This document shows positions 1 through 64,000 of a DNA stretch of 64,000 nt, in pieces. The position numbers and the translations under genes were made by a program. The notes beneath the pieces are model-generated. The model was not told the origin of the DNA. It was given only the letters and a program-made list of their open reading frames with translations, and made no database searches. This stretch comes from Sphingomonas xinjiangensis (GTDB lineage Bacteria; Pseudomonadota; Alphaproteobacteria; Sphingomonadales; Sphingomonadaceae), in contig NZ_JACIJF010000002.1 of assembly GCF_014199255.1 (NCBI RefSeq), forward strand, positions 248,001 to 312,000, read 5' to 3'. How positions within the stretch are numbered: position 1 is the stretch's first letter; each line of letters begins with the position of its first letter.

Positions 1-383
1 CCATAGCCGAACATGCGCCCCTGCTCCGCAGTCGCTTCGAACTTGGCCCAATTGTTAGTCACCGCCTGCTCCACCGGCCCTGCCGCGAAGAACAGCCAGC
101 GATAATAATCGGCACGCTCTGCGGGTTGCGGCGCCAATCCCGCATCGGGGAACGTCTCGGCCAGATAGGCGCAGATCGCCGCGCACTCGGTCACGATCTT
201 GCCGCCATGCACGATCGCCGGCACCTTCCCCATCGGATTGATCGCCCGATACGCCGTGTCCTTCATCGTCGTGCCATAGTCGACGATCTCGGTCCGGTAC
301 GGCGCCCCCACCTCTTCAAGCATCCACCGGATGATGCGCCCGCGCGATTGTGGGTTGGTGTAGAAAACCAGTTCGTCCGACAT
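1..383 (-). CDS. Glutathione S-transferase family protein (3' end outside window)
   Basis: The N-terminal 127 residues or so of a GST-type protein; the C-terminal helical domain continues beyond base 1. The start is the ATG whose complement lies at 381-383, giving MSDELVFYTNPQSRGR, a thioredoxin-fold start in which the Asn-Pro-Gln-Ser-Arg-Gly-Arg loop sits where the glutathione-activating residue is found. A conserved cis-proline segment (GKVPAI) and the ECAAICAYLAE stretch follow, as expected for the glutathione site. Cytosolic detoxification or thiol transfer is inferred from the family; the substrate cannot be told. Confidence 0.85.
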   Translation of the reverse strand, partial: MSDELVFYTNPQSRGRIIRWMLEEVGAPYRTEIVDYGTTMKDTAYRAINPMGKVPAIVHGGKIVTECAAICAYLAETFPDAGLAPQPAERADYYRWLFFAAGPVEQAVTNNWAKFEATAEQGRMFGY

Positions 384-460
384 GCCACGTCTCCCCTTGT
401 TGATACAAGAACATATCATGAACTCTCAAATCCTCGAGTCAAGGGTCGACTGTCCGGGAT

Positions 461-1285
461 TCACGTTTTCCGCGTCCACAAGAGCGTAGCCAGCAACCGC
501 CCCCAGGCCCGCTCGGCCTGCGCCGGATTGTACGCCCGGCTGTCGGGCGGGCACCACCCGTGCAGCGTCCCGGCATACACCTCAATCTCCGCCGGCACCT
601 TCGCCGCGGCGAACGCCGCAGCGAGCTTGTCCTTGTCGCCAGGAGCCCGCGCGTCATCGTTCTCGGCCACCGCGAATAGATACCGCCCCTTCATCTGCGG
701 TACGAGCAGCAGCGGACTGTCGGGCCCGTCTGCCGCAAGCCCGCCGCCGTGGAAGCTCGCCCCGGCCCGCACCCGCGCCGGGTTCGCCGCCGCCGTCCGC
801 ATCATCATCGGCCCGCCCATGCAATAGCCGGTGACGCCCACCCCGCTTCCCGTATCCACTTCCCGCTGCGCATCAAGGAACGCGACAAAGGCGATCGAGT
901 CCCGCGTCGTGCCCTCGGGTGTGAGTGCCTTGCGGAACGGCTCGATCCGTTGCCGCACCGCAGGCTGGTCGAACGACTCACCAGCTTGCACGAACGGCGT
1001 CTTGGTCGAGCGGTAGAACTGGTTCACCGTCAGCACCGCATAACCCGACTGGGCCAGCCTGTCGGCCATCCGGCGGAACGCAGGCCGTAGTCCCATGATG
1101 TCCGGCCAGACGAGCACCGCCGGATGCCTGCCACTCGCCGGCGCGACGAAATAGGCGTCGGCATTTCCGTCGGGCGTGCGGATGGTCACGTCCCTGCCTT
1201 TCACCGCCAGCGCGTTCGCCGGGCTCGGCAGCAGCACCGAAACACCTGCCGCCGCTGCCGCCGTGGCGAAGCTTCGCCGCGTCAT
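461..1285 (-). CDS. Exported dienelactone hydrolase family protein
   Basis: About 274 residues from the ATG at 1285, chosen because it opens a Tat-like signal (MTRRSF, then an Ala-rich hydrophobic run ending near PANA). An in-frame start at 1333 would add 16 residues before the twin arginine. The mature part is an alpha/beta-hydrolase of the dienelactone hydrolase type: nucleophile elbow GYCMGG with Cys near residue 155, an acidic residue in AENDD near 210, and His in LHGW near 242, so the Cys-Asp-His triad is complete. Members cleave cyclic esters or lactones; here the enzyme is probably periplasmic. The substrate is unknown. Confidence 0.85.
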   Translation of the reverse strand: MTRRSFATAAAAAGVSVLLPSPANALAVKGRDVTIRTPDGNADAYFVAPASGRHPAVLVWPDIMGLRPAFRRMADRLAQSGYAVLTVNQFYRSTKTPFVQAGESFDQPAVRQRIEPFRKALTPEGTTRDSIAFVAFLDAQREVDTGSGVGVTGYCMGGPMMMRTAAANPARVRAGASFHGGGLAADGPDSPLLLVPQMKGRYLFAVAENDDARAPGDKDKLAAAFAAAKVPAEIEVYAGTLHGWCPPDSRAYNPAQAERAWGRLLATLLWTRKT

Positions 1286-1403
1286 TGCGCCCAGGTGACG
1301 GTCGTTATCGGCTGCGGTCCATTCGTCGCACATCGCTGCTCTCCCGAAGGTGTGGGGAGAAGCTATAGCGTTTCACCGCGCCCGCAAGGCCGCTGCTTTC
1401 GCC

Positions 1404-1440
1404 AAAAGAAAACGGGCCCCGGCGCCTGCCGAAGCCCGTT
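1404..1440 (-). terminator. Rho-independent terminator after trcR
   Basis: Read on the minus strand, AACGGGC pairs with GCCCGTT around a GC-rich loop and is followed by TTCTTTT. It lies about 20 bases past the trcR stop codon and ends that transcript before the dienelactone hydrolase gene. Confidence 0.75.
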
Positions 1441-1459
1441 CCCATTCGCTTCGAAGAAC

Positions 1460-2134
1460 TCAGTGTTTGAACAGCGTCTCGGCAGTGTGCTCGACACGAA
1501 CCTCGCTCGGCTCTTCGCCATCGTTCACATGCGCGGCAGCCTGGCGCTCGGCACGCAGCTGCTCGATCAGCGCCTCGCGGTCGCCCTCCAAACGCGTGTC
1601 GGTCGGCGCCTCGATGCCCGCTGCCTTGGCAGCCTTGGCTACCAGTGCGTCCAGCTCACGCTGCGAGCAAAGCCCCAGCGTCACCGGATCCTTGGGCACG
1701 ATGTTGGCGATGTTCCAATGGCTGCGGTCGCGAATCGCGGCGATGGTCGTGCGGGTGGTGCCGATCAGCTTGCCGATCGCCCCGTCCGATACCTCCGGGT
1801 GGTTGCGCAGGATCCAGGCGATGCCGTCCGGCTTGTCCTGGCGCTTGGACACCGGCGTGTAGCGCGGCCCCTTGGTGCGCCGAACCTGCTCGGGGCCCTT
1901 CAGCATCTTGAGCACGTAGTTCGAGTTCGCCTGCCCCTTCTCGATCTCTTCCATCGTCACCTCGTGCGCGCGGACAGGATCGCGGCCGGTGAGCTTCGTG
2001 GCCGCGGTATCATCGGCAATCGCCTGCACCTCAAGGATATGGAGCCCGCAGAACTCGGCGATCTGCTCGAAAGAAAGCGACGTATTGTCGACCAGCCAGG
2101 AAGCGGTCGCATGCGGCATCAGCGGCTGGGCCAC
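1460..2134 (-). CDS. trcR: Cell-cycle transcriptional regulator TrcR (DUF1013)
   Basis: 224 residues. The GTG at 2134 is chosen because GGAG stands about eight bases upstream and the product then begins MAQPLMPHATASWLVDN, the usual start of this family; an in-frame start at 2179 has no support. The protein has two helix-turn-helix-like blocks (LSFEQIAEFCGLHILEVQAI and SDGAIGKLIGTTRTTIAAIR) separated by a conserved linker, as in the alphaproteobacterial DUF1013/TrcR proteins that act with RNA polymerase in cell-cycle gene expression. It is a single-gene transcript with its own terminator. Confidence 0.9.
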   Translation of the reverse strand: MAQPLMPHATASWLVDNTSLSFEQIAEFCGLHILEVQAIADDTAATKLTGRDPVRAHEVTMEEIEKGQANSNYVLKMLKGPEQVRRTKGPRYTPVSKRQDKPDGIAWILRNHPEVSDGAIGKLIGTTRTTIAAIRDRSHWNIANIVPKDPVTLGLCSQRELDALVAKAAKAAGIEAPTDTRLEGDREALIEQLRAERQAAAHVNDGEEPSEVRVEHTAETLFKH

Positions 2135-2259
2135 GATAGTCTCCAGAAACAATAAGGGCCGCCCTTCACGGGCGGCCATTCATGGCAGTGACTTAGTGCG
2201 CGAAAGAAGCAAGGGCAAGATATTACCGAGGCATAGCGATTCGCGGCGGCCGCTCCGAC

Positions 2260-3306
2260 TTACGCCGCGGCCTGTTCGTCTCGCATCGGATACAGCGCCT
2301 GAAGAAACTGCTGTGCGCTCGCCTCCCAGGTGAAGCTGCGACCATAGCCGGCGCACGCCGCCCGATCCTTCGTCAGCGCCTCGGCGATGGCCTCGGTCAG
2401 GTCCGGCGCCATCGCGCCGACCTCTGGCGTCAGCACGTCGATCGGTCCCGTCACCGGATATCCCGCTACCGGAACACCGCATGCCAGTGCCTCGATCATC
2501 ACCAGCCCGAACGTGTCGGTCTTGCTGGGAAACACAAAGACGTCCGCCGCCGCATAGGCGGAGCCTAGTTGCTCTCCGAACAAGGGCCCGAGGAAATGAA
2601 CGTCAGGAAAGCGCGCCTCTAGCCCGGCACGTGCCGGGCCATCCCCGACGACGACTTTGGTACCGGGATGATCGGTGCGCAGGAACGCCTCCAGGTTCTT
2701 TTCGACCGCGACGCGGCCCACGTACAACTGCACCGGCCTAGGCAAATCCTGCATAACGGAATGCGGGTGCTGGTCAGGTCGAAAGTGGGAAAGGTCGACC
2801 CCGCGTCCCCAATGCTTCACTTGGCCAAGGCCGTGATCCACCAGCGACTGCCGGATAGACGGGGTCGACGCAAGGATCGCCTGGCTCGCCGCATGAAACC
2901 AGCGGATATAACGCCAAATCCACTCCGCCGGCACACCCGAGCGCGCCGAGACATAATCGGGAAATTGCGTGTGATAAGCAGTGGTGAACGGCATGCCATG
3001 GCGCAGGCACCACCGTCGCGCCGCAATGCAGAGGGGTCCTTCCGTGGCCAGATGGATCGCTGTCGGCCGGAACCTTTCCAATAGAGCACCGACGCTCGCG
3101 GTGCGCGCCAGGGCAAGCCGAATCTCCGGATAGGTGGGGCACGGCAGCGAGTGGAACAGGTCGGGTGAAATCACCTCGACTTCATGCCCCTGCCCTTCCA
3201 GCACCCGCCGGACGGATTTGAGCGTGCGGACGACGCCGTTGACCTGGGGCTCCCAGGCATCGGTTACAATTGCGATGCGCACCGGTTCGGCCTCCGCCGC
3301 CGTCAC
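2260..3306 (-). CDS. Glycosyltransferase family 4 (GT-B) protein
   Basis: About 348 residues from the GTG at 3306. This start overlaps the stop of the upstream phosphoesterase gene as GTGA, so the two are translationally coupled. The N-terminal Rossmann half opens RIAIVTDAWEPQVNGVVRTL, typical of mannosyl- or glucosyl-transferases acting on lipid acceptors; the C-terminal half has YVGRVAVEKNLEAF and the donor-binding Glu motif in FGLVMIEALACGVPVAG. The pairing with an LpxH-like enzyme suggests glycolipid or envelope lipid synthesis at the inner membrane, but sugar donor and acceptor are not determined by the sequence. Confidence 0.88.
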   Translation of the reverse strand: MTAAEAEPVRIAIVTDAWEPQVNGVVRTLKSVRRVLEGQGHEVEVISPDLFHSLPCPTYPEIRLALARTASVGALLERFRPTAIHLATEGPLCIAARRWCLRHGMPFTTAYHTQFPDYVSARSGVPAEWIWRYIRWFHAASQAILASTPSIRQSLVDHGLGQVKHWGRGVDLSHFRPDQHPHSVMQDLPRPVQLYVGRVAVEKNLEAFLRTDHPGTKVVVGDGPARAGLEARFPDVHFLGPLFGEQLGSAYAAADVFVFPSKTDTFGLVMIEALACGVPVAGYPVTGPIDVLTPEVGAMAPDLTEAIAEALTKDRAACAGYGRSFTWEASAQQFLQALYPMRDEQAAA

Positions 3307-4178
3307 GCCGCCGCCAGTCTGACCTCGGATTCGGGCGCTTCCCGCGCGGCGATTTCCTCGGCCCAATGGAGAAGTTCCATGGATCCGTCGTAATGCTCCA
3401 CCAGCGCGGTGCAACCCTCTACCCAATCGCCATCGTTATAATATGCGATTCCGGCGATGTCGCGCATTTCCGCCTTGTGGATGTGGCCGGCGATAACGCC
3501 GTCGACGCGCCGCACGCTTGCCTCGTGCGCGACGATTTCCTCAAATTTAGAGATGAAGGACACTGCGTTCTTCACCTTCTGCTTGGCGTATTTGCTGAGC
3601 GACCAATAGGGTAGGTTCATCGAACGGCGGACGACGTTCAGCCACCGGTTCAGCGCCATCATCGCCTCATATGCCGCATCACCCAGATATGCGAGCCAGC
3701 GATGCGACATCGTGATCGCGTCGAACTCGTCGCCATGCAGCACCAGCAGCCGCCGGCCGTCGGCGGTTTCGTGCACTGCCTGGCGCCTGATGTGCACTCC
3801 ACCGAAATTCAGCCCTGTGAACTGGCGGAACATCTCGTCATGGTTGCCGGGAATATAGACGATCTCGGTGCCGCGCTTCGCTCGCTTCAGTATGCGCCAG
3901 ACGATGTCATTATGCGCAGCCGGCCAATAGAAGCGTTTCTTAAGCGCCCATCCATCAAATATGTCGCCAACCAAATACATCTTCTCGCTGTCGACATGAT
4001 CGAGAAAGTCTATCAGCATCGCCGCGTTGCAGCCGCGCGTGCCAAGATGCACGTCCGAAATCCAAACAGTGCGGTATTGGCGGCGCCCAGCGATGATCCG
4101 CTCGGGAATCGCTGGTTTGCTGGCCTGAAAATCGGAAAGATGCGTCGCATCGAAAGGAAGCCTGGTGATCGTCGCCAT
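3303..4178 (-). CDS. UDP-2,3-diacylglucosamine diphosphatase-like metallophosphoesterase
   Basis: About 291 residues from the ATG at 4178; a TTG at 4208 in the same frame is the alternative. All the metal-binding blocks of the calcineurin-like fold are present: SDVHLG (41-46), GDIFD (71-75), GNHDE (111-115), a central HGDEFD and GHIH near 230. The spacing resembles LpxH and LpxH-like enzymes that hydrolyse the pyrophosphate of UDP-diacylglucosamine. The coupled glycosyltransferase downstream fits an envelope-lipid role. Whether this is the essential lipid A enzyme or a paralogue cannot be decided from the window, so no symbol is given. Confidence 0.85.
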   Translation of the reverse strand: MATITRLPFDATHLSDFQASKPAIPERIIAGRRQYRTVWISDVHLGTRGCNAAMLIDFLDHVDSEKMYLVGDIFDGWALKKRFYWPAAHNDIVWRILKRAKRGTEIVYIPGNHDEMFRQFTGLNFGGVHIRRQAVHETADGRRLLVLHGDEFDAITMSHRWLAYLGDAAYEAMMALNRWLNVVRRSMNLPYWSLSKYAKQKVKNAVSFISKFEEIVAHEASVRRVDGVIAGHIHKAEMRDIAGIAYYNDGDWVEGCTALVEHYDGSMELLHWAEEIAAREAPESEVRLAAA

Positions 4179-4348
4179 GGCCGAGGTCCCCGCTGAGCCG
4201 TTGCCCAAAGCTTGTATGCCGCATGTTTGTTACAACATGAATTTGTCTGCCGCTTAGGGGAGCCGGCTGGCATATGCCCTGAGACATGCACCGCTTCTCA
4301 ACAACTATTCGGCTAGACCGCCATTCGTAAACGTGGAAGGGATCAGAG

Positions 4349-5071
4349 ATGTTAGGGCGGCTTCGCTCACGCCTTCGTGGAAGAAGCCCTGCGGACTTGG
4401 CCGAACTCGCGGTCAAGAATGTCACGCATCTGATGACCACGCTGTCCTCGGCAAATCGCGCACGTCGCGTGCAAGACCGCGCATTCGATCAACAATGGGG
4501 CACCGACACCAGCGGCGGCGTCGGCGTACATGATCTAGGCTTTGATCCGGCGATCATCGATCAATGCCGCCGCTACGACCCGAGCGATGCGGCGATGCTG
4601 CGCGAGCCCGTCGAACTGCTCGGCATCGTCCCCGCGCGATGCGATTTCATCGATTACGGGGCCGGCAAGGGGCGGATGCTCATGCTGGCAATGCAGATGG
4701 GCTTCAAGTCCGTGACGGGCGTCGAACTAGCCGGGAGCCTTTGCGAGATCGCACGCGACAACCTCCAACGCTTCACGGCGCGCAGCGGCATCCAATCCGA
4801 TGCGGCGATCGTACAGGCGGACGCCACGTCCTACACTCCCGCCGGCGCGCACATCGTCGCATATTTCTACAATCCTTTCGGCGCGCAGATCATGCGGGAG
4901 GTTCAACTCCAGCTAGAGCGCGCGCTCGCGATGGAGACCGATTGCGTCACCATCATCTATGCCAATCCCGAGCATCACCGGATCTACGCCGACAATCCTC
5001 GGTGGATGCCAGGCCCATCGCTGACCGGCATCGCGACCTTTACAGCCGAAGCGGCTGTCTTCCGGGCCTGA
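4349..5071 (+). CDS. Class I SAM-dependent methyltransferase
   Basis: 240 residues, starting with ATG at 4349. Motif I is DFIDYGAGKGRML near residues 98-110, followed by an acidic strand end (VTGVELAG) and a YFYNPFG motif in the place of motif IV, so the AdoMet fold looks complete. The first 60 residues form a basic extension. It is divergent from the LpxH-like operon and convergent with the quinone oxidoreductase gene. The YNPFG signature recurs in small methyltransferases of unknown substrate; the target here is unknown. Confidence 0.8.
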   Translation: MLGRLRSRLRGRSPADLAELAVKNVTHLMTTLSSANRARRVQDRAFDQQWGTDTSGGVGVHDLGFDPAIIDQCRRYDPSDAAMLREPVELLGIVPARCDFIDYGAGKGRMLMLAMQMGFKSVTGVELAGSLCEIARDNLQRFTARSGIQSDAAIVQADATSYTPAGAHIVAYFYNPFGAQIMREVQLQLERALAMETDCVTIIYANPEHHRIYADNPRWMPGPSLTGIATFTAEAAVFRA

Positions 5072-5097
5072 GACGCGCTCGTAGGCAGCGCGCCGGG

Positions 5098-6099
5098 TCA
5101 CGCCTCGATCGTCAGCACGATCTTGCCTACGTGATCGCCTGCTTCCATGCGGCGATGTGCGTCTGCGGCCTCTGCCAAAGGGAACACGCTGTCGATGACC
5201 GGCTTCAACTTGCCGGCCTCGACGTGGGGCCACACCGTGCGGGCGATTTCGTCGGCGACCATGGTCTTGAAGCTTTTGTCGCGCGGGCGCAGCGTCGATC
5301 CAGTCAGGGTCAGCCGCTTGCGCATTACGGGCCAAATGGGGATTGCAGCCTCTCCGCCGCGCTGGGCAGCGATCGAGACGTGCCGCCCCTCCTCCGCCAG
5401 GCACTGGATGTTGCGGGCGACGTAATCACCGCCGACCATGTCGAGCACCACGTCGACGCCCCTGCCTCCCGTAATCTCCTGGACGCGCGCCACAAAGTCC
5501 TCGTCACGATAGTTGATCGCGTGGTCCGCCCCGATCCGGCGCGCCGCATCGCACTTGGCGTCCGACCCCGCAGTCACGATGATGCTGAGCTCGAACAGCT
5601 TGGCCAAGCCGATCGCCATCGTACCGATCCCGCTGGTGCCGCCATGCACCAGGATCCAGTCGCCCGCCGAGGCATAAGCGCGCTCGAACACGTTGGTCCA
5701 CACGGTGAACAGCGTTTCCGGCATCGCCGCCGCTTCGACCATGCTCAGCGCCTCGGGCACATGCAGGCACTGGCCAAAGGGCGCCGTTGCGTATTGCGCA
5801 TAGGCACCGCCGGTCACCAGCGCGCAGACCGGCTGACCGATCATCTCGCGCGGCACCTCGCCTCCTACCGCCACGATCTCTCCCGACAACTCCATGCCCA
5901 GGATGGAAGGTGCTCCCGCGGGCGGCGGGTACAGCCCCATGCGCTGCATCACCTCGGGCCGATTTACCCCGGCAGCCGCTACCTTGATCAGCACTTCGTC
6001 GTCACCGGGCCGCGGAACAGGCCGCTTCACCGGAACCAGAACCTCGGGGCCGCCCGGCTCGGCCGGATCGATCGCGAACATTGTTTCGGGCACGATCAT
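5098..6099 (-). CDS. NAD(P)H-quinone oxidoreductase, zinc-independent MDR family
   Basis: 333 residues from the ATG at 6099, giving MIVPETMFAI, which matches the PIG3-type quinone oxidoreductase start. An ATG at 6147 preceded by AGGGG would add 16 residues and is the alternative. It has the GroES-like N-terminal half (PEVMQRMGLYPPPAG, GMELSGEIVAVG) and a Rossmann NADPH site (VHGGTSGIGTMAIGLAK); the catalytic-zinc ligands of alcohol dehydrogenases are absent. Cytosolic reduction of quinones or enones is the family role. It is divergent from the DUF1192 gene, an arrangement I recall from other sphingomonads. Confidence 0.88.
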   Translation of the reverse strand: MIVPETMFAIDPAEPGGPEVLVPVKRPVPRPGDDEVLIKVAAAGVNRPEVMQRMGLYPPPAGAPSILGMELSGEIVAVGGEVPREMIGQPVCALVTGGAYAQYATAPFGQCLHVPEALSMVEAAAMPETLFTVWTNVFERAYASAGDWILVHGGTSGIGTMAIGLAKLFELSIIVTAGSDAKCDAARRIGADHAINYRDEDFVARVQEITGGRGVDVVLDMVGGDYVARNIQCLAEEGRHVSIAAQRGGEAAIPIWPVMRKRLTLTGSTLRPRDKSFKTMVADEIARTVWPHVEAGKLKPVIDSVFPLAEAADAHRRMEAGDHVGKIVLTIEA

Positions 6100-6175
6100 C
6101 CGTTCGTCGCTTTCAGCTTCCGTAGAATTCCGGCGTCTTATTGACATCGCCCCTGCCGCGGTCAACGCTGCCCCG

Positions 6176-6373
6176 ATGGACGCCGACGAAAATCTTCCGC
6201 GCCGTAAAGACGATCTGCTCGACGCGCTCGCCAGACAGGACCTAGACCCGCTCTCCGTGGACGAACTCGAAGCGCGCATTCTCGCCCTGGAGGCCGAAAT
6301 CGAGCGCAGCCGCGCCAAAATAGAGTACGCGGTTCACCACCGCGCAAGCGCCGACGCGCTATTCAGGAAATGA
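6176..6373 (+). CDS. DUF1192 domain protein
   Basis: 65 residues starting MDADENLPRRKDDLLDALA. The core DLDPLSVDELEARILALEAE followed by a basic helix and the terminal ASADALF motif is the whole DUF1192 pattern, a short coiled coil of unknown function widespread in alphaproteobacteria. The ATG at 6176 is used because the conserved part begins only a few residues later. It is divergent from the quinone oxidoreductase. Confidence 0.85.
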   Translation: MDADENLPRRKDDLLDALARQDLDPLSVDELEARILALEAEIERSRAKIEYAVHHRASADALFRK

Positions 6374-6511
6374 GCGTGGCGGCACGGAACCATGGGCCAA
6401 GCGCCCCTGATCTCCGAAGCCGGACGGCCATGCTTGATGCGGGGCGACGCCATCCCGACATAAAGACAAACGGGTCGCGTATCCCTTTCGGCCCACAGGA
6501 GTTATACCTGA

Positions 6512-8836
6512 ATGCCTAGTTTCGCCTCCGCGCTGGAATCTACCCTGCACAAGGCTTTGGAGGCCGCGTCCTCCCGCCGCCACGAATATGCGACGCTGGA
6601 GCACCTGCTGCTCGCGCTCGTCGACGATGAACATGCATCCAAGGTGATGAGCGCGTGCGGCGTTGATCTCGGTGAGATCAAGAACACCGTCGCGCATTAT
6701 CTCGACACCGAACTCGAAGCGCTCAAGGTCGATACAGCGACCGATCCGTCGCCCACCAGCGGCTTCCAGCGCGTCGTTCAGCGCGCGATCCTTCACGTGC
6801 AGTCGTCGGGCCGCGATGAAGTGACCGGCGCCAACGTGCTCGTCGCCTTGTTCAGCGAGCGGGAAAGCTATGCGGTCTATTTCCTGCAACAGCAGGACAT
6901 GAGCCGCCTCGACGCCGTCAGCTTCATCAGCCACGGCGTCGGCAAGGGGTCGGCCCCGGCCGAAGCCTCCACGCCCAAAGGCGCCGAAGAAGAAAAGGCA
7001 AAGGCGGATCCCAAGGGCGGCAAGAGCGAGAGTGCGCTCAAGCAGTTCACCGTGGACCTCAACGAAAAGGCGAAGAACGGCAAGGTCGATCCGCTGATCG
7101 GCCGGTCGGCCGAAGTCGATCGGACCGTGCAGATCCTGTGCCGCCGCTCGAAGAACAACCCGCTTTATGTGGGGGATCCCGGCGTCGGCAAGACCGCGAT
7201 CGCCGAAGGCCTCGCGCGCAAGATCGTCGAGGGCCAGGTGCCCGAGGTGCTGCTCGAAGCCGTGATTTACTCGCTCGACATGGGGGCGCTGCTTGCCGGC
7301 ACGCGCTATCGCGGCGATTTTGAAGAGCGGTTGAAGCAGGTCGTCAACGAGCTCGAGAAGCTGCCCCACGCGGTGCTGTTCATCGACGAGATCCACACGG
7401 TGATCGGTGCCGGCGCGACCAGCGGCGGCGCGATGGACGCGTCCAACCTGCTCAAGCCCGCGCTGTCGGGCGGCACGATCCGTTGCATCGGCTCGACCAC
7501 TTACAAGGAATTCCGCAACCACTTCGAGAAGGACCGGGCGCTGCTCCGTCGCTTCCAGAAGATCGACGTCAACGAGCCCTCGGTTGAGGACACGATCAAG
7601 ATCATCACCGGGCTGCGCACGGCGTTCGAGGGGCACCACCACGTCAAATACACTCCCGACGCGATCAAGTCGGCGGTGGAGCTCTCCGCGCGCTACATTA
7701 ACGACCGCAAGCTGCCCGACAAGGCGATCGATGTGATCGACGAAGTCGGCGCGATGCAGATGCTGGTGGCGCCCAACAAGCGCAAGAAGACGATCACCCC
7801 CAAGGAGATCGAGCAGGTGATCGCCACCATGGCGCGTATCCCGGCCAAGACCGTGTCGAGCGACGACACGCGGGTGCTCGCCAACATTGAAGGCGACTTG
7901 AAGCGGGTCGTGTTCGGGCAGGATGCGGCGATCGAAGTGCTGTCCTCGGCGATCAAGCTCAGCCGTGCAGGCCTGCGCGATCCCGACAAGCCGATCGGCA
8001 ACTATTTGTTCTCGGGCCCGACCGGCGTCGGCAAGACCGAAGTGGCGAAGCAGCTTGCCGAATTGCTCGGCATCCCGCTTCAGCGCTTCGACATGTCCGA
8101 ATATATGGAACGCCACAGCGTCTCGCGGCTGATCGGTGCGCCTCCCGGCTATGTCGGCTATGATCAGGGCGGCCTGCTCACCGACGCGGTCGATCAGAAC
8201 CCGCACTCGGTGCTGCTGCTCGACGAGATTGAAAAGGCGCATCCCGACCTTTTCAACATCCTGTTGCAGGTGATGGACAACGGCAAGCTCACCGATCACC
8301 ATGGCAAGACGGTCGATTTCAGGAACACCATCCTGATCATGACCACCAATGCCGGCGCATCGGACATGGCCAAGGAAAGCCTGGGCTTCGGAAATCTCGG
8401 CGGGCGCGAGGATGTCCAGGAGGAAGCAGTCAAGAACCTCTTCACCCCGGAATTCCGCAACCGTCTCGATGCGATCGTGCCGTTCGGCTATCTTCCACCC
8501 GAAGTGGTGGCGCGCGTGGTGGACAAGTTCATCCTCCAGCTCGAGCTCCAGCTGGCGGATCGCGGCGTCCACATCCAGCTCGACGACGAGTCGAAGGCGT
8601 GGCTCACCGAGCGTGGCTATGACAAGCTCTATGGTGCGCGCCCGATGGGCCGTTTGATCCAGGAGAAGATCAAGCAGCCGCTTGCCGAGGAGTTGCTGTT
8701 CGGCAAGCTCGTCCATGGCGGCGAGGTGCATGTGAAGATGAAGGACGGCGCGCTCGCATTTGAGACGATCCCCGCCGCGCCCAAAAAGCCCAAAAAGGGC
8801 AGCGGCAAGAAGACCGAGCCGGTAGAAGCCGAGTAA
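6512..8836 (+). CDS. clpA: ATP-dependent Clp protease ATP-binding subunit ClpA
   Basis: 774 residues, full length for ClpA. It has the N-terminal Clp repeat domain (SALESTLHKALEAAS and EHLLLALVDDEHAS), a first AAA+ module with Walker A GDPGVGKT near residue 222 and Walker B LFIDEIHT, no long ClpB-type coiled middle domain, and a second AAA+ module with GPTGVGKT near 503 and LLLDEIEKAHPD. The IGL-type ClpP-binding loop is present as ESLGFGN. It unfolds substrates for ClpP. A CAGGAG site precedes the ATG. The usual partner gene clpS is not next to it. A strong terminator follows. Confidence 0.97.
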   Translation: MPSFASALESTLHKALEAASSRRHEYATLEHLLLALVDDEHASKVMSACGVDLGEIKNTVAHYLDTELEALKVDTATDPSPTSGFQRVVQRAILHVQSSGRDEVTGANVLVALFSERESYAVYFLQQQDMSRLDAVSFISHGVGKGSAPAEASTPKGAEEEKAKADPKGGKSESALKQFTVDLNEKAKNGKVDPLIGRSAEVDRTVQILCRRSKNNPLYVGDPGVGKTAIAEGLARKIVEGQVPEVLLEAVIYSLDMGALLAGTRYRGDFEERLKQVVNELEKLPHAVLFIDEIHTVIGAGATSGGAMDASNLLKPALSGGTIRCIGSTTYKEFRNHFEKDRALLRRFQKIDVNEPSVEDTIKIITGLRTAFEGHHHVKYTPDAIKSAVELSARYINDRKLPDKAIDVIDEVGAMQMLVAPNKRKKTITPKEIEQVIATMARIPAKTVSSDDTRVLANIEGDLKRVVFGQDAAIEVLSSAIKLSRAGLRDPDKPIGNYLFSGPTGVGKTEVAKQLAELLGIPLQRFDMSEYMERHSVSRLIGAPPGYVGYDQGGLLTDAVDQNPHSVLLLDEIEKAHPDLFNILLQVMDNGKLTDHHGKTVDFRNTILIMTTNAGASDMAKESLGFGNLGGREDVQEEAVKNLFTPEFRNRLDAIVPFGYLPPEVVARVVDKFILQLELQLADRGVHIQLDDESKAWLTERGYDKLYGARPMGRLIQEKIKQPLAEELLFGKLVHGGEVHVKMKDGALAFETIPAAPKKPKKGSGKKTEPVEAE

Positions 8837-8852
8837 CTGCGGCGGTTATGAC

Positions 8853-8886
8853 AAAGGGCCTGGGACTTAAGTCTCGGCCCTTTTTG
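8853..8886 (+). terminator. Rho-independent terminator of clpA
   Basis: AAAGGGCC pairs with GGCCCTTT, with a second inner palindrome GGGACTTAAGTCTC, followed by TTTTTG. It lies 16 bases after the clpA stop codon. Confidence 0.88.
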
Positions 8887-8918
8887 TTTGTAGTCACACT
8901 GTTGGCAGTAGGAAAGCA

Positions 8919-8995
8919 GTTCCCCGGCGAAGGCCGGGCGAAGTTGCAACGGCGTCGAGATGGAAGACCTCCATCTTGTGCCTCGCCGGGGGAAC
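8919..8995. repeat. Long imperfect palindrome (REP-like)
   Basis: GTTCCCCGGCGAAGGC at the left pairs with GCCTCGCCGGGGGAAC at the right, and an inner GATGGA/TCCATC hairpin sits between them. It fills most of the convergent gap between clpA and the DUF418 gene. Its form is that of dispersed intergenic palindromes of sphingomonads; it may also help end transcription from either side. Confidence 0.6.
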
Positions 8996-9026
8996 CCTGG
9001 TCACGAGGCAGCTCCAGACCGCGGCG

Positions 9027-10247
9027 TTACGCCGTGCAAAGCCGCCCCGCACGCCGCGGCTCGCGCCGAAACGGCACGTCACGGCGCCAATAGGTCAGCG
9101 CCCGCCACACCCATTCAATCGGTCCGTAATGGAAGCGCGCGAACCACAGCCGTGCGCCCCAGACCTGCAGGCCGATCGCGACCAGCGCCACCACCAGCCG
9201 AGTTTCCTGGCTCCAATCGTCCCACAGCCCCAGCCCAAAATTGTAGAAGAGCGGCACGAACACCGCCGACTGAAGAATGTAGAGGGTCAGCGTCGCCCGC
9301 CCGACCGGCGCGAGCTTGTCTAGCAGGCGGACCGCCGGTGTCCGGCACAGCTCCAATAGCACCAGCCCCCAGGTAAAGGTGCCGGCAAGCTCGAACCAGC
9401 TGGCGAGGATCGCATCGAACATTCGGTTGGCGCCATCGCCATGGCCGAAGGTCGCGAACCAGTTGAACACCACCGCGCGCCAGAAATACGACGCCACCAT
9501 CACGCCCACCAAGCAGGCGAGCGCCACCCGACGACTTACCGTGAAACGATCCAGCCGCTCAAAGAAACCGATTCGTCCCAGCAGCATTCCCAGCACGAAC
9601 AGGCCGAGGATCTGAACGACCCGACCATATTCTAACATGAACCACCATTTCGGCACCTGCCCCTGCCAAAGGTTGGCGCGCAGCGTCTCGGTAAGGGTGC
9701 CGCCAAGATAGATCGCCATCGCCGGGTCATGCGACGAGCGCGAAGGCTGGTTGGCCCAATCCGCCCCTAGCGCCGCCGCGACCAGCTGAAACCACAGGCT
9801 GGGCGCCAGTAGCAGGAGCCCGGCGAACGCCGCCAGCAGGCGATTGTCCTCCACCCGGTGCATCAACAGCAGCAGCATGCCGATAACCGCCAACACCTGG
9901 ATGATATCGCCGCGATAGATCACGCCGTGCAGCACGCCGATCGCGCCCAGGATTAGCAGCCGCCAGGCGAAACGCAGTGAAAAATCCTGACCTCGCTGCG
10001 CCGCGCGATCCATCAGGATGAAGAAGCTGAACCCGAAACACAGCGCCAGCAGCGAGAAGCTTTTGCCCATGAACAACAGGAACACGGCGTCCGCCGGGCC
10101 CGACTGCGGGTTGGCCCAGTAGAGCTCGTAGCTCTCCATCATGTGGACCAGGAACAGTGCCATCAGCGCGAAGCCGCGAACGATGTCCACGGCGGCGATC
10201 CGCTTGCCCTGCATGCCGCTCCCGCTTTCGGGCAGCGTTACTACCAT
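9027..10247 (-). CDS. DUF418 family multi-spanning membrane protein
   Basis: 406 residues. The ATG at 10247 is supported by GAGAGG eight bases upstream. The start, RIAAVDIVRGFALMALFLVHMMESYELYW, is the typical opening of the DUF418/YeiB-like family, and about eight to ten hydrophobic segments follow. The C-terminal third (FTWGLVLLELCRTPAVRLL, LTLYILQSAVFVPLFYNFGLGLW, GPIEWVWRALTYW) is the DUF418 domain itself. It is an inner-membrane protein of unknown function, with an acyltransferase-3-like overall form. Confidence 0.88.
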   Translation of the reverse strand: MVVTLPESGSGMQGKRIAAVDIVRGFALMALFLVHMMESYELYWANPQSGPADAVFLLFMGKSFSLLALCFGFSFFILMDRAAQRGQDFSLRFAWRLLILGAIGVLHGVIYRGDIIQVLAVIGMLLLLMHRVEDNRLLAAFAGLLLLAPSLWFQLVAAALGADWANQPSRSSHDPAMAIYLGGTLTETLRANLWQGQVPKWWFMLEYGRVVQILGLFVLGMLLGRIGFFERLDRFTVSRRVALACLVGVMVASYFWRAVVFNWFATFGHGDGANRMFDAILASWFELAGTFTWGLVLLELCRTPAVRLLDKLAPVGRATLTLYILQSAVFVPLFYNFGLGLWDDWSQETRLVVALVAIGLQVWGARLWFARFHYGPIEWVWRALTYWRRDVPFRREPRRAGRLCTA

Positions 10248-10326
10248 GAATTATCCTCTCGCAGCCGCTCCCTAGCGTCCATTTCGACGAAGCAAAACCG
10301 GGCATCGTGCACGCCATCTCCCTGCC

Positions 10327-10352
10327 GCCTGCCGCGCGAAGCCGCGGCAGGC
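10327..10352. repeat. Intergenic hairpin
   Basis: GCCTGCCGCG and CGCGGCAGGC form a perfect 10-bp stem around a six-base loop in the divergent gap between the DUF418 gene and a small membrane-protein gene. There is no T-run, so a terminator is unlikely. Nothing else is recognisable in this 230-base gap. Confidence 0.5.
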
Positions 10353-10476
10353 GAAGCCAGGACGAAGGAGCTTATTCCTAACCAACGTTGTCGACAGGGG
10401 CGAAGGCGGGCAAGCCTGCCAATGGCATTGCAGCACGCCGCAGGGCACGATAGCATCTGCGCGAGGGAGAGGGTGG

Positions 10477-10683
10477 ATGACGAAGCGGGTTCGTACGCTG
10501 ATGTGGGCAGGACTCGCCGGCATCGCGCTGATTGCCATCGCCGCACCGCCGCATCGCGCCGACATCACGATCGTGACGCATCATCAAGGTGACCTCTCGC
10601 CGCAGCGGATGCAGGCGGTGGTCGACCTCGGCATCGTCGGATTTTCCTTTCTCCTAACGTGGAGCAAGCAGCTGGCCCATTGA
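10477..10683 (+). CDS. Small membrane-anchored hypothetical protein
   Basis: 68 residues with a strong purine-rich ribosome-binding site (GAGGGAGAGGGTGG) before the ATG. Residues 8-24 (LMWAGLAGIALIAIAAP) form a transmembrane segment or uncleaved signal, and a second hydrophobic stretch (VVDLGIVGFSFLLTW) lies near the C terminus. I do not recognise a family. It stands alone just upstream of the acyl-CoA ligase, in the same direction. Confidence 0.5.
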   Translation: MTKRVRTLMWAGLAGIALIAIAAPPHRADITIVTHHQGDLSPQRMQAVVDLGIVGFSFLLTWSKQLAH

Positions 10684-10716
10684 CCGGTTTTCGCTCGACT
10701 GCTTACATTGGTGTCA

Positions 10717-12393
10717 ATGATAAACGCAGAGGAAGCCTGGCGCACCGCCTATCGTCATCCGGGAGTGTGGGACGAACCCTTCCTTCCCGTTTCCATGATC
10801 GAGTTGTTCGAGCAAAGCGCCAGGGATCATCCCCAGGCGCCGCTGCTCGACTTCATGGGTCGCAGATACAGCTATGGGGAGGTGTCGGACGGCGTGAACC
10901 GCGTCGCCTGCGGCCTGCGAAAACTGGGTTATGGGCCGGGTGACCGGATCGGCCTATTCCTTCCCAACGTCCCCCATTATGTCGCCGCCTATTACGGGAT
11001 TTTGAAACTAGGCGGCACGGTGGTGAACTTCTCCCCGCTCTACACCGTCGACGAACTGGCCGAACAGGTCGCCGACTCGGGCACCAAGCTTCTCTTCACC
11101 ATCTCCGCCACGGCGTTGCTGCCTACCGCACTCAAGGTGCTGGAAAAGAGCGGCCTCGAACGCCTTGTTGTCGGCTCCGTCGCTGGCGGCCTTCCCGCTA
11201 CCAAGTCGCTGCTTTACCGGCTGTTCAAGGGCAAGGAAGTCACCCCCCGCCCTGCCGATCCGCGAGTCCTCGCCTTCTCCAAACTGATCACAAACGAAGG
11301 CAGCTGCGAGATGCCGCAGCTCGACCCCGAGCATGACGTAGCGCTGATCCAATATACCGGCGGTACCACCGGCACGCCCAAGGGCGCGGTGCTCACGCAC
11401 CAGAACCTATCGGCCAATGCGCGCCAGGTTGCGCGACTCGATCCGGAGATGGGCCGGACCACCGACCGGATCCTCGGGGTGCTCCCCTTCTTTCACGTCT
11501 TCGCGAACACCTGTGTGCTCAATCGCACGGTGGTGACCGGCGGCGAGATCGTGATGCTGCCGCGGTTTAACGCGAAGCAGGCACTGGCCGAGCTCCGCCG
11601 CACCCGCCCCCGCTCGCTGCCGGGCGTTCCGACCATGTATCAGGCGCTGCTCGACGCGCCTGGCATGAAGCCCAGTGACTTCAGCTCGCTCAAATTCTGC
11701 ATCTCGGGCGGCGCGCCGCTGCCCCAGCAGCTGAAGGAGAATTTTGAGGGGATCACCGGCGCCCGCATCATCGAAGGCTATGGCCTGTCGGAAAGCTCGG
11801 GCGTGGTCTCCGCCAATCCCTATGTCGGGATGAACAAGCCTGGCACGATCGGCCAGCCGCTCGCGGCCACCCGCGTCCGGCTGGTCGACAAGGAAGATCC
11901 GAAGCGCCCCCCGCCCGAAGGCGAGCCTGGCGAGATCGTCGTGTCAGGCCCGCAGATCATGAAGGGCTATTGGAACCGCCCCGATGCCGATGCCAGCGTG
12001 TTTGTCGACGACCATTGGCTGCGCACCGGCGATGTCGGGCTGATCGATGAAGACGGCTATGTCCGCATCGTCGATCGGCTCAAGGACATGATCGCCGTCG
12101 GCGGCTTCAAGGTATTCCCCAGCCAGATTGAGGCGGTGCTCTACCGCAACCCCGCGGTGAAGGAGTGCCTCGTCCTTGGCCTGCCCGACCCTTATCATGG
12201 CGAGCTTCCCCGCGCGTACGTCACGCTCAACGAGGACAGCACCGCCAGCGGCCCCGAACTCTGCCTGTGGCTCAACGGCCATCTTGGCAAGCACGAACGC
12301 GTGTCGCAGGTGGTGGTGCGCGAAAGCCTGCCCAAAACGATGATCGGCAAGCTCAGCCGCAAGGACCTCTATGCCGAGGTGACGGCGGAGTAA
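10717..12393 (+). CDS. Long-chain fatty acid--CoA ligase (AMP-dependent synthetase)
   Basis: 558 residues from the ATG at 10717; TTG and GTG triplets just upstream could also serve. The adenylate-forming signature YTGGTTGTPKGA lies near 212-223, followed by GYGLSESSG, the TGDVGLIDEDGYV motif and the C-terminal lysine motif LPKTMIGKLSRKDL. It activates a fatty or related carboxylic acid to its CoA thioester in the cytosol or at the inner membrane. Chain-length preference cannot be read from the sequence. A GC-rich palindrome between it and the convergent aldehyde dehydrogenase may end both transcripts. Confidence 0.9.
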   Translation: MINAEEAWRTAYRHPGVWDEPFLPVSMIELFEQSARDHPQAPLLDFMGRRYSYGEVSDGVNRVACGLRKLGYGPGDRIGLFLPNVPHYVAAYYGILKLGGTVVNFSPLYTVDELAEQVADSGTKLLFTISATALLPTALKVLEKSGLERLVVGSVAGGLPATKSLLYRLFKGKEVTPRPADPRVLAFSKLITNEGSCEMPQLDPEHDVALIQYTGGTTGTPKGAVLTHQNLSANARQVARLDPEMGRTTDRILGVLPFFHVFANTCVLNRTVVTGGEIVMLPRFNAKQALAELRRTRPRSLPGVPTMYQALLDAPGMKPSDFSSLKFCISGGAPLPQQLKENFEGITGARIIEGYGLSESSGVVSANPYVGMNKPGTIGQPLAATRVRLVDKEDPKRPPPEGEPGEIVVSGPQIMKGYWNRPDADASVFVDDHWLRTGDVGLIDEDGYVRIVDRLKDMIAVGGFKVFPSQIEAVLYRNPAVKECLVLGLPDPYHGELPRAYVTLNEDSTASGPELCLWLNGHLGKHERVSQVVVRESLPKTMIGKLSRKDLYAEVTAE

Positions 12394-12406
12394 GCAGTCG
12401 ACGAGC

Positions 12407-12431
12407 CTCCCCTCCCTTGCAGGGAGGGGAG
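12407..12431. repeat. CTCCCCTCCC palindrome in convergent gap
   Basis: CTCCCCTCCC, loop TTGCA, GGGAGGGGAG: a perfect 10-bp stem between the convergent ligase and dehydrogenase genes. It belongs to the family of CCTCCCC/GGGGAGG palindromes seen at several gaps in the window and may act as a two-way terminator. Confidence 0.65.
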
Positions 12432-12446
12432 AGCATCGGGTTCGCC

Positions 12447-13844
12447 TTAGTCGGCGGCCTTGGGGCCCGTCCGCTCGCCTTCCGCGGCAAACATCACTGC
12501 CTTCAGGTTCATGAACTCATGCAACCCCCAAGGCCCCAGCTCGCGGCCATGCCCTGACAGCTTCACGCCCCCGAACGGCGCCTCAGGGGTCGACGCCAGC
12601 AGCGAATTGACCGCCGTCATGCCCGCTTCGATATCGCGCGCGAATCGCTCAATCTCGGCATCGTCCTTGGTCCACACCGCCGACCCCAGCCCATAGGGCA
12701 CGTCGTTCGCCAGTTCGATCGCATGGTCGATGTCACGCGCCTTGTAGACGGCGGCCACCGGCCCGAAAATCTCCTCCTTGGCCACGTTGCTCTCCGGATC
12801 GATGTCGACCAGCACGCCCGGCGTCATCCACGCGCCGTCGCGCTCGATCTTCTCCGCACCGACCAACAATGTTGCGCCCGCCGCCCTTGCACGCTCGACC
12901 TGCTCCAGCACCGTGTCGCGCTGCTCGATGCTGGAGAGCGGCCCCATCTCGACGCCGTCCTCCATAGGGTCGCCGACCCTCACCGCCTGCATGCCGGCCG
13001 CGAACCGCTCCAGAAACGCGTCGTACACATCCTGGTGCACGATCATCCGCTTGGCGCAGATGCAGCTCTGCCCGGCATTCTGCACGCGCGCGGTGACTGC
13101 CGTCTTCGCCGCCTTTTCCAGGTCGGCGGACGGCATCACGATCAGCGGGTCGGACCCGCCCAGCTCCAGCACGACCTTCTTCAGCGCACGCCCTGCCGCC
13201 TGCGCCACCTTGGCGCCCGCGCCTTCACTGCCGGTCAGCGTCACCGCCACCACGCGCTGGTCGGCGATCAGATCCGACACCATGTCCGACTTGATAGGCA
13301 GGTTCTGGAACAATCCGTCCGGCGCGCCAGCGGCGCTCACCAATTGCTGCATCAACTGCCCACAGCCCTGCACGCTCGACGCGTGCTTCAGCAGCGCGAC
13401 ATTGCCCGCCATGATCGTCGGCGCGATGAAGCGCACCGCCTGCCAATAAGGGAAATTCCACGGCATGATCGCCAGCACCGGTCCCATCGGCAGCCAGCGC
13501 GCCGCGGCATGGCCGGCCGCGGTTTCAACGTCCACCGGCTCCAGATAGCGCGGGCCGTGTTCGGCATAATGGCGAAAGCCGGCGATGCACTTCTCGACTT
13601 CGGCCACTGCCGACTTCAGCGTCTTGCCCATCTCGCGCACCGCCACTTGCGCCAGATGCGGCTTGTCGGCCTCCCATTTGTCGGCGATCGCCCAGAGCAG
13701 TTGCGTACGCTTTTGCAGCGGCGTGGTGCGCCAGGACCGATACGCGTCCTGCGCCCGCTGCAACGCAAGCTCGATCTCTTCGGGCGCAAGCTCCTGAAAG
13801 CTGTCGCCCGTGGCGCCGGTTGCCGGATTGATGCTGGTGAACAT
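12447..13844 (-). CDS. NAD(P)-dependent succinate-semialdehyde dehydrogenase family protein
   Basis: 465 residues from the ATG at 13844, chosen for the AAGGAAA site upstream and the family-like start MFTSINPATG. The aldehyde dehydrogenase motifs are complete: PWNFPYWQAVRF, the catalytic Glu in LELGGSDP, the catalytic Cys in NAGQSCICAKR, and EEIFGPVA. The product resembles Sad/GabD-type enzymes that oxidise succinate semialdehyde to succinate, feeding the TCA cycle, but broad aldehyde use is possible. There is no GABA transaminase nearby. Confidence 0.88.
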   Translation of the reverse strand: MFTSINPATGATGDSFQELAPEEIELALQRAQDAYRSWRTTPLQKRTQLLWAIADKWEADKPHLAQVAVREMGKTLKSAVAEVEKCIAGFRHYAEHGPRYLEPVDVETAAGHAAARWLPMGPVLAIMPWNFPYWQAVRFIAPTIMAGNVALLKHASSVQGCGQLMQQLVSAAGAPDGLFQNLPIKSDMVSDLIADQRVVAVTLTGSEGAGAKVAQAAGRALKKVVLELGGSDPLIVMPSADLEKAAKTAVTARVQNAGQSCICAKRMIVHQDVYDAFLERFAAGMQAVRVGDPMEDGVEMGPLSSIEQRDTVLEQVERARAAGATLLVGAEKIERDGAWMTPGVLVDIDPESNVAKEEIFGPVAAVYKARDIDHAIELANDVPYGLGSAVWTKDDAEIERFARDIEAGMTAVNSLLASTPEAPFGGVKLSGHGRELGPWGLHEFMNLKAVMFAAEGERTGPKAAD

Positions 13845-13927
13845 GGAGTTTCCTTTGCTGTCGGGCCATGAACTCATGGTCGCTCAGCCCGGTTGCAAGG
13901 GCAACGCCCCTGCCGCATAGCGTGCGC

Positions 13928-14173
13928 ATGGCAGAAGAAGCGGATATCGCGGCGCTCTCGTTCGAGGACGCGTTGAAGGAACTCGAGCGGATCGTCGCGC
14001 GGCTGGAAAGCGGCGAGGCACAGCTTCAGGAGGCGATTGATCTGTACGAGCGCGGCGACCAGCTCCGCCGCCAATGCGCCGCCCGGCTGGACGCGGCACA
14101 GGCCCGGATCGAGGCCATCCGCACCGATGCCGAAGGCCGGCCGACCGGCACCACCGCGTTCAACGCCGGCTGA
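13928..14173 (+). CDS. xseB: Exodeoxyribonuclease VII small subunit
   Basis: 81 residues, usual length. The pattern LSFEDALKELERIVARLESGEAQLQEAIDLYERGDQLRRQC is the diagnostic XseB coiled-coil region, which binds the large subunit XseA for processive degradation of single-stranded DNA. The ATG at 13928 gives MAEEADIAALSFE. It is divergent from the dehydrogenase and one base separates it from ispA, an xseB-ispA pairing common in bacteria. xseA is not in the window. Confidence 0.95.
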   Translation: MAEEADIAALSFEDALKELERIVARLESGEAQLQEAIDLYERGDQLRRQCAARLDAAQARIEAIRTDAEGRPTGTTAFNAG

Positions 14174-14174
14174 C

Positions 14175-15080
14175 ATGGCGCTCCCGCACGCCAGCCTCGC
14201 CCTTGAATCGGCGCTGCGTCAGGTCGCGGCCGAGATCGACCGTCAGTTCGATCTCGTACTCGCGGTGCCCGACGATCCCCGCCGCAGCCTGTACGAAGCG
14301 ATGCGCCATGCCGCGATCGGCGGCGGCAAGCGGCTCCGCCCGCTGCTGGTGTTCGCCACCGCGCAGCTGTTCGGCGTCGACCGCACGTGCATGGCGCGCG
14401 TCGGTACGGCGATCGAGTGCATCCACGTCTATTCGCTGGTCCATGACGATCTGCCGGCGATGGACAATGACGACGTGCGCCGCGGCAAACCCACGGTGCA
14501 CAAGGCATTCGACGAGGCCACTGCGATCCTTGCGGGCGACTGCCTTCATGCCCTCGCCTTCGAGATCCTGGCCGACGAGGCGACGCATGCCGATCCATTC
14601 GTCCGCGTTGAACTCCTCCAGACGCTTGCCCACGCCGCGGGCCCGTCGGGGATGGCCGGCGGGCAGATGATGGATTTGGAGGCGGAAAAAGCGAGCTTCG
14701 ACCTGCCCACCGTGACTCGGCTTCAGGCGATGAAGACCGGCGCGCTCATCAGCTGCTCGGTGGAATGCGGCGCGGTGCTGGGCCGCGTGCCTGTCGAGGG
14801 CCGCAAGGGCCTGCGCGGTTATGCCCGCGACATGGGGCTCGCCTTCCAGATCGCCGACGACATCCTCGACGCAGAGGGCGACGAGGTTCTGGCCGGCAAG
14901 AAACTGCGCAAGGATGGCGAAGCGGGCAAGGAAACCTTCCTCACGCTGCTTGGGCTTGATCGTGCCCGCGAACAGGCGCGCATCCTGGTCGATCAAGCCG
15001 TGGAGCATCTCAAGAACTTCGGTCCCGAGGCGGACCTTCTGCGCGACATTGCCCGCTACACGCTTGAACGGGACCGCTAA
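14175..15080 (+). CDS. ispA: Farnesyl diphosphate synthase
   Basis: 301 residues beginning MALPHASLALESALRQV, one base after the xseB stop. It contains both aspartate-rich motifs of trans-prenyltransferases: DDLPAMDNDD (first) and DDILD (second), as well as GGGKRLRPLL and the KTGALI helix. It condenses isopentenyl and dimethylallyl diphosphate to farnesyl diphosphate for quinones, undecaprenyl carrier and carotenoids. dxs, often next to it, is not here; coaD follows instead. Confidence 0.95.
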   Translation: MALPHASLALESALRQVAAEIDRQFDLVLAVPDDPRRSLYEAMRHAAIGGGKRLRPLLVFATAQLFGVDRTCMARVGTAIECIHVYSLVHDDLPAMDNDDVRRGKPTVHKAFDEATAILAGDCLHALAFEILADEATHADPFVRVELLQTLAHAAGPSGMAGGQMMDLEAEKASFDLPTVTRLQAMKTGALISCSVECGAVLGRVPVEGRKGLRGYARDMGLAFQIADDILDAEGDEVLAGKKLRKDGEAGKETFLTLLGLDRAREQARILVDQAVEHLKNFGPEADLLRDIARYTLERDR

Positions 15081-15083
15081 GCC

Positions 15084-15590
15084 ATGACCACGCGCACTGG
15101 TGTTTATCCCGGCACGTTCGACCCGATCACCCGCGGTCACATGGATATCATTCGCCGTGGCGCAAAGCTGGTCGACCGCTTGGTCATCGGCGTCACCACC
15201 AATCCTTCCAAATCGCCGATGTTCTCGATCGAAGAGCGCCTGGCGATGGTGAAGCGCGAAGTGGCGAGTATCGAGGGCGACATCTGCGTGGTCAGCTTCG
15301 ATTCGCTGCTGATGGACTTTGCCGAGCGCCAGGGGGCCAGCATGATCGTCCGGGGTCTCCGCGCCGTTGCCGACTTTGAATACGAGTACCAGATGGCTGG
15401 CATGAACCAACAGCTGAACCATCGTATCGAAACGGTTTTCCTCATGGCCGACGTCTCGCTCCAGCCGATCGCAAGCCGCCTGGTCAAGGAGATCGCCTTG
15501 TACGGTGGCGACGTGCGCAAGTTCGTCTCGCCTGCTGTCGAGACCGAGGTGGTCGAGCGCGTGCGCAAGATTGGCCGCAAGGGCAGCTGA
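15084..15590 (+). CDS. coaD: Pantetheine-phosphate adenylyltransferase
   Basis: 168 residues, family length. GVYPGTFDPITRGHMDII carries the nucleotidyltransferase T/HxGH motif, and the phosphopantetheine pocket is seen as IVRGLRAVADFEYEYQMAGMN; the C-terminal SSTxVR region appears as SPAVETEVVERVR. It adenylates 4'-phosphopantetheine in coenzyme A synthesis. It lies three bases after ispA, so both are probably read from one transcript. Confidence 0.97.
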   Translation: MTTRTGVYPGTFDPITRGHMDIIRRGAKLVDRLVIGVTTNPSKSPMFSIEERLAMVKREVASIEGDICVVSFDSLLMDFAERQGASMIVRGLRAVADFEYEYQMAGMNQQLNHRIETVFLMADVSLQPIASRLVKEIALYGGDVRKFVSPAVETEVVERVRKIGRKGS

Positions 15591-15655
15591 ATCGCCCTTT
15601 GTTCGCCACATAGTGATGGTCTAGAACCGACCGGTTCATACCCGTGGGGATGTTG

Positions 15656-16345
15656 ATGCGTTTCGTTGCCAGTTCGGCTGCCATGGCCGCCTTGTTCTTC
15701 GCCTTTCCCGCCGCTGCGCAGAAGGGGCCGCCGCCCAAGCCGGAGCCGCTAAAGGGCGTTCAGACCGACGCGGCGACTCACGTGCCCGTATCCGTCGCGG
15801 CCGATCCTGAAAACACTTGGGTTCTCGACCTGTCCACCGGCGGTCGCGTCACGATCCGCCTGCGCCCCGACGCCGCGCCCAAGATGGTGGCGCAGGTGAA
15901 GGCACTCACCCGCAGGCATTTCTACGACAACACGATCTTCCATCGTGTAATCGAAGGCAGCGAAAACATGGCCCAGGGTGGGGATCCCACCGGCACCGGC
16001 CGCGGCAGCTCCGATCTGCCCAACGTCCCCGCCGAATTCAGCAACCTGCCCCATGTCCGCGGCGCCGTTTCCGCGGCTCGCGCGCAGGACGTGAACAGCG
16101 CCAACAGCCAGTTCTTCATCATGTTCGGCCCGCGGCTGGGCTTCGATCACGACTACACTGTATTCGGCCGCGTGACCGACGGCATGCAGTGGGTCGACAA
16201 GATCGAGCGTGGTGAGCCGCCCGCGCGCCCTACCCGCATCCTCCACGCCTATATCGCGTCGGACAATCCCCCGGCCTACCAGGCAGCTCCCGTCAATGCC
16301 CCGGCACTGCCGGCTGGCGAACAAAAGGCGACGTTGCCGCAATAA
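15656..16345 (+). CDS. Exported cyclophilin-type peptidyl-prolyl cis-trans isomerase
   Basis: 229 residues. The ATG at 15656 is preferred because GGGGA stands six bases upstream and the product then starts MRFVASSAAM, a signal peptide ending at PAAAQ. The cyclophilin core is complete (FYDNTIFHRVIEGSENMAQGGDP, then AARAQDVNSANSQFFI and the GRVTDGM loop). It should catalyse proline isomerisation in periplasmic protein folding. A coaD, isomerase, queA order is familiar from sphingomonads. Confidence 0.92.
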   Translation: MRFVASSAAMAALFFAFPAAAQKGPPPKPEPLKGVQTDAATHVPVSVAADPENTWVLDLSTGGRVTIRLRPDAAPKMVAQVKALTRRHFYDNTIFHRVIEGSENMAQGGDPTGTGRGSSDLPNVPAEFSNLPHVRGAVSAARAQDVNSANSQFFIMFGPRLGFDHDYTVFGRVTDGMQWVDKIERGEPPARPTRILHAYIASDNPPAYQAAPVNAPALPAGEQKATLPQ

Positions 16346-16360
16346 GCGGAGTCGTGGGCC

Positions 16361-17398
16361 GTGAACGTAGACCTGTTTGATTTCGAGCTTCCGCCCGAGC
16401 GGATAGCGCTGCGCCCCGCGCAGCCGCGCGATGCGGCCCGCCTGCTGCTGCTGACGGGTGACGAGCGCCAGGACCGACACGTCCGCGACTTGCCCGGGCT
16501 GCTAGCTCCGGGCGACCTGCTCGTATTCAACGACACCCGCGTCATCCCCGCGCAGCTGGATGGGCGGCGCGGAGATGCGCGCATCGGCGCCACCCTCCAC
16601 AAGCGGGAGGGTCCGCGCGAGTGGCGGGCCTTCATCCGCAACGCCAAACGGCTGCGCGACGGCGACGTGATCGACTTCGGCCAAGGAGTCACCGCGACCG
16701 CCAGCGGCCGCGCCGAAGACGGTAGCTTCCTGTTGCGCTTTGCCGGCGACGAGCCGGTGGAGCTGCTCCTCGCGCGCTGCGGCCATATGCCGCTCCCGCC
16801 CTATATCGCCTCCAAGCGTCCGACCGACGAACGGGACGCCACTGACTATCAAACGATGTTCGCCAATGAGCCGGGGGCCGTCGCCGCCCCCACCGCGGCG
16901 CTGCACTTTACCCCGGATCTCCTCGCCCGGCTCGAGGCGGCAGGCATCGGCCACGCCACGCTTACGCTCCATGTCGGCGCCGGCACCTTTCTGCCGGTCA
17001 AGGCAGAGGACACTGACGCACACAAGATGCACGCTGAGTGGGGCCGCATCGACGCCGCCACGGCCGACCGGCTCAACGCCGTTCGCGCCGCCGGCGGCCG
17101 TGTGATCGCCGTGGGCACCACCAGTTTGCGGTTGATCGAAAGCGCCGCGGGCGAAGACAACATCATCCGCCCCTTCGAAGGGGACACGGCGATCTTCATC
17201 ACCCCGGGCTACCGCTTTCGCGGCATCGATGGGCTGATGACCAATTTCCATTTGCCGCGCTCGACCCTGTTCATGCTGGTATCGGCACTGATGGGGCTCG
17301 ACCAGATGAAGGCGGCTTATGCCCATGCCATTGAAAATGATTACCGTTTCTACTCTTACGGGGATGCGTCGCTCCTTCTCCCGTTACAACGGTGCTGA
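16361..17398 (+). CDS. queA: tRNA preQ1(34) S-adenosylmethionine ribosyltransferase-isomerase
   Basis: 345 residues, GTG start at 16361, 15 bases after the isomerase gene. QueA signatures run the whole length: [56 protein letters not shown], and the C-terminal [12 protein letters not shown]. It builds epoxyqueuosine on tRNA from preQ1. The reading frame is complete, but its last seven residues are not those expected, and a second copy of the final 44 codons lies 7.4 kb downstream at 24676-24807. The 3' end may therefore have been replaced by an incoming element. Confidence 0.95.
17267..17398 (+). repeat. Left copy of duplicated queA 3' end (candidate att site)
   Basis: The last 132 bases of queA align without gaps to 24676-24807; I count 97 identities by hand. 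The first 32 bases differ at only two positions, while the rest differs much more, as expected when the crossover core lies at the start of the homology and the remainder came with an element. Confidence 0.7.
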
Positions 17399-17616
17399 GT
17401 GGGGACAGCCACGAGTATCAGGTTAACGCCCATTCGCCTTGCAGTGGTGGGTGCTTGGTAGCAACAGCAGGACGATTGCAATTGGGCCGTGAACAGGCCG
17501 GCAGATTCCGAGGCGGTGCCGCATTATGGCGGCGGGTTCTCGGCCTTGGACCATGTGCGTCACGAGGCCTTCAACCAGGGGTTGCCAGTGTTCTCTTTAT
17601 GTTCCACTCTGCCGCG
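17399..17616. other. Gap after queA with no recognisable gene
   Basis: 218 bases without a supported gene. A short open stretch reads HYGGGFSALDHVRHEAFNQG in one frame, which looks protein-like, but it has no start signal and no family I recognise; it may be a remnant. Confidence 0.4.
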
Positions 17617-17814
17617 ATGCAGACCGACTCCCTCCAGCCCGCCGCGATTGCTGAAGCGCTGCTGTTCTCCACGCCCGGATGGGCAAGGATCGGCTTAACC
17701 GCACCCGATGAACAGATGCGCCAGAAGGCAGCGCAAGAACTGGCTGTTTCGATCGCGCAGGCTCTGACCGGCGATCGGACCTTTGATCCAAACCAGCTGC
17801 ACCTCCCCCTCTAG
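17617..17814 (+). CDS. DUF6771-like small protein
   Basis: 65 residues from the ATG at 17617 (an ATG at 17599 would add six). The pattern of an Ala-rich helix, then LLFSTPGWARIGLTAPDEQM, then QKAAQELAVSIAQAL and a terminal DPNQLHLPL resembles the DUF6771 small proteins of sphingomonads as I remember them. Function is unknown. The stop codon is followed almost at once by the next start, so it forms a pair with the decayed gene downstream. Confidence 0.65.
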   Translation: MQTDSLQPAAIAEALLFSTPGWARIGLTAPDEQMRQKAAQELAVSIAQALTGDRTFDPNQLHLPL

Positions 17815-17815
17815 G

Positions 17816-18110
17816 ATGGGCGCGAATGTTCGGCTTGATGACCTTCATGATCTGATCCGCCACAAAGCCAACCTGCTCGTCATTTCCAAGTTGGGAAGCA
17901 GCACATCTACGACCCATCTAGGTTCTGCCGGTATGCGATGGCGCGGGACTGGAACACCTCTCTGGCGACTCTGGGCCACCGCATCCGATGTCACCGATAC
18001 AACCTGCGTCACCCTCGTCTTCGCGCTAACTCGCACCAGCCGACGCCTGCTGATCCGTTTCCCGCACCGAGCAGAAATGGAAGCACTTAACCCGCAGGCT
18101 CAGGGGCTGA
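17816..18110 (+). pseudogene. Frameshifted small zinc-ribbon-like sphingomonad protein
   Basis: The product can be followed across three frames. It begins MGANVRLDDLHDLIRHKANL, continues in a second frame as HIYDPSRFCRYAMARDWNTS and LATLGHRIRCHRY, and ends in a third frame as RTEQKWKHLTRRLRG before the TGA at 18108-18110. This order (arginine-rich start, DWNTSLATLGHRIRC-type middle, WKHLTRRLRG end) matches a small sphingomonad protein type with paired cysteines. Two indels break it; one of the expected cysteine pairs is also missing. It follows the DUF6771-like gene directly. Confidence 0.65.
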
Positions 18111-18196
18111 TTGACTGCCCCGCTCCTTGACCTAGCCACGGGCGACGCTTGCATCCTTAGAGAGTCGCAATCGTTATGATCTCAAAGGAGAAGTGC

Positions 18197-18373
18197 ATGT
18201 CCGACAACAAAGAGCTTCGAGGCCCCGAAGACGCCTCACGCATCGCAATCCACGAGGACTACGAAGTTCGGTACTGGTCCAATAAGTTCGGCGTCACGCA
18301 CGAGCAGCTGAAGGAAGCTGTTGATGCTGTTGGCCACAGCGCCGCCGCCGTCGAAGAGCACCTCAAAGGCTGA
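18197..18373 (+). CDS. DUF3606 domain protein
   Basis: 58 residues with a perfect AAAGGAG site before the ATG at 18197. The stretch SRIAIHEDYEVRYWSNKFGVTHEQLKEAVDAVG is the DUF3606 signature. Such small proteins are common in stress-inducible loci of alphaproteobacteria; the biochemical role is unknown. A second small gene follows after two bases. Confidence 0.88.
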   Translation: MSDNKELRGPEDASRIAIHEDYEVRYWSNKFGVTHEQLKEAVDAVGHSAAAVEEHLKG

Positions 18374-18375
18374 TC

Positions 18376-18555
18376 GTGGTGCAGAGGAAGAGTACGCTGG
18401 AGCGGGCATTCGAACTCGCGCGTGAAAGCGGTTGCCGCGACGTGGAGGAGGTCCGCCGCACACTCGCGTCCGAGGGTTATTCCGGTGTGGAGCAGCATCT
18501 AGCGGGCCACTCAATCCGCAAGCAAATCAGAGCAACCATCGCAACTCGTCTCTAG
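18376..18555 (+). CDS. Small basic hypothetical protein downstream of DUF3606
   Basis: 59 residues from the GTG at 18376: MVQRKSTLERAFELARESG, then a helix ending VRRTLASEGYSGVEQHLAG and a basic tail. It begins two bases after the DUF3606 stop, so it is probably translated from the same message. It looks like a pair of short helices with the IRRxLxxEGY pattern often seen in small sphingomonad proteins. The function is unknown. Confidence 0.6.
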   Translation: MVQRKSTLERAFELARESGCRDVEEVRRTLASEGYSGVEQHLAGHSIRKQIRATIATRL

Positions 18556-18635
18556 CTCACTTGAGCGTTCCTGCGTTGCTTATAAAGAGCCCCACCTTTT
18601 CACGTATGTTGCTCGGCTTGAACTTGTATCTACGT

Positions 18636-19260
18636 CTACACCTGCTGTTCTATAAGGAAGCGACACATAGTTCTTGCAACCTCTGGTAGAACCTTGGGCG
18701 CGATCGTCTTATTAACTTCGAAGTCGTGGTCGGCTCCCAGCACGCGATGGTAGTCCACGAAGGCACCGCGTGATCGAACGTTTTCGACGAAGCGCTCGAT
18801 GTCTTCCCCGCGAGACGAGTAACGCTTTTCACGATCCTTCGCGATCTCTGCCAGAGTGACTTTGCCGAGTTTGCCGATCAACATGGCTTCGGCTGCCCTA
18901 AGCGCATCGTTCATCGAGGCGTTCACTGCCTGTTCGACAAGGCATTCAGGCGCTGGATCAGCCAAGCCTATGGTAAAAAACCCGCGGCTCTCCCACCGCC
19001 TTGTAGACGTCCAGCATCGTGAAGCGGTCAAGTGATTTCGTTAAAGTCCAGCCCCCGGCGTGCCCCTTATCTGAGCGGACCAGCCCTGCATCCCGCAGCC
19101 CCGCCATTGTTCGCCGCACCACCACAGGATCGGTGTTGAGCATCTGCGCCGCGTCCCCGGAGGTGATCGGGGCATCGGCCCTGTCCAGGTGGATCAGGAG
19201 GTGCAGCATCCTCGATAAACGACCGTCCGGTTGCATCGATTTCTTCCTCAGGGTGCTCAT
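18636..19260 (-). pseudogene. Rrf2-family regulator, frameshifted, with alpha/beta-hydrolase-like tail
   Basis: From the ATG at 19260 the frame gives a winged-helix Rrf2 regulator (GRLSRMLHLLIHLDRADAPI, GWTLTKSLDRFTMLDVYKAVGEP) and stops at 18958. With one T fewer in the T6 run (A6 on the plus strand, 18975-18980) it continues as IGLADPAPECLVEQAVNA and VTLAEIAKD, the normal end of such regulators. Instead of stopping there it runs on into DIERFVENVRSRGAFVDYHR and GADHDF, which look like the C terminus of an alpha/beta hydrolase including its catalytic His. No FeS-ligand cysteine cluster of the IscR type is seen. It is divergent from the flavin oxidoreductase. Confidence 0.75.
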
Positions 19261-19272
19261 GTCACATCATGA

Positions 19273-19304
19273 GTTGCATAATCCGGTTTACCCGGATATG
19301 TAAC
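19273..19304. promoter_or_regulatory. Inverted-repeat operator overlapping a promoter between Rrf2 and FAD genes
   Basis: GTTGCATAATCCGG (19273-19286) and CCGGATATGTAAC (19292-19304) form a near-perfect inverted repeat. It overlaps a plausible plus-strand promoter with TTGCAT as -35 and TATGTA as -10, 16 bases apart. Position and symmetry suggest the binding site of the divergent Rrf2 regulator, repressing the oxidoreductase and itself. Confidence 0.65.
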
Positions 19305-19345
19305 TTATCCTGTTACAGAACGCGCCATGGCAGGAGTAAAGTGAC

Positions 19346-20239
19346 ATGCATGATGTGATTGTGATCGGCGGGAGTTTCGCGGGCCAGTCCGCCGCTATGC
19401 AGCTTGCCCGGGCACGGCAGAACGTCCTTCTGATAGATGCGGGCATGCCGCGGAATCGGTACGCTAACGCATCGCACGGCTTTCTTGGCCAGGACGGCAA
19501 CGCGCCTCACGCGATCATGCGGGGGGCGACGTCCCAGCTGCTAAAATATCCCACGGCTCAGGTTCTCGCCGCGGAGGCACAGCGCGCCGCCCGGCAGGAC
19601 GATTCTTTCGTCGTCACGGTGACGGATGGGGCCGAGCACCGTGCAAAGCGCCTCGTGCTCGCCACTGGCGTTACAGACATCCTGCCCGATATTCCCGGCA
19701 TGTCGGAACGATGGGGAGAGACGGTCCTTCATTGCCCATATTGCCACGGCTATGAGGTTCGCGACCATCCTCTCGGTGTGATAGCCAACCACCCGATGTC
19801 CGCGCACCAAGCAGTGTTGATCCCCGACTGGGGACCGGCCACATATTTCACGCAGGGCGTCCACGAACCCGAACCGGAACAGGCGGCTTTGCTCAGCAAG
19901 CGGGGCGTACGGATCGAGCGCTCTCCCGTGATCGCGTTGGTCGGAGACGCTCCGAACCTACACGCCGTCGAGTTGGCAGACGGCCGCATGATCGAAGTGT
20001 CCGCCGTTTTCACCGCGCCGCGGACCAGACCAACCAGCATGATCGCCGCCGAGCTTGGCTGCGCCATGGAGGATGGCCCCACCGGTCCCTTCGTGAAGGT
20101 AGATCCCTGGGGAGCGACCTCAGAGCTCGGCGTGTACGCGGCGGGTGATGCGACCAGCCCTATGCATAATGCGACGATCGCGTCGGCTTCGGGGGTGCTC
20201 GCGGGCGTCGCCGCTCACCAGTCATTGGCTTCCGCATAG
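19346..20239 (+). CDS. NAD(P)/FAD-dependent oxidoreductase, thioredoxin-reductase-like
   Basis: 297 residues, ATG at 19346 preceded by GGAG. It has the FAD dinucleotide motif VIGGSFAGQSAAMQLARA at the N terminus, a CPYCHG redox-type motif near residues 131-136, and the C-terminal FAD motif GVYAAGDATSPMHNATIASASG. This is the short, thioredoxin-reductase-like class often found beside Rrf2 regulators, suggesting redox- or nitrosative-stress-responsive expression through the operator upstream. The electron acceptor is unknown. Confidence 0.88.
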   Translation: MHDVIVIGGSFAGQSAAMQLARARQNVLLIDAGMPRNRYANASHGFLGQDGNAPHAIMRGATSQLLKYPTAQVLAAEAQRAARQDDSFVVTVTDGAEHRAKRLVLATGVTDILPDIPGMSERWGETVLHCPYCHGYEVRDHPLGVIANHPMSAHQAVLIPDWGPATYFTQGVHEPEPEQAALLSKRGVRIERSPVIALVGDAPNLHAVELADGRMIEVSAVFTAPRTRPTSMIAAELGCAMEDGPTGPFVKVDPWGATSELGVYAAGDATSPMHNATIASASGVLAGVAAHQSLASA

Positions 20240-20263
20240 AGCGGATCAGCGCCTCCCCTCTGC

Positions 20264-20298
20264 GTCTGCTTACGACGGTAATCGCCGCGTAAGCAGAC
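20264..20298. repeat. GTCTGCTT hairpin, copy 1
   Basis: GTCTGCTTACG pairs with CGTAAGCAGAC around a 13-base loop, in the convergent gap after the FAD oxidoreductase. A sister hairpin with the same outer stem lies at about 22847-22880. Confidence 0.6.
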
Positions 20299-20446
20299 CG
20301 GGCGCCAACCATTATGCGTGTTGATCGACTAACGGACGGAGACGCCTCGCGACAAGCCGAACGGCGAAGTCCTGGCGCTCAGCTGCTGCCGTCTATTGAT
20401 TGCGTGGCCGGCACCACCTAGCCTGCTGTCCCGATTTTCGATGCGG

Positions 20447-20811
20447 TCACATAGATACAGCTTCGAATAGCCAAGCCTCAGCCGATGCCCGGTCGTCAAT
20501 CCGCGAACCGTGTCGGCTTCGCCGCTCATCCGGCGCATCTGCATCTTGATTGCCGAAGCGCCGGTAACGATCGCCACTCGGCGAAAGCGACTAGCATCCT
20601 CTCCAATCGTCTTCCGGATCTTTTCGGCGATTTCCTGTGTCTGGATGTTGCAAGCGCGGACGTCGATCAGGGCCAAATTGGTGCTGTGTGAAAGCGTTTG
20701 ATCGCGCTCTGCCTCCCACTCTTCGAAATCCGCTAGGGTGGCTAAACTGCTGAACGTCATCATCAGCAGCCCGCGTCGATCATCTGTCGAAATCTGGAAA
20801 GAGAATCTCAT
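20447..20811 (-). pseudogene. STAS/SpoIIAA-like protein with 2-base insertion
   Basis: From the ATG at 20811 the frame encodes a small STAS-like protein (LLMMTFSSLATLADFEEWEA, ALIDVRACNIQTQEIAEKIR, RVAIVTGASAIKMQMRRM). After EADTVR the frame changes to an unrelated tail and stops only at 20329. Removing two bases in the CCGCG at 20501-20505 restores IDDRASAEAWLFEAVSM and a stop at 20447, the usual end of this family at about 121 residues. The gene is therefore probably inactivated late in the sequence, or makes a protein with a 55-residue odd tail. Confidence 0.7.
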
Positions 20812-20886
20812 CGAAGCTGACTTAGCCAGCCGGCGTTGCTGAAAGGTACTCGCCCTGGCCTCAGCCTATGGGCAAAAAACCATCAC

Positions 20887-21348
20887 CTATCGCACAGCGC
20901 TCATCGCGGTTTGAACTCGAAGCCTGAGATGCACGAGGGGGTATGGTCTGCCTTGGCCGTCTAACGCTGAGCGACCCACCTGGACGAAGCCCATCCGTTC
21001 GTAGAAGCCCACCGCTTGCTCGTTCTGTTCATTGACGTCCGTAGTCAAATTTGGGTGCAGAGCCGAACCGTGCCTAACGAGGGCAGCCCCAACCCCCTCC
21101 CCGCGCACGGTCGGGTCGACGAACAAAGCTTCCATGTGCCCGTCGTTGAGCAGCATGAAGGCAACTGGACGTTCGGTTGAATTGACCGCGAGCCACAACG
21201 GTGCCTTCGGCAGGAAGTTTGACACCAGTTCGTCTATCGCAAGCCGGTCTTCGGGCGTCAGGAAGGTGTGGGTGGCGTCAACTGCATCGCGCCAGATCGT
21301 AAGGACCCGGTCACCATCCTTCGGAGTCGAGGGTCTGATCGTGATCAC
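20887..21348 (-). CDS. GNAT family N-acetyltransferase (YjaB-like)
   Basis: 153 residues from the GTG at 21348, chosen because AGAGGT lies just upstream and the fold begins at once with ITIRPSTPKDGDRVLTIWRD. The acetyl-CoA motif is PTVRGEGVGAALVRHG, followed by LTTDVNEQNEQAVGFYERMGF and the GRSALDGQGRPYPLVHLRL end typical of YjaB-type enzymes. It transfers acetyl from acetyl-CoA to an unknown amine. It is divergent from the XRE regulator. Confidence 0.88.
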   Translation of the reverse strand: MITIRPSTPKDGDRVLTIWRDAVDATHTFLTPEDRLAIDELVSNFLPKAPLWLAVNSTERPVAFMLLNDGHMEALFVDPTVRGEGVGAALVRHGSALHPNLTTDVNEQNEQAVGFYERMGFVQVGRSALDGQGRPYPLVHLRLRVQTAMSAVR

Positions 21349-21527
21349 TGTACCTCTGATGCTCGAACCTAGCTGCTGTATGCAACCGGCAGATTGCGCG
21401 GATGGTTGGGCCACGAAACTAAATGCGGCCAGATGTACTTGCGCTCGCATTGGTGGGAAGACAACGTTATGAACTGGCATCGCGTTGCGGCTCGCCGTGT
21501 GACGGAGCGCAAGATGGATTGTTCCTG

Positions 21528-22061
21528 ATGGCCTTGACGGACTTCCACTCGACAGGATTGGCACTGCGGAGGTGGCGGCTGCTCCACCGCATCAAGCAAG
21601 CGCACGCCGCTGAAATCTTCGGCGTTACTCAAAGTACAATCTCGCGTTGGGAGGCAGGCTCGATAGCACCAGCGCCGGATCAATATGCCCGGCTCTGGTC
21701 CGTGTTGAGCGCGAGATTGGAAGCGGCCGCCGATCGGGAACTGGCGAAGCTTGTTTGCGAGAGCCCGCGGCCCGTGCACATCATCTGCAACACCACCCAC
21801 ACATTGCTGGCTGCATCATCCTCAAGAAGAGGTGAGTTCGGGCAGGAGGACCTCACTGGCCGATCTCTATGGCCTTATGCCACGCCTGAGATCGCAGCTG
21901 CCGAATACAGAATGAGGGACGCTGGAGAGCCCTGTGTCGAGCTTGAAACCGGAAATAACGACTCCGTCGCGGTGCCCATCCGTTCCAGCCGGTGCCGATG
22001 GACGCGAATGATGTTGTCCGATGGTTCGGCGGTCCGGCTTGTGGAAACGCTAGCCTCCTAA
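21528..22061 (+). CDS. XRE-family helix-turn-helix regulator
   Basis: 177 residues from the ATG at 21528. The N-terminal 60 residues are a Cro/C1-type domain (ALRRWRLLHRIKQAHAAEIF and GVTQSTISRWEAGSIAP). The remainder (LVCESPRPVHIICNTTHTLL, EDLTGRSLWPYATPEIAAAE) resembles a small PAS-like sensing domain. It probably controls itself or the divergent acetyltransferase. Its stop overlaps the stop region of the convergent HAD gene by four bases. Confidence 0.8.
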   Translation: MALTDFHSTGLALRRWRLLHRIKQAHAAEIFGVTQSTISRWEAGSIAPAPDQYARLWSVLSARLEAAADRELAKLVCESPRPVHIICNTTHTLLAASSSRRGEFGQEDLTGRSLWPYATPEIAAAEYRMRDAGEPCVELETGNNDSVAVPIRSSRCRWTRMMLSDGSAVRLVETLAS

Positions 22062-22753
22062 CGAATGGCGTCAATCAATGCAGGCAGTTCCGCGAGGCTG
22101 TTCAGTTTCGTAAAGCACGGGTGATTGGCTGGCACTTCGGCCTTCTCGTGAACCCAAGCACCCTCTTGCGGGATGAAGGCTGCCCATGCACCCGCTTCTA
22201 GCGCGGGGTTGATGTCCGAGCGGAGCGAGTCCCCCGCCATCAACGCCTCTTCAGCAGCCACGCCTTCGTTCTTGAAAATCCGGCGGAATGTGTCAGCCGT
22301 CTTGTCACTTACGATCTCGATCCCGCTGAAGCGGTCCCCCAGCCCCGAGGCTGCCAGCTTGGCTTCTTGGTGGAGCAGGTCTCCTTTCGTGACGAGGACG
22401 AGGGGGCCCCTGGAAGCGAGTTGGGCCAAGGTATCTGCAACCCCGTCGAAAAGTTCGACCGGATGCGACAGCAATGCGCGACCGGCAGCCAGAATGCGCG
22501 CGAGAAGATCTTTAGGCAACGGGTCGTCCGCCAATTCGATAGCGGTCTCTATCATCGACAGGGTGAAGCCCTTAGCGCCGTAGCCATAAAGCTTCAGGTT
22601 TCTCGCCTCGCACGCATTCAATTGGTCCCGCGCGATATCGCGGGAGGCGAACGGCTCGACGAGATCCAGCAGAGCCTCTTCAGTCGAGTTGAAGTGCTTC
22701 ATATTGTACCAAAGCGTGTCGTCAGCGTCGAGGCAGATGAGCTTGATTGTCAT
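22058..22753 (-). CDS. HAD-superfamily hydrolase
   Basis: 231 residues, ATG at 22753. Motif I is DADDTLW at residues 9-15, motif II is LVTKGD, the motif III lysine lies in SDKTADTF, and motif IV is AGDSLRSDINPALEAG, so the catalytic set is complete. The start of motif I (DADDTLW) is typical of phosphatases related to pyrimidine or phosphoglycolate phosphatases. The substrate is unknown. It overlaps the end of the XRE gene. Confidence 0.85.
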   Translation of the reverse strand: MTIKLICLDADDTLWYNMKHFNSTEEALLDLVEPFASRDIARDQLNACEARNLKLYGYGAKGFTLSMIETAIELADDPLPKDLLARILAAGRALLSHPVELFDGVADTLAQLASRGPLVLVTKGDLLHQEAKLAASGLGDRFSGIEIVSDKTADTFRRIFKNEGVAAEEALMAGDSLRSDINPALEAGAWAAFIPQEGAWVHEKAEVPANHPCFTKLNSLAELPALIDAIR

Positions 22754-22846
22754 GCGACAAAGCTACCTAAGCCACCACCTCGGCGCCACGCATGAATTAT
22801 GCGCGCAACACCGTGAGTCCGCTCGCCGAGCTACCGACAAGCCCGT

Positions 22847-22880
22847 CTGCTTTCGGCGGCTCGCACGCGAAAGCAGACCG
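22847..22880. repeat. GTCTGCTT hairpin, copy 2
   Basis: GTCTGCTTTCG pairs with CGAAAGCAGAC. The stem sequence is shared with the hairpin at 20264-20298, differing by the compensated T/A pair, so the two are members of a dispersed palindrome family. Confidence 0.6.
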
Positions 22881-22897
22881 ACCGCTTTCCACCGAGA

Positions 22898-24442
22898 CTG
22901 TGTGAAAACGTGCTGATGTGGTAGAGTTCTGGCGCTGATGGAGGTGCTGGGATGGGCCGTTTCATCGAGGGGAGCGACCGGCGGGAGAGGCTGCTGCTGC
23001 CGGACTGTATCGACGATTATGTGATCGCGGACAGCCCGGTTCGGGTGGTCGACATGTTTGTGGACGAGTTGGACTTGAGCGAGCTGGGTTTTGGCGCAGC
23101 CGCCGCGACGGGGCGACCGAATTATCATCCGGCGACCATGCTCAAGCTCTACATCTACGGTTACCTCAACCAGGTGCAGTCGAGCCGGCGGCTGGAGCGC
23201 GAGGCGGGCCGTAACGTCGAGTGCATGTGGCTCACAGGCAAACTCGCGCCTGACTTCAAGACCATCGCCGACTTTCGCCGCAACCATGGTGCGGCGATAC
23301 AGGCGGCATGCCGGCGCTTTGTCCTGGTCTGCCGCAACCTGGGTCTCATCGCTGGCGGCACGGTGGCGGTGGACGGCAGCCGCCTGCGAGCGGTGAATGC
23401 GCGCGACCGGAACTTCACGCCTGTCACGATCCGGCACCGGATGGAGCAGGTGGATGCCAGCATCCAGCGCTATCTCGGCATGCTCGATACTGCCGACCGG
23501 CAGGAGGGCGAGGCAGCTGAATGGCGCACGGCCCGGCTGACGACGACGCGGCTCGACGCCTTGCGCCGGCAAATGCGCGACCTGGAAGCCATGGAGCAGG
23601 CGGTCGCGGCCACACCCGACCGGCAGATCTCGCTGAGCGACCCGGACGCGCGCGCGATGGCGTCGGCGGGAGGCGGCACGGGCCTTGTCGGCTACAACCT
23701 TCAGGCGGCGGGCGACGCGGACACCCACATCGTCGTGGCGCACGAAGTGATCAATCTTGGCCACGATCGCACGTCGCTGGCGAGCATGGGGAAACAGGCG
23801 CGAGACGCGACCGGCGCCGATACGCTTATCGTGCTGGCCGATCGCGGCTACTTCTCAGGCCCGGAGGTGCTGGCGTGCGAGAAGGACGGCGTCGTGGCGA
23901 TCTGCCCCAAGCCACTAACTCAGGCGCCAAGGCCGAGGGGCGCTTCGGCAAGCAGGACTTCGTCTACCAGCCGGACACTGATACCTATCGCTGCCCCGCC
24001 GGCTAAACCCTGACCCGACGCTTCTCCAGCCTCGAACATGGTCTGACGCTTCATGGCTATGCCACGCCAGCCTGTCGCTCCCGCTGCGCTGTAAAGGCGA
24101 ACTGCACCGCGGGCATCGAGCGACGCATCAAACGATGGGAGCATGAAGAGGTGATCGATGCCATGCAGGCCCGGCTTGACCGCTGGCCCGATGCCATGCG
24201 CGTGCGACGACGAACGGTGGAGCACGTTTTCGGTACGCTGAAAGACTGGATGGGCCGAAGCCACCTCAAAACACGAAGGCTCGGGAACGTGGCAACCGAG
24301 GCCAGCCTCCACATCCTCGCCTACAACATTAAGCGCGCCATCGCGCTCCTGGACGTGCCAGGGCTCATCGCCGCAATGCAGGGCTGAACCACAACGCCGC
24401 GCGCGCCCAACCAACCAACGCACAAAGCCGTTCTCACACGGC
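22898..24442 (+). mobile_element. IS1182-family insertion sequence, inactive
   Basis: Ends are recognised as imperfect terminal inverted repeats: CTGTGTGAAAACGTGCT at 22898-22914 against CCGTGTGAGAACGGCTT read inward from 24441. The element is about 1.54 kb and carries one transposase gene broken by a frameshift and a stop. No clear target duplication is visible. Confidence 0.75.
22952..24387 (+). pseudogene. IS1182-family transposase, frameshifted with an internal stop
   Basis: The ATG at 22952 has GGAGG upstream. The N-terminal DUF772-type domain (YHPATMLKLYIYGYLNQVQS, RRLEREAGRNVECMWLTG) and the start of the DDE core (GTVAVDGSRLRA, LADRGYFS) are normal. Near 23920 one base is missing: after CPKPLT the correct frame is SGAKAEGRFGKQDFVYQPD. 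In that frame CPAG is followed by TAA at 24004-24006 where Glu is expected. Beyond it the C terminus is good (GIERRIKRWEHEEVIDAMQA, RTVEHVFGTLKDWMG). The enzyme cannot be functional. Confidence 0.85.
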
Positions 24443-24675
24443 CTCCACCAGTTCGAGACATAGCTACGTCGACAGCACTCCTTGAGAGGTACGCCGGAAG
24501 CGCTGCGTGCTGCCGGATGGTGGGCGACTTCGCCAAACTGCATCCAGCCAACATGCTCTGGGCTGGCTAAGCCTCGAGTCCGTAAGACAGCCGCGTTCAG
24601 GACGTTGACGGGTGTGGGTTAAACAGCAGCCAGATTTCTCGAGAAGTATCTCTTATCCTACATCGTGCCCAAAAT
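24388..24675. other. Right end of island, no gene recognised
   Basis: 288 bases between the transposase stop and the displaced queA tail. Apart from the IS end at about 24425-24442 I see no gene, promoter or repeat that I can support. Confidence 0.4.
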
Positions 24676-24807
24676 CTGTTCATGGTGGTATCGGCGCTGA
24701 TGGGGCTGGGGGCGATGCAGGCGGCGTACGCGCATGCGATTGCGAGTGGATACCGCTTCTACTCTTATGGCGACGCATCGCTGCTTCTTCCGGCTCCCGC
24801 CTTGTAA
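24676..24807 (+). pseudogene. Displaced 3' fragment of queA (right boundary of island)
   Basis: 43 codons and a TAA, in frame and without indels relative to the end of que[21 protein letters not shown], then [20 protein letters not shown] and PAL. Its ending looks more like an ordinary QueA C terminus than that of the intact gene at 16361-17398. It has no start and is only the tail of a former queA, followed by the chemoreceptor gene. Confidence 0.85.
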
Positions 24808-24825
24808 ATCGCGGATATCATAGCG

Positions 24826-24833
24826 TTAACCAT
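24826..24833 (+). promoter_or_regulatory. CtrA-like site TTAACCAT upstream of chemoreceptor gene
   Basis: TTAACCAT, with a further TTAA ten bases on (24840-24843 region), lies about 43 bases before the chemoreceptor start. TTAACCAT is a known alphaproteobacterial CtrA recognition form, and chemotaxis genes are usual targets. Confidence 0.45.
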
Positions 24834-24875
24834 TGCCGCTTAAACTTGCCTGAGAAGCAAGCAGGCGACGTCGAA

Positions 24876-26510
24876 GTGGCACAACCCGAGAAATTTCTAC
24901 CCTCTGCTTGGAACCTGCTGGTCAGCTATGTCCGGGCGCTGTGCAGGATGGGTATTGCGGAAGATCGGACCGTTCGGCTGGTATTCGCGCGGCAGCTCGA
25001 TGCCACGACGCATGCCTGGCGCGGTCTCGTGCCACTCGCGATTGTTTTCGTCGCGGCGGGTATCGCCGCTCTTTGGGGCTCCACCAATCGGCCTGGCGCC
25101 ATTGCCGGCGCGCTGTTGATCATCGGGACGATGATCTGGGGTTGGCGCGTGATTCCCACTCGCACGGCGGACAAGGATCTCAAGGAGGTCGCCCGATGCC
25201 ATCTGATCTGCGCAAGCTTGGTCGGCATAGGCTGGGCGGTGCTGTGCATCGCGCTTACCGCCTATGCCAGCCGCGAGCAGATCTTCCTCGTTTCCCTGGT
25301 GCAGTTGGCGCTGATGGCCGTCGGGCTGATTATGTATGTGAACCTGCCTATCGGCTATTTCGGCTTCAGCACGCCGGTCGCTCTGTCACTGGCGATTACC
25401 TCGTCGCCAGTCACGCTCGGGGGGCCCGCGGTCAGCCTGCCGATGATCCTGGTTTACTATGCGATCATGGCAAAGGCTGCGGTGGATCAATCGGCGGTGT
25501 TCGCGGAAGCGCAGACTTCCACCAGCCGGCTCGCCGAGAGCGAGTTGGCCAGGGTTGAGGTGGAACGCAAATCGGCCGAGGAGCAGGCAAGGCGCGCTGC
25601 CGAGACGCGCGCCCGTGAAGCAGAACAAAGCATCGCCGCCTCCCGTCAGGCTGAACAACTCAAACGCGCTTCGCTGCTCGAACTCGGCGCACAATTCGAA
25701 AAGGACGTCGCCGCGGCGGTGACCTTGCTCTCGCAAGCCGTGGCGGAACTGGACCAGTCCGCTGCGCAACTCGCCACCATTGGTGAGAAAAGCGCAGGCG
25801 CCGCCGCCGATGTCGCGGAGCGCGCCACCGCGGCCTCTTCATCGGCGCTCTTTGCCGCTACCGCTGCAAGTGAGCTGGGGCAGAGCGTGGGTGAGATCGC
25901 CAGTCATGTCGATGGACATGCCGCCTTAAGCGACGCCGCACGAATGCTCGCCAGCTCCAGTTCGGAGCGAATTCATGCCATTCGCGAGGAAGCGGCAAAG
26001 ATCGACGACGTCATCGAGCTCGTCGACGGAGTCGCCGGCCAGACCAAGCTCCTCGCGCTCAACGCAACGATCGAGGCGGCACGGGCAGGTGATGTCGGCA
26101 GGGGCTTTGCCGTTGTCGCGGGCGAGGTCAAGGCGCTGGCCAGCCGCACGTCGAACGCCACTGCCGATGTGCGCGCGCAGACGGGGTCGATCGTGGGTCA
26201 GATCGCGACCGCCTCTGCCCGCATGACGGAAACCGCCGGCAAGATCGACGAAGTGGCGGCGATCGCCTCGTTCATCGCGTCATCGATCACGCAGCAGCGC
26301 CAGGCGACGCTCGAAATCGGGCATGAGACCAATCAGGTCGCAGACCATGTCGACGATGTCCGCGAACGTGCGGCCGAACTGGCCAGCGGTGCCCAAGTGA
26401 CCAGCAGCCTGGCTCGCGCCATGAACGAGACCATCGCTCACATTTCCCGGCAAGCCGATACGCTTCGAGCGGAGACAGCCGGATTTCTGGAGCGGATCCG
26501 CGCCGCCTGA
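24876..26510 (+). CDS. Methyl-accepting chemotaxis protein with multi-pass membrane domain
   Basis: 544 residues from the GTG at 24876; a TTG at 24846 is an alternative, since the frame stays open upstream. About five hydrophobic segments (LVPLAIVFVAAGIAALWG, CASLVGIGWAVLCIALTAYA, LVSLVQLALMAVGLIMYV and others) form the N-terminal half without a periplasmic sensor loop. A charged coiled coil (ARVEVERKSAEEQARRAAET) leads into the signalling domain, whose hairpin tip is LLALNATIEAARAGDVGRGF. It should control CheA from the inner membrane; the input may be membrane state or an intramembrane cofactor. No che genes lie nearby. Confidence 0.88.
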   Translation: MAQPEKFLPSAWNLLVSYVRALCRMGIAEDRTVRLVFARQLDATTHAWRGLVPLAIVFVAAGIAALWGSTNRPGAIAGALLIIGTMIWGWRVIPTRTADKDLKEVARCHLICASLVGIGWAVLCIALTAYASREQIFLVSLVQLALMAVGLIMYVNLPIGYFGFSTPVALSLAITSSPVTLGGPAVSLPMILVYYAIMAKAAVDQSAVFAEAQTSTSRLAESELARVEVERKSAEEQARRAAETRAREAEQSIAASRQAEQLKRASLLELGAQFEKDVAAAVTLLSQAVAELDQSAAQLATIGEKSAGAAADVAERATAASSSALFAATAASELGQSVGEIASHVDGHAALSDAARMLASSSSERIHAIREEAAKIDDVIELVDGVAGQTKLLALNATIEAARAGDVGRGFAVVAGEVKALASRTSNATADVRAQTGSIVGQIATASARMTETAGKIDEVAAIASFIASSITQQRQATLEIGHETNQVADHVDDVRERAAELASGAQVTSSLARAMNETIAHISRQADTLRAETAGFLERIRAA

Positions 26511-26843
26511 GGCTAAGCTCGCCAGACCTACAATGACGTCGGGCACCCCGACTGTAGTTGAGGCGGCGGAGCCAGGCAGCCGCGCCGGATGAGGGAGGCA
26601 TTTGCCGCCTAGTATCTGTGAAATTCTACAACGCGGGTGAACAGGTTTATAAAACAATTGTTCGAATTGGTATTGTCGAAGGCAGCCCTTTGTGACAGCA
26701 TTCATGTACCGACGTTGGGGGAGCGGTGCATGTGCGGAATGGGCAGGATAGCTCACCGCGCAATGTGTGGCGGAATGGCCAGCAGGAGCGGCCGACGCTG
26801 CATCGATCCACCCGACGCTTCAGGGAAGCGAAGGGGAAATAGA
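26511..26843. other. 333-base gap before TonB receptor gene
   Basis: It holds a possible hairpin at 26527-26556 (CTACA and GTCGGG pairing with CCCGAC and TGTAG) soon after the chemoreceptor stop, probably a terminator, and an AT-rich stretch around 26620-26680 that could hold the receptor promoter. An open frame runs through from 26637 but the real start at 26844 is much better supported. Confidence 0.5.
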
Positions 26844-29800
26844 ATGTTGTTTAGGGGACTTTTGGCCACCAGTTCTTGTGTGGCCGCGCTGATCGCAATG
26901 CCTGCCGCGGCGCAGGACGCACCAGTTTCAGCCGGGGATCCGGTCGCCGCGGCGAAGATTGCCGCCGATTCCGGCCAAGCCGGCGTTGAGAATGACGACG
27001 CCCGGGATGTCGTCGTCACGGGAACGCGCATCCAGCGGCCGAACAATCGCTCGGCCGCGCCGATCGTTACCACCACCGCAGCCGAGATCGCCGCGCAAGG
27101 CGCGACCACGATCGAGGAAGTGGTCAACCGCCTGCCCCAGGTGCAGGTGAACTCCGAACAGAATTTCAGCGACTCCGAAGGGCGTCAGCGCATCAAGCTG
27201 CGCAGCCTGGGCTATGAGCGCACGCTGATGCTGATCGACGGCCTCCGCATTGGCCTGCCCAACTCGGTCGACCTGGGCATCATTCCCAACGCGCTGGTGG
27301 AGCGCATCGACGTGCTGACCGGCGGCGCCTCTTCGGTTTATGGGTCGGATGCCGTCGCCGGCGTCGTCAACTTCGTCCTCAAGAAGAATTTCGAAGGTAT
27401 CCGCCTCGACGGAAACTACAGTTTCTTCAACCACAACAATCGCAGCAGCGCGGTGACCGATGCGGCGCAGCGTGCCGGCTTCAGCTCGCCGCTCGGCATG
27501 ACCAACGACGGCGCTCGTGCCGATCTCAGCATCGCTGTGGGCAAGAACCTGTTCGACGACCGCGTCAACATCTCGGCGTTCGCGGATTACCGCCAGTCGA
27601 CCCTGGTCAAGCTGCGCGACCGCGCGAACGCGGTCTGCGAAGTGGTGACCAGCAGCCCCACCTCGCCGCTTGCCTGCTCGCGCGCCAGCTACACGCCCGC
27701 CGGAACGATCATCCCTCAGGCGGGTCCGAACGCGGGTACGCAGTATGTCAACAACCCGAACGGCAACGGCACCTTCATCCCGATCAACAGCGGGCCCTTC
27801 GGAAGCTCGGCAAATCCGTATGACGACTGGGCGTTTCAGCGACCGTTCCACCGCATCAATGCCGGTGGCTTCCTGACCGCGGAGATCTCGGATCACGTCG
27901 AACTGTACGTGAACGGGCTCTATTATCGCGACAAGTCGTACAACACGCAGCTGAACCGCAATTACTCCTATACCGTTTATGGCACCACACCGTTCCAGGT
28001 GAACTGCGACAACCCGTTCCTCTCCGCCTCGCAGGCACAGACGCTGTGCGGCGCGAACGCGGGCTTGGCGGGGCAATATGCGCCGCTTGACGTGCGCTAT
28101 CGCTTCGATTCCCAGCCGCTCGTGCGTCAGGAGTTCATCAACGCGGGCTACCGCATCGTCGCGGGCCTGCGTGGCCGGGTGCTGGACAATGCCTGGTCCT
28201 ATGATGTCGCCGGCATGATCTCGCGCGGACAGCTTGATACGATCGACGTGCCGCGCGCACGCTTCGAAAACATCAACCGTTCGCTCGACGTAGTGAACGT
28301 GAATGGCCGCCCGACCTGCCGCTCGGTCGTCAACGGCACCGATCCCACCTGCACGCCGTTCAACGCCTTTACGCCGTTCAACAGCGATTCTGCGTTGAAC
28401 GAGTATCTGTTCGGCGGCGCGACCGGCGGTATCGCCAAGCGCGTTCCTCGCCTGCTGCAGTTTCTCGGCACCGTGAGCGGTGATCTCGGCAAGTATGGCA
28501 TCACCTCGCCCTTTGCGGAGCAGGGTCTGGCGATCGCGCTCGGCGCCGAGTTCCGCTCGGAGATGGACCGCACCGACTATAACGACATCTTCCGCGAGAA
28601 TAACAGCAGCGGCGCCAACGTCCGTGCCACCCAGACCATCCTGGAAGGCAATGTCGAGCTTCAGGCGCCGCTGGTAGAGAACCAGTCCTGGACGAAGCTG
28701 CTGCAGCTGAACGCAGGCTATCGTATCTCCAAGTACAACCGCCTGGAAGACAAGTTCGGCACCTGGAAGATCGAAGGCATCTGGTCGCCCGTCTCGGACA
28801 TCACCTTCCGCGCCTCGTACAACAAGTCGCAGGCAGCGCCCGGCGTCGGCGCGGCGGCCAATGCCTCCAACATCTTCTACAACCAGGGTTTCTATGCCGA
28901 TCCCTGCGCGCCGCAGATCAACGCGTCTAACCCGAATGGCCCGCGCGTTGCGCCGTCCTGGACGCCGCAGCAGTGCGCCAATACCGGCCTGGCCACCAAC
29001 CTCTACAACAGCCCGACGCTCATCTGCCCGAACGATGCCTGCACCGTTCGCGAAGGCGGCTTCGCACTGCGGCCGGAAACTGCTTACAGCACGACGGTCG
29101 GCGTGGTGCTGCGCCCGCGCTTCATTCCGGGCCTGACGGTGTCCGTCGATCGTTGGTTGATCGACCTTGAGGATCAGCTCGAATTCTTCAATCCGCTCGA
29201 CTGGCTCACCGGCTGCCTCACCACCGGCAACGACTATTATTGCCGCGGCATCAAGCGCAACGCCGATGGCACGCTGTCTAGCTCGCCGACCACCAGCCCG
29301 GCGACCGGCTGGGTGTCGCGCGGTTCGACCAACGGCTACCAGTCCAAGTCGCACGGCTGGGACTTCCAGGGCCAGTATAATGTCGGCATGGGCGATGTCG
29401 GTTCGCTCGACATGAGCTTCAACGGCACGCTGATGACGCTGGTCGGCAGCCAGGGCGCGCCGGACATCGCGCCGCGCGACTGCACCGGCTATTTCGGCAG
29501 CGGTTGCGGCGAGAGCATGCCGACCTGGGCGCACCAGTTTCGCACCACCTGGACCGCGCCTAGCCGTGTCGCCAGCGTGTCGCTCAACTGGCGTCACCGC
29601 AGCGCCATGCCGATGACGGTGTACGCACCTGCCAGCACCGGCATCCCGGCGCTTCCCGAAGGCGACAAGCGCGACCAGTTCCCGGGCATCAAGGCCTATG
29701 ACTGGTTCGACCTGGCGTTCACGTTCGACATCAACAAGCAGATGACGTTCCGCCTCGCTGCGAACAACATCTTCGATCGCGACCCGCCGATCGTGCCGGA

Positions 29801-29897
29801 CAGCCGCAGCCGCATCGGCCTGCTGCGAGGCAATACGATCATGGGCTACGACCTGCTGGGTCGCCAGATCGTCGCAGGCGTTTCCATTCGCCTGTAA
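26844..29897 (+). CDS. TonB-dependent receptor
   Basis: 1017 residues. The ATG at 26844 is preceded by AAGGGGA and opens a signal peptide ending at PAAAQ. A TonB-box-like segment DVVVTGTRI follows, then the plug domain (TTIEEVVNRLPQVQVN, GGASSVYGSDAVAGVVNFVL) and a long beta-barrel ending in an aromatic/hydrophobic strand (LLGRQIVAGVSIRL). Cys pairs in extracellular loops suggest disulphides. It imports an unknown substrate across the outer membrane. Upstream-frame codons back to 26637 lack any start signal. A GC hairpin follows the stop. Confidence 0.93.
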   Translation: MLFRGLLATSSCVAALIAMPAAAQDAPVSAGDPVAAAKIAADSGQAGVENDDARDVVVTGTRIQRPNNRSAAPIVTTTAAEIAAQGATTIEEVVNRLPQVQVNSEQNFSDSEGRQRIKLRSLGYERTLMLIDGLRIGLPNSVDLGIIPNALVERIDVLTGGASSVYGSDAVAGVVNFVLKKNFEGIRLDGNYSFFNHNNRSSAVTDAAQRAGFSSPLGMTNDGARADLSIAVGKNLFDDRVNISAFADYRQSTLVKLRDRANAVCEVVTSSPTSPLACSRASYTPAGTIIPQAGPNAGTQYVNNPNGNGTFIPINSGPFGSSANPYDDWAFQRPFHRINAGGFLTAEISDHVELYVNGLYYRDKSYNTQLNRNYSYTVYGTTPFQVNCDNPFLSASQAQTLCGANAGLAGQYAPLDVRYRFDSQPLVRQEFINAGYRIVAGLRGRVLDNAWSYDVAGMISRGQLDTIDVPRARFENINRSLDVVNVNGRPTCRSVVNGTDPTCTPFNAFTPFNSDSALNEYLFGGATGGIAKRVPRLLQFLGTVSGDLGKYGITSPFAEQGLAIALGAEFRSEMDRTDYNDIFRENNSSGANVRATQTILEGNVELQAPLVENQSWTKLLQLNAGYRISKYNRLEDKFGTWKIEGIWSPVSDITFRASYNKSQAAPGVGAAANASNIFYNQGFYADPCAPQINASNPNGPRVAPSWTPQQCANTGLATNLYNSPTLICPNDACTVREGGFALRPETAYSTTVGVVLRPRFIPGLTVSVDRWLIDLEDQLEFFNPLDWLTGCLTTGNDYYCRGIKRNADGTLSSSPTTSPATGWVSRGSTNGYQSKSHGWDFQGQYNVGMGDVGSLDMSFNGTLMTLVGSQGAPDIAPRDCTGYFGSGCGESMPTWAHQFRTTWTAPSRVASVSLNWRHRSAMPMTVYAPASTGIPALPEGDKRDQFPGIKAYDWFDLAFTFDINKQMTFRLAANNIFDRDPPIVPDSRSRIGLLRGNTIMGYDLLGRQIVAGVSIRL

Positions 29898-29907
29898 CCA
29901 AAGGAAC

Positions 29908-29937
29908 CGCTCCCCGGGACAGTGTCCCCGGGGAGCG
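29908..29937 (+). terminator. Hairpin terminator after TonB receptor
   Basis: CGCTCCCCGGGAC and GTCCCCGGGGAGCG form a 13-bp stem with a tiny loop ten bases after the receptor stop, followed by a weak T-rich stretch (CTCCTGTTGTTTG). Confidence 0.7.
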
Positions 29938-30082
29938 CCCTCCTGTTGTTTGCCTTTGGCGCTTCGCGCCACGCGCCGGCGCGGCGCGCGCACCGTCCAC
30001 AACCTATTTTACCGCAGGCACCGGCATCACCGAAACCTCTCCTCCCTTGCGCCGTTGTCTTGATGCACATTAAGGAGGGGCC

Positions 30083-30292
30083 ATGCCGGATCGGATCGTA
30101 GCAATCGGGCTTCTCAACGCGCGTGATTTGGAACGCCTGGGTTCCGGTTTCTCCCGCGCCTTCGCGGTCGATGAGTCGCCCTGTTTCGATGAATTGCTGA
30201 TAGCGATCGACATCGCCGACGGGCAGATGCGCGAAACCGCCGACCAGGCCCCTGCACACCTCCCGCACGCGGCACAGCGGTGCAAGGCATAG
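30083..30292 (+). CDS. Small hypothetical protein with strong ribosome-binding site
   Basis: 69 residues. AAGGAGGGG lies directly before the ATG at 30083, one of the best Shine-Dalgarno sequences in the window. The product, MPDRIVAIGLLNARDLERLG with FAVDESPCFDELLIAIDIAD in the middle, is acidic and helical, has no membrane segment and resembles short sphingomonad proteins of unknown role. It lies alone between two large TonB receptor genes. Confidence 0.7.
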   Translation: MPDRIVAIGLLNARDLERLGSGFSRAFAVDESPCFDELLIAIDIADGQMRETADQAPAHLPHAAQRCKA

Positions 30293-30355
30293 CCGCACCA
30301 ACGGCGTTGGCGGCCTAAAGGGAGCTACCCACTGGGTGGTGTGACGACAGACGCA

Positions 30356-30574
30356 TCACTGCCCGGCCCGCAGCCATAACGCAGCAAGCGAACGGATTTC
30401 GGCGCCGCCAAATGGCAGGTGCGTCATCCACGGCGCGTTGCTTATCCCGACGACGTACAAGTTTCGGCCGCGAACCTGTCGCAGCTGGACGCCAGACAGC
30501 TTGCCGTCACGGCCGATCACCCGGCCGTAACGGAAAGCATCACCCCGGCTCAGAAGTTCGCCCGAACCCCGAAA
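30356..30574 (-). other. Open reading remnant downstream of TonB receptor
   Basis: On the minus strand a stop-free frame overlaps the end of the receptor gene in another frame and ends at the TGA at 30356. It reads GDAFRYGRVIGRDGKLSGVQ, then LRQVRGRNLYVVGISNAPWM and a short end. It has no ATG start (a GTG gives 53 residues) and no ribosome-binding site. It looks protein-like and may be the tail of a lost gene; it could also be chance. Confidence 0.35.
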
Positions 30575-33408
30575 TTATAACGCGCGCCCGTGTCCTGAAG
30601 CAGCAGGAACCGGTCCTGGATCGCCGACCATTCGTGCACGCGCTGGTTGGTGACGTTCACACCCTGCACATAAAGTTGGAGATTGGGCGTGACGTCATAG
30701 CCCAGGTTGAAGTCGAGCTGCCCATAGCTCGATCGGTTGCGCGGACGCCCCTGGCTGGACTGGCAGGCACGCAGATATTCCGAGCGCCAGTTATACGACG
30801 CACGCGCCGAGATCCCGAACTTCTCGTAGAAGACACTGCCATTCGCCGAATGGGGCGAGAGCCCGTTATAACCGCACTCATAATCGGCAAGCGCCTGGTC
30901 CCGCTCCGCCTTGCTGTTCACATAGGTGTAATTGCCCGTGACGCCGAAGCCTGAGGCGAAGCCGGGCAGCCAGTCAAAAGCATATTGTCCGCCGACTTCC
31001 ACACCGCGGATATAGCCGGTCTGCCCGTTGCGCGTGCGCGTATCCTGGAAGGTGCGGCCGAAGCGTTGCACGGGCAGCGTCTGCAATTCCAGGAAGTCGT
31101 TCAGTGTCTTGTAGAACCCGCCAACGCTGAGATAGCTGACGGAGGACAGATACCATTCCAGCGAGACGTCGTAATTGGTCGACTTGAACGGCTGAAGCGA
31201 CGGATTACCGCCGCCGGACAGCGGCACGGACACCCGGCCGCCAAAGTTGTTGTCGACGCCCAGATCGGTCAGTGTCGGGCGGGTTACCGTTTGCGAAAAG
31301 GCAGCACGCGCGACGAACTTGTCCGTCAGATTGTACTTGATGTTGAACGACGGCAACGCATTCACATAACTGTTTCGAACCGAAACCGGCGTAGAGGTTC
31401 CGAAGGCGAACTGCAGCGTATCGTCCCCGGGTGTGACCGATATTCCAAGCACCGGCAGATCGAATCCGCGCGAAATGGTTTCGGTACGCACGACGCGCAC
31501 ACCGCCATTCGCCGTCCAGCGCTCGCCGCCGAACTGCATCGCGATATAGCCGGCCAACAGCCGCTCGGTCACGTCCAGGCGGCTCCCCAGATTTTCCCGC
31601 ACCCCGAAAGGACCACCGGGCAGCGCCAACAGCCGCGCGGCTTCGGCCGCCTGCTGTTCGGCCGTGCGCCCACTACGGGGCAACGCCAGACGCGCCGGAT
31701 CGGACAGATAGGCGATGATCGCGTTTGGATCGTAGGTGAAGAACTGCTTTGGCACCGCTTCGGCGCCCGTCGCGCCGGACAGGAAGTTGTCCAGCTTGTA
31801 AGGCTGCAACAGCGCCGGATCGATCGGGATTTCGTACCCGCAATAGGCGCACTGGCCATCCTGGTTGTTCAGCGAACGCCGCACCTTCTGCCGATCCGAA
31901 TAAGCAAAGCCGACACGAACCGCCTGAAGGATGCTGTCATGCACCTTGAAGTCGGAATCCAGATGATATTCGGATCCTTCATCCCGCGCCCGGTTGTCGG
32001 ATACGTCCAGATAATGGGCGGTCATGATCGCCGGATTGGTGATGTCGCCCAGGTTGGACGCGATCGGCAGGTCGTTGCCCTTGTTCAGGTCGAACCCGGG
32101 CGCCGTGCTGGTGCGCGCGCCGACCACGACAAACTGCCCGGGATTGCGCTGCACGGCCTGCGTCCGCGACACGTCCAGCCGCAGCTCGACATCGGCCGAT
32201 GGGCTCCATTTCAGGTTACCGCCAGCCTGATAGGTTTCGGTCAGGCGGCTGGTCGGGCCGGTGATGTTGTCGCCCACCCCGGCGGGATAGCCGGCGCCCT
32301 GGATCGCCGGATTGGCCGCCAGGAAATCCAGCCCGAAGCGGTTGAAGCTCGTCACCGTGCCGTTTTCGTCGGTTTGCAAGCCGATGAACGGCTGCGCATA
32401 GAAACTGACGAAGTAATTGCGGTCGGTAACCACGTCGAACTTCGAGAAGATACCGTCCACCGTCAGCAACAGTGTGTCGGTTAGCTGCGCCTGCACGGCG
32501 CCCGCGACGTTGATGCGCTTGCGGCGCTCCTGAAAGCGGTCGAATTGGATGTTCTGCGGGGTATGGATCGGCCCGCTGCTCGTCACTGCGCTGGCAGGCA
32601 GATTGGTCGAGCCCGGGGTGCCGGCCACTACCTGCTGCGGGCCGAACAGCCAGCCTTCGGTTTGTACGAAATCGAGTTGGCTGTAACGATCGGTGTAAGA
32701 GCCCGACAGGACCACGCCGAACGTCTTGCTGTCGTTGGTCCACGATGCCGTGGCTGAGGCGTCCGGTCCGGTCTTCTCGCGCAACCTGTCATAGATGGCA
32801 CCTGCCGACGCCGCGAAGTGAAAGCCCTTTTGGCCATCCAGCGGCCGGGCCGTGATGATGTTGACGGTCGCCCCGATCCCGCCTTCCTGCAGCTCGGGCA
32901 CGCTCGACTTGAATACGTCGGTACGCTGGATCATGTTGGACGACAGCACGTCGAACGAGAATTCGCGGCCGGGGTTGTCCGTCGCCATGACACGGCCGTT
33001 GACCAGCACCGTGTTGAACTCCGGACCCAGCCCGCGCACGGTGATGAACTGACCTTCGCCGCCCGATCGGTCGATCGCCACGCCAGTGATGCGCTGCAAG
33101 GATTCAGCGATGTTCGCATCGGGGAACTTGCCGACATCCTCTGCGGAGATGGTATCGACGATCTGCTGCGCGTCGCGTTTAATGCGTGCGGAAGCCGCAA
33201 GGCTGCTGCGGATTCCGGTAATCACCACGTCGTCGGTTTGCGCCTCGCCCTGACTCAGCTCCGCGCCTGGCGAGGCGGTGTCCTGTGCCGAGGGAAGCGT
33301 GCTGGTCTGGGCAGAACCGGGTGCTGCCGCCGTTTCTTGTTGCGCCGCGGCGGGCACGGTTGCGAAAGCGCCGCCAAGCAGCAAACACACCTTGAGCGAT
33401 GGGTGCAT
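30550..33408 (-). CDS. TonB-dependent receptor (TIGR01782-like)
   Basis: 952 residues from the ATG at 33408, with GAGAGGAAG upstream. The signal peptide ends at PAAAQ; a Ser/Ala-rich linker leads to the TonB-box-like DDVVITGIRSSL and a plug with SAEDVGKFPDANIAESLQRI and RGLGPEFNTVLVNGR, the signature of the Caulobacter/Xanthomonas subfamily commonly used for plant glycans and other large substrates. The barrel ends in Phe (FGVRANF), as outer-membrane proteins do. The two receptors converge toward the small gene at 30083. The ligand is unknown. Confidence 0.93.
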   Translation of the reverse strand: MHPSLKVCLLLGGAFATVPAAAQQETAAAPGSAQTSTLPSAQDTASPGAELSQGEAQTDDVVITGIRSSLAASARIKRDAQQIVDTISAEDVGKFPDANIAESLQRITGVAIDRSGGEGQFITVRGLGPEFNTVLVNGRVMATDNPGREFSFDVLSSNMIQRTDVFKSSVPELQEGGIGATVNIITARPLDGQKGFHFAASAGAIYDRLREKTGPDASATASWTNDSKTFGVVLSGSYTDRYSQLDFVQTEGWLFGPQQVVAGTPGSTNLPASAVTSSGPIHTPQNIQFDRFQERRKRINVAGAVQAQLTDTLLLTVDGIFSKFDVVTDRNYFVSFYAQPFIGLQTDENGTVTSFNRFGLDFLAANPAIQGAGYPAGVGDNITGPTSRLTETYQAGGNLKWSPSADVELRLDVSRTQAVQRNPGQFVVVGARTSTAPGFDLNKGNDLPIASNLGDITNPAIMTAHYLDVSDNRARDEGSEYHLDSDFKVHDSILQAVRVGFAYSDRQKVRRSLNNQDGQCAYCGYEIPIDPALLQPYKLDNFLSGATGAEAVPKQFFTYDPNAIIAYLSDPARLALPRSGRTAEQQAAEAARLLALPGGPFGVRENLGSRLDVTERLLAGYIAMQFGGERWTANGGVRVVRTETISRGFDLPVLGISVTPGDDTLQFAFGTSTPVSVRNSYVNALPSFNIKYNLTDKFVARAAFSQTVTRPTLTDLGVDNNFGGRVSVPLSGGGNPSLQPFKSTNYDVSLEWYLSSVSYLSVGGFYKTLNDFLELQTLPVQRFGRTFQDTRTRNGQTGYIRGVEVGGQYAFDWLPGFASGFGVTGNYTYVNSKAERDQALADYECGYNGLSPHSANGSVFYEKFGISARASYNWRSEYLRACQSSQGRPRNRSSYGQLDFNLGYDVTPNLQLYVQGVNVTNQRVHEWSAIQDRFLLLQDTGARYNFGVRANF

Positions 33409-33809
33409 CAATCTTCCTCTCCTGTTCGCACCAGGTTTTCCCGGTGTCTTCAGAATTTGTAAGATTTACCAGGACAGCCAAACATTCAACAATTTATTTT
33501 ATGGATGCGACGAGTAGAGCAATAATCTGAGAGACTGAGCCTTCTGCGCGACTGTTTATATCTGTAACCACCACTCTGACGATCCAGGCGTGGGAACAGG
33601 CTGCGTTCGAAACCGTCGAGCAGACCTGTGTAGTCGACAACCTCTCGACCCGCTCAAACTTCATTCCGCGGCAGTTTGCAGCATCGTTGACGCACAAGGT
33701 CTCGGTCACACCGCATCGACCAGCGGGAAATGCTTACGCGGCAGCCGCTTCACGGCTATGCCTGCCGAACTGCTCGCTTGCCCGGTCTCCCCCTTTGAAA
33801 GCCCTGCCG
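33409..33809. other. 401-base divergent gap between TonB receptor and EF-hand gene
   Basis: The part next to the receptor (33450-33560) is AT-rich compared with its surroundings and probably carries its promoter. A 71-codon open frame on the minus strand (33494-33709) has no start signal or recognisable content. Nothing else could be supported. Confidence 0.45.
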
Positions 33810-34337
33810 ATGCGCATTCTCCTTCTCCTGGGCATTGGCCTGGCGTCACCCGCTTTTGCCCAGGACCGCCCTTCCCCGCCATGCACCGCGGCCACGCCCG
33901 AATGCGCACGTCAGGCGGCGGGCGGGAACGCGACGATCATTGCCGAACCGGTCAGCATGATGATTGCCGCCTTCGACGCAGACAGGGACGCGCGTGTCAC
34001 GCGTGCCGAATTTGACGCGGGCGTGCGCCAGTCCTTCGATGCCATCGCCTCTGGCAGCACGACGATGGGCTACATCCGCTTCGGTGACTGGGCAGAGCGA
34101 TGGCTGGGCAACCGCAACGCGCTGCCCAGCCCGTTCGACGTGGACGCCGACGGCAGCAACGGGATCACGGTCGACGAACTGCTCGCGCGCTTTCGGCGCT
34201 ATTTCGCCCAGTATGATGCGGACAAGGACGGCACCATTGTTCGTGCTGAGCTGCTGACGATCCGGGCCCGGCGGATCGGCGATGGCGAAGATCGCGACCG
34301 CGACCGCGACGGCAAGGGCCGCCGCCGCCGCAACTGA
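33810..34337 (+). CDS. Exported EF-hand domain protein
   Basis: 175 residues from the ATG at 33810, chosen because it opens a signal peptide (MRILLLLGIGLASPAFAQ). Three EF-hand-like calcium loops are visible: DADRDARVTRAEFD, DVDADGSNGITVDE and DADKDGTIVRAEL. The C terminus is very rich in Asp/Arg (DRDRDRDGKGRRRRN). It is probably a periplasmic or surface calcium-binding protein; such proteins are common in this group and rarely characterised. Confidence 0.8.
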   Translation: MRILLLLGIGLASPAFAQDRPSPPCTAATPECARQAAGGNATIIAEPVSMMIAAFDADRDARVTRAEFDAGVRQSFDAIASGSTTMGYIRFGDWAERWLGNRNALPSPFDVDADGSNGITVDELLARFRRYFAQYDADKDGTIVRAELLTIRARRIGDGEDRDRDRDGKGRRRRN

Positions 34338-34435
34338 CCGACGACGGCGCCTCACCAGATTCTTCCACAACTACCCGACGCGCCGCGATCGGCAGGGATG
34401 GCACATCGCCGCCATTTGTCGCTACATCTTCCCGC

Positions 34436-35416
34436 ATGAACGATGCCGCGCCGCACCATGATCCTGGTCACCGCCACGCGCATAGTCACGCGCGCGGGCA
34501 TGGTCATGGTCATGGTCATGCTCACGGACATACGCACGGACCCGTCGATTATGGGCGTGCCTTCGCGATCGGAACTGCGCTCAATCTGATCTTCGTCGTG
34601 GTGGAGGGCACCGCCGGCTTCCTCACTGATTCGGTCGCCCTGCTCGCCGATGCCGGGCACAACCTTTCCGACGTGCTGGGGCTGTTGCTCGCCTGGGGCG
34701 GAGCGAAACTGGCGACCCGGCCCGCGTCCAAACGCTTCACTTATGGCTTTCGCGGCAGCTCGATTCTGGCCGCGCTCGGCAACGCGGTGCTGTTGCTGTT
34801 CGCGGTCGGGGGTATCGCCTGGGAAGCAGTGGGCCGGTTCTCCGCGCCGCCCCCGGTCGCCGGCGGCACCGTGATGGCGGTGGCGGCGGTGGGCATTGCC
34901 GTCAACGTCGCGACCGCGCTGCTCTTCGTTGGCGGGCGCAAGGGCGACATCAACATCCGCGGCGCCTATCTCCACATGGCGGCGGATGCTGCGGTGTCCG
35001 CGGGCGTGGTGATCGGCGGGGCTCTGATCTTGTGGACGGGGGCTGGATGGATCGATCCGGCGATCAGCCTGGCGATCGTTGCCGTGATCCTGTGGAGCAC
35101 TTGGGGGTTGCTGCGCGAATCGTTGACCATGGTGCTCGATGCGGTGCCTGCGGGCATCGATCCCGACGCGGTGCGCGCCGCGCTGGTCGCGCTGCCCGGG
35201 GTCGCTCGGGTCCACGATCTCCACATCTGGCCGATGAGCACGACCGAGGCTGCGATGACCGCGCATCTGGTGATGCCCGGCGGGCACCCCGGGGACGCGT
35301 TCCTTGGCGATCTTGCGCATCGGCTCGCCCACGATTTCGGCATCGACCATATCACGGTCCAGATCGAGCTTGGCGAAGGCGCCGAGTGCCGGCTGCATGG
35401 TCCTTCGCATGTCTGA
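34436..35416 (+). CDS. Cation diffusion facilitator transporter (CzcD/ZitB-like)
   Basis: 326 residues. A His-rich N terminus (HAHSHARGHGHGHGHAHGHT) precedes six transmembrane helices. The metal site is recognisable in helix II (DSVALLADAGHNLSDVLG, with the HD..D pattern) and helix V (HMAADAAVSAGV), followed by the cytosolic ferredoxin-like domain (VHDLHIWPMS). It exports zinc or a similar divalent metal from the cytosol in exchange for protons. It overlaps the start of the next gene by eight bases, so the phosphatase is probably co-translated. Confidence 0.92.
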   Translation: MNDAAPHHDPGHRHAHSHARGHGHGHGHAHGHTHGPVDYGRAFAIGTALNLIFVVVEGTAGFLTDSVALLADAGHNLSDVLGLLLAWGGAKLATRPASKRFTYGFRGSSILAALGNAVLLLFAVGGIAWEAVGRFSAPPPVAGGTVMAVAAVGIAVNVATALLFVGGRKGDINIRGAYLHMAADAAVSAGVVIGGALILWTGAGWIDPAISLAIVAVILWSTWGLLRESLTMVLDAVPAGIDPDAVRAALVALPGVARVHDLHIWPMSTTEAAMTAHLVMPGGHPGDAFLGDLAHRLAHDFGIDHITVQIELGEGAECRLHGPSHV

Positions 35417-36053
35417 TCGGCCGGTGCGGCTGGTCATCTTTGATTTCGACGGGACGCTGTCGGACAGCGGCGACTGGTTCCTGTCGGTCGCGGACGAATT
35501 GGCGCGACGTTTCAACTTCCGCCGCGTGTGTGACGCCGAAGTGGCGATGCTCCGCCACAAAAGCTCTCGTGAAGTGGTTGGATATCTAGGCATCGCCCGC
35601 TGGAAAATGCCCCTCATTGCGCGGCACCTTCGCAAACTTGTTCACCGCGATTTTCATCAGATAGAACTCTTCCCCGGCACCCCCGATCTCCTCGAGCGAT
35701 TGGCCGCAACGGGCGTCAGGATCGCGCTGGTCACCTCTAATTCCGAACGCAATGCGCGGCTGATCCTGGGCGATCAGCATGCGGCACGGATCGACATTTT
35801 CGCGTGCGGATCGTCGCTGTTCGGAAAGGCGCCCAAGTTCCGCCACGTGCTTAAGAAACTGGGTGTGGCTCCGGATCAAGCATTCGCGGTTGGGGATGAA
35901 ACGCGTGACATCGATGCGGCGCGCGAAGTCGGGATGCGCGCGGGCGCGGTGTTGTGGGGATATGCGAGCGAGGAAGTGCTCGCCGCGCATGAACCCGACA
36001 CGTTGTTCAGGGTGCCGGAGGACATCCTGGATTTCGTCGCCGCGAACAGTTGA
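35409..36053 (+). CDS. HAD-superfamily phosphatase (phosphoglycolate-phosphatase-like)
   Basis: 214 residues from the ATG at 35409, inside the end of the CDF gene; an ATG at 35397 would add four. Motif I is IFDFDGTLSDSG, motif II is LVTSNSERN, the motif III Lys lies in LFGKAPKF, and motif IV is VGDETRDIDAAREVG, all intact. The middle cap is short and basic. Cytosolic phosphatase of unknown substrate; the overlap with the metal exporter argues for coupled expression but not necessarily for linked function. Confidence 0.88.
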   Translation: MSDRPVRLVIFDFDGTLSDSGDWFLSVADELARRFNFRRVCDAEVAMLRHKSSREVVGYLGIARWKMPLIARHLRKLVHRDFHQIELFPGTPDLLERLAATGVRIALVTSNSERNARLILGDQHAARIDIFACGSSLFGKAPKFRHVLKKLGVAPDQAFAVGDETRDIDAAREVGMRAGAVLWGYASEEVLAAHEPDTLFRVPEDILDFVAANS

Positions 36054-36055
36054 GG

Positions 36056-36211
36056 CTACGCGCCGCCGATCCCCTCGATCACTTTGCCCGTGCCTGCGCA
36101 GTCGGAGCATTCGCGGCCGCTGAACTCGCCTGAGCCATTGCATTGGGGGCAGATGTTTTCGCCGGTTCCGGGTGTGCCGGGTTCGGCTTCGTCGCCGGGG
36201 TTGGTGACCAT
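36056..36211 (-). CDS. Small CxxCxGxG zinc-finger-like protein
   Basis: 51 residues from the ATG at 36211 with GAGAGG upstream. It has two DnaJ-type cysteine motifs, CPQCNGSGEFSG and CSDCAGTGKV, preceded by an acidic Pro/Gly-rich segment (PGDEAEPGTPGTGEN). Four cysteines could bind one zinc ion. Such free-standing DnaJ-like central fragments are small proteins of unknown role. Convergent with the HAD gene and twelve bases past the cupin gene, probably in the same transcript. Confidence 0.8.
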   Translation of the reverse strand: MVTNPGDEAEPGTPGTGENICPQCNGSGEFSGRECSDCAGTGKVIEGIGGA

Positions 36212-36222
36212 GGTTGTTCCTC

Positions 36223-36837
36223 TCAATCCAAGTGGATCGCAAGCCAAACGGTTGGGCGGTCGGTTGCGGTCCATGCGACCCAATGGGGTTGTCCCTTGCC
36301 GATGCGGAGATGATCGCCCGGTTTCAGGGTGATCACTTGCGAGTCCTCGACGCGGATGCCGGCGGCGCCTTCGAGGAGGAGGACCCATTCGTCGCGGTCC
36401 TGCACCATGGGCTGATCGTTGGGGGTGGATTGGCCGTGGGAGACGATGCGCTCTACCTTGAAGCTGGGGGCATCGAGGAGAGGGGTGAAGACTTCGCCGT
36501 CCGTTGCGGGGGGTAGCGGTTTCAGGAGGTTGGCGACTTCGGGTTTGAAGCGGGGCTTGGGAGGTTGGACAGTATCTTGTCGACGCGGAAAACGCTTGGT
36601 CGGCGTGCCGGCGGATTGGGCCCAATCGGCGTGGAGGCGCCCGCGCAGATAAGCCTCAACCTCCTCATAAGTGGCTGACAACACACCATCTTCCACGCCG
36701 AGCACAGGCTTGCCCGCGGCGTCTTCCAACCCGAACAGACCGTAGTCCCCGCCCGGCTTGCGTCGCCGCGAGCGGATCAGCTTCAAGCCACGGTGCGCAG
36801 CCATTTCGCGCAAGTTTCGATCGGCTTCGCTGACCAT
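36223..36837 (-). CDS. Cupin-domain protein with N-terminal basic region
   Basis: 204 residues from the ATG at 36837. The C-terminal half is a single cupin: [20 protein letters not shown], then [14 protein letters not shown] and [20 protein letters not shown], with a plausible metal-binding His and Glu set, although the first motif departs from the classical HxH form. The N-terminal part ([20 protein letters not shown]) resembles a short nucleic-acid- or protein-binding helix. It may be a sensor or small metalloenzyme; no substrate can be assigned. It is divergent from tgt. Confidence 0.75.
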
Positions 36838-36880
36838 GTTCCCTCGACTCCCCCGGCAGAGCGGCGCTAGGGCAACGCCC

Positions 36881-38020
36881 ATGCCCCGTTTCCAGTTCAG
36901 CATCCACAACACCGACGGAAAAGCGCGCCGCGGCACGATTGCCATGCAGCGCGGCGAGATCCGCACCCCCGCCTTCATGCCCGTCGGCACCGCCGCGACG
37001 GTCAAGGCGATGAAGCCGAAGGACGTGCGCGCGTCGGGCGCCGACATCATCCTGGGCAACACCTACCACCTGATGCTGCGCCCGACCGCCGAACGCATGG
37101 ACAGGCTGGGCGGATTGCACGGCTTCATGGGCTGGAATCAGCCTATTTTGACCGATTCCGGCGGATATCAGGTGATGAGCCTGTCCGAACTGACCAAGCG
37201 GTCCGAGGAAGGCGTCGCGTTCAAGTCTCACCTGGACGGCACAAAGCACATGCTGAGCCCCGAGCGATCGATGGAGATCCAGCGGCTGCTCGGCTCCGAC
37301 ATCGTCATGGCGTTCGACGAACTGGTCCCCACCACCTCGACCCGCGAAGTGCAGGCCGCGGCGATGGAGCGGTCGATGCGCTGGGCCAAGCGGAGCCGCG
37401 ACGGCTTCGACGCGGGCGGCGCACATGCCGAGCGCGCGGCGCTGTTCGGCATCCAGCAGGGCGCGCTGGACGAAGGGCTGCGCAAGGCGAGCGCCGACGC
37501 GCTCAAGGACATCGGCTTCGACGGCTATGCCGTGGGCGGGCTGGCGGTCGGCGAAGGCCAGGAAGCGATGTTCGGCGTGCTCGACTATGCGCCCGGCCAG
37601 TTGGACGAAGCCAAGCCGCGCTACCTGATGGGCGTGGGCAAGCCCGACGACATCGTCGGCGCCGTGGAGCGCGGCATCGACATGTTCGACTGCGTGTTGC
37701 CGACGCGGTCAGGCCGCACCGGCCAGGCATTCACCCGGACCGGCCCGATCAACATCCGCAACGCCAAGTTCAGCGAGGACCAAGGACCGATCGATGCGGC
37801 ATGCGGCTGCCCGATATGCGGAACATGGAGCCGGGCCTATCTGCACCACCTGGTGCGCGCGGGCGAGATCCTAGGCGCGATGCTGATGACCGAGCATAAT
37901 CTGTGGTTCTACCAGGCGCTGATGAGCGACCTGCGCGGCGCGATCGAAGCGGGGCAGCTCGCCACCTTCGCCAACAGCTTCCGCCAAGCCTATCGCGGAA
38001 GCGCTGCGGAGAAGGGCTGA
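36881..38020 (+). CDS. tgt: tRNA-guanine transglycosylase
   Basis: 379 residues, ATG at 36881. The catalytic and substrate motifs are intact: [21 protein letters not shown] with the general-acid Asp, [15 protein letters not shown] with the nucleophilic Asp, and the zinc site CGCPICG with the final His in YLHHL. It exchanges G34 for preQ1 in GU(N) tRNAs, the step before QueA. Sphingomonads often have queA and tgt adjacent; here 19.5 kb separates them. Confidence 0.97.
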
Positions 38021-38043
38021 AGCGCCCTTCCCCGCCCGGCGCC

Positions 38044-38847
38044 TCAGCGCGGCTTGACGAACTTGAGCGTGAAGCGGTCGCTTTCGCCGATCGCGGCATA
38101 TTTGGCGCGGTCCTCGTCCTTCAGCCGGTAGGTCGGCGGGAGCGTCCAAACGCCCTCGGGATGGTCGTGCGTGTCCTTGGCGTTCGCGTTGACGCTGCTT
38201 TCCTCCGCAAGCCGGAACCCCGCCTCCTGCGCGAGCCGGACGACGGTGGAGCGCTTGATATAGCCGCTGGTCTTCTCGCGCGCGGTGTCCATGTCCTCTG
38301 GCAGGCGATGGTCGACCACGCCCAGCACGCCACCTGGCTTGAGCGCGGCGTAGAACGCCTTGAACGCGCGGGCCGCCACTGCGGGATCGTCCTGCATCAG
38401 CAGATTGTGGACGTTGCGGAAGGTGAGCACCACGTCCGCCGTCCCGGCGGGCACGCTGGAGGCCCCGGTGGCGAAATCGAGCGTGTGCACCTGGGTGTCG
38501 CCATATAGCGCCGCCTTGCCAGCCAGCGACGCGCGAAGCCGGTCGGCCTGCTGCGCGCCCGGGACCAGCGCGAGGTAGCGGCCCTTGCCCTTGACCAGCG
38601 GCGCCAGGATCTCGGTGTACCAGCCGCCGCCGGGCAGGAACTCGACCACCGTTTGGGTGGGCTTCACGCCGAAGAAGTTCAACGTTTCCACCGGATGCCG
38701 GTACCGGTCGCGCTCACGGTTGGCGGGCGTGCGCGTCGGGGCGGCAACGGCGGCGGCTACGTCCCCGGACGAACGGGCCGACTGGGCGGCTACGCCGCCG
38801 GCTCCCAAGGTTGCGACGCAGGCGAATGCGAGTAGCGGACGGAACAT
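38044..38847 (-). CDS. Exported class I SAM-methyltransferase-like protein
   Basis: 267 residues with AGGAGAG before the ATG at 38847. A signal peptide (MFRPLLAFACVATLGAGGVA, cleavage near AAQS) is followed by a methyltransferase fold: VVEFLPGGGWYTEILAPL as motif I, an acidic second strand, TADVVLTFRNVHNLL and LKPGGVLGVVDHRLP. AdoMet is not known to be abundant in the periplasm, so the export signal makes the activity puzzling. Similar exported proteins occur in several proteobacteria. Function unknown. Confidence 0.8.
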   Translation of the reverse strand: MFRPLLAFACVATLGAGGVAAQSARSSGDVAAAVAAPTRTPANRERDRYRHPVETLNFFGVKPTQTVVEFLPGGGWYTEILAPLVKGKGRYLALVPGAQQADRLRASLAGKAALYGDTQVHTLDFATGASSVPAGTADVVLTFRNVHNLLMQDDPAVAARAFKAFYAALKPGGVLGVVDHRLPEDMDTAREKTSGYIKRSTVVRLAQEAGFRLAEESSVNANAKDTHDHPEGVWTLPPTYRLKDEDRAKYAAIGESDRFTLKFVKPR

Positions 38848-39095
38848 CGAAGGCTCTCCTGTCGGATGATACTGCCATCATGCCTTCAGTTTACGGCATG
38901 AACAACCTTGCTGCCCGGCGGAGGGCATCGAGTTGGACGGCCATGGTCACTGCCCCGAAGGTGACGTAACGGTTCCGAACAGCCGCGCCCAGGTCCGTCG
39001 TTCCGCAGCGCCAGCTGGCCGATTGCGCCCGCGCTTCCGCCATGCAACGAAGCTGTGCGCTGAACCGATCTGTTGATCAGCCGGAGGTCCCCCGA

Positions 39096-40775
39096 ATGCG
39101 AACGTTGTTAGCTGCTCTTGTTCTGGCCGCTGCGAGTTTGGCACAGGTCGCAGGAGGAAGCGCACAAGCGCAGACTTTGCCGCGCCTGGAGCGCCGCGGC
39201 GAGGCCACGCAGCTTATCGTCGGTGGGAAGCCGTACCTGGTGCTTGGCGGCGAGACGCATAATTCCAGCACCAGCGACCTTGCCTATATGGCGCCGATCT
39301 GGCCGCGGCTGAAGGCGATGAACCTGAACACGCTGCTGGTTCCCGTCGCGTGGGAGACGATCGAGCCGGAAGAAGGCCGGTTCGATTTCAGCAATGTCGA
39401 TGGGCTGCTGAAGAGCGCGCGCGACCATGACCTGCGCCTGGTGATCCTGTGGTTCGGATCGTGGAAAAATACCTATTCCAGCTATGTGCCCGGATGGGTG
39501 AAGCGCGACCAGGCGCGGTTCGCACGGGTGCAGACCGCCGATGGGCGCGGGACCGAGCGGCTGTCGCCCTTTTCCACCGCGGCGCGCGACGCCGATGCGC
39601 GCGCGTTCGCCAAGCTGATGCAGCACCTCCGCGCGGTCGACGGCACGCGCCAGACGGTGCTGTTCGTGCAGGTCGAGAACGAAGTGGGGGTGATCCCCGA
39701 ATCGCGCGACCATTCGGCACCGGCCGAAGCCGCCTTCAGCGCGCCCGTACCCGAGCCGCTGATGCGCCATCTGAGCGCGCACCGCGCCACGCTCAACCCG
39801 CAGCTGCGTGCGGCCTGGGAGGCGGCGGGCGCCCCGATGACCGGTTCGTGGCAGCAAGTGTTCGGCAACGGCGCGATGACCGATTCGCTGTTCATGTCAT
39901 GGTGGTACGCGACCTTTATCGAGCGCGTGACCGCCGCCGGTAAGGCCGAATACGCCCTGCCCATGTTTACCAACGCTGCGCTGATCCGGCCCAATTACGA
40001 GCCGGGCCAGTATAATTCCGGCGGGCCGCTGCCGTCCTCGCTCGACATTTGGAAAGCGGGTGCGCCTTCGCTCGATTTCCTGTCCCCCGACATCTATTTC
40101 GACAATTACGCCCATTGGGCGTCCGAATATCGGCGGCCGGACAATGTGTTGTTCGTGCCCGAAGCGCGCGGCGGCGCAGCCGGGGCAGCCAATCTGCTTT
40201 ATACCATCGGCGCGCTGAAAGGCCTGGGCTTCTCACCCTTTGGCGTCGATGGCGCGGGAGTCGTGCTGGCCGGCGACGTGAGCGTAGGCGTGGGTGCCGG
40301 CCATGACGGCGATCCGGCGATCGGCGCCATCTATGGTCAGCTCAAGCGGTTGGCGCCGCTGGTGTTGCAGAAGCAGGCCGAGGGCAAGATCAACACGGTG
40401 GTGATGGAGGGCGCCGCGCAGCGCGTGGGGCGTGGCCGGATCGGCGACTATGTCGTCAACATGACGCGCGCGAACGGCCCGGACGGCAGCGTGGATCCCA
40501 CCAGCCGCGTCGCCGCGATGTTCCTGCAGACCGGCCCGGACGAATTCATCGTGCTGGGCAGCGGCGACGTGCAGATCAGCTTCACGAGCGACCGCCCGGG
40601 CGCGCCCATCGTCGGCATCGAGGCGATCGACGAGCAGATGCTGCGCGACAGCGGCACGGTGACCGGGCGGCGGCTGAACGGCGACGAGAATGCACAGGGC
40701 CAGTCGCTTCGCCTGTTTTCCAAGGATGCCGCCGAAGGCAGGGTCTATCGCGTGCGGCTGTACCGCTATCGCTAA
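39096..40775 (+). CDS. Glycoside hydrolase (GH35/42-like) with DUF5597 C-terminal domain
   Basis: 559 residues from the ATG at 39096, with GGAGG upstream and a signal peptide ending at SAQAQ. The (beta/alpha)8 barrel has the WETIEPEEGRFDF motif of beta-galactosidase-type enzymes, the acid/base Glu in FVQVENEVG, and a second acidic residue in LFVPEARGG. The C-terminal half contains the DUF5597 beta-domain (EFIVLGSGDVQISFTS). It should hydrolyse a beta-galactoside or related glycan in the periplasm or outside the cell. It stands alone as a transcription unit. Confidence 0.88.
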   Translation: MRTLLAALVLAAASLAQVAGGSAQAQTLPRLERRGEATQLIVGGKPYLVLGGETHNSSTSDLAYMAPIWPRLKAMNLNTLLVPVAWETIEPEEGRFDFSNVDGLLKSARDHDLRLVILWFGSWKNTYSSYVPGWVKRDQARFARVQTADGRGTERLSPFSTAARDADARAFAKLMQHLRAVDGTRQTVLFVQVENEVGVIPESRDHSAPAEAAFSAPVPEPLMRHLSAHRATLNPQLRAAWEAAGAPMTGSWQQVFGNGAMTDSLFMSWWYATFIERVTAAGKAEYALPMFTNAALIRPNYEPGQYNSGGPLPSSLDIWKAGAPSLDFLSPDIYFDNYAHWASEYRRPDNVLFVPEARGGAAGAANLLYTIGALKGLGFSPFGVDGAGVVLAGDVSVGVGAGHDGDPAIGAIYGQLKRLAPLVLQKQAEGKINTVVMEGAAQRVGRGRIGDYVVNMTRANGPDGSVDPTSRVAAMFLQTGPDEFIVLGSGDVQISFTSDRPGAPIVGIEAIDEQMLRDSGTVTGRRLNGDENAQGQSLRLFSKDAAEGRVYRVRLYRYR

Positions 40776-40810
40776 GACGTGGCGTCAGGGCGTATCGACA
40801 TTCAGCCTGA

Positions 40811-40842
40811 TTATCCTCTCCCCTTGATAGGGGAGAGGATAA
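40811..40842. repeat. TTATCCTCTCCCC palindrome
   Basis: TTATCCTCTCCCC and GGGGAGAGGATAA form a perfect 13-bp stem around TTGATA. It is a member of the CCTCCCC-type family and may terminate the glycoside hydrolase transcript. Confidence 0.7.
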
Positions 40843-40978
40843 CGAAGCTTGGCAGCCCGCTGCCTAGCGCAGCTTGGAGAGGGCTGGAGCGGTGCCACGC
40901 GCCGCGCGGCTGCTGCGCAGCCGCACCCGATACGACCTAGGGGCGTCCGCGCGACGGGTTCTCCACCAAAAGTTTAGC

Positions 40979-40986
40979 TTAACCAT
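40979..40986 (+). promoter_or_regulatory. CtrA-like site TTAACCAT upstream of SleB hydrolase gene
   Basis: TTAACCAT lies inside the palindrome AGCTTAACCATAAGCT, 128 bases before the hydrolase start. The octamer equals a known CtrA recognition form and matches the site before the chemoreceptor gene. Confidence 0.4.
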
Positions 40987-41113
40987 AAGCTGTGTCGCTG
41001 CGGACGCGCTTAAAACGGGGGGCGCACCCGCAGGCGAAGCGCAATATATGGGCTGCCGTCCGCGCCATTCCGGTGCGGGGAGATGTGGCGTGGTCTGGCG
41101 GCGATTTAGCGGC

Positions 41114-42109
41114 ATGCAATTGCGGGGGCTGGCGGCGGGTCTGCTGGTCTCGGCAGTTGGCGCCGGCTTTTCCGCGCAGGCGCTGCAACCGCCCGAGACC
41201 GGCGCCGTGGCGGTCCACGCCGCCGCCAGTGGATATGAGGCCGAGGATCATTTTCCGGGCGCCGCGCTGTACAACGCCGTGGATGACGATGCCGCAATCG
41301 CGGCAGGCACGACCGGCACCATCGCGCTGCCGGCGGTGCCGGTTGCGGCAGCGGCCGAACTGCCGGGCGGCGGATCGGTGCGCCCTGCCCAACCCTTTCG
41401 CCTGGCCGGCACCGCGGAGGATCGCGTCCGGGCGCTGCAATGCCTGACCAGCGCAATCTATTACGAAGCGGCGAGCGAGCCCGAGGACGGGCAGCGGGCG
41501 GTGGCGCAAGTGGTGCTCAACCGCGTGCGGCACTCGGCCTTTCCAGCGACCGTGTGCGGCGTGGTGTATCAGGGATCGGAGCGGCGCGGCTGCCAGTTCA
41601 GCTTTGCGTGCGATGGCGCAATGGCGCGGGTGCCGGCACGCAGCGCCTGGATGCGGGCCCAGGGCGTGGCGGCGGCGGCGCTGGCGGGCAGCGTGTTCGC
41701 GCCAGTGGGCCTGGCGACGCATTACCACACTTATGCCGTCACTCCGTCGTGGAACCGCAGCCTGGTGATGACCGGCGTGTTCGGCGCGCATTTCTTCCAC
41801 CGCTGGAAGGGCTGGTGGGGTACGGCGGCGGCGTTTGCCAAGGCGTACCGCGGCGGCGAGCCGCTGCCCGGGCCGCATGCGCCGGTGGACGTGCCGGTGC
41901 CGCAGATGGCAGGGCTGGTCCCCGCCCCCGTCACGGCCGCCAGTGTGGCGCCGGTGCAGGCGGTCGCGGCGGCGGTGAAGGCGGCGACGCCAGTGGAGCG
42001 CGTGCAACCGGCCTATGCCGAGAGCGGATCGGTTGCGGACGATTATGCCGCAAGCGGGGAATCGCAGATCCTCGACAAGTGGAAGGACAGCGGCAAGCCG
42101 CTGCGATAG
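41114..42109 (+). CDS. Cell wall hydrolase, SleB family
   Basis: 331 residues from the ATG at 41114. A hydrophobic N terminus (LAAGLLVSAVGAGFSAQA) is a signal or membrane anchor. The Hydrolase_2/SleB domain starts near residue 110: ALQCLTSAIYYEAASEPEDG with the catalytic Glu, then QRAVAQVVLNRVRH, CQFSFACDG and ATHYHTY. It cleaves peptidoglycan in the periplasm. An Ala/Val-rich, Pro-containing C-terminal tail is low complexity. Start could be further upstream but no better signal is visible. Confidence 0.88.
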   Translation: MQLRGLAAGLLVSAVGAGFSAQALQPPETGAVAVHAAASGYEAEDHFPGAALYNAVDDDAAIAAGTTGTIALPAVPVAAAAELPGGGSVRPAQPFRLAGTAEDRVRALQCLTSAIYYEAASEPEDGQRAVAQVVLNRVRHSAFPATVCGVVYQGSERRGCQFSFACDGAMARVPARSAWMRAQGVAAAALAGSVFAPVGLATHYHTYAVTPSWNRSLVMTGVFGAHFFHRWKGWWGTAAAFAKAYRGGEPLPGPHAPVDVPVPQMAGLVPAPVTAASVAPVQAVAAAVKAATPVERVQPAYAESGSVADDYAASGESQILDKWKDSGKPLR

Positions 42110-42110
42110 G

Positions 42111-42142
42111 GCGCCCACCCCCTGGCCTGCAGGGGATGGGCG
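42111..42142. repeat. GC-rich palindrome after SleB gene
   Basis: GCGCCCACCCCC and GGGGATGGGCGC pair around CTGGCCTGCA in the convergent gap between the hydrolase and a small exported-protein gene. Probably a two-way terminator and another relative of the CCCC-type palindromes. Confidence 0.55.
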
Positions 42143-42152
42143 CGGGTGCGGC

Positions 42153-42515
42153 TTACCAGCGGCGGCCGCGATGCTGATTGTCGTGCTTCTGGACGCGGAT
42201 GCGTGCCGAAAGCGCGTCGACGCGGCGATCGAGATCGCGGCGTTCGTTGAGCGTCAGGCCCGGGCGCGAGCGGCGATACTGCGCCTCAAGGCGCGACAGG
42301 GCGCGGAAGTCGTTGCGCAGGCGGGTGGCCTCGCGGCGGGTGATCGCGCCGGAGCGGATGCCCTGGTCGATGCGTGTTTCGAGCCGCGCCTGACGCGCAT
42401 TGACATTCTGCCAGCCGGCCTGGGCGAACGCGGGCGCCGGGGCGGCGATGGCCGCGGCGGGAACGGTGGCGGCGGCGATGCCGAGGCCTGCGAGCATGAG
42501 TGCGAACTTCTGCAT
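42153..42515 (-). CDS. Small exported Arg-rich protein
   Basis: 120 residues, ATG at 42515, with AGGAGAG upstream. The signal peptide (MQKFALMLAGLGIAAATVPA and further Ala, ending near AFAQ) precedes a highly basic helical region (ARQARLETRIDQGIRSGAIT, RREATRLRNDFRALSRLEAQ). This looks like the periplasmic helical-hairpin proteins of the Spy/CpxP-like or DUF type, but I cannot assign a family. Probably a periplasmic chaperone-like or stress protein. Confidence 0.75.
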   Translation of the reverse strand: MQKFALMLAGLGIAAATVPAAAIAAPAPAFAQAGWQNVNARQARLETRIDQGIRSGAITRREATRLRNDFRALSRLEAQYRRSRPGLTLNERRDLDRRVDALSARIRVQKHDNQHRGRRW

Positions 42516-42681
42516 GGAAACTCTCCTCTTGAGAACCGGACCGCCGAAGCGGCCTGAGGAGACATATGGGCATGGGCTGTGTCGCGAATGTCCCACCGCC
42601 GACGCTTTTGTGTCGCTATTTGTCGCATTCCCGACGGGTTCGTTCATGTCGCGCGTCGAGCATTTGGCAGCCGCTGCGCGG

Positions 42682-42963
42682 TCAGGCGGGATCGGGCAGC
42701 GGCTTGGTGCCGTCGGAGCGGGCGACGTGCAGTTGCTCGACGCAATGGTCGGCAGCCCAGGCCATGCCGGCGGATTCGGCGGCGTCAGCGCTGCGATAAG
42801 GCTCGCTGCCCACCATCGCCACCGATTCGGCCACATCGGAATCGCCGCATTGCAACAGCACCGAGCCGTTCAGTTCGAATTGCCCATCCGGCAGCTCCTG
42901 AATGCGGATGCAATCGACATTCCCGGCTGCGGCCTGTCCGATCGGTAGCTTGATGATGTCCAT
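42682..42963 (-). CDS. Hypothetical protein
   Basis: 93 residues from the ATG at 42963 with AGGGGAG upstream. It begins MDIIKLPIGQAAAGNVDCIR and ends with a segment (AAESAGMAWAADHCVEQLHV) containing two of the three cysteines. No membrane segment or familiar motif is seen. It is divergent from the NUDIX gene across an 88-base gap. Confidence 0.65.
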   Translation of the reverse strand: MDIIKLPIGQAAAGNVDCIRIQELPDGQFELNGSVLLQCGDSDVAESVAMVGSEPYRSADAAESAGMAWAADHCVEQLHVARSDGTKPLPDPA

Positions 42964-43051
42964 ACCAACTCCCCTGCGACTTTGCGCAACAACGCGCCAG
43001 GCGGGCGATGGGTGCCTCGCGCCGGTGCGCGCAGTGACGTATCGATGCGCC

Positions 43052-43501
43052 ATGCCGCGCTTCCTCATCCGTTTGGCCGTGTCCGCCTATCAACGGCTTT
43101 GCCGCGCGCTGTGGTTCTTCACGCGACCGCATAGCCAGGGCGTGCAGGCAGTGGTGCGGACGCCTGGAGGAAATGTGGTGCTGGTGCGGCTGTCCTACCG
43201 GGCAGGCTGGCACTTGCCGGGCGGCGGCGTGAAGCGCGGCGAGACGCCCGAGGCGGCGATGCTGCGGGAATTGCGCGAGGAGATCGGGCTGGCCAGTCAC
43301 ACGTCGATCCGGCAAGCCGACCGGTTCGAGCATGTGATCGACTTCAAGCGCGATACGGTGCGGGTGTTCCTGGTGGAGGGCGCGGTATACCGGCCGGCGC
43401 GGTCGCTTGAGATCGAGGCGGTGGCGGCATTTGCGGCCGACGCGCTGCCGGAAGGACTTGGGTCGCGGGCGCGCCGTTTTGTGGAACGGGTCGGCGGCTA
43501 G
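43052..43501 (+). CDS. NUDIX hydrolase
   Basis: 149 residues from the ATG at 43052. The Nudix box is complete: GGGVKRGETPEAAMLRELRE followed by EIGL. The N-terminal 25 residues are basic and aromatic (RLAVSAYQRLCRALWFFTRP), possibly membrane-associated. It hydrolyses a nucleoside diphosphate linked to another group. Its stop codon shares the palindromic CTAG with the stop of recN on the other strand. Confidence 0.88.
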   Translation: MPRFLIRLAVSAYQRLCRALWFFTRPHSQGVQAVVRTPGGNVVLVRLSYRAGWHLPGGGVKRGETPEAAMLRELREEIGLASHTSIRQADRFEHVIDFKRDTVRVFLVEGAVYRPARSLEIEAVAAFAADALPEGLGSRARRFVERVGG

Positions 43502-45159
43502 GCGGCGAGCAGGCGCTGCGCCTGGGCGCGGGCTTCGTCGGTAATCTCGGCGCCCGAAAGCATGCGGGCGATCTCCTCGCGGCGCTGCGCTTCGCTCAAG
43601 GGGGTGACACCGGTGCGCGTTACGGTGCCGTCATGGCTCTTGGCGATGAGCAGGTGCTGGGTGCCGCGTGCCGCGACTTGCGGGCTGTGAGTGACGACGA
43701 GGACCTGCGCGGTGCCGGCGAGGCGCGCGAGGCGCTCGCCAATCGCGCTGGCGACTGCGCCGCCGACGCCGCGGTCGATCTCGTCGAAGATCAAGGTGGC
43801 GGCGCCGGCCTGTTCGGCGAGCGCGACCTTCAGCGCCAGGATGAAGCGCGAGAGCTCGCCGCCCGAGGCAATCTTGATGAGCGGGGCGAAGGGGGCGCCG
43901 GGATTGGTGGAGACGGCGAATTCAACGCGGTCCATGCCCGTGGCGGTCCATTGCGCCTCGTCGAGCGGTTCCACCGCGGTGCGGAAGCGGGCGGAGTCGA
44001 GCTTCAAGGGCTTGAGCTCGGTCTCCACCGCGGCGTCGAGGCGGGCGGCGGCCTGTTGTCGCGCCAGCGACAGGGTCTGCGCGGCGGCGGCGTAGGTGGC
44101 GTGCGTGTCAATGACCCCGCGTTCGAGCGCCGCGATGCCCGCGCCGCCGCTTTGCAGGCGCTCGAGCCGGGCGGATAGTTCCTCGAGCAGCGTGGCGAGA
44201 TCGTCGGGCTGGACGCGGTGCTTGCGCGCCAGGCCGCGCAGATCGAACAGACGCGTCTCGTCGGCCTCCAGCGCGGCGGGATCGAAGGCGAGCGCTTCGG
44301 CGGCGGTGTCGATCGCGTCCTGCGCGGTGGCGGCTTCGGTGATCGCGCGGTCGAGCGCGGCGAGGGCTTCGGCGAGCGCGTCATGCCCCTGCGCGATGCG
44401 TTCGAGGATGCGCGCGGCCTGGCGAAGCTGGGTCAGGCCGCCTTCGGAGCCGTCGAGCAATTCGGCGATCGACTGGAGTTCGGTCGCGATCTTTTCGCCG
44501 CGCTGCATGGAGGCGCGGCGGTCGGCGAGGCGCTCCTCCTCGCCGGGCTCGGGCGCCAGGGTGCGCAGTTCGGCGACGGCGTGTTCGAGCCATTCACGGT
44601 CACGCTCGGCCAGGTCCTGTTCGGCGCGGGCGACGGCAAGCGCATCCTCGGCCTGCCGCCAGGCGCGGTGGGCGACCGCAACGCTGCCGGTATCAAGTCG
44701 GGCGAATGCGTCGAGCAGGCTGCGGTGGCCGCGGGCGTTGAGCAGGCCCCGGTCGTCGTGCTGGCCGTGGATCTCAACCAGATGGGGTCCGAGTTCACGC
44801 AACAGCCCGGCAGAAGCGGGCTGATCGTTGACGAACGCGCGGCTGCCGCCATCGGCCTTGACGATGCGGCGGATCAGCAAGGGCTCGCCTGGTTCGAGGT
44901 CGAGGCCGTTCTGCGCGAGCAGGTTGGCGATGCCCCCATAGCTGGCCGGAGTGTCGAAGCTGGCGGTGACCACCGCCTGCGCCGCGCCCTGGCGGACCAG
45001 CCCGCTATCGCCGCGGGCGCCGAGCGCCAAGCCCAGCGCATCGAGCAGGATCGACTTGCCCGCCCCGGTTTCGCCGGTGAGCACGCCAAGGCCATGGCCG
45101 AATTCGAGGTCCAGCGCCTCGATCAGGACCACATCGCGGATGGAAAGCGCCGTCAGCAT
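43498..45159 (-). CDS. recN: DNA repair protein RecN
   Basis: 553 residues. It is an SMC-like ATPase: the N-terminal head has the P-loop GETGAGKSILLDALGLALGA, a central coiled coil follows (RAWRQAEDALAVARAEQDLA and later), and the C-terminal head has the signature KIASGGELSRFILALKVAL and Walker B IFDEIDRGVGG. It joins DNA ends in recombinational repair. The bamD-recN order is characteristic of alphaproteobacteria. Confidence 0.96.
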   Translation of the reverse strand: MLTALSIRDVVLIEALDLEFGHGLGVLTGETGAGKSILLDALGLALGARGDSGLVRQGAAQAVVTASFDTPASYGGIANLLAQNGLDLEPGEPLLIRRIVKADGGSRAFVNDQPASAGLLRELGPHLVEIHGQHDDRGLLNARGHRSLLDAFARLDTGSVAVAHRAWRQAEDALAVARAEQDLAERDREWLEHAVAELRTLAPEPGEEERLADRRASMQRGEKIATELQSIAELLDGSEGGLTQLRQAARILERIAQGHDALAEALAALDRAITEAATAQDAIDTAAEALAFDPAALEADETRLFDLRGLARKHRVQPDDLATLLEELSARLERLQSGGAGIAALERGVIDTHATYAAAAQTLSLARQQAAARLDAAVETELKPLKLDSARFRTAVEPLDEAQWTATGMDRVEFAVSTNPGAPFAPLIKIASGGELSRFILALKVALAEQAGAATLIFDEIDRGVGGAVASAIGERLARLAGTAQVLVVTHSPQVAARGTQHLLIAKSHDGTVTRTGVTPLSEAQRREEIARMLSGAEITDEARAQAQRLLAA

Positions 45160-45213
45160 GCGCGTGCCTTATCGCAGGAACACAGCGCGAACGGAAGCCG
45201 TCACGCCCGCTTT

Positions 45214-46086
45214 TTAGGTGGCCGGAGTCGCCTGGGGCTGCGCGGGGATTGTTGGTGCAGGGGCGGTCGGCGCCGGGGCCTGTGCCTCGATCTGTGCCTG
45301 GGCAAGCTTTTCGCGATTGTCCTGCATCAGGTCATAAGCGCGCTTGTACCAGTCGGTCCCGGGATAGTTGGCGCCGAGCACGGCGGCCGCCTTGTTCGCC
45401 TCGCCGGGCAGGCCGAGGTTTAGATAGCTCTCGGTCAGGCGCAGCAACGCTTCGGGCACGTGCGTCGTCATCTGGTAATTGTCCACCACCGAGCGGAAGC
45501 GGCTGGTGGAGGAGAGCCACTGGCCCCGGCGCTGATAGAAGCGGCCGATCTCCATTTCCTTGCCCGCCAAGTGATCGCGCACCAGGTCCATCTTGAGCCG
45601 TGCGTCTGCCGCGTAGCGGGTGTTGGGGTAACGGCGTGTGAGTTCGCCGAGCGAGTCGAGCGCCTGCTGCGTGATCTTCTGATCGCGGGTGACGTCGGCG
45701 ATCTGCTCATAATAGCTCAGGCCGATCAGATAATAAGCGTAGGCGGCGTCGCGGTTGCCCGGGTGGACGGCCAGAAAGCGCTGCGCCGAGGCGATCGCCT
45801 GGGCATAATCCTGGTTCAGATAATAGCTGAACGCGCCCATCAGCTGCGCGCGCCGCGCCCAGATCGAATATGGATGCTGGCGCTCGACTTCATCGAACAG
45901 CGCGGCGGCCAGCTTGTACTGGCGGCGGTCGAGCCGGTCCTTGGCCGCGGTGTAGAGCGTGCCGACGTCGCGCGCGACATAAGGCAGGTCGGCATTGCCG
46001 CCCCCGCGGCGGGCGCAGCCGGCGGCGGAGAAAGCGAGGACCGGGAGGAGCACGAGCGCGGCGGCGCGCGACAGGGAGTTACGCAT
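45214..46086 (-). CDS. bamD: Outer membrane assembly factor BamD
   Basis: 290 residues, ATG at 46086. It is a lipoprotein with signal peptide and lipobox ending at SAAGC (Cys about 24). Tetratricopeptide-like repeats fill the body: LYTAAKDRLDRRQYKLAAAL, YYLNQDYAQAIASAQRFLAV, YPNTRYAADARLKMDLVRDH. The C terminus is a Pro/Ala-rich tail (APAPTAPAPTIPAQPQATPA). It works with BamA at the outer membrane in beta-barrel insertion. No clear ribosome-binding site is seen before the ATG. recN follows. Confidence 0.95.
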   Translation of the reverse strand: MRNSLSRAAALVLLPVLAFSAAGCARRGGGNADLPYVARDVGTLYTAAKDRLDRRQYKLAAALFDEVERQHPYSIWARRAQLMGAFSYYLNQDYAQAIASAQRFLAVHPGNRDAAYAYYLIGLSYYEQIADVTRDQKITQQALDSLGELTRRYPNTRYAADARLKMDLVRDHLAGKEMEIGRFYQRRGQWLSSTSRFRSVVDNYQMTTHVPEALLRLTESYLNLGLPGEANKAAAVLGANYPGTDWYKRAYDLMQDNREKLAQAQIEAQAPAPTAPAPTIPAQPQATPAT

Positions 46087-46235
46087 GGGTTGGCGTCTTA
46101 GCCGAGGGGCGTGGCGGCAAACAATCCTTTTCAGGGCGGGATTGCGGCGGGAAGTGTGCGGGAGGTGATTTGATGCCGCGCGCGCGCTTTGAAAGTACAG
46201 GCGGTTGGGTCGCGCGGGTGGCGGTGTCGCGCTCA

Positions 46236-46270
46236 ACTGCAATCCTCCCCTTGCAGGGGACGATTGCAGT
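46236..46270. repeat. ACTGCAATCCTCCCC palindrome
   Basis: ACTGCAATCCTCCCC and GGGGACGATTGCAGT pair around TTGCA, with a single mismatch. It lies in the divergent 264-base gap between bamD and the mannose-6-phosphate isomerase gene, where a terminator would not be expected; it shares the ATCCTCCCC core with the other palindromes. Confidence 0.65.
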
Positions 46271-46350
46271 ACCGCAACCATACCATTGCCGTTCCCCGGC
46301 CCCGCCCTTAGGTGAAGCGCGACATCCCCTCCCCGCACCGGAGAAGAACC

Positions 46351-47175
46351 GTGACTGCCACTTTGCTTGCCACTCACCGCGTCGAGAAGCCCTGGGGCCG
46401 GCACAGCCTGTATCCCGGCTTCACCGATCCTGCCGCCGATGGCGAGCCGGTGGGCGAGGTGTGGTTCCAGACGCCCGGCGACAGCACGCCCGACCTGCTG
46501 ATCAAATATCTGTTCACGTCCGAGAAGCTGTCGGTGCAGGTGCACCCCGATGACGAGCAGGCGCATGCCCGCGGGCTGCCGCGCGGCAAGGATGAATGCT
46601 GGGTGATCCTGGCCGCCGAGCCGGACTCCACCATCGCACTGGGGACCAAAGCGCCGGTAAATGGCGAGACGCTGCGCGCCGCGGCGCTGGACGGGTCTAT
46701 CGAGGATCTGCTCGACTGGAAGCCGGTGAAGCAGGGCGACTTCTTCTATGCGCCGTCGGGCACGGTGCACGCGATCGGCGCGGGCATCACCCTGATCGAG
46801 ATTCAGCAGAACAGCGACACCACGTATCGCCTGTACGATTATGGCCGCCCGCGCGAGCTGCACCTGGACGAAGGCGTGGCGGTATCCGACGCGCGTCCGT
46901 TCGTGCCGCACCCGATGCCCGGCAAGGTTGCCGATGACCGGACCATCCTGGTCGAAGGGCCCAAGTTCGTCCTGGAACGCTGGGAGGGCGGTCACCGCAC
47001 GCTAACCCTGCCGGAGGGCAAGACCGGGTGGCTGATCCCGGTGCAGGGCGAAGGCGTGGTGGACGGCGTGCCGTTCCATGCCGGCGAGTGCGTGACGCTG
47101 CACGGGGGCTGCGAATTGCATGCCGAGATGGGCAGCGATTTGCTGTTCGCCTATCCTGGCGACACGCGGATCTGA
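46351..47175 (+). CDS. manA: Class I mannose-6-phosphate isomerase
   Basis: 274 residues. The GTG at 46351 is chosen because GGAGAAG stands just upstream and the product then starts MTATLLATHRVEKPWGRHSL; an upstream in-frame GTG at 46312 has no site. The zinc and substrate motifs are YLFTSEKLSVQVHPDDEQAH, KDECWVILAAEP, and SGTVHAIGAGITLIEIQQNS. It interconverts fructose-6-P and mannose-6-P for GDP-mannose and exopolysaccharide precursors. Shorter than E. coli ManA, as in most alphaproteobacterial members. Confidence 0.88.
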   Translation: MTATLLATHRVEKPWGRHSLYPGFTDPAADGEPVGEVWFQTPGDSTPDLLIKYLFTSEKLSVQVHPDDEQAHARGLPRGKDECWVILAAEPDSTIALGTKAPVNGETLRAAALDGSIEDLLDWKPVKQGDFFYAPSGTVHAIGAGITLIEIQQNSDTTYRLYDYGRPRELHLDEGVAVSDARPFVPHPMPGKVADDRTILVEGPKFVLERWEGGHRTLTLPEGKTGWLIPVQGEGVVDGVPFHAGECVTLHGGCELHAEMGSDLLFAYPGDTRI

Positions 47176-47275
47176 TGCTGGACGGGATGTGAACGGAAGG
47201 TAGTTTTCCGTTCACGCAACCGCGTAAGCGGGCAGCACGTTCAAACCGCATCGACAACGACATGGAGTCGCGACG

Positions 47276-47785
47276 ATGCGTTTTCTTCTTGCTGCCACGC
47301 TGGCTGCCGCGACCCTTCCCGCCGCCGTGCCGGCAGCGTCCGCCACGACGGCCGCGTCGATGGTGAGCACCGCCGCCGTCACTGCTGCGATGGACCAGGA
47401 CTGGCGCGATCGGCGAGACGGCCGCTATGACCGCCGCGACCGCCGCGAGGCGCGCAGAGACTGGCGCCGCTATCGCGATTACGATTACAACCGTCCCGGC
47501 CCGGGTCAGCGCGTCTATTATGCCGACCAATATTACCGCGACGGGCGTTATTATCGCGAGCGCCGCCTGAGCCGGAACGACCGGATCTATCGCGGCCGCA
47601 ACGGGCAATATTATTGCCGCCGCAACGATGGCACCACCGGCCTGATCGTTGGCGGCCTGGCCGGCGGGCTGCTGGGCAACACGCTGTCCAATGGCCGTTC
47701 GTCCACACTGGGCACATTGCTGGGCGCAGCCGCCGGTGCAGCACTGGGTTCGTCGGTCGACCGTGGCAACGTGCGCTGCCGCTGA
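47276..47785 (+). CDS. Exported Arg/Tyr-rich protein with glycine-zipper 2TM domain
   Basis: 169 residues, ATG at 47276. A signal peptide (MRFLLAATLAAATLPAAVPA) is followed by a very basic, Tyr-rich segment (DRRDGRYDRRDRREARRDWR, YYADQYYRDGRYYRERRLSR) and a C-terminal glycine zipper (LIVGGLAGGLLGN, LGTLLGAAAGAALGSSVDRG). Proteins of this form insert in the outer or inner membrane or bind polyanions. Function unknown. A clean terminator follows. Confidence 0.82.
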   Translation: MRFLLAATLAAATLPAAVPAASATTAASMVSTAAVTAAMDQDWRDRRDGRYDRRDRREARRDWRRYRDYDYNRPGPGQRVYYADQYYRDGRYYRERRLSRNDRIYRGRNGQYYCRRNDGTTGLIVGGLAGGLLGNTLSNGRSSTLGTLLGAAAGAALGSSVDRGNVRCR

Positions 47786-47808
47786 CGCGCTTGCCGATGC
47801 GGCAAAAC

Positions 47809-47838
47809 AAAGCCCGGCGGGTTTCCGCCGGGCTTTTT
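47809..47838 (+). terminator. Rho-independent terminator
   Basis: AAAGCCCGGCGG pairs with CCGCCGGGCTTT around GTTT, followed by a T-run. It ends the glycine-zipper gene and, being symmetric, may also serve the convergent gene at 47843-48310. Confidence 0.92.
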
Positions 47839-47842
47839 CATG

Positions 47843-48310
47843 TCAGATCGCGTCGCCGTGCGAAGGCGGCAGCAATATCCTGTCGAAGTCGGGATCGCCG
47901 AAGAATATCACGAGATCGCTCTCCCCCCTTGGCCTGGCTGTGTCGGTGCGGTCGTAGAGCATGCGGAACGCTGGCAGGTTTTCCGCCGGGTCGAGCGAGA
48001 CGGCGTTGCGCACCGCCTCGAGCGCCCTGTTCCTGCTGCTTGCCAGCGCCGCATCGTCGGCGTTCCCGGCGCGGACCAACGCGGCATGCTGCTGACCATA
48101 GGCCGCCGCCATGTACAGCCAGAGCCGCCCGCTCTTGTTCAATTCGGCATCGGCGGCCAGTTCCAGCCCGATCTTGATCGCCTGCTCACAGCCGCCGCGG
48201 GAATACAGGTTGCTGAACATCTCCGCCAGCTTGGACTCCACGGCAAATATCCGGGTCTGGCTGTCCGAGGCCAAGCCCGAGGGTGCGCGCCGGATCGTGC
48301 TGAGCGCCAC
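47843..48310 (-). CDS. Hypothetical protein
   Basis: 155 residues from a GTG at 48310. A helical body (FAVESKLAEMFSNLYSRGGC, AIKIGLELAADAELNKSGRL, ALEAVRNAVSLDPAENLPAF) resembles a short tetratricopeptide-like array, and the C terminus is DLVIFFGDPDFDRILLPP. No signal peptide is visible from this start. I recognise no named family; the true N terminus could lie elsewhere in the frame. Confidence 0.6.
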   Translation of the reverse strand: MALSTIRRAPSGLASDSQTRIFAVESKLAEMFSNLYSRGGCEQAIKIGLELAADAELNKSGRLWLYMAAAYGQQHAALVRAGNADDAALASSRNRALEAVRNAVSLDPAENLPAFRMLYDRTDTARPRGESDLVIFFGDPDFDRILLPPSHGDAI

Positions 48311-48375
48311 CGGTCAGCGATCGACCCACGAAGTCTGACGCGAGGCGGCCGACGCCGAGCCGCCCAGTTTGGCTG

Positions 48376-48603
48376 TCAGATGATGCCGCCGGTCAGCATC
48401 ACTCGCAGGCCGCTGATCAGGACGATGACCAGGTTGAAATTGCGTCCGCCATTGCTGCGCGAGGCCATGCCGACCACCGTGCCGACAATCGCGATCGGCA
48501 GCGCGATCCAATTGATCAGCGGCAGCAGCGGGATCGGGATGATGCCGACGGCCGCGAAGGGCAGCGCCACCAGGCCGATGAGGATGGAAAGCAGGTTCAG
48601 CAT
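48376..48603 (-). CDS. Small two-helix membrane protein
   Basis: 75 residues, ATG at 48603. Two hydrophobic segments (LLSILIGLVALPFAAVGIIP and LPLINWIALPIAIVGTVVGM) are followed by a polar loop with SNGGRNFNLV and a third hydrophobic end. This is a common small inner-membrane protein type of unknown function. It is divergent from the first DUF4139 gene. Confidence 0.72.
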   Translation of the reverse strand: MLNLLSILIGLVALPFAAVGIIPIPLLPLINWIALPIAIVGTVVGMASRSNGGRNFNLVIVLISGLRVMLTGGII

Positions 48604-48732
48604 GGGCGGAATATGGAGTGGCGCGGGTGTGTTGGCAAGATAGGACGCAAGGCCCCGTATAGAACGCCGTCCCGCCATTGCCACGCGCAGGAAGGCCGGG
48701 CATGCTGGCGGCGAACAAAGGGGGAGAGTGCG

Positions 48733-50148
48733 ATGCGGGCGGTCATGGGGATTGGCGCGTGCGCGGCGATATTGCTGCCGTTGAGCGTGGCCGCACAAGA
48801 CGCACCGGCAGCGGCGAATGCTTCCACGGCACAGGGAGACGTGTCGGTCACCATCTACAACAACGATGTCGCGCTGGTGCAGGACGTACGGACGCTCAGC
48901 CTGAGCAATGGGCGCGTACGGCAGGACTTTCCCGATGTCAGTGCGGCGATCCGCGCCGAGACGGTTTCGCTGGCCGTGCCCGACGCCACGATCGTCGAGC
49001 AGAATTTCGACTATGACCTGCTGAGCCCCTCCAGCCTGATGCAAAAAGCGGTGGGCGAAACGATCACCCTGGTGCGGACCAACCCGGCGACCGGTGCCGA
49101 GACCCGCGAGCGGGCGCGTGTGCTGGCAGTGAATGGCGGCGTGGTGCTGGACATCGGCGGGCGCATCGAAGTGCTGCGCGACGATGGCCTGCCGGTGCGG
49201 GCGGTGTTCGACCGCGTGCCCGAATCGCTGCGGGCGCGCCCTACCCTGTCCGTCACCCTTGCAAGCAGCCGGAGCGGCGCGCGCCCGGCGGCCTTGTCGT
49301 ATCTGAGCCGCGGGCTCGGTTGGAGCGCGGACTATGTCGCGCTGTTCGACGACAAGAGCGGGAAGATCGACGTCCAAGGCTGGGTGACGCTGAAGAACAC
49401 CAGCGCCACGACCTTCAACAACGCCAAGACATTGCTGGTGGCCGGCGAGGTCGGCAGTGCCGATGATAGCAACGGCGGATATCGCGCGCGGCCGCGGCGA
49501 GTCACGCGCATCGCGCCCGGCACGGAAACCGCCAGTCGCGAACAGCTGGGCGACTTCTATCTGTATCCGCTGGCCGAGCGCACGACGATCGCGGACAAGC
49601 AGACCAAGCAGGTGAGCTTTCTGGATGTGAAGGGCGCTGCGGCGAGTTCGGGCTATCGTTTCGATAATGGCTGGCTGGGCAGTTCGGAAGAACCCCGCAG
49701 TGCCCAATCCATGCTGCGCTTCTCCAACTCAGGGGCCGCCGGGCTTGGAGATGCGCTGCCCGCAGGGGTGGTGCGGGTCTATGTGCGCGATGCGCGCGGG
49801 CAGCCGCAGTTCACGGGTGAGAACCGGATCGACCATACGCCGCAGGGCTCGGACATCGCGCTGCCCACCGGCGACGCGTTCGACGTGAAGGTTCAGGCGA
49901 CCACCGTGGCGCGTACGCGAATCTCGAGCACGCGGTGGCGCACCGAAATGCGCTACCGCCTGACCAACGCGCGGGCGCGATCGGTAACCGTGCGGCTGGT
50001 GCAGAACGGGCTGGATTGGGGCGATACGCGCGTGCTGGCGGACAGCGGCAAGGGCGAGCGCACCGATGCGGGCGCGATGACATGGCAGGTGCCGGTGCCT
50101 GCCAATGGGGAGGCGGTGGTCACCGCGACGTTCGACACGCGGTACTGA
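48733..50148 (+). CDS. Exported DUF4139 domain protein (first of tandem pair)
   Basis: 471 residues, ATG at 48733 with GGGGGAGAG upstream. The signal peptide (MGIGACAAILLPLSVAAQ) precedes a DUF4139 beta-rich domain: VTIYNNDVALVQDVRTLSLS, SYLSRGLGWSADYVALFDDK, SGKIDVQGWVTLKNTSATTF, and the C-terminal TMTW-type strand (AGAMTWQVPVPANGEAVVTA). Members are periplasmic or surface proteins of unknown function. The second DUF4139 gene begins three bases after its stop, so they are an operon. Confidence 0.88.
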   Translation: MRAVMGIGACAAILLPLSVAAQDAPAAANASTAQGDVSVTIYNNDVALVQDVRTLSLSNGRVRQDFPDVSAAIRAETVSLAVPDATIVEQNFDYDLLSPSSLMQKAVGETITLVRTNPATGAETRERARVLAVNGGVVLDIGGRIEVLRDDGLPVRAVFDRVPESLRARPTLSVTLASSRSGARPAALSYLSRGLGWSADYVALFDDKSGKIDVQGWVTLKNTSATTFNNAKTLLVAGEVGSADDSNGGYRARPRRVTRIAPGTETASREQLGDFYLYPLAERTTIADKQTKQVSFLDVKGAAASSGYRFDNGWLGSSEEPRSAQSMLRFSNSGAAGLGDALPAGVVRVYVRDARGQPQFTGENRIDHTPQGSDIALPTGDAFDVKVQATTVARTRISSTRWRTEMRYRLTNARARSVTVRLVQNGLDWGDTRVLADSGKGERTDAGAMTWQVPVPANGEAVVTATFDTRY

Positions 50149-50150
50149 GC

Positions 50151-51659
50151 ATGTGGCGTACACTCCTAGGCACGGCCCTGGCAGTGGTGGGGGCAGGGCC
50201 GGCGCGGGCGCAGACCGTCACGTCGCCGGCGCCTGACCGCGTCTCGCTGACCGTCTACCGCGCGCCCAATGGCGGCGGCGCGATCGATCTTCGCTATCTG
50301 CGCGGATTCGCGATGGTGACCGAGACGCGGCGCGTGAAGTTGCCGCGCGGAACGTCCGTGGTGCGGTTCGAGGGCGTGGCGGAGGGGATCGTGCCGGTGA
50401 GCGCGATCGTCGAGGGGCTGCCCGGCGGGACGATCGAGAAGAACCGCGACGCGCGGCTGTTGTCACCCGCCGCGCTGGTGGACGGCACGCTGGGGCGGCA
50501 GGTTACCCTCACCCGCACCGACAAGGCGACCGGCAAGCAGGTGAGCGAGGAGGCGACCATCGTCGCTGGCCCCTCCCCTGGCGTGATCCTGCAGACCGGG
50601 AGCGGGATCGAGGCGCTGCGTTGCTCGGGGCTGCCCGAGAAGCTACGCTTCGAAGAAGTCCCCGCCGGGCTGTCGAGCAAGCCGGTGCTCAGCGTCACGA
50701 CCACCAGCACGCGCGCGCAGACGGTGACGGTGACGCTCACCTATCTGTCCTCCGGCTTCGACTGGCGGGCCAGCTATGTCGCGACGATGGCGCCGGATGG
50801 TGGCAGCTTTGATCTGTTCGCCTGGCTGACGCTGGCGAACGCCAACCCGGAGCGCTTTGCCGGCGCGCAAGTGCAGGCGGTGGCCGGGCGGCTGAACCGG
50901 ATCTGGACGCAGCCGATCGAGCGCGCCGTGGCGGCGCTGCGGCTGATGTGCTTTCCGCTGGGCACCACCACCTCGGACCTGCGCGAGGAGCGGTTCGAGG
51001 AAGCGGACGAGATCGTGGTGACTGGCAGCAGGATGGCCATGTCAACTGCCACGGTGATGCCGGCGCCGGTATCGCCGCCTGCTCCCCCGGCGCCGCCGCC
51101 GCCGCCCGAGGACCTGGGCGACCTGAAGCTGTACCGCGTGCCCGAGCGCGTCACCGTCTCCCCGCGCGGGCAGAAGCAACTGGCGCTGCTGTCGCAGGCG
51201 CGGGTGCCGTTCGAGCGACGTTATCGGAAGGTCATCTACCCCGGACAGAAGATCGACGCCGCGCCGACCGACATCGTGCTGGCGCTCAAGAACGAGAAGG
51301 ATGCAGGGTTGGGCGTGCCGCTGCCTGCCGGTGACACGGCGCTGTATGCACGGCGCGGCGACCAGCGGCTGTTGCTCGGATTGGGCAGCATGACCGATCG
51401 CGCGATGGGCGAGACGCTGCGGCTGGGCGCGGGCGTGAGCAGCCAGGTGATGGTGGAGCAGGCGGTGCTTGCCGATAAACAGGCGGTACTGAGCGTCACC
51501 AACGCCAATCCGTATCCAGTCGCGGCAGAGTTTCCGATCGCGCGCGCGGGGAACGAGATCGTCAGCGAGGGCGAACCGCTGGTGGTGGTCGATGGCATCG
51601 CCACCTGGTCGCCGGTGCTGCCGCCGGGCGGTCGGGCGGAGTTGCGCTACCGCTATTGA
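50151..51659 (+). CDS. Exported DUF4139 domain protein (second of tandem pair)
   Basis: 502 residues, ATG at 50151. A signal peptide ends at ARAQ. The N-terminal beta domain starts VSLTVYRAPNGGGAIDLRYL and the DUF4139 core has LTYLSSGFDWRASYVATMAP and LTLANANPERFAGAQVQAVA. Between the two halves (near residues 280-325) lies a low-complexity linker with EEADEIVVTGSRMAM and a Pro run; EIVVTGSR is the motif found at the TonB box of receptors. The end of the gene overlaps a 16-base tandem repeat. It probably acts with the preceding paralogue at the cell envelope. Confidence 0.88.
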   Translation: MWRTLLGTALAVVGAGPARAQTVTSPAPDRVSLTVYRAPNGGGAIDLRYLRGFAMVTETRRVKLPRGTSVVRFEGVAEGIVPVSAIVEGLPGGTIEKNRDARLLSPAALVDGTLGRQVTLTRTDKATGKQVSEEATIVAGPSPGVILQTGSGIEALRCSGLPEKLRFEEVPAGLSSKPVLSVTTTSTRAQTVTVTLTYLSSGFDWRASYVATMAPDGGSFDLFAWLTLANANPERFAGAQVQAVAGRLNRIWTQPIERAVAALRLMCFPLGTTTSDLREERFEEADEIVVTGSRMAMSTATVMPAPVSPPAPPAPPPPPEDLGDLKLYRVPERVTVSPRGQKQLALLSQARVPFERRYRKVIYPGQKIDAAPTDIVLALKNEKDAGLGVPLPAGDTALYARRGDQRLLLGLGSMTDRAMGETLRLGAGVSSQVMVEQAVLADKQAVLSVTNANPYPVAAEFPIARAGNEIVSEGEPLVVVDGIATWSPVLPPGGRAELRYRY

Positions 51660-51694
51660 GAATGGGCGCTATTGAGAATGGGCGCTATTGAAAG
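51651..51694. repeat. 16-base tandem repeat across the DUF4139 stop codon
   Basis: CGCTATTGAGAATGGG occurs twice in succession (51651-51666 and 51667-51682), with a third partial copy CGCTATTGA after it. Each unit repeats the final Arg-Tyr-stop of the DUF4139 gene. Confidence 0.9.
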
Positions 51695-51740
51695 CACGCG
51701 GCGCTTGGGCTGAAGCGCTGGGCCTGCTACGGGCGCGGGC

Positions 51741-53606
51741 ATGCTCAACCTGACCGACATCACGGTGCGCCTTGGCGGGCGCACGATCATCGACAATGCC
51801 ACCGCCAAGCTGCCGCCCAAGGGGCGCATCGGGCTGATCGGCCGCAATGGCGCGGGCAAGTCGACGCTGGTCAAGGTGATCGCGTCGCAGCTTGAGCCCG
51901 ACACCGGCGGCGTCGACATGCCGCGCGGCGCCAAGCTGGGCTATATCGCGCAGGAAGCACCGCATGGTGACGCCACGCCATTCGAGACGGTGCTGGCCGC
52001 CGATATCGAGCGCGCCACCTTGCTGGAGGAAAGCGAGACCAGCCAGGACCCGGACCGGCTGGGCGAGGTGTATGAGCGGCTGATGGCGATCGACGCCTAT
52101 ACCGCGCCGAGCCGTGCGGCGCAGATCCTGGTAGGCCTGGGCTTTGACGAGGACATGCAGCACCGGCCGCTCGACAGCTTTTCGGGCGGGTGGAAGATGC
52201 GCGTGGCGCTTGCCGCGTTGCTGTTCTCGCAACCCGACATGCTGCTGCTCGACGAGCCGTCGAACCATTTGGACCTTGAGGCGGTGCTGTGGCTGGAGGA
52301 CTTTCTGAAGTCCTATCCCGCGACGATCCTGCTGGTCAGCCACGAGCGTGACTTCCTGAACAATGTGGTCGACCACATCCTGCACTTGGATCGCGGCAAG
52401 CTGACGCTCTACCCCGGCGGGTATGACTCGTTCGAGCGGCAGCGGGCGGAGCGGCAGGCGCAGATCGCCTCGGCGCGGGCCAAGCAGCAGGCGCAGCGCG
52501 AGCATCTCCAGGCCTATATCGCGAAGAACTCGGCGCGTGCGTCCACCGCCAAGCAGGCGCAGAGCCGGCAAAAGGCGCTGGCCAAGATGCAGCCGATCGC
52601 CGAACTGCTCGACGATCCGACGCTCAGCTTCGACTTCCCCAATCCCGACGAGCTGCGCCCCCCGCTGATCACGCTCGACCTGGCGACCGTCGGCTATGGC
52701 GAGACGCCGATCCTCAAGCGGCTGAACCTGCGCATCGATCCCGACGACCGCGTCGCGCTGCTCGGGCGCAATGGCAACGGCAAGACGACGCTGGCGCGGC
52801 TGCTCGCGGCGCAGCTGACGCCGATGGAGGGCGAGATGAACGCCAGCGGCAAGATGCGGGTGGGCTATTTCACCCAGTATCAGGTCGAAGAGCTCGATCG
52901 CAGCGAGACTCCGCTGCAGCACATGACCAGCCTGATGAAGGGCGCGACCCAGGGCGCGGTGCGCGGGCAGCTAGGGCGGTTTGGCTTTTCGGGGCAGAAG
53001 GCGACGACCGAAGTCGGCAAGCTGTCGGGCGGCGAGCGTGCACGGCTGGCGCTGGCGCTGATCACGCGCGACGCGCCGCACATGCTGATCCTCGACGAGC
53101 CGACCAACCATCTGGACGTCGACGCCCGCGAGGCACTGATCCAGGCGCTGAACGAATATACGGGCACCGTCGTTCTGGTCAGCCACGACCGGCACATGCT
53201 GGAGATGACCGCCGACCGGCTGGTGCTGGTCGACAGCGGGACGGCCAAGGAATTCGACGGGTCGCTGGACGATTATATCAGCTTCGTGCTGAGCAAGGAC
53301 GGCGCCGGTCCCAAGCTGTCCAAGGCCGACAAGAAGGAAGCGCGGCGGCTGGCGACCGAGGCGCGCGAGAAGGAAGCCGAGCTGCGCAAGGCAGCGAAGG
53401 CGGCCGAGGCGGAGCTGGCGAAGCTGACCGAGCAGCGCAGCGCGGTGGAGCGGGCGATGTTCGATCCCAGCACGGCCGAAGGACCGCTCGCCAAGCTGAG
53501 CATGACCGAATTGATGAAGCGCCGTGCTGAGCTGAGCGACAAGATCGATGCCGCGGAGCTGGCGTGGATGGCGGCGAGCGAGGCGCTGGAGGGGATCGCG
53601 GCGTAA
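51741..53606 (+). CDS. ABC-F family ATPase (Uup/YheS-like)
   Basis: 621 residues with two ABC domains on one chain and no membrane segments. Domain 1 has Walker A GLIGRNGAGKSTL, the FSGGWKMRVALAALL signature and LLLDEPSNHLDL; domain 2 has GRNGNGKTTLARLL, KLSGGERARLALAL and LILDEPTNHLDV. The linker between them is a charged helix of the type that reaches the ribosomal E-site in ABC-F proteins, and the C terminus is a coiled coil (EARRLATEAREKEAELRKAA). It probably modulates translation rather than transport. Confidence 0.92.
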   Translation: MLNLTDITVRLGGRTIIDNATAKLPPKGRIGLIGRNGAGKSTLVKVIASQLEPDTGGVDMPRGAKLGYIAQEAPHGDATPFETVLAADIERATLLEESETSQDPDRLGEVYERLMAIDAYTAPSRAAQILVGLGFDEDMQHRPLDSFSGGWKMRVALAALLFSQPDMLLLDEPSNHLDLEAVLWLEDFLKSYPATILLVSHERDFLNNVVDHILHLDRGKLTLYPGGYDSFERQRAERQAQIASARAKQQAQREHLQAYIAKNSARASTAKQAQSRQKALAKMQPIAELLDDPTLSFDFPNPDELRPPLITLDLATVGYGETPILKRLNLRIDPDDRVALLGRNGNGKTTLARLLAAQLTPMEGEMNASGKMRVGYFTQYQVEELDRSETPLQHMTSLMKGATQGAVRGQLGRFGFSGQKATTEVGKLSGGERARLALALITRDAPHMLILDEPTNHLDVDAREALIQALNEYTGTVVLVSHDRHMLEMTADRLVLVDSGTAKEFDGSLDDYISFVLSKDGAGPKLSKADKKEARRLATEAREKEAELRKAAKAAEAELAKLTEQRSAVERAMFDPSTAEGPLAKLSMTELMKRRAELSDKIDAAELAWMAASEALEGIAA

Positions 53607-53626
53607 GGGTCTATCCTCGCTTCTTG

Positions 53627-53703
53627 TCATCCCGGCCTTGCGCCGGGGTCCCGCTGCTTTGGACCGGCAGAAGAAGCGGGATCCGGGCTCGAGGGCGGGA
53701 TGA
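53627..53703. repeat. REP-like nested palindrome
   Basis: TCATCCCG (53627-53634) pairs with CGGGATGA (53696-53703), and an inner stem CCCGCTGCTT pairs with AAGCGGGATCC-type sequence. This is the common alphaproteobacterial intergenic palindrome form, located after the ABC-F gene. Confidence 0.7.
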
Positions 53704-53788
53704 TCAAGGAAATTAGGCGAGGAATCGTTCGGCCGATCAACGGTTTATTATCGGCTCGTGGATAGAGCAGGGTCCGGAAGGGATCTGC

Positions 53789-54559
53789 ATGACACAGCTG
53801 GGTTGCCGGGGATGCCGCGAAGGCGCTGAGGATTTCGGCCTCGCCATGGCGTTCCAGCCGATCGTCGACGTGAACACCGGACACGCCTTTGCCTATGAGG
53901 CGCTGGTGCGTGGCGCGAACGGGGAAAGCGCCGGCGACGTGCTGGGCCGCGTTACCGAGGCGAGCCGCTATGCGTTCGACCAGCAATGCCGCGTCGCGGC
54001 GATTGAGCAGGCGGTCGACGCGGGTATCCTCGACACCGGCGCCCGGCTGTCGATCAACTTCCTGCCCAACGCGGTGTATTCCCCGATGGCGTGCATCCAG
54101 CTGACGCTGAAGACCGCGCGCAAGACCGGACTGCCGAGTGACCGGCTGATTTTCGAGTTCACCGAGGGTGAGGAGATGGTCGACACCGACCATGTTGCGT
54201 CGATTATTGAAGCGTATCAGCGGCTGGGCTTCGCCACCGCGCTGGACGATTTCGGCGCTGGGCATGCCGGGCTGGGGCTGCTGGCGCGGTTGCAGACCGA
54301 CCTGATCAAGCTGGACATGGAGCTGGTGCGCGGGATCGACACCAGCCTGCCGCGGCGGATGATCGTCGAGGGCGTCATGCGGATGATGCAGGGGCTGAAC
54401 ATCACCGTGATCGCCGAAGGGATCGAGACAGAGGCTGAATATGCGACGCTGACCAATCTGGGCGTACGCTATCAGCAAGGCTATCTGTTCGCGCGGCCTG
54501 CGCTTCGGGCACTGCCCGAAATCCGCATGCCCACCGGAACGGCGCGGCAGGCCGCCTGA
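53789..54559 (+). CDS. EAL-domain cyclic-di-GMP phosphodiesterase-like protein
   Basis: 256 residues, ATG at 53789. It is a single EAL domain with EALVRG (the EAL motif), the metal and catalytic residues in SINFLPNAV, FEFTEGEEM, ALDDFGAGHAGLGLL and IAEGIETEAE. The set looks complete, so hydrolysis of cyclic-di-GMP is likely, in the cytosol. The first eight residues carry two cysteines (LGCRGC), with no GGDEF or sensor domain attached. It is convergent with nothing and lies alone. Confidence 0.9.
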   Translation: MTQLGCRGCREGAEDFGLAMAFQPIVDVNTGHAFAYEALVRGANGESAGDVLGRVTEASRYAFDQQCRVAAIEQAVDAGILDTGARLSINFLPNAVYSPMACIQLTLKTARKTGLPSDRLIFEFTEGEEMVDTDHVASIIEAYQRLGFATALDDFGAGHAGLGLLARLQTDLIKLDMELVRGIDTSLPRRMIVEGVMRMMQGLNITVIAEGIETEAEYATLTNLGVRYQQGYLFARPALRALPEIRMPTGTARQAA

Positions 54560-54628
54560 ACAATACACCCAACGCTTCCTTAACCGTGGCTGTGGCAGCA
54601 CCGCGGTCACCCTAAAGGAACGTTCGCG

Positions 54629-55357
54629 ATGGTTCGCCCTGCCCTTCTGCTTGCCCTGCCCCTGATGCTCGCCGCTTGCGGGAAGAAGGACGAGCCCGTG
54701 CCGGTCAACGACAGCGAGCTTGGCAACATCGCCGATCCGGCGGTGACCAGTGCGCTGCACGAGCAGATCATGGTCGACCCGCAGCTGACGCAGATGGCGA
54801 ACAAGGACGCGCTGCGCCCGCCGCCCCAGCCCTATTCAGCGATGGTGCCGAGCGACGCGATCGCCGCCAACCGCGACAAAATCGACACAAGCGGCCTGAT
54901 GAAGGCTCCACCGGCGGTGGCGGCCGGCAAGGACTGTCCGCAATGCGCCGCCGCGCGCGACAGCATCACGCTGGACGGGCTGGCATCGCGCCAGAAGAAT
55001 GCGCGAACCCGGCAATGCGCCTCGACGCTGAACTATTCCGCACGCTGGGCGACGCGCCTGCCCGCCGACCTGCCGCTGTTCCCACAGGCGCGGATGATCG
55101 AGGCGGCGGGCAACCAGGGCGGCACATGCTCGCTGCGCGTCGTGACCTTTTCCACCGCCCAGCCAATGGAGCTGCTGCTCGACTGGTATTACACCAAGGC
55201 AAAGCGCGGCGGGTACACCGCCGAGCATCAGGTGGATGGCAAGCAGCATATACTGGGCGGCACGCGCGTGCGCGATGACGGCGCGTATGTGCTGTTCATG
55301 ACCAGCCGCAGCGATGGCGGGACCGATATCGACATGATCGCCAACAACGGCAGCTGA
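54629..55357 (+). CDS. Hypothetical lipoprotein
   Basis: 242 residues. The signal peptide and lipobox MVRPALLLALPLMLAACG place the lipid on Cys17. The rest has a Pro-rich linker, a CPQC motif near residue 103 with two more cysteines further on (RTRQCAS, GGTCSL), and a C-terminal domain (FSTAQPMELLLDWYYTKAKR) like small ligand-binding or assembly domains. Aligned to no family I know. It is probably anchored in the outer membrane. A long repeat region follows. Confidence 0.8.
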   Translation: MVRPALLLALPLMLAACGKKDEPVPVNDSELGNIADPAVTSALHEQIMVDPQLTQMANKDALRPPPQPYSAMVPSDAIAANRDKIDTSGLMKAPPAVAAGKDCPQCAAARDSITLDGLASRQKNARTRQCASTLNYSARWATRLPADLPLFPQARMIEAAGNQGGTCSLRVVTFSTAQPMELLLDWYYTKAKRGGYTAEHQVDGKQHILGGTRVRDDGAYVLFMTSRSDGGTDIDMIANNGS

Positions 55358-55698
55358 GTTTCGGCCTTCGCGCGGGAACATGAGGGTTCACGCGAAGGCG
55401 CGAAGACGCGAAAGTTTTAAGTAAGAGGTTCGCGCAGAGACGCGGAGAGATTTGGCGCGTGACGCCTGCATGTGCCGCGTTAGCGGCTATCGAATGTGGA
55501 AACGCTGGTTGTTGAGGGCCGCTGGCGCGCGGCAGGTTGCCTCCCTCTGCGCCTCCGCGCCTCTGCGCGAGCCCTGCCTTCTTAGCGCCTTTGCGCCTTG
55601 GGCTGGAACACCGCTTCTTCTGCCTCGCGCTGGTTGCCACGCGCTCGGGATCACGCAGGAATAGGCAAAGCGTTGATTTCAGGCTACCGGCTTGCGCC
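55358..55698. repeat. 341-base gap with large imperfect palindrome
   Basis: Left-hand stretches such as GGTTCGCGCAGAGACGCGGAG and AAGGCGCGAAGACGCGAAAG are matched in reverse complement by CTCTGCGCGAGCC and by GCGCCTTTGCGCCTTGG on the right (about 55545-55605). The nested halves span roughly 55388-55605. Open frames here come from the repeat, not from genes. Confidence 0.75.
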
Positions 55699-56076
55699 AT
55701 GCCAAATCTTTTCCTCGTGATGCTGGGCGGCGCCGTCGGCGCCGGTGCCCGGCACCTGGCCGGGCGGGCGGCGCTGGGCTGGTGGGGGCCGAGCTATCCG
55801 TTCGGCACGCTGGCCGTAAACCTGATCGGCGGGTTCGCCATGGGGCTGCTGGCCGGCAGCCTGGCGCGGTTCGGAGAGGTCGGCGAGCCATGGCGCCTGC
55901 TGCTGGGCGTCGGCGTGCTGGGTGGGTTTACGACGTTTTCGGCGTTCTCGCTCGACGTCGTGACGATGATCGAGCGCGGCGACTGGGTGATGGCGCTTGG
56001 ATATGTTCTGGTCTCGGTGATCGGATCGGTGGCGGCGTTGGCCGCGGGTATGGGCATGATAAGGGCCGTGGCATGA
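55699..56076 (+). CDS. crcB: Fluoride exporter CrcB (Fluc)
   Basis: 125 residues, typical of a Fluc subunit. Four membrane helices are visible; the conserved GGAVGAGARHL start, the PFGTLAVNLIGGF motif with the fluoride-binding Asn, and GGFTTFSAFSLD with the phenylalanine box and central sodium site are all present. Homodimers carry fluoride out of the cytosol. No fluoride riboswitch could be recognised upstream. The next gene starts within the stop codon (ATGA). Confidence 0.94.
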   Translation: MPNLFLVMLGGAVGAGARHLAGRAALGWWGPSYPFGTLAVNLIGGFAMGLLAGSLARFGEVGEPWRLLLGVGVLGGFTTFSAFSLDVVTMIERGDWVMALGYVLVSVIGSVAALAAGMGMIRAVA

Positions 56077-57437
56077 GCAATGACGTACGCCAGTTTACGG
56101 TAAGCCCGGATGACGATGGCATCCGCCTCGACCGCTGGTTCAAGCGCCACATGGAGGATGTGAGCTTCAACACCGTCTCGCGCTGGGCGCGTACCGGGCA
56201 GCTGCGCGTCGACGGCGCGCGGGCCACCCCGGCCGACCGGCTTGCCGCCGGCCAGGTGCTGCGCCTGCCCCCGCCCGAGGCGCCGAAGCCCGCCAGCACG
56301 CCGCGGCCCAAGCGTGACCGTCCGCCGCTGAGCGCCGAGCAGACCGAACTCGCCGAAAGCATGGTGATCCACAAGGACTCCGCCGCGATCGTGCTCAACA
56401 AGCCGCCGGGCCTTGCCACACAGGGCGGCACCAAGACGTTCGAGCATGTCGACGGGCTGCTCGACGCGCTGCAATATGAAGCCGAGGGGCGCCCCAAGCT
56501 GGTGCACCGGCTGGACAAGGACACGTCCGGCGCGCTGCTGGTCGCGCGGTCGGCCAAGGCGGCGGCGTTCTTCTCAAAGTCGTTCTCCGGGCGCACCGCC
56601 AAGAAGATCTACTGGGCGCTGGTGGTCGGCGTGCCCGACATCGCCGACGGCTTCATCGACCTGCCGATCGGCAAGCAGCCGGGCACGGGCGGCGAGAAAA
56701 TGCAGGTGGACGAAAAGGAAGGCCAACCGGCGCGCACCCGCTATCGCATGATCGAGCGCGCGGGAAACACCGGCGCCTGGGTCGAGCTTCAGCCCTTTAC
56801 CGGGCGCACGCACCAGCTGCGCGTGCACATGGCGGCGATCGGGCATCCGATTGTCGGCGACGGCAAATATGGCGGCCCCGAAGCGTTCCTGACCGGGGGC
56901 GTGTCCAGGAAAATGCACCTGCATTCGCGACGGCTGCGGATCGATCATCCCGATGGCGAGAAGATCGACGTGACCGCCGAGCTACCGAGCCACTTTGCCG
57001 AATCGATGAAGACGATGGGATTCGACCTGGCGCTGGGCGAGACGACGGCGTTCGAGGATCGCCCGCCGCTCAGCCGCGACGAACTGAAGTCGCAGGCGCG
57101 CGCGCATGCCAAGTCGGTGCGCAAGGAACGGCGCGGCGAGCGGCGTGGGCGGGGCGAGAGCGAAGCGGGTCGCAGCGGCCGTGCCGGTGCGCCGAAGGCC
57201 GGCGCTAGCGGTTCCCGGAGCGGCGGCGGCGCGTCCAAGAGCGGCGCACCTGCCGGACGCAGCGCGCGCCCAGGCGGGAGCGGATCAAGCGGCGATGGGA
57301 CTGGTGGACCGCGCGCTGGCGGAAGCGGGCCGCGCTCAGGCAGCGGCGGACCACGTAGCGGCGGGGCCGGACCGCGTAGCGGCGCCGGGCGTAGCGGCGG
57401 TAGTGGTCCGCGTGGCGGTGACCGGGGCGGCCGGTGA
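56073..57437 (+). CDS. RluA-family 23S rRNA pseudouridine synthase with Gly/Ser/Arg tail
   Basis: 454 residues, ATG at 56073 overlapping the crcB stop. It has an S4 RNA-binding domain (DGIRLDRWFKRHMEDVSFNT), then the RluA catalytic domain with the Asp in HRLDKDTSGALLVA, KIYWALVVG and GRTHQLRVHMAAIGHPIVGD. It modifies uridines of 23S rRNA, most like RluC. The final 110 residues are disordered and basic, built of repeated SG/RSG/GPRSG units, about a third longer than a normal RluC. The crcB-rluC overlap implies co-expression. Confidence 0.92.
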   Translation: MSNDVRQFTVSPDDDGIRLDRWFKRHMEDVSFNTVSRWARTGQLRVDGARATPADRLAAGQVLRLPPPEAPKPASTPRPKRDRPPLSAEQTELAESMVIHKDSAAIVLNKPPGLATQGGTKTFEHVDGLLDALQYEAEGRPKLVHRLDKDTSGALLVARSAKAAAFFSKSFSGRTAKKIYWALVVGVPDIADGFIDLPIGKQPGTGGEKMQVDEKEGQPARTRYRMIERAGNTGAWVELQPFTGRTHQLRVHMAAIGHPIVGDGKYGGPEAFLTGGVSRKMHLHSRRLRIDHPDGEKIDVTAELPSHFAESMKTMGFDLALGETTAFEDRPPLSRDELKSQARAHAKSVRKERRGERRGRGESEAGRSGRAGAPKAGASGSRSGGGASKSGAPAGRSARPGGSGSSGDGTGGPRAGGSGPRSGSGGPRSGGAGPRSGAGRSGGSGPRGGDRGGR

Positions 57438-57449
57438 TGACGTACTTGG

Positions 57450-57572
57450 ATCCTCCCCCGGAGGGGGAGGGGGACCAGCGAAACTGGTCGAGGGGTACTT
57501 TCCACGCGCGACATAGCCTGCGGCACCTACCCCTGGACGGCCTTCGGCGGTCCCCCTCCCCCTCCGGAGGAT
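57450..57572. repeat. Long inverted repeat, CCTCCCC family, two arms
   Basis: Left arm 57450-57475 (ATCCTCCCCCGGAGGGGGAG and GGGGACC) and right arm 57549-57572 are reverse complements apart from three extra bases. The spacer can itself pair (GGGGTA with TACCCC). The right arm ends in GGAGGAT, seven bases before the start of the next gene. Confidence 0.85.
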
Positions 57573-57579
57573 TTTGGCG

Positions 57580-58242
57580 ATGACAAGCCGCCTTGCCCTG
57601 TTCGATTGCGACGGCACGCTGGTCGACAGCCAGGCAAGCATCTGCCTGGCGATGGAGCATTGTTTCGAAGGGCAGAAGTTGGCGCCGCCCAGCCGCGAGG
57701 CGATCCGGCGGATCGTCGGGCTGAGTTTGGTCGAGGCGATCGCACGGCTGCACCCCGAAGCGGGGCGCGATCTGCACGAGGCGATGGCCGAGGGGTACAA
57801 GCAGGTCTATCTGGAACTACGCACCGCGGGGCATATCGAGGACGAGCCGCTCTATGACGGCGTGCTGGAAGCGATCGAGGCGCTGGACGCGAATGGCTGG
57901 GTGCTGGGCGTGGCAACGGGCAAGTCGGATCGTGGGCTGATCCGAGTGCTGGAGCAGCATGGATTGCGGCATCGCTTCGTCACCTTGCAGACCGCCGACC
58001 GCCACCCGTCCAAGCCGCACCCCTCGATGATCAAAGCCGCGATCGCGGAGGCGGGAGCATCGCCCGAGACGACGGCGATGATCGGCGACACCAGCTTCGA
58101 CATGGCGATGGCCAATGCCGCCGGCGCCCATGCCATAGGTGTTGCATGGGGATACCACAGCCGGCAAGATTTGGCCGACGCCGGGGCGCGGCATGTGCTG
58201 GAGCATGCCCGCGATCTGCCCGCGCATCTGGAGGCCCTATGA
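57580..58242 (+). CDS. HAD-superfamily phosphatase (phosphoglycolate-phosphatase-like)
   Basis: 220 residues from the ATG at 57580; a TTG two codons upstream is possible. The Shine-Dalgarno GGAGGA is part of the inverted repeat arm. Motif I is LFDCDGTLVDSQ, motif II is VATGKSDRG, the motif III Lys is in PSKPHPSM and motif IV is MIGDTSFDMAMANAAG, so catalysis is intact. A Gph-like role (2-phosphoglycolate clearance) is plausible. The next gene starts in the stop codon (ATGA). Confidence 0.88.
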   Translation: MTSRLALFDCDGTLVDSQASICLAMEHCFEGQKLAPPSREAIRRIVGLSLVEAIARLHPEAGRDLHEAMAEGYKQVYLELRTAGHIEDEPLYDGVLEAIEALDANGWVLGVATGKSDRGLIRVLEQHGLRHRFVTLQTADRHPSKPHPSMIKAAIAEAGASPETTAMIGDTSFDMAMANAAGAHAIGVAWGYHSRQDLADAGARHVLEHARDLPAHLEAL

Positions 58243-58457
58243 CCGACGCAGACCGGCTGGCGCAGAAACGCTATTACCTGATGGCCGGAGTCAACCTGGC
58301 CGGTGCCGCCGGCGCGGTGCTGGGGCTGCTGATCACCGGACGTTCGACCGCGACGGAACACACGCTGCTTGGCGGCGCACTGATCCTCGCCTCACTCTAC
58401 ATCATGGCCGTGGTGCCCCGGGCCATGGCGCGCAAATGGAAGACCCCGACACCGTGA
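58239..58457 (+). CDS. Small two-helix membrane protein
   Basis: 72 residues. The ATG at 58239 overlaps the phosphatase stop. Hydrophobic stretches LMAGVNLAGAAGAVLGLLIT and LLGGALILASLYIMAVVPRA make two membrane helices, with short charged ends. Such proteins are often found in this position beside the ATP12 gene; the function is unknown. It overlaps the next gene by 22 bases. Confidence 0.78.
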   Translation: MTDADRLAQKRYYLMAGVNLAGAAGAVLGLLITGRSTATEHTLLGGALILASLYIMAVVPRAMARKWKTPTP

Positions 58458-59131
58458 GGCGATTCTGGAAGGATGTGACCGTTGAAGCCGGTGAGGTCGC
58501 GCTGGACGGCAAGCCGGTGCGGACTCCCGGCCGCGCTCCGCTGACGCTGCCGACGCCGCAGCTGGCGCAAGCCGTGGCGGCGGAGTGGCGCGAGGTGCGA
58601 GAGACGATCGACCCACGCGCGATGCCGCTGACCGGGCTGGCCAATGCAGCGATCGACCGGATTTCCACGGCGCGCGACACCTTTGCCGAAGGCCTTTCCG
58701 CTTATGGCGAGAGCGACCTGCTCTGTTACCGCGCCGCGGAGCCCGCGCCGCTGGTCGAGCGCCAGGCCGCGGCCTGGGATCCGCTGCTCGATTGGGCGCG
58801 CGGGCGCTATGATGTGCACTTCGAGACGGCGATCGGCGTGATGCACCGCGCCCAGCCGGACGCGACGGTGGCGCGGCTGCGTGAAGCGGTGCTGGCGCTC
58901 GATCCGTTCCGATTGGCGGGACTGTCGCCGGTGGTGACGATCAGTGGGTCGCTGGTCGCCGCGCTGGCGCTGCTGGAAGGTGCGGCGGATGCCGAGACGG
59001 TGTGGCAGGCGGCGCGCATCGACGAAGACTGGCAAGCGGAGCAATGGGGCGAGGACGCGCTGGCGGTCGAAGCTGCCGAAGCGCGGCGGAGGGACTTTGA
59101 CGCAGGTGTGCGGTTCTTGGAATCGCTGTGA
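58436..59131 (+). CDS. ATP12-family F1-ATPase assembly chaperone
   Basis: 231 residues, ATG at 58436, inside the small membrane-protein gene. Family marks include RRFWKDVTVEAGEVALDGKP, the TPGRAPLTLPTPQLA stretch, WREVRETIDPRAMPLTGLAN, and the C-terminal WQAERWGEDALA-type motif (AEQWGEDALAVEAAEARRRD). ATP12 binds F1 alpha subunits during assembly of ATP synthase; bacterial copies occur mainly in alphaproteobacteria. Tight overlap suggests a three-gene operon with the phosphatase. Confidence 0.9.
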   Translation: MEDPDTVRRFWKDVTVEAGEVALDGKPVRTPGRAPLTLPTPQLAQAVAAEWREVRETIDPRAMPLTGLANAAIDRISTARDTFAEGLSAYGESDLLCYRAAEPAPLVERQAAAWDPLLDWARGRYDVHFETAIGVMHRAQPDATVARLREAVLALDPFRLAGLSPVVTISGSLVAALALLEGAADAETVWQAARIDEDWQAEQWGEDALAVEAAEARRRDFDAGVRFLESL

Positions 59132-59136
59132 GTTAG

Positions 59137-59159
59137 ATCCTCCCCCGGGGGGGCAGGAT
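59137..59159. repeat. ATCCTCCCCC palindrome
   Basis: ATCCTCCCCC and GGGGGGGCAGGAT form a short stem in the 36-base convergent gap between the ATP12 and gmk genes. Same core as the other CCTCCCC palindromes, and likely to end transcription on both strands. Confidence 0.65.
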
Positions 59160-59167
59160 TTACGAGG

Positions 59168-59818
59168 TTATTTGTTCAAGCCGCGGATGAAGCCGATCAG
59201 GCCGGTCTGGCGCGAGCGGCGGAGGCGTTCGGCCTTCAGGATGGTGTGGACGCTTTCATAGCATTGCTCGACTTCGTCATTGACCAGCACATAGTCATAG
59301 CCGTCCCAGTGGCTGACTTCGTTGTTGGCGCGCGACATGCGGCCGTCGATCACTTCCACAGAGTCCGTGCCGCGGTTGATCAGCCGTTCATGCAGCACCT
59401 TGAGGCTGGGCGGCAGGATGAAGACGCGGACGACATCGCCACCGGCGAGCTGGAACAGCTGCTGCGCGCCCTGCCAGTCGATGTCGAACAGCACGTCACG
59501 GCCCGAGGCGAGGATCGCGTTCACGGTCTCACGCGGGGTGCCGTAGCGGTGATCGAACACGTGTGCCCATTCCAGGAACTCGTTGTTCGTCACCATTTCG
59601 CGGAAGCGGTCGAGGTCGACGAAGTTATAGTCGACCCCGTCCTGCTCACCCGGGCGCATCGGACGCGTGGTGTACGACACCGACATTTCGAGGAACGGAT
59701 CCGCAGCCAATAGCTTCCGCGCGATCGTCGACTTGCCCGCGCCCGAAGGCGAGGACAGGACGAACAGGACTCCGCGGCGACGGAATTTGTGCGGATCGTT
59801 TTCGGTGCGGTGCGGCAT
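59168..59818 (-). CDS. gmk: Guanylate kinase
   Basis: 216 residues. The P-loop is SSPSGAGKST, followed by the GMP-binding motifs SVSYTTRPMRPGEQDGVDYNF and the lid/end region RYGTPRETV, DIDWQGAQQL. It converts GMP to GDP. The N-terminal 14 residues are a short basic extension. Convergent with the ATP12 gene. Confidence 0.97.
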   Translation of the reverse strand: MPHRTENDPHKFRRRGVLFVLSSPSGAGKSTIARKLLAADPFLEMSVSYTTRPMRPGEQDGVDYNFVDLDRFREMVTNNEFLEWAHVFDHRYGTPRETVNAILASGRDVLFDIDWQGAQQLFQLAGGDVVRVFILPPSLKVLHERLINRGTDSVEVIDGRMSRANNEVSHWDGYDYVLVNDEVEQCYESVHTILKAERLRRSRQTGLIGFIRGLNK

Positions 59819-59854
59819 GGGGGCTAGTGGCGTGGAGACTCGCCCCCCGTCAAG

Positions 59855-60049
59855 TCATGCGCGGCGGTTCCGCCGGTCCTTGAGCATGCGGTACACGCCA
59901 TAGCCGCCGGCAAGCACCAGCCCTGGCGCGCCCATGCGGGTGAGCGCGCGCTGTGCCGCATAGCCGAGCACGGCGCCCTTGACGCCGCCGCGGCCGTCAC
60001 GCCGGTCGATACGGCTGCCGATCATAGCACCCAGAATGTTGCGGATCAT
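59855..60049 (-). CDS. Small membrane protein (paralogue 2 of pair)
   Basis: 64 residues, start at 60049 overlapping the end of the paralogue before it as ATGA. It begins MIRNILGAMIGSRIDRRDGR and has a hydrophobic middle and a basic end (LKDRRNRRA). The layout (MI..I.A.IG..ID..DG.GG then a helix) is the same as in the gene at 60046-60237, so the pair arose by duplication. Function unknown. Confidence 0.75.
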   Translation of the reverse strand: MIRNILGAMIGSRIDRRDGRGGVKGAVLGYAAQRALTRMGAPGLVLAGGYGVYRMLKDRRNRRA

Positions 60050-60237
60050 GCGTCGTCTCCGTGATTGGCGAGATACTGAATGCCCCAGGCGATCGCGCCG
60101 AAGAACAGGACGGCGGGGATGACGGTCTTCGCCGCCTTCCACGCCGCCACGCCGGCGACGGCGCCGACCGCGCCGCCTTCGCCGTCGCTGGCGTCGATCT
60201 TGTGGCCAACAAAGGCCGCGATTGCGTCACCGATCAT
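60046..60237 (-). CDS. Small membrane protein (paralogue 1 of pair)
   Basis: 63 residues, ATG at 60237 with AAGGAGA upstream. It begins MIGDAIAAFVGHKIDASDGE and has one membrane helix (VIPAVLFFGAIAWGIQYLAN). The N-terminal half matches its downstream neighbour. Because the second start sits in the stop of this gene, the two chains are probably made in a fixed ratio. Function unknown. Confidence 0.75.
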   Translation of the reverse strand: MIGDAIAAFVGHKIDASDGEGGAVGAVAGVAAWKAAKTVIPAVLFFGAIAWGIQYLANHGDDA

Positions 60238-60290
60238 GTGCGTCTCCTTTTGCTGGAATAGCGAAGGAGATGGGGATGGGTTCCACGAAG

Positions 60291-60320
60291 ATCCTCCCCG
60301 AGCTTGTACTCGGGGAGGAT
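60291..60320. repeat. ATCCTCCCCGAG palindrome
   Basis: ATCCTCCCCGAG and CTCGGGGAGGAT form a perfect 12-bp stem around CTTGTA, eight bases past the fumC stop on its reading side. It is probably the fumC terminator and the cleanest member of the repeat family. Confidence 0.75.
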
Positions 60321-60328
60321 TGAAGAAA

Positions 60329-61729
60329 TTACCGGCCGACCATGGTTTCGGGGCGGACGTATTGGTCGAAGGTGGCTTCGTCGACCAAGCCGAGGGCAAG
60401 GCCGGACTCCTTAAGCGTCAGCCCTTTCTCATGCGCGTTCTTTGCGATCTTGGCGGCATTGTCATAGCCGATCGCGGGCGCCAGCGCAGTGACGAGCATC
60501 AGCGAGCGGCCGACCAGGTCGGCAATCTGCTTCTCGTTGGCCTTGGCACCGTCGACTGCGCGCTCGGCGAAGCTGACCATGCCGACCGACATCAAGTGGA
60601 TCGAGCGCAGCACGTTGGAGCCAATCAGCGGCTTGAACACGTTAAGCTCGAAATGCCCCTGCATGCCGCCCACGGTGACGGCCATGTGGTTGCCGATCAC
60701 CTGGGCCGCGACCATGGTCAGCGACTCGCTCTGGGTCGGGTTGACCTTGCCCGGCATGATCGAGCTGCCCGGCTCGTTGGCCGGCAGGTCGAGTTCGCCA
60801 AGGCCCGAGCGCGGGCCGGAACCGAGCAGGCGAATGTCGTTGGCGATCTTGTTGAGCGACACGGCGAGCGTATTGCAGACGCCGGACAGGTTCACGAGCT
60901 GGTCCTTGGTCGCCAGCGCCTCGAACTTGTTGGGCGCAGTGACGAACGGCAGCCCGGTGATGGTGGCGATCTCCGCCGCGACATCCTCGGCATAGCCTTC
61001 CGGCGCGTTGAGCCCGGTGCCGACCGCGGTGCCGCCTAGTGCCAACTTGAAGATGTCGAGATCGAGCACGCTCGCAAAGCGATCACGCGCCGAAGCCAGC
61101 ATCGCTGCGTAGCCCGAGAATTCCTGGCCGAGCGTCAGCGGCGTCGCATCCTGAAGATGGGTGCGGCCGATCTTGACGATGTGGTCCCACGCCTCAACCT
61201 TGGCCTGGAGCGAGGCGTGCAGCCGGTCGAGCGCGGGATACAGTTGGAGCGTCACTGCGCGCGCCGCGGCGATGTGCAATGCGGTCGGGAACGAATCGTT
61301 GGACGACTGCGCCATGTTGACATGGTCGTTCGGATGGATCGGCGACTTGCCGCCCTTGCTGCCGGTCAGGATCTCGTTCGCGCGGCCGGCGATGACCTCG
61401 TTCACGTTCATGTTGGTCTGCGTGCCGCTGCCAGTCTGCCAGATCACCAGCGGGAACTGGTCGTCGAGCTTGCCGTCGACGATCTCCTGTGCCGCCTGAT
61501 CGATGACCTTGGCGATCTCAGGGTCAAGGCCGTGCTTGACGTTCACCCGGGCCGCGGCCTGCTTCACGATCGCCTGCGCGTGGACGATGCCCAGCGGCAT
61601 CCGCTCGGTCGAACCGAACGGGAAATTCTCGATCGAACGCTGGGTCTGCGCGCCCCAATAGGCGTCGGCGGGAACTTCGATGGCGCCGATCGAGTCGGTT
61701 TCGGTGCGGGTGGTCAAGCGGTCCTCCAT
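60329..61729 (-). CDS. fumC: Class II fumarate hydratase
   Basis: 466 residues from the ATG at 61729 (an in-frame TTG at 61741 would add four). It has the fumarase/aspartase fold with the signature [15 protein letters not shown] near residues 316-330, the catalytic Ser loop within it, [15 protein letters not shown], and [14 protein letters not shown]. It hydrates fumarate to malate in the TCA cycle and, being iron-free, works under oxidative stress. An alternative class I enzyme is not visible here. Confidence 0.96.
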
Positions 61730-61899
61730 AACCTCGGACAAGTAGATGCAGCGGCTCTAGCCCCCCTGCCCCGTCGACGCCAGCACGCACCCGCGCGTGA
61801 CACGGTGCGGAAATTGTCCCGGCATTTACCAAGCGTTGTCAGAACGCCGGTATGGCGAGCGGTAGGAAAATAGATTCCGGGGGATGGAGTACCAAGACG

Positions 61900-62577
61900 G
61901 TGAGTACCGCTATGCCGACAACGCCTGCCGCCCCGGGCCAGGTTGCGCGTGCCCCGCGCAAGAACCTCATGCTGGCTGCGACGATCCAGGCCGGCACGCT
62001 GCAGGCGACGGTGCGCATCCGCAATCTGTCGCAGAGCGGCGCGATGCTGGACGGCGTGGCATTGCCCAATATCGGCACCAAGCTGGTGTTGCGACGGGCG
62101 GTGATCGAAATGCCGGCCACCGTGGTTTGGCAGGCTGGGGGCCGGTGCGGCATCCAGTTCGAAGCCACCAGCATCTCCGTCGACGAGTGGGTTGCCGGCC
62201 TGCTGACGCCCAGCTTCAACGGATATAAGGGGCAGCAGCGCGTCGACGCGATCCAGCACGCGGTGCGGAGCGGCGCGGCCCTGCCCGCCGAGCCGGAGGC
62301 CGCGACGCCCGCAGGCCCCGACAGGGACGTACTCGACGCCCGAGTCGCGGAAGAAATCCTGTATGTGCAGCGGCTGCTCGACAGTCTGGGCGAGAATCTG
62401 GTCGAGGATCCGATCCTGCTTCAGCGCCACGCCCGCGCGCTTCAGAACCTGGATCGGGCCAGCCAGGTGCTGGAGCAGATCGGCGCCGTACTGAAGGCGC
62501 CCGACCGGGTCTCCGCCGCGAGCCAAGTAAAGATGGAAGATCTTCGCAGCCGGCTACTCCGGCCGACCCAGGGCTGA
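61900..62577 (+). CDS. PilZ-domain protein
   Basis: 225 residues from a GTG at 61900 (MSTAMPTTP); an ATG at 61912 and an upstream ATG at 61852 are alternatives without better signals. The PilZ domain covers about residues 19-95: RAPRKNLMLAATIQAG with the RxxxR-like start, RIRNLSQSGAMLDG as the DxSxxG-type motif in altered form, and VWQAGGRCGIQFE. A helical C-terminal half follows (EEILYVQRLLDSLGENLVED). It may bind cyclic-di-GMP, though the N-terminal arginine motif is weak. Confidence 0.8.
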   Translation: MSTAMPTTPAAPGQVARAPRKNLMLAATIQAGTLQATVRIRNLSQSGAMLDGVALPNIGTKLVLRRAVIEMPATVVWQAGGRCGIQFEATSISVDEWVAGLLTPSFNGYKGQQRVDAIQHAVRSGAALPAEPEAATPAGPDRDVLDARVAEEILYVQRLLDSLGENLVEDPILLQRHARALQNLDRASQVLEQIGAVLKAPDRVSAASQVKMEDLRSRLLRPTQG

Positions 62578-62634
62578 TCCGCCTTCGCTTGCCAGGAGCT
62601 TTCGATCTCGCCGAGTCTCCGAAGCTCCGGCGGG

Positions 62635-63126
62635 TTACTTCTTGCGCTTGAAATCCACGGACACGACGTTCGAGCCGTCCTCGGCCGGCTTCACGACAAC
62701 AGCGGTGTCGCCGTCATTTTCCGCCTCGTCATGCTGACCCGGCTCTTCGGCCAGCTCTGTCACGTGGAAGCGAAGCTCGAAATTCACCGCCGGATCATGG
62801 AACCCGGTGATCGACGAGAACGGGACCACCAGCATCGAGGGAACCCCGCTGAAGCTCAGGCCCACCGAAAACTTCTCGTCATCGACCTTCAAGTCCCAGA
62901 AGCGGTGCTGAAGGACGATGGTCATTTCGTCCGGGAAGCGCTCAATCAGCCGCTGCGGGATGTCGACGGCGGGCGCATGCGTCTTGAACGTGATATAGAA
63001 ATGGTGCGTGCCGGGCAGCGCCTGGGTCGCCGCCACTGAATTCAGGACGCGGCCGACGACGGCGCGCAGGGCTTCCTGCACGATCTCGTCATAGGGAATC
63101 AGGCTGTCGGGCACGTTGGCGTTCAT
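62635..63126 (-). CDS. sspB: ClpXP adaptor SspB (alphaproteobacterial type)
   Basis: 163 residues. The SspB fold is recognised by [60 protein letters not shown] and [20 protein letters not shown]. The acidic, flexible C terminus ends in a basic, hydrophobic motif ([10 protein letters not shown]) that should dock on ClpX. It delivers ssrA-tagged proteins to ClpXP. It is divergent from hisB. Confidence 0.92.
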
Positions 63127-63198
63127 CCCCTCTGGGTAGCGGCTGGAGCCTTCCGGTCAAGATTGCATGCGCTGCCCGTGTCGCTATGTGAGGCGGAC

Positions 63199-63786
63199 AT
63201 GCGTACCGCCACGATCAGCCGCAAGACGAGCGAAACCTCGGTCGACGTCACCGTGAACCTGGACGGCACGGGAGCGTACACGATCGCCACCGGAGTCGGC
63301 TTCTTCGATCACATGCTCGAGCAGCTGAGCCGCCATTCGCTGATCGACCTGGACGTGAAGACCGTAGGCGACCTGCATATCGACCAGCATCATACCGTCG
63401 AGGACACCGGCCTTGCGATCGGCGAAGCGGTGGCCAAGGCGCTGGGCGACAAGCGTGGCATCCGCCGCTACGCCGATGCGCTGTCGCCAATGGACGAGAC
63501 GCTGGCGCGCGTCGCGATCGACATTTCGGGGCGCCCGTATCTGGTGTGGAAGACCGCGTTCAGCCAGAAGAAGCTGGGCGAGATGGACACCGAGATGTTC
63601 GAGCACTGGTTCCACAGCTTCGCCCAAACGGCGGGTGTGACGCTGCACGTCGAGACGCTGTACGGCACCAACAACCACCATATCGCCGAGGCTGCGTTCA
63701 AGGGGTTGGCCCGGGCGCTGCGCGAAGCGGTCGAGATTGACCCGCGTAAGGCCGATGCCATTCCGTCGACCAAGGGAGTGCTGTGA
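63199..63786 (+). CDS. hisB: Imidazoleglycerol-phosphate dehydratase
   Basis: 195 residues, monofunctional form. The ATG at 63199 has GAGGCG upstream. The metal-binding His motifs [31 protein letters not shown] and [16 protein letters not shown] are complete, and the C terminus reads IPSTKGVL. It dehydrates imidazoleglycerol phosphate in histidine synthesis. The next gene begins on the last base of the stop codon. Confidence 0.97.
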
Positions 63787-64000
63787 TGATCGTCGTGTTG
63801 CTTAGCTACAAGGTGGACATCGCCGAGATCGACCGGCTGCGCCCGGCACATGTCGATTGGCTGAAGCAGGGCGTGGCCGACGGCCGGCTGTTGCTCGCCG
63901 GGCGTCAGCAGCCCGTGACCGGGGGCATGTTCCTGGCGCGCGGCAGCATGGACGAGGTGAAGGCATGGGCGGCGCAGGACCCGTTCGCACTCGAAGGCGC
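63786..64000 (+). CDS. YciI-like protein (3' end outside window)
   Basis: At least 71 residues before the window ends. The ATG at 63786 overlaps the hisB stop by one base. It shows the YciI ferredoxin-like pattern: IVVLLSYKVDIAEIDRLRPA, HVDWLKQGVADGRLLLAGRQ with the conserved His, and GGMFLARGSMDEVKAWAAQD. These small proteins are of unknown or dehydrochlorinase-like function; the operon position with hisB may be only structural. Confidence 0.88.
   Translation, partial: MIVVLLSYKVDIAEIDRLRPAHVDWLKQGVADGRLLLAGRQQPVTGGMFLARGSMDEVKAWAAQDPFALEG

Follow-up and report, generated by a model that had tools for sequence, protein, structure and literature searches.

A repeated queA 3' end marks the probable relic of a queA-specific integrative element in Sphingomonas xinjiangensis

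A 64,000-nt window of Sphingomonas xinjiangensis (NZ_JACIJF010000002.1), whose positions serve as coordinates throughout, raises the question of why the end of queA occurs twice and how the DNA between the two copies came to lie there. Tail 1 is the end of queA itself (17267-17398), and tail 2 is a displaced copy (24676-24807). The two align on the same strand without gaps, with 97 of 132 bases identical (30/32 in the first 32 bases and 67/100 in the rest), exactly the direct repeat, including its two early mismatches, that the preliminary description had counted by hand. Beyond both repeat ends similarity is lost (0-4/10 matches per flanking block). The pair is the strongest match in a self-comparison of the window (E = 2e-22), which excludes chance. 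The queA frame is kept, tail 1 forming the in-frame end of the intact ORF, and tail 2 is a headless fragment of 43 codons that ends LLLPAPAL. The repeats start 7409 bp apart and enclose 7277 bp (17399-24675); excision in silico yields an in-frame QueA of 345 aa. The features of the locus are as follows:

16361..17398, plus strand: queA, tRNA preQ1(34) S-adenosylmethionine ribosyltransferase-isomerase; intact 345-aa ORF (PF02547, E = 1e-121)
17267..17398, plus strand: tail 1, putative attL, an element-type queA tail; ends LLLPLQRC, most other element tails stopping after LLLP
17399..24675, no strand: island body; 7277 bp, G+C 0.606
17399..17480, no strand: degenerate left arm; one arm-like GGTGGG, at 17446, more distant from queA than in relatives
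18200..18373, plus strand: small ORF of 57 aa; no NCBIfam match
18636..19260, minus strand: Rrf2-type regulator in two parts that lie in overlapping frames (18958-19260 and 18636-19031), apparently through a frameshift
19346..20239, plus strand: thioredoxin-reductase-like flavoprotein (PF07992, E = 1e-24; under the NCBIfam TRX_reduct cut-off)
20887..21564, minus strand: GNAT acetyltransferase ORF, start uncertain (PF13673, E = 1e-10)
21423..22061, plus strand: HTH-domain regulator ORF, start uncertain (PF01381, E = 2e-7)
22058..22753, minus strand: HAD hydrolase (PF00702, E = 3e-14)
22952..24388, plus strand: IS1182-family transposase pseudogene (NF033551, E = 4e-79; 266.8 bits, cut-off 270)
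24601..24619, plus strand: possible decayed attR arm site; its likeness to the arm of genome G105 was judged by eye, the arm motif itself being absent
24676..24807, plus strand: tail 2, putative attR, the displaced headless queA tail; AAAT just before it, as in other queA islands
24876..26510, plus strand: chemoreceptor (methyl-accepting chemotaxis protein, PF00015), right flank

The arrangement recurs within the genus. Among 295 genomes, labelled here with G-numbers (G000 being that of the window), the 23-base junction pattern of the displaced tail is present in 10, and the reversed pattern, used as a control, gave none among the matches listed. At least 11 of the 295, S. liriopis included, carry an extra tail that starts from the same queA codon; at the level of DNA, the similarity of tail pairs sets in with one and the same CTG codon for 11 of the 12 pairs aligned, the exception being G072. 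Three genomes were excluded from the island count: G072 (a degenerate fragment 1.4 kb from queA), G059 (whose element-type tail lies on a different contig) and G031 (a 49% match).

A search of relatives for islands at queA that carry a recombinase, as the preliminary description had proposed, found them: in most genomes with an extra tail, a tyrosine recombinase separates it from queA. Members of this recombinase family are 50-97% identical and lie 0.2-2.9 kb upstream of the second tail. All eight genus integrases scoring at least 599 bits, from eight genomes other than that of the window, sit between queA and an extra tail, and an integrase fragment in G167 likewise lies in a queA island; none of the 22 lower-scoring genus integrases checked has a queA tail within 1.5 kb. 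Tails farther than 1.5 kb away are visible in the longer loci of G119, G029 and G222, and the queA island of G166, at 0.8 kb, has no integrase. The presence of integrase-bearing elements at the same spot in relatives thus reveals a site used repeatedly by such elements. Among integrase loci from named genomes, a tail was found in 12 of 29, comprising 11 of the 12 with sphingomonad titles and one other MAG; with sphingomonad QueA as the query, the remaining 17, some of them on short contigs, gave none, nor did 29 of 30 loci sampled family-wide within a reach of 1.5 kb. Much of the wider integrase family therefore seems to use other sites.

Tail to tail, the fuller queA islands measure about 6-13 kb. 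Their common backbone consists of small ORFs (for those tested, neither Pfam nor PHROG gave a family), a primase/helicase-like protein and the integrase, which is preceded by VapE, AAA_25 or primase-like proteins; their cargo is of restriction-modification type. A scan of IMG/VR returned only three relatives of the integrase, at identities of up to 33%, and phage and plasmid records held none at 60% or above. The integrase profile has distant matches among solved structures to XerC-like recombinases, XerA, HP1 integrase and other recombinases.

The repeat, the recurrence of its site and the linkage to an integrase are direct observations. Together with the element-like character of tail 1, they support the earlier reading of an island that integrated in the 3' end of queA and replaced its tail, and we put the probability that a queA-specific integrative element entered queA within its final 43 codons at roughly 0.9.

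The window's own island is reduced. Its G+C content is 0.606, against 0.654 in the remainder of the window. The Rrf2 domain (PF02082, E = 2e-19) falls on the 18958-19260 part of the split regulator, the 18636-19031 part being without a match, and the HAD hydrolase region (22045-22807) has a second, 88% identical copy in the same genome (G000:C16:1208-1970). The IS1182 transposase is broken by a frameshift near 23918 plus a stop, as seen in three-frame translation, and no terminal inverted repeats of this copy were found at 15/20 matches. Searching the interval by tblastn with nine backbone proteins, the integrase included, gave no credible remnant (best E = 0.42) and no primase/helicase replication module, which bears out the preliminary claim that no integrase lies between the borders; the whole genome contains no member of the queA-island integrase family at E <= 1e-80. 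When DNA and ORFs were compared with other queA islands, the tail alone matched. Lacking the backbone and the restriction-modification-type cargo, and carrying a broken IS1182 transposase, the island is a relic.

This interior, which has nothing in common with other islands, would also fit two successive insertions deleted against each other, with a composite interval as the result. Three tails are present in G281 and S. liriopis, G157 has a short tail-to-tail unit, and in S. jatrophae the second tail is of element type, but the window holds two tails only; such a history is rather unlikely here, and it would be compatible with the insertion of a queA-specific element. Far less probable is the replacement of the queA tail by homologous recombination with foreign DNA, the island arriving through ordinary recombination or together with the IS1182 copy. 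Although the interval has no integrase and the transposase ends 288 bp before tail 2, the repeats do not match the limits of the transposase gene, and the border codon and AAAT-type junction are the same as in integrase-bearing islands.

Compared over 117 bases, tail 1 matches the queA-joined tails of G077, G055 and G105 at 88-89% of positions, and tail 2 at 93/117 (79.5%). The native tails first compared were best matches to tail 2, a biased sample, and 40 lower-ranked native tails were added; the mean identity of tail 1 is 0.850 to eight element tails of other species versus 0.770 (maximum 0.829) to these 40. At diagnostic sites, tail 1 is of element and native type at 17 and 4 of 23 sites, and at 15 and 5 of 22 sites in a second set, and tail 2 at 7 and 12 and at 4 and 13, respectively. 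In a tree of 114 rows, the 15 element rows need two changes (shuffled mean 14.3; 0/500 as low), and tail 1 clusters with element tails in trees. Clade support of 99/98 comes from the tree built with those best-matching natives; replacing them by the 40 lower-ranked ones leaves the forks open, and with both native samples joined one clade appears in 30% of bootstrap trees and is not rejected (AU p = 0.19). The present queA tail is of element-like origin.

For tail 2, the reading favoured, if not firm, is that it would be the host's own tail, as the preliminary description had implied. In favour of that view are its match to the tail of the closest relative, G190 (102/117), and the prevalence of native-type diagnostic sites; against it are its mean identities, 0.782 to the 40 lower-ranked natives and 0.787 to element tails. 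The queA body is identical to that of G190 at 770 of 906 positions; against G268, the tails match at 63/85 and 64/85, both below the identity of the body. That the lineage itself duplicated the queA tail as a segment, one copy diverging later, is scarcely credible: both tails do lie in one genome in direct orientation with 30 of their first 32 bases in common, and tail 2 is about equidistant from element and native tails, yet tail 1 is nearer to the element tails of other species than to natives or to tail 2 and groups with those element tails, and the same breakpoint codon recurs in other genomes with an integrase in between.

An empty site would show queA followed directly by the chemoreceptor gene. 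No perfect case was found, and the nearest, G190, answers the expectation in part: it has a single queA and a chemoreceptor ortholog, 79% identical to the window's, with a conserved leader, but three genes intervene. Relatives do not all share the same gene order without the second tail, a pattern named beforehand as speaking against insertion; in most genomes no extra tail was seen.

From these comparisons we infer the recombination event, its crossover point and the order of decay as follows. The element's tyrosine recombinase would have recombined attP, a copy of the queA tail between GGTGGG-type arm sites, with attB in the queA tail codons. The host queA body would have been joined in frame to the element's tail, so that QueA stays whole, and the host's own tail would have been left at the far border as attR. 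Later decay in the window's genome would then have removed the integrase, the replication module and the cargo; the interval is now occupied by a copy of IS1182 and by accessory genes of types that are widespread in the genus, and its ends are marked chiefly by the two tails. The GGTGGG-type motif, picked after inspection of the alignment, occurs 18 times in 11 left arms, as opposed to once in one set of 9 native 3' flanks and four times in another set of 40; the right arm of the window has none. Repeats of this motif may act as arm sites. A tRNA gene was considered as the true target, and none lies in the window. Some left arms contain stretches resembling tRNA 3' halves; these have no ARAGORN match, and the two tested have no Rfam match.

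Integration in gene ends is a known mechanism, and at icd, phage 21 and e14 restore the frame and leave a displaced fragment. The fuller queA islands resemble satellites of the P4/PICI type: the integrase lies at one end, and a primase/VapE-type module is accompanied by cargo that varies, but no helper phage or packaging gene was identified for them. With SGI1 and icd-type elements they share a tyrosine recombinase and a gene end as attB; unlike these, they target queA and have their own integrase family, arm motif and backbone, and the window's copy has no integrase. SGI1 is described as integrating at the 3' end of trmE, and related elements at yicC (PMC8409611). In the account of dusA islands (PMC4482086), every island has the integrase, and roughly half of the genes occur in a single island. 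Both the dusA and queA systems dedicate one integrase family to one tRNA-modification gene, but dusA islands insert in the 5' end of their target (PMC4482086). The targeted tRNA-modification genes listed there are dusA, thdF/mnmE, rimO-like and rluA, and queA is absent from that list and the main text (PMC4482086). The islands PFGI-2 and T-PAI of Pseudomonas, described with a putative phage integrase, lie beside queA, in a tRNA-Leu gene that follows tgt and queA and thus outside queA (PMC2647930). The TIGER/Islander catalogue places 43.4% of islands in protein-coding sequences, target genes being unnamed in the paper (PMC12424338), and queA islands may be among its entries. No report of queA as an integration target was found in the literature searched, in keeping with the earlier remark that such a target is unfamiliar.

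A wider reading, offered tentatively and at not quite even odds, is that the queA 3' end would be the dedicated site of an undescribed satellite-like, defence-carrying element family of Sphingomonadaceae. Each element would bring a version of the final 43 codons of its own, successive insertions exchanging the QueA C-terminus; tail units of 304-309 bp would be minimal att cassettes, and the window a fossil. If true, queA would join the short list of tRNA-modification genes that serve as attachment sites, and a second queA tail after RAATCTGTTCATG would be a simple sequence test for such islands in sphingomonads. The finding would also draw attention to one family of integrases and to a place in the genome where restriction-modification-type genes are exchanged, and it provides naturally exchanged QueA C-termini whose function could be studied.

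The preliminary description held that the end of queA recurs downstream of the intact gene, and its coordinates, orientation and count of identical bases proved exact:

17267-17398, + strand: end of the intact queA (tail 1)
24676-24807, + strand, same direction as tail 1: headless copy of the queA tail (tail 2)

The two tails align without gaps at 97/132 identical bases, including 30/32 over the first 32, and a self-comparison of the window recovers the pair at E = 2e-22. The likeness breaks off sharply at both borders. The genome containing the window comprises 4.47 Mb in 64 contigs.

In occupied Sphingomonas genomes the queA-joined tail usually reads MK.AYA[YH]AIEN, and displaced and single-copy tails mostly show a different 10-letter form; the K of the MK form occurs in 1/40 lower-ranked native tails (from queA genes without an island) and in none of the first native sample. 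Tail 1 is 88-89% identical to the queA-joined tails of three other genomes of the genus (G077, G055 and G105) and 79.5% (93/117) identical to its own second copy. Its mean identity is 0.850 to 8 element tails, those carried by queA islands, and 0.770 (maximum 0.829) to 40 natives, the corresponding values for tail 2 being 0.787 and 0.782. Diagnostic sites, counted as element/native, are 17/4 for tail 1 and 7/12 for tail 2 with the 40 natives, and 15/5 and 4/13 with the first native sample. Three trees, all built on 117 columns and with unsettled bootstraps, address the same question. The first (78 tails, including 44 natives that were the best matches to the displaced tail) places 11 queA-joined (attL) rows, three middle or orphan tails and the S. 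jatrophae second tail in a native-free clade with support of 99/98; two attL rows from more distant genomes fall outside it, and second-tail (attR) rows are scattered, clustering no more than shuffled labels (138/500 as low). Replacing these natives by the 40 lower-ranked ones leaves the forks around the attL rows open, and these rows take 8 changes, the shuffled mean being 12.2 (0/500 as low). The combined tree draws on both native samples and has 114 rows, L081 and L082 (distant pairs) being left out. On it the 15 element rows require 2 changes, compared with 14.3 when shuffled (0/500 as low); they form a single clade in 30% of bootstrap trees, and the AU test does not reject that clade (p = 0.19). 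Past the first 32 bases, tail 1 matches G190, the closest relative, at 63/85 (P = 0.006) and tail 2 at 71/85 (P = 0.40), with the queA body at 85.0%; against another genome, G268, both tails are low (63/85, P = 0.008, and 64/85, P = 0.015). Therefore, tail 1 has good support as element-derived, and a host origin of tail 2, based on the closest relative and on position, is favoured, not proved. For the displaced copy, the G190 match and the diagnostic sites lean native, and the mean identities hardly distinguish natives from element tails.

The island in the window is a relic: no backbone and, as had been stated, no integrase was found between its borders; nor does the queA-to-tail interval of G166, only 0.8 kb long, contain one. 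Scanned ORFs encode Rrf2-type, thioredoxin-reductase-like, GNAT, HTH and HAD proteins and a broken IS1182 transposase. Relatives of parts of the island, chiefly the Rrf2/reductase and HAD stretches, occur in 124/295 genus genomes. The HAD hydrolase region (22045-22807) has an 88% identical copy in the same genome (G000:C16:1208-1970). On the right flank, the expected empty site, a single queA followed directly by the chemoreceptor gene, was found in part: G190 has the single queA and the chemoreceptor with its leader ATAGCGTTAACCATTGCC, but three genes, judged by eye to be CHASE2-like, FecR-like and ShlB-like, lie between. In the window, this leader begins 12 bases after the displaced tail. 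The flank is consistent with insertion, G190 being an imperfect empty site; the three genes were either gained in G190 or lost in the window's lineage.

A protein search with the displaced tail finds a queA tail in 199/201 sampled genus genomes, and more than one match in 12. DNA likeness begins at one shared CTG codon (~residue 303) in 11/12 aligned tail pairs, the exception being G072. queA and a second tail share contig and strand, 0.8-13.2 kb apart, in G000 (the window's genome), G029, G055, G105, G119, G166 and G167; the second tail is on a different contig in G077 and G157, the latter having an additional one 0.3 kb from queA. A 23-base junction pattern occurs in 10/295 genus genomes, newly adding G281, and its reversed control in none among the matches listed; S. 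liriopis (G222, locus L079) has three tails and a different junction. In total, at least 11/295 genomes carry an extra queA tail. Three genomes were not counted as having islands: G031, where the match is only 49%, G072, where it is degenerate, and G059, whose element-type tail sits on a contig other than that of queA. The G059 tail (L073, G059:C168:3312-3434) lacks a queA body, and the G059 queA itself has a native-type tail; L073 is a possible orphan attachment site. In G056, the one tail found (L250) has the element-like MK residue, possibly a trace of a departed element. Loci in G281 (L135), S. liriopis (L079) and G157 (L068) contain non-coding units of 304, 304 and 309 bp between queA and a further tail, each composed of a queA tail and a 187-192 bp spacer. 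The spacers look related (G281/L079, 119/169 aligned bases, z = 9.1; remaining pairs, z = 6.0 and 2.8), and the unit may represent either a minimal att cassette or a remnant common to these loci. A queA is also annotated on a 395-kb S. parapaucimobilis replicon listed as a plasmid (NZ_CP155752.1, 83599-83719).

The motif G[GAT]T[GA]GG was picked after the arm alignment had been viewed. The 11 left arms, which follow the queA-joined tail, contain 18 copies, where mononucleotide shuffling gives a mean of 3.2 and a maximum of 10; the 16 right arms, which precede the second tail, contain 21 (shuffled mean 2.7, maximum 9). In 10/11 left arms (exception: the window) the motif falls no more than 30 bases from the LLLP end of the tail, and in 14/16 right arms (exceptions: the window and G166) it falls 79-84 bases ahead of the second tail. 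Native 3' flanks contain 1 in 9 and 4 in 40 in two samples. These motifs are putative integrase arm sites. The left arms of L061, L070, L079 and L068 also contain stretches resembling a tRNA 3' half by eye (T-arm-like, ..GGCGGCACCA-like), with no ARAGORN match and, in the two tested (L061, L079), no Rfam match.

Fuller islands share a backbone. Homologs of two small ORFs, s1 and s2, were recovered from 9/23 compared island segments, of which several are partial. The two are separate ORFs in seven (G029, G105, G119, L076, L078, L079, L082), and a single match covers both in G281 and L081. The integrase is preceded by a primase/helicase-like protein, with a VapE domain in G029 and L081 and AAA_25 in L079 and L082; in G105, G119 and L076 the preceding protein is related to PHROG 19930 DNA polymerase/primase, and tblastn finds relatives of it in L078 and G281, the latter a fragment. 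Cargo lies at the queA end.

Cargo at the queA end of islands, by genome (G) or locus (L); gene names rest on homology alone
G077: C5-methyltransferase and XamI-like nuclease
G281: C5-methyltransferase and weak REase match
G105: C5-methyltransferase
G119: two methyltransferase-like proteins
L081: N6-methyltransferase
G029: reverse transcriptase
L079: UvrD/GajB-like helicase

Vsr, GmrSD and TIR domains were also matched, carriers not named, in a pooled scan (49/106 ORFs; 25 of 41 families among the matches listed).

Integration in gene ends with the gene restored is well known. Known coding targets include the tRNA-modification genes dusA, thdF/mnmE, rimO-like and rluA (PMC4482086), and trmE (PMC8409611); TIGER/Islander places 43.4% of islands in coding sequences (PMC12424338). 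Judged by title, abstract start and term counts, none of the open-literature papers among the matches listed describes queA as an attachment site, in keeping with the initial remark that it is not a familiar target; the nearest case (PMC2647930) uses the neighbouring tRNA-Leu, not queA.

The proposed search of relatives for queA islands with a recombinase returned a tyrosine-recombinase ORF upstream of the second tail, on the same strand, in seven genomes (G029, G055, G077, G105, G119, G157 and, as a fragment, G167); G281 also has one. These integrases form one family, 50-97% identical; that of G119 has Phage_integrase, SAM-like and Arm-DNA-bind_3 domains, and the G055 copy lacks the N-terminal part. 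Integrase relatives at E <= 1e-80 occur in 37/295 genus genomes. All eight scoring at least 599 bits are located in queA islands, the next score down being 469.5, and the G167 fragment (331.5 bits) is likewise inside one. A queA tail was found within 1.5 kb of 0/22 lower-scoring loci checked in the genus, a radius that would miss the tails of G119, G029 and G222, which longer loci revealed. Family-wide, relatives occur in 34/397 genomes. Of the 30 loci checked to a distance of 1.5 kb, one, L150, has a queA tail; its contig position suggests the S. jatrophae locus again. Among 29 named-genome loci, a queA tail follows the integrase in 12: 11 out of 12 sphingomonad-titled loci, including S. jatrophae, S. 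liriopis, Sphingobium sp. Ant17 (two loci), Sphingobium chlorophenolicum and Novosphingobium sp. Leaf2, and one MAG titled Oxalobacteraceae; five of these tail-bearing loci belong to genus genomes included in the counts above. No queA tail was found at the other 17/29, namely 16 from betaproteobacteria and others (L085, L089-L103; 43-52% identity) and one Sphingomonas MAG (59%). The wider integrase family seems to use targets other than queA.
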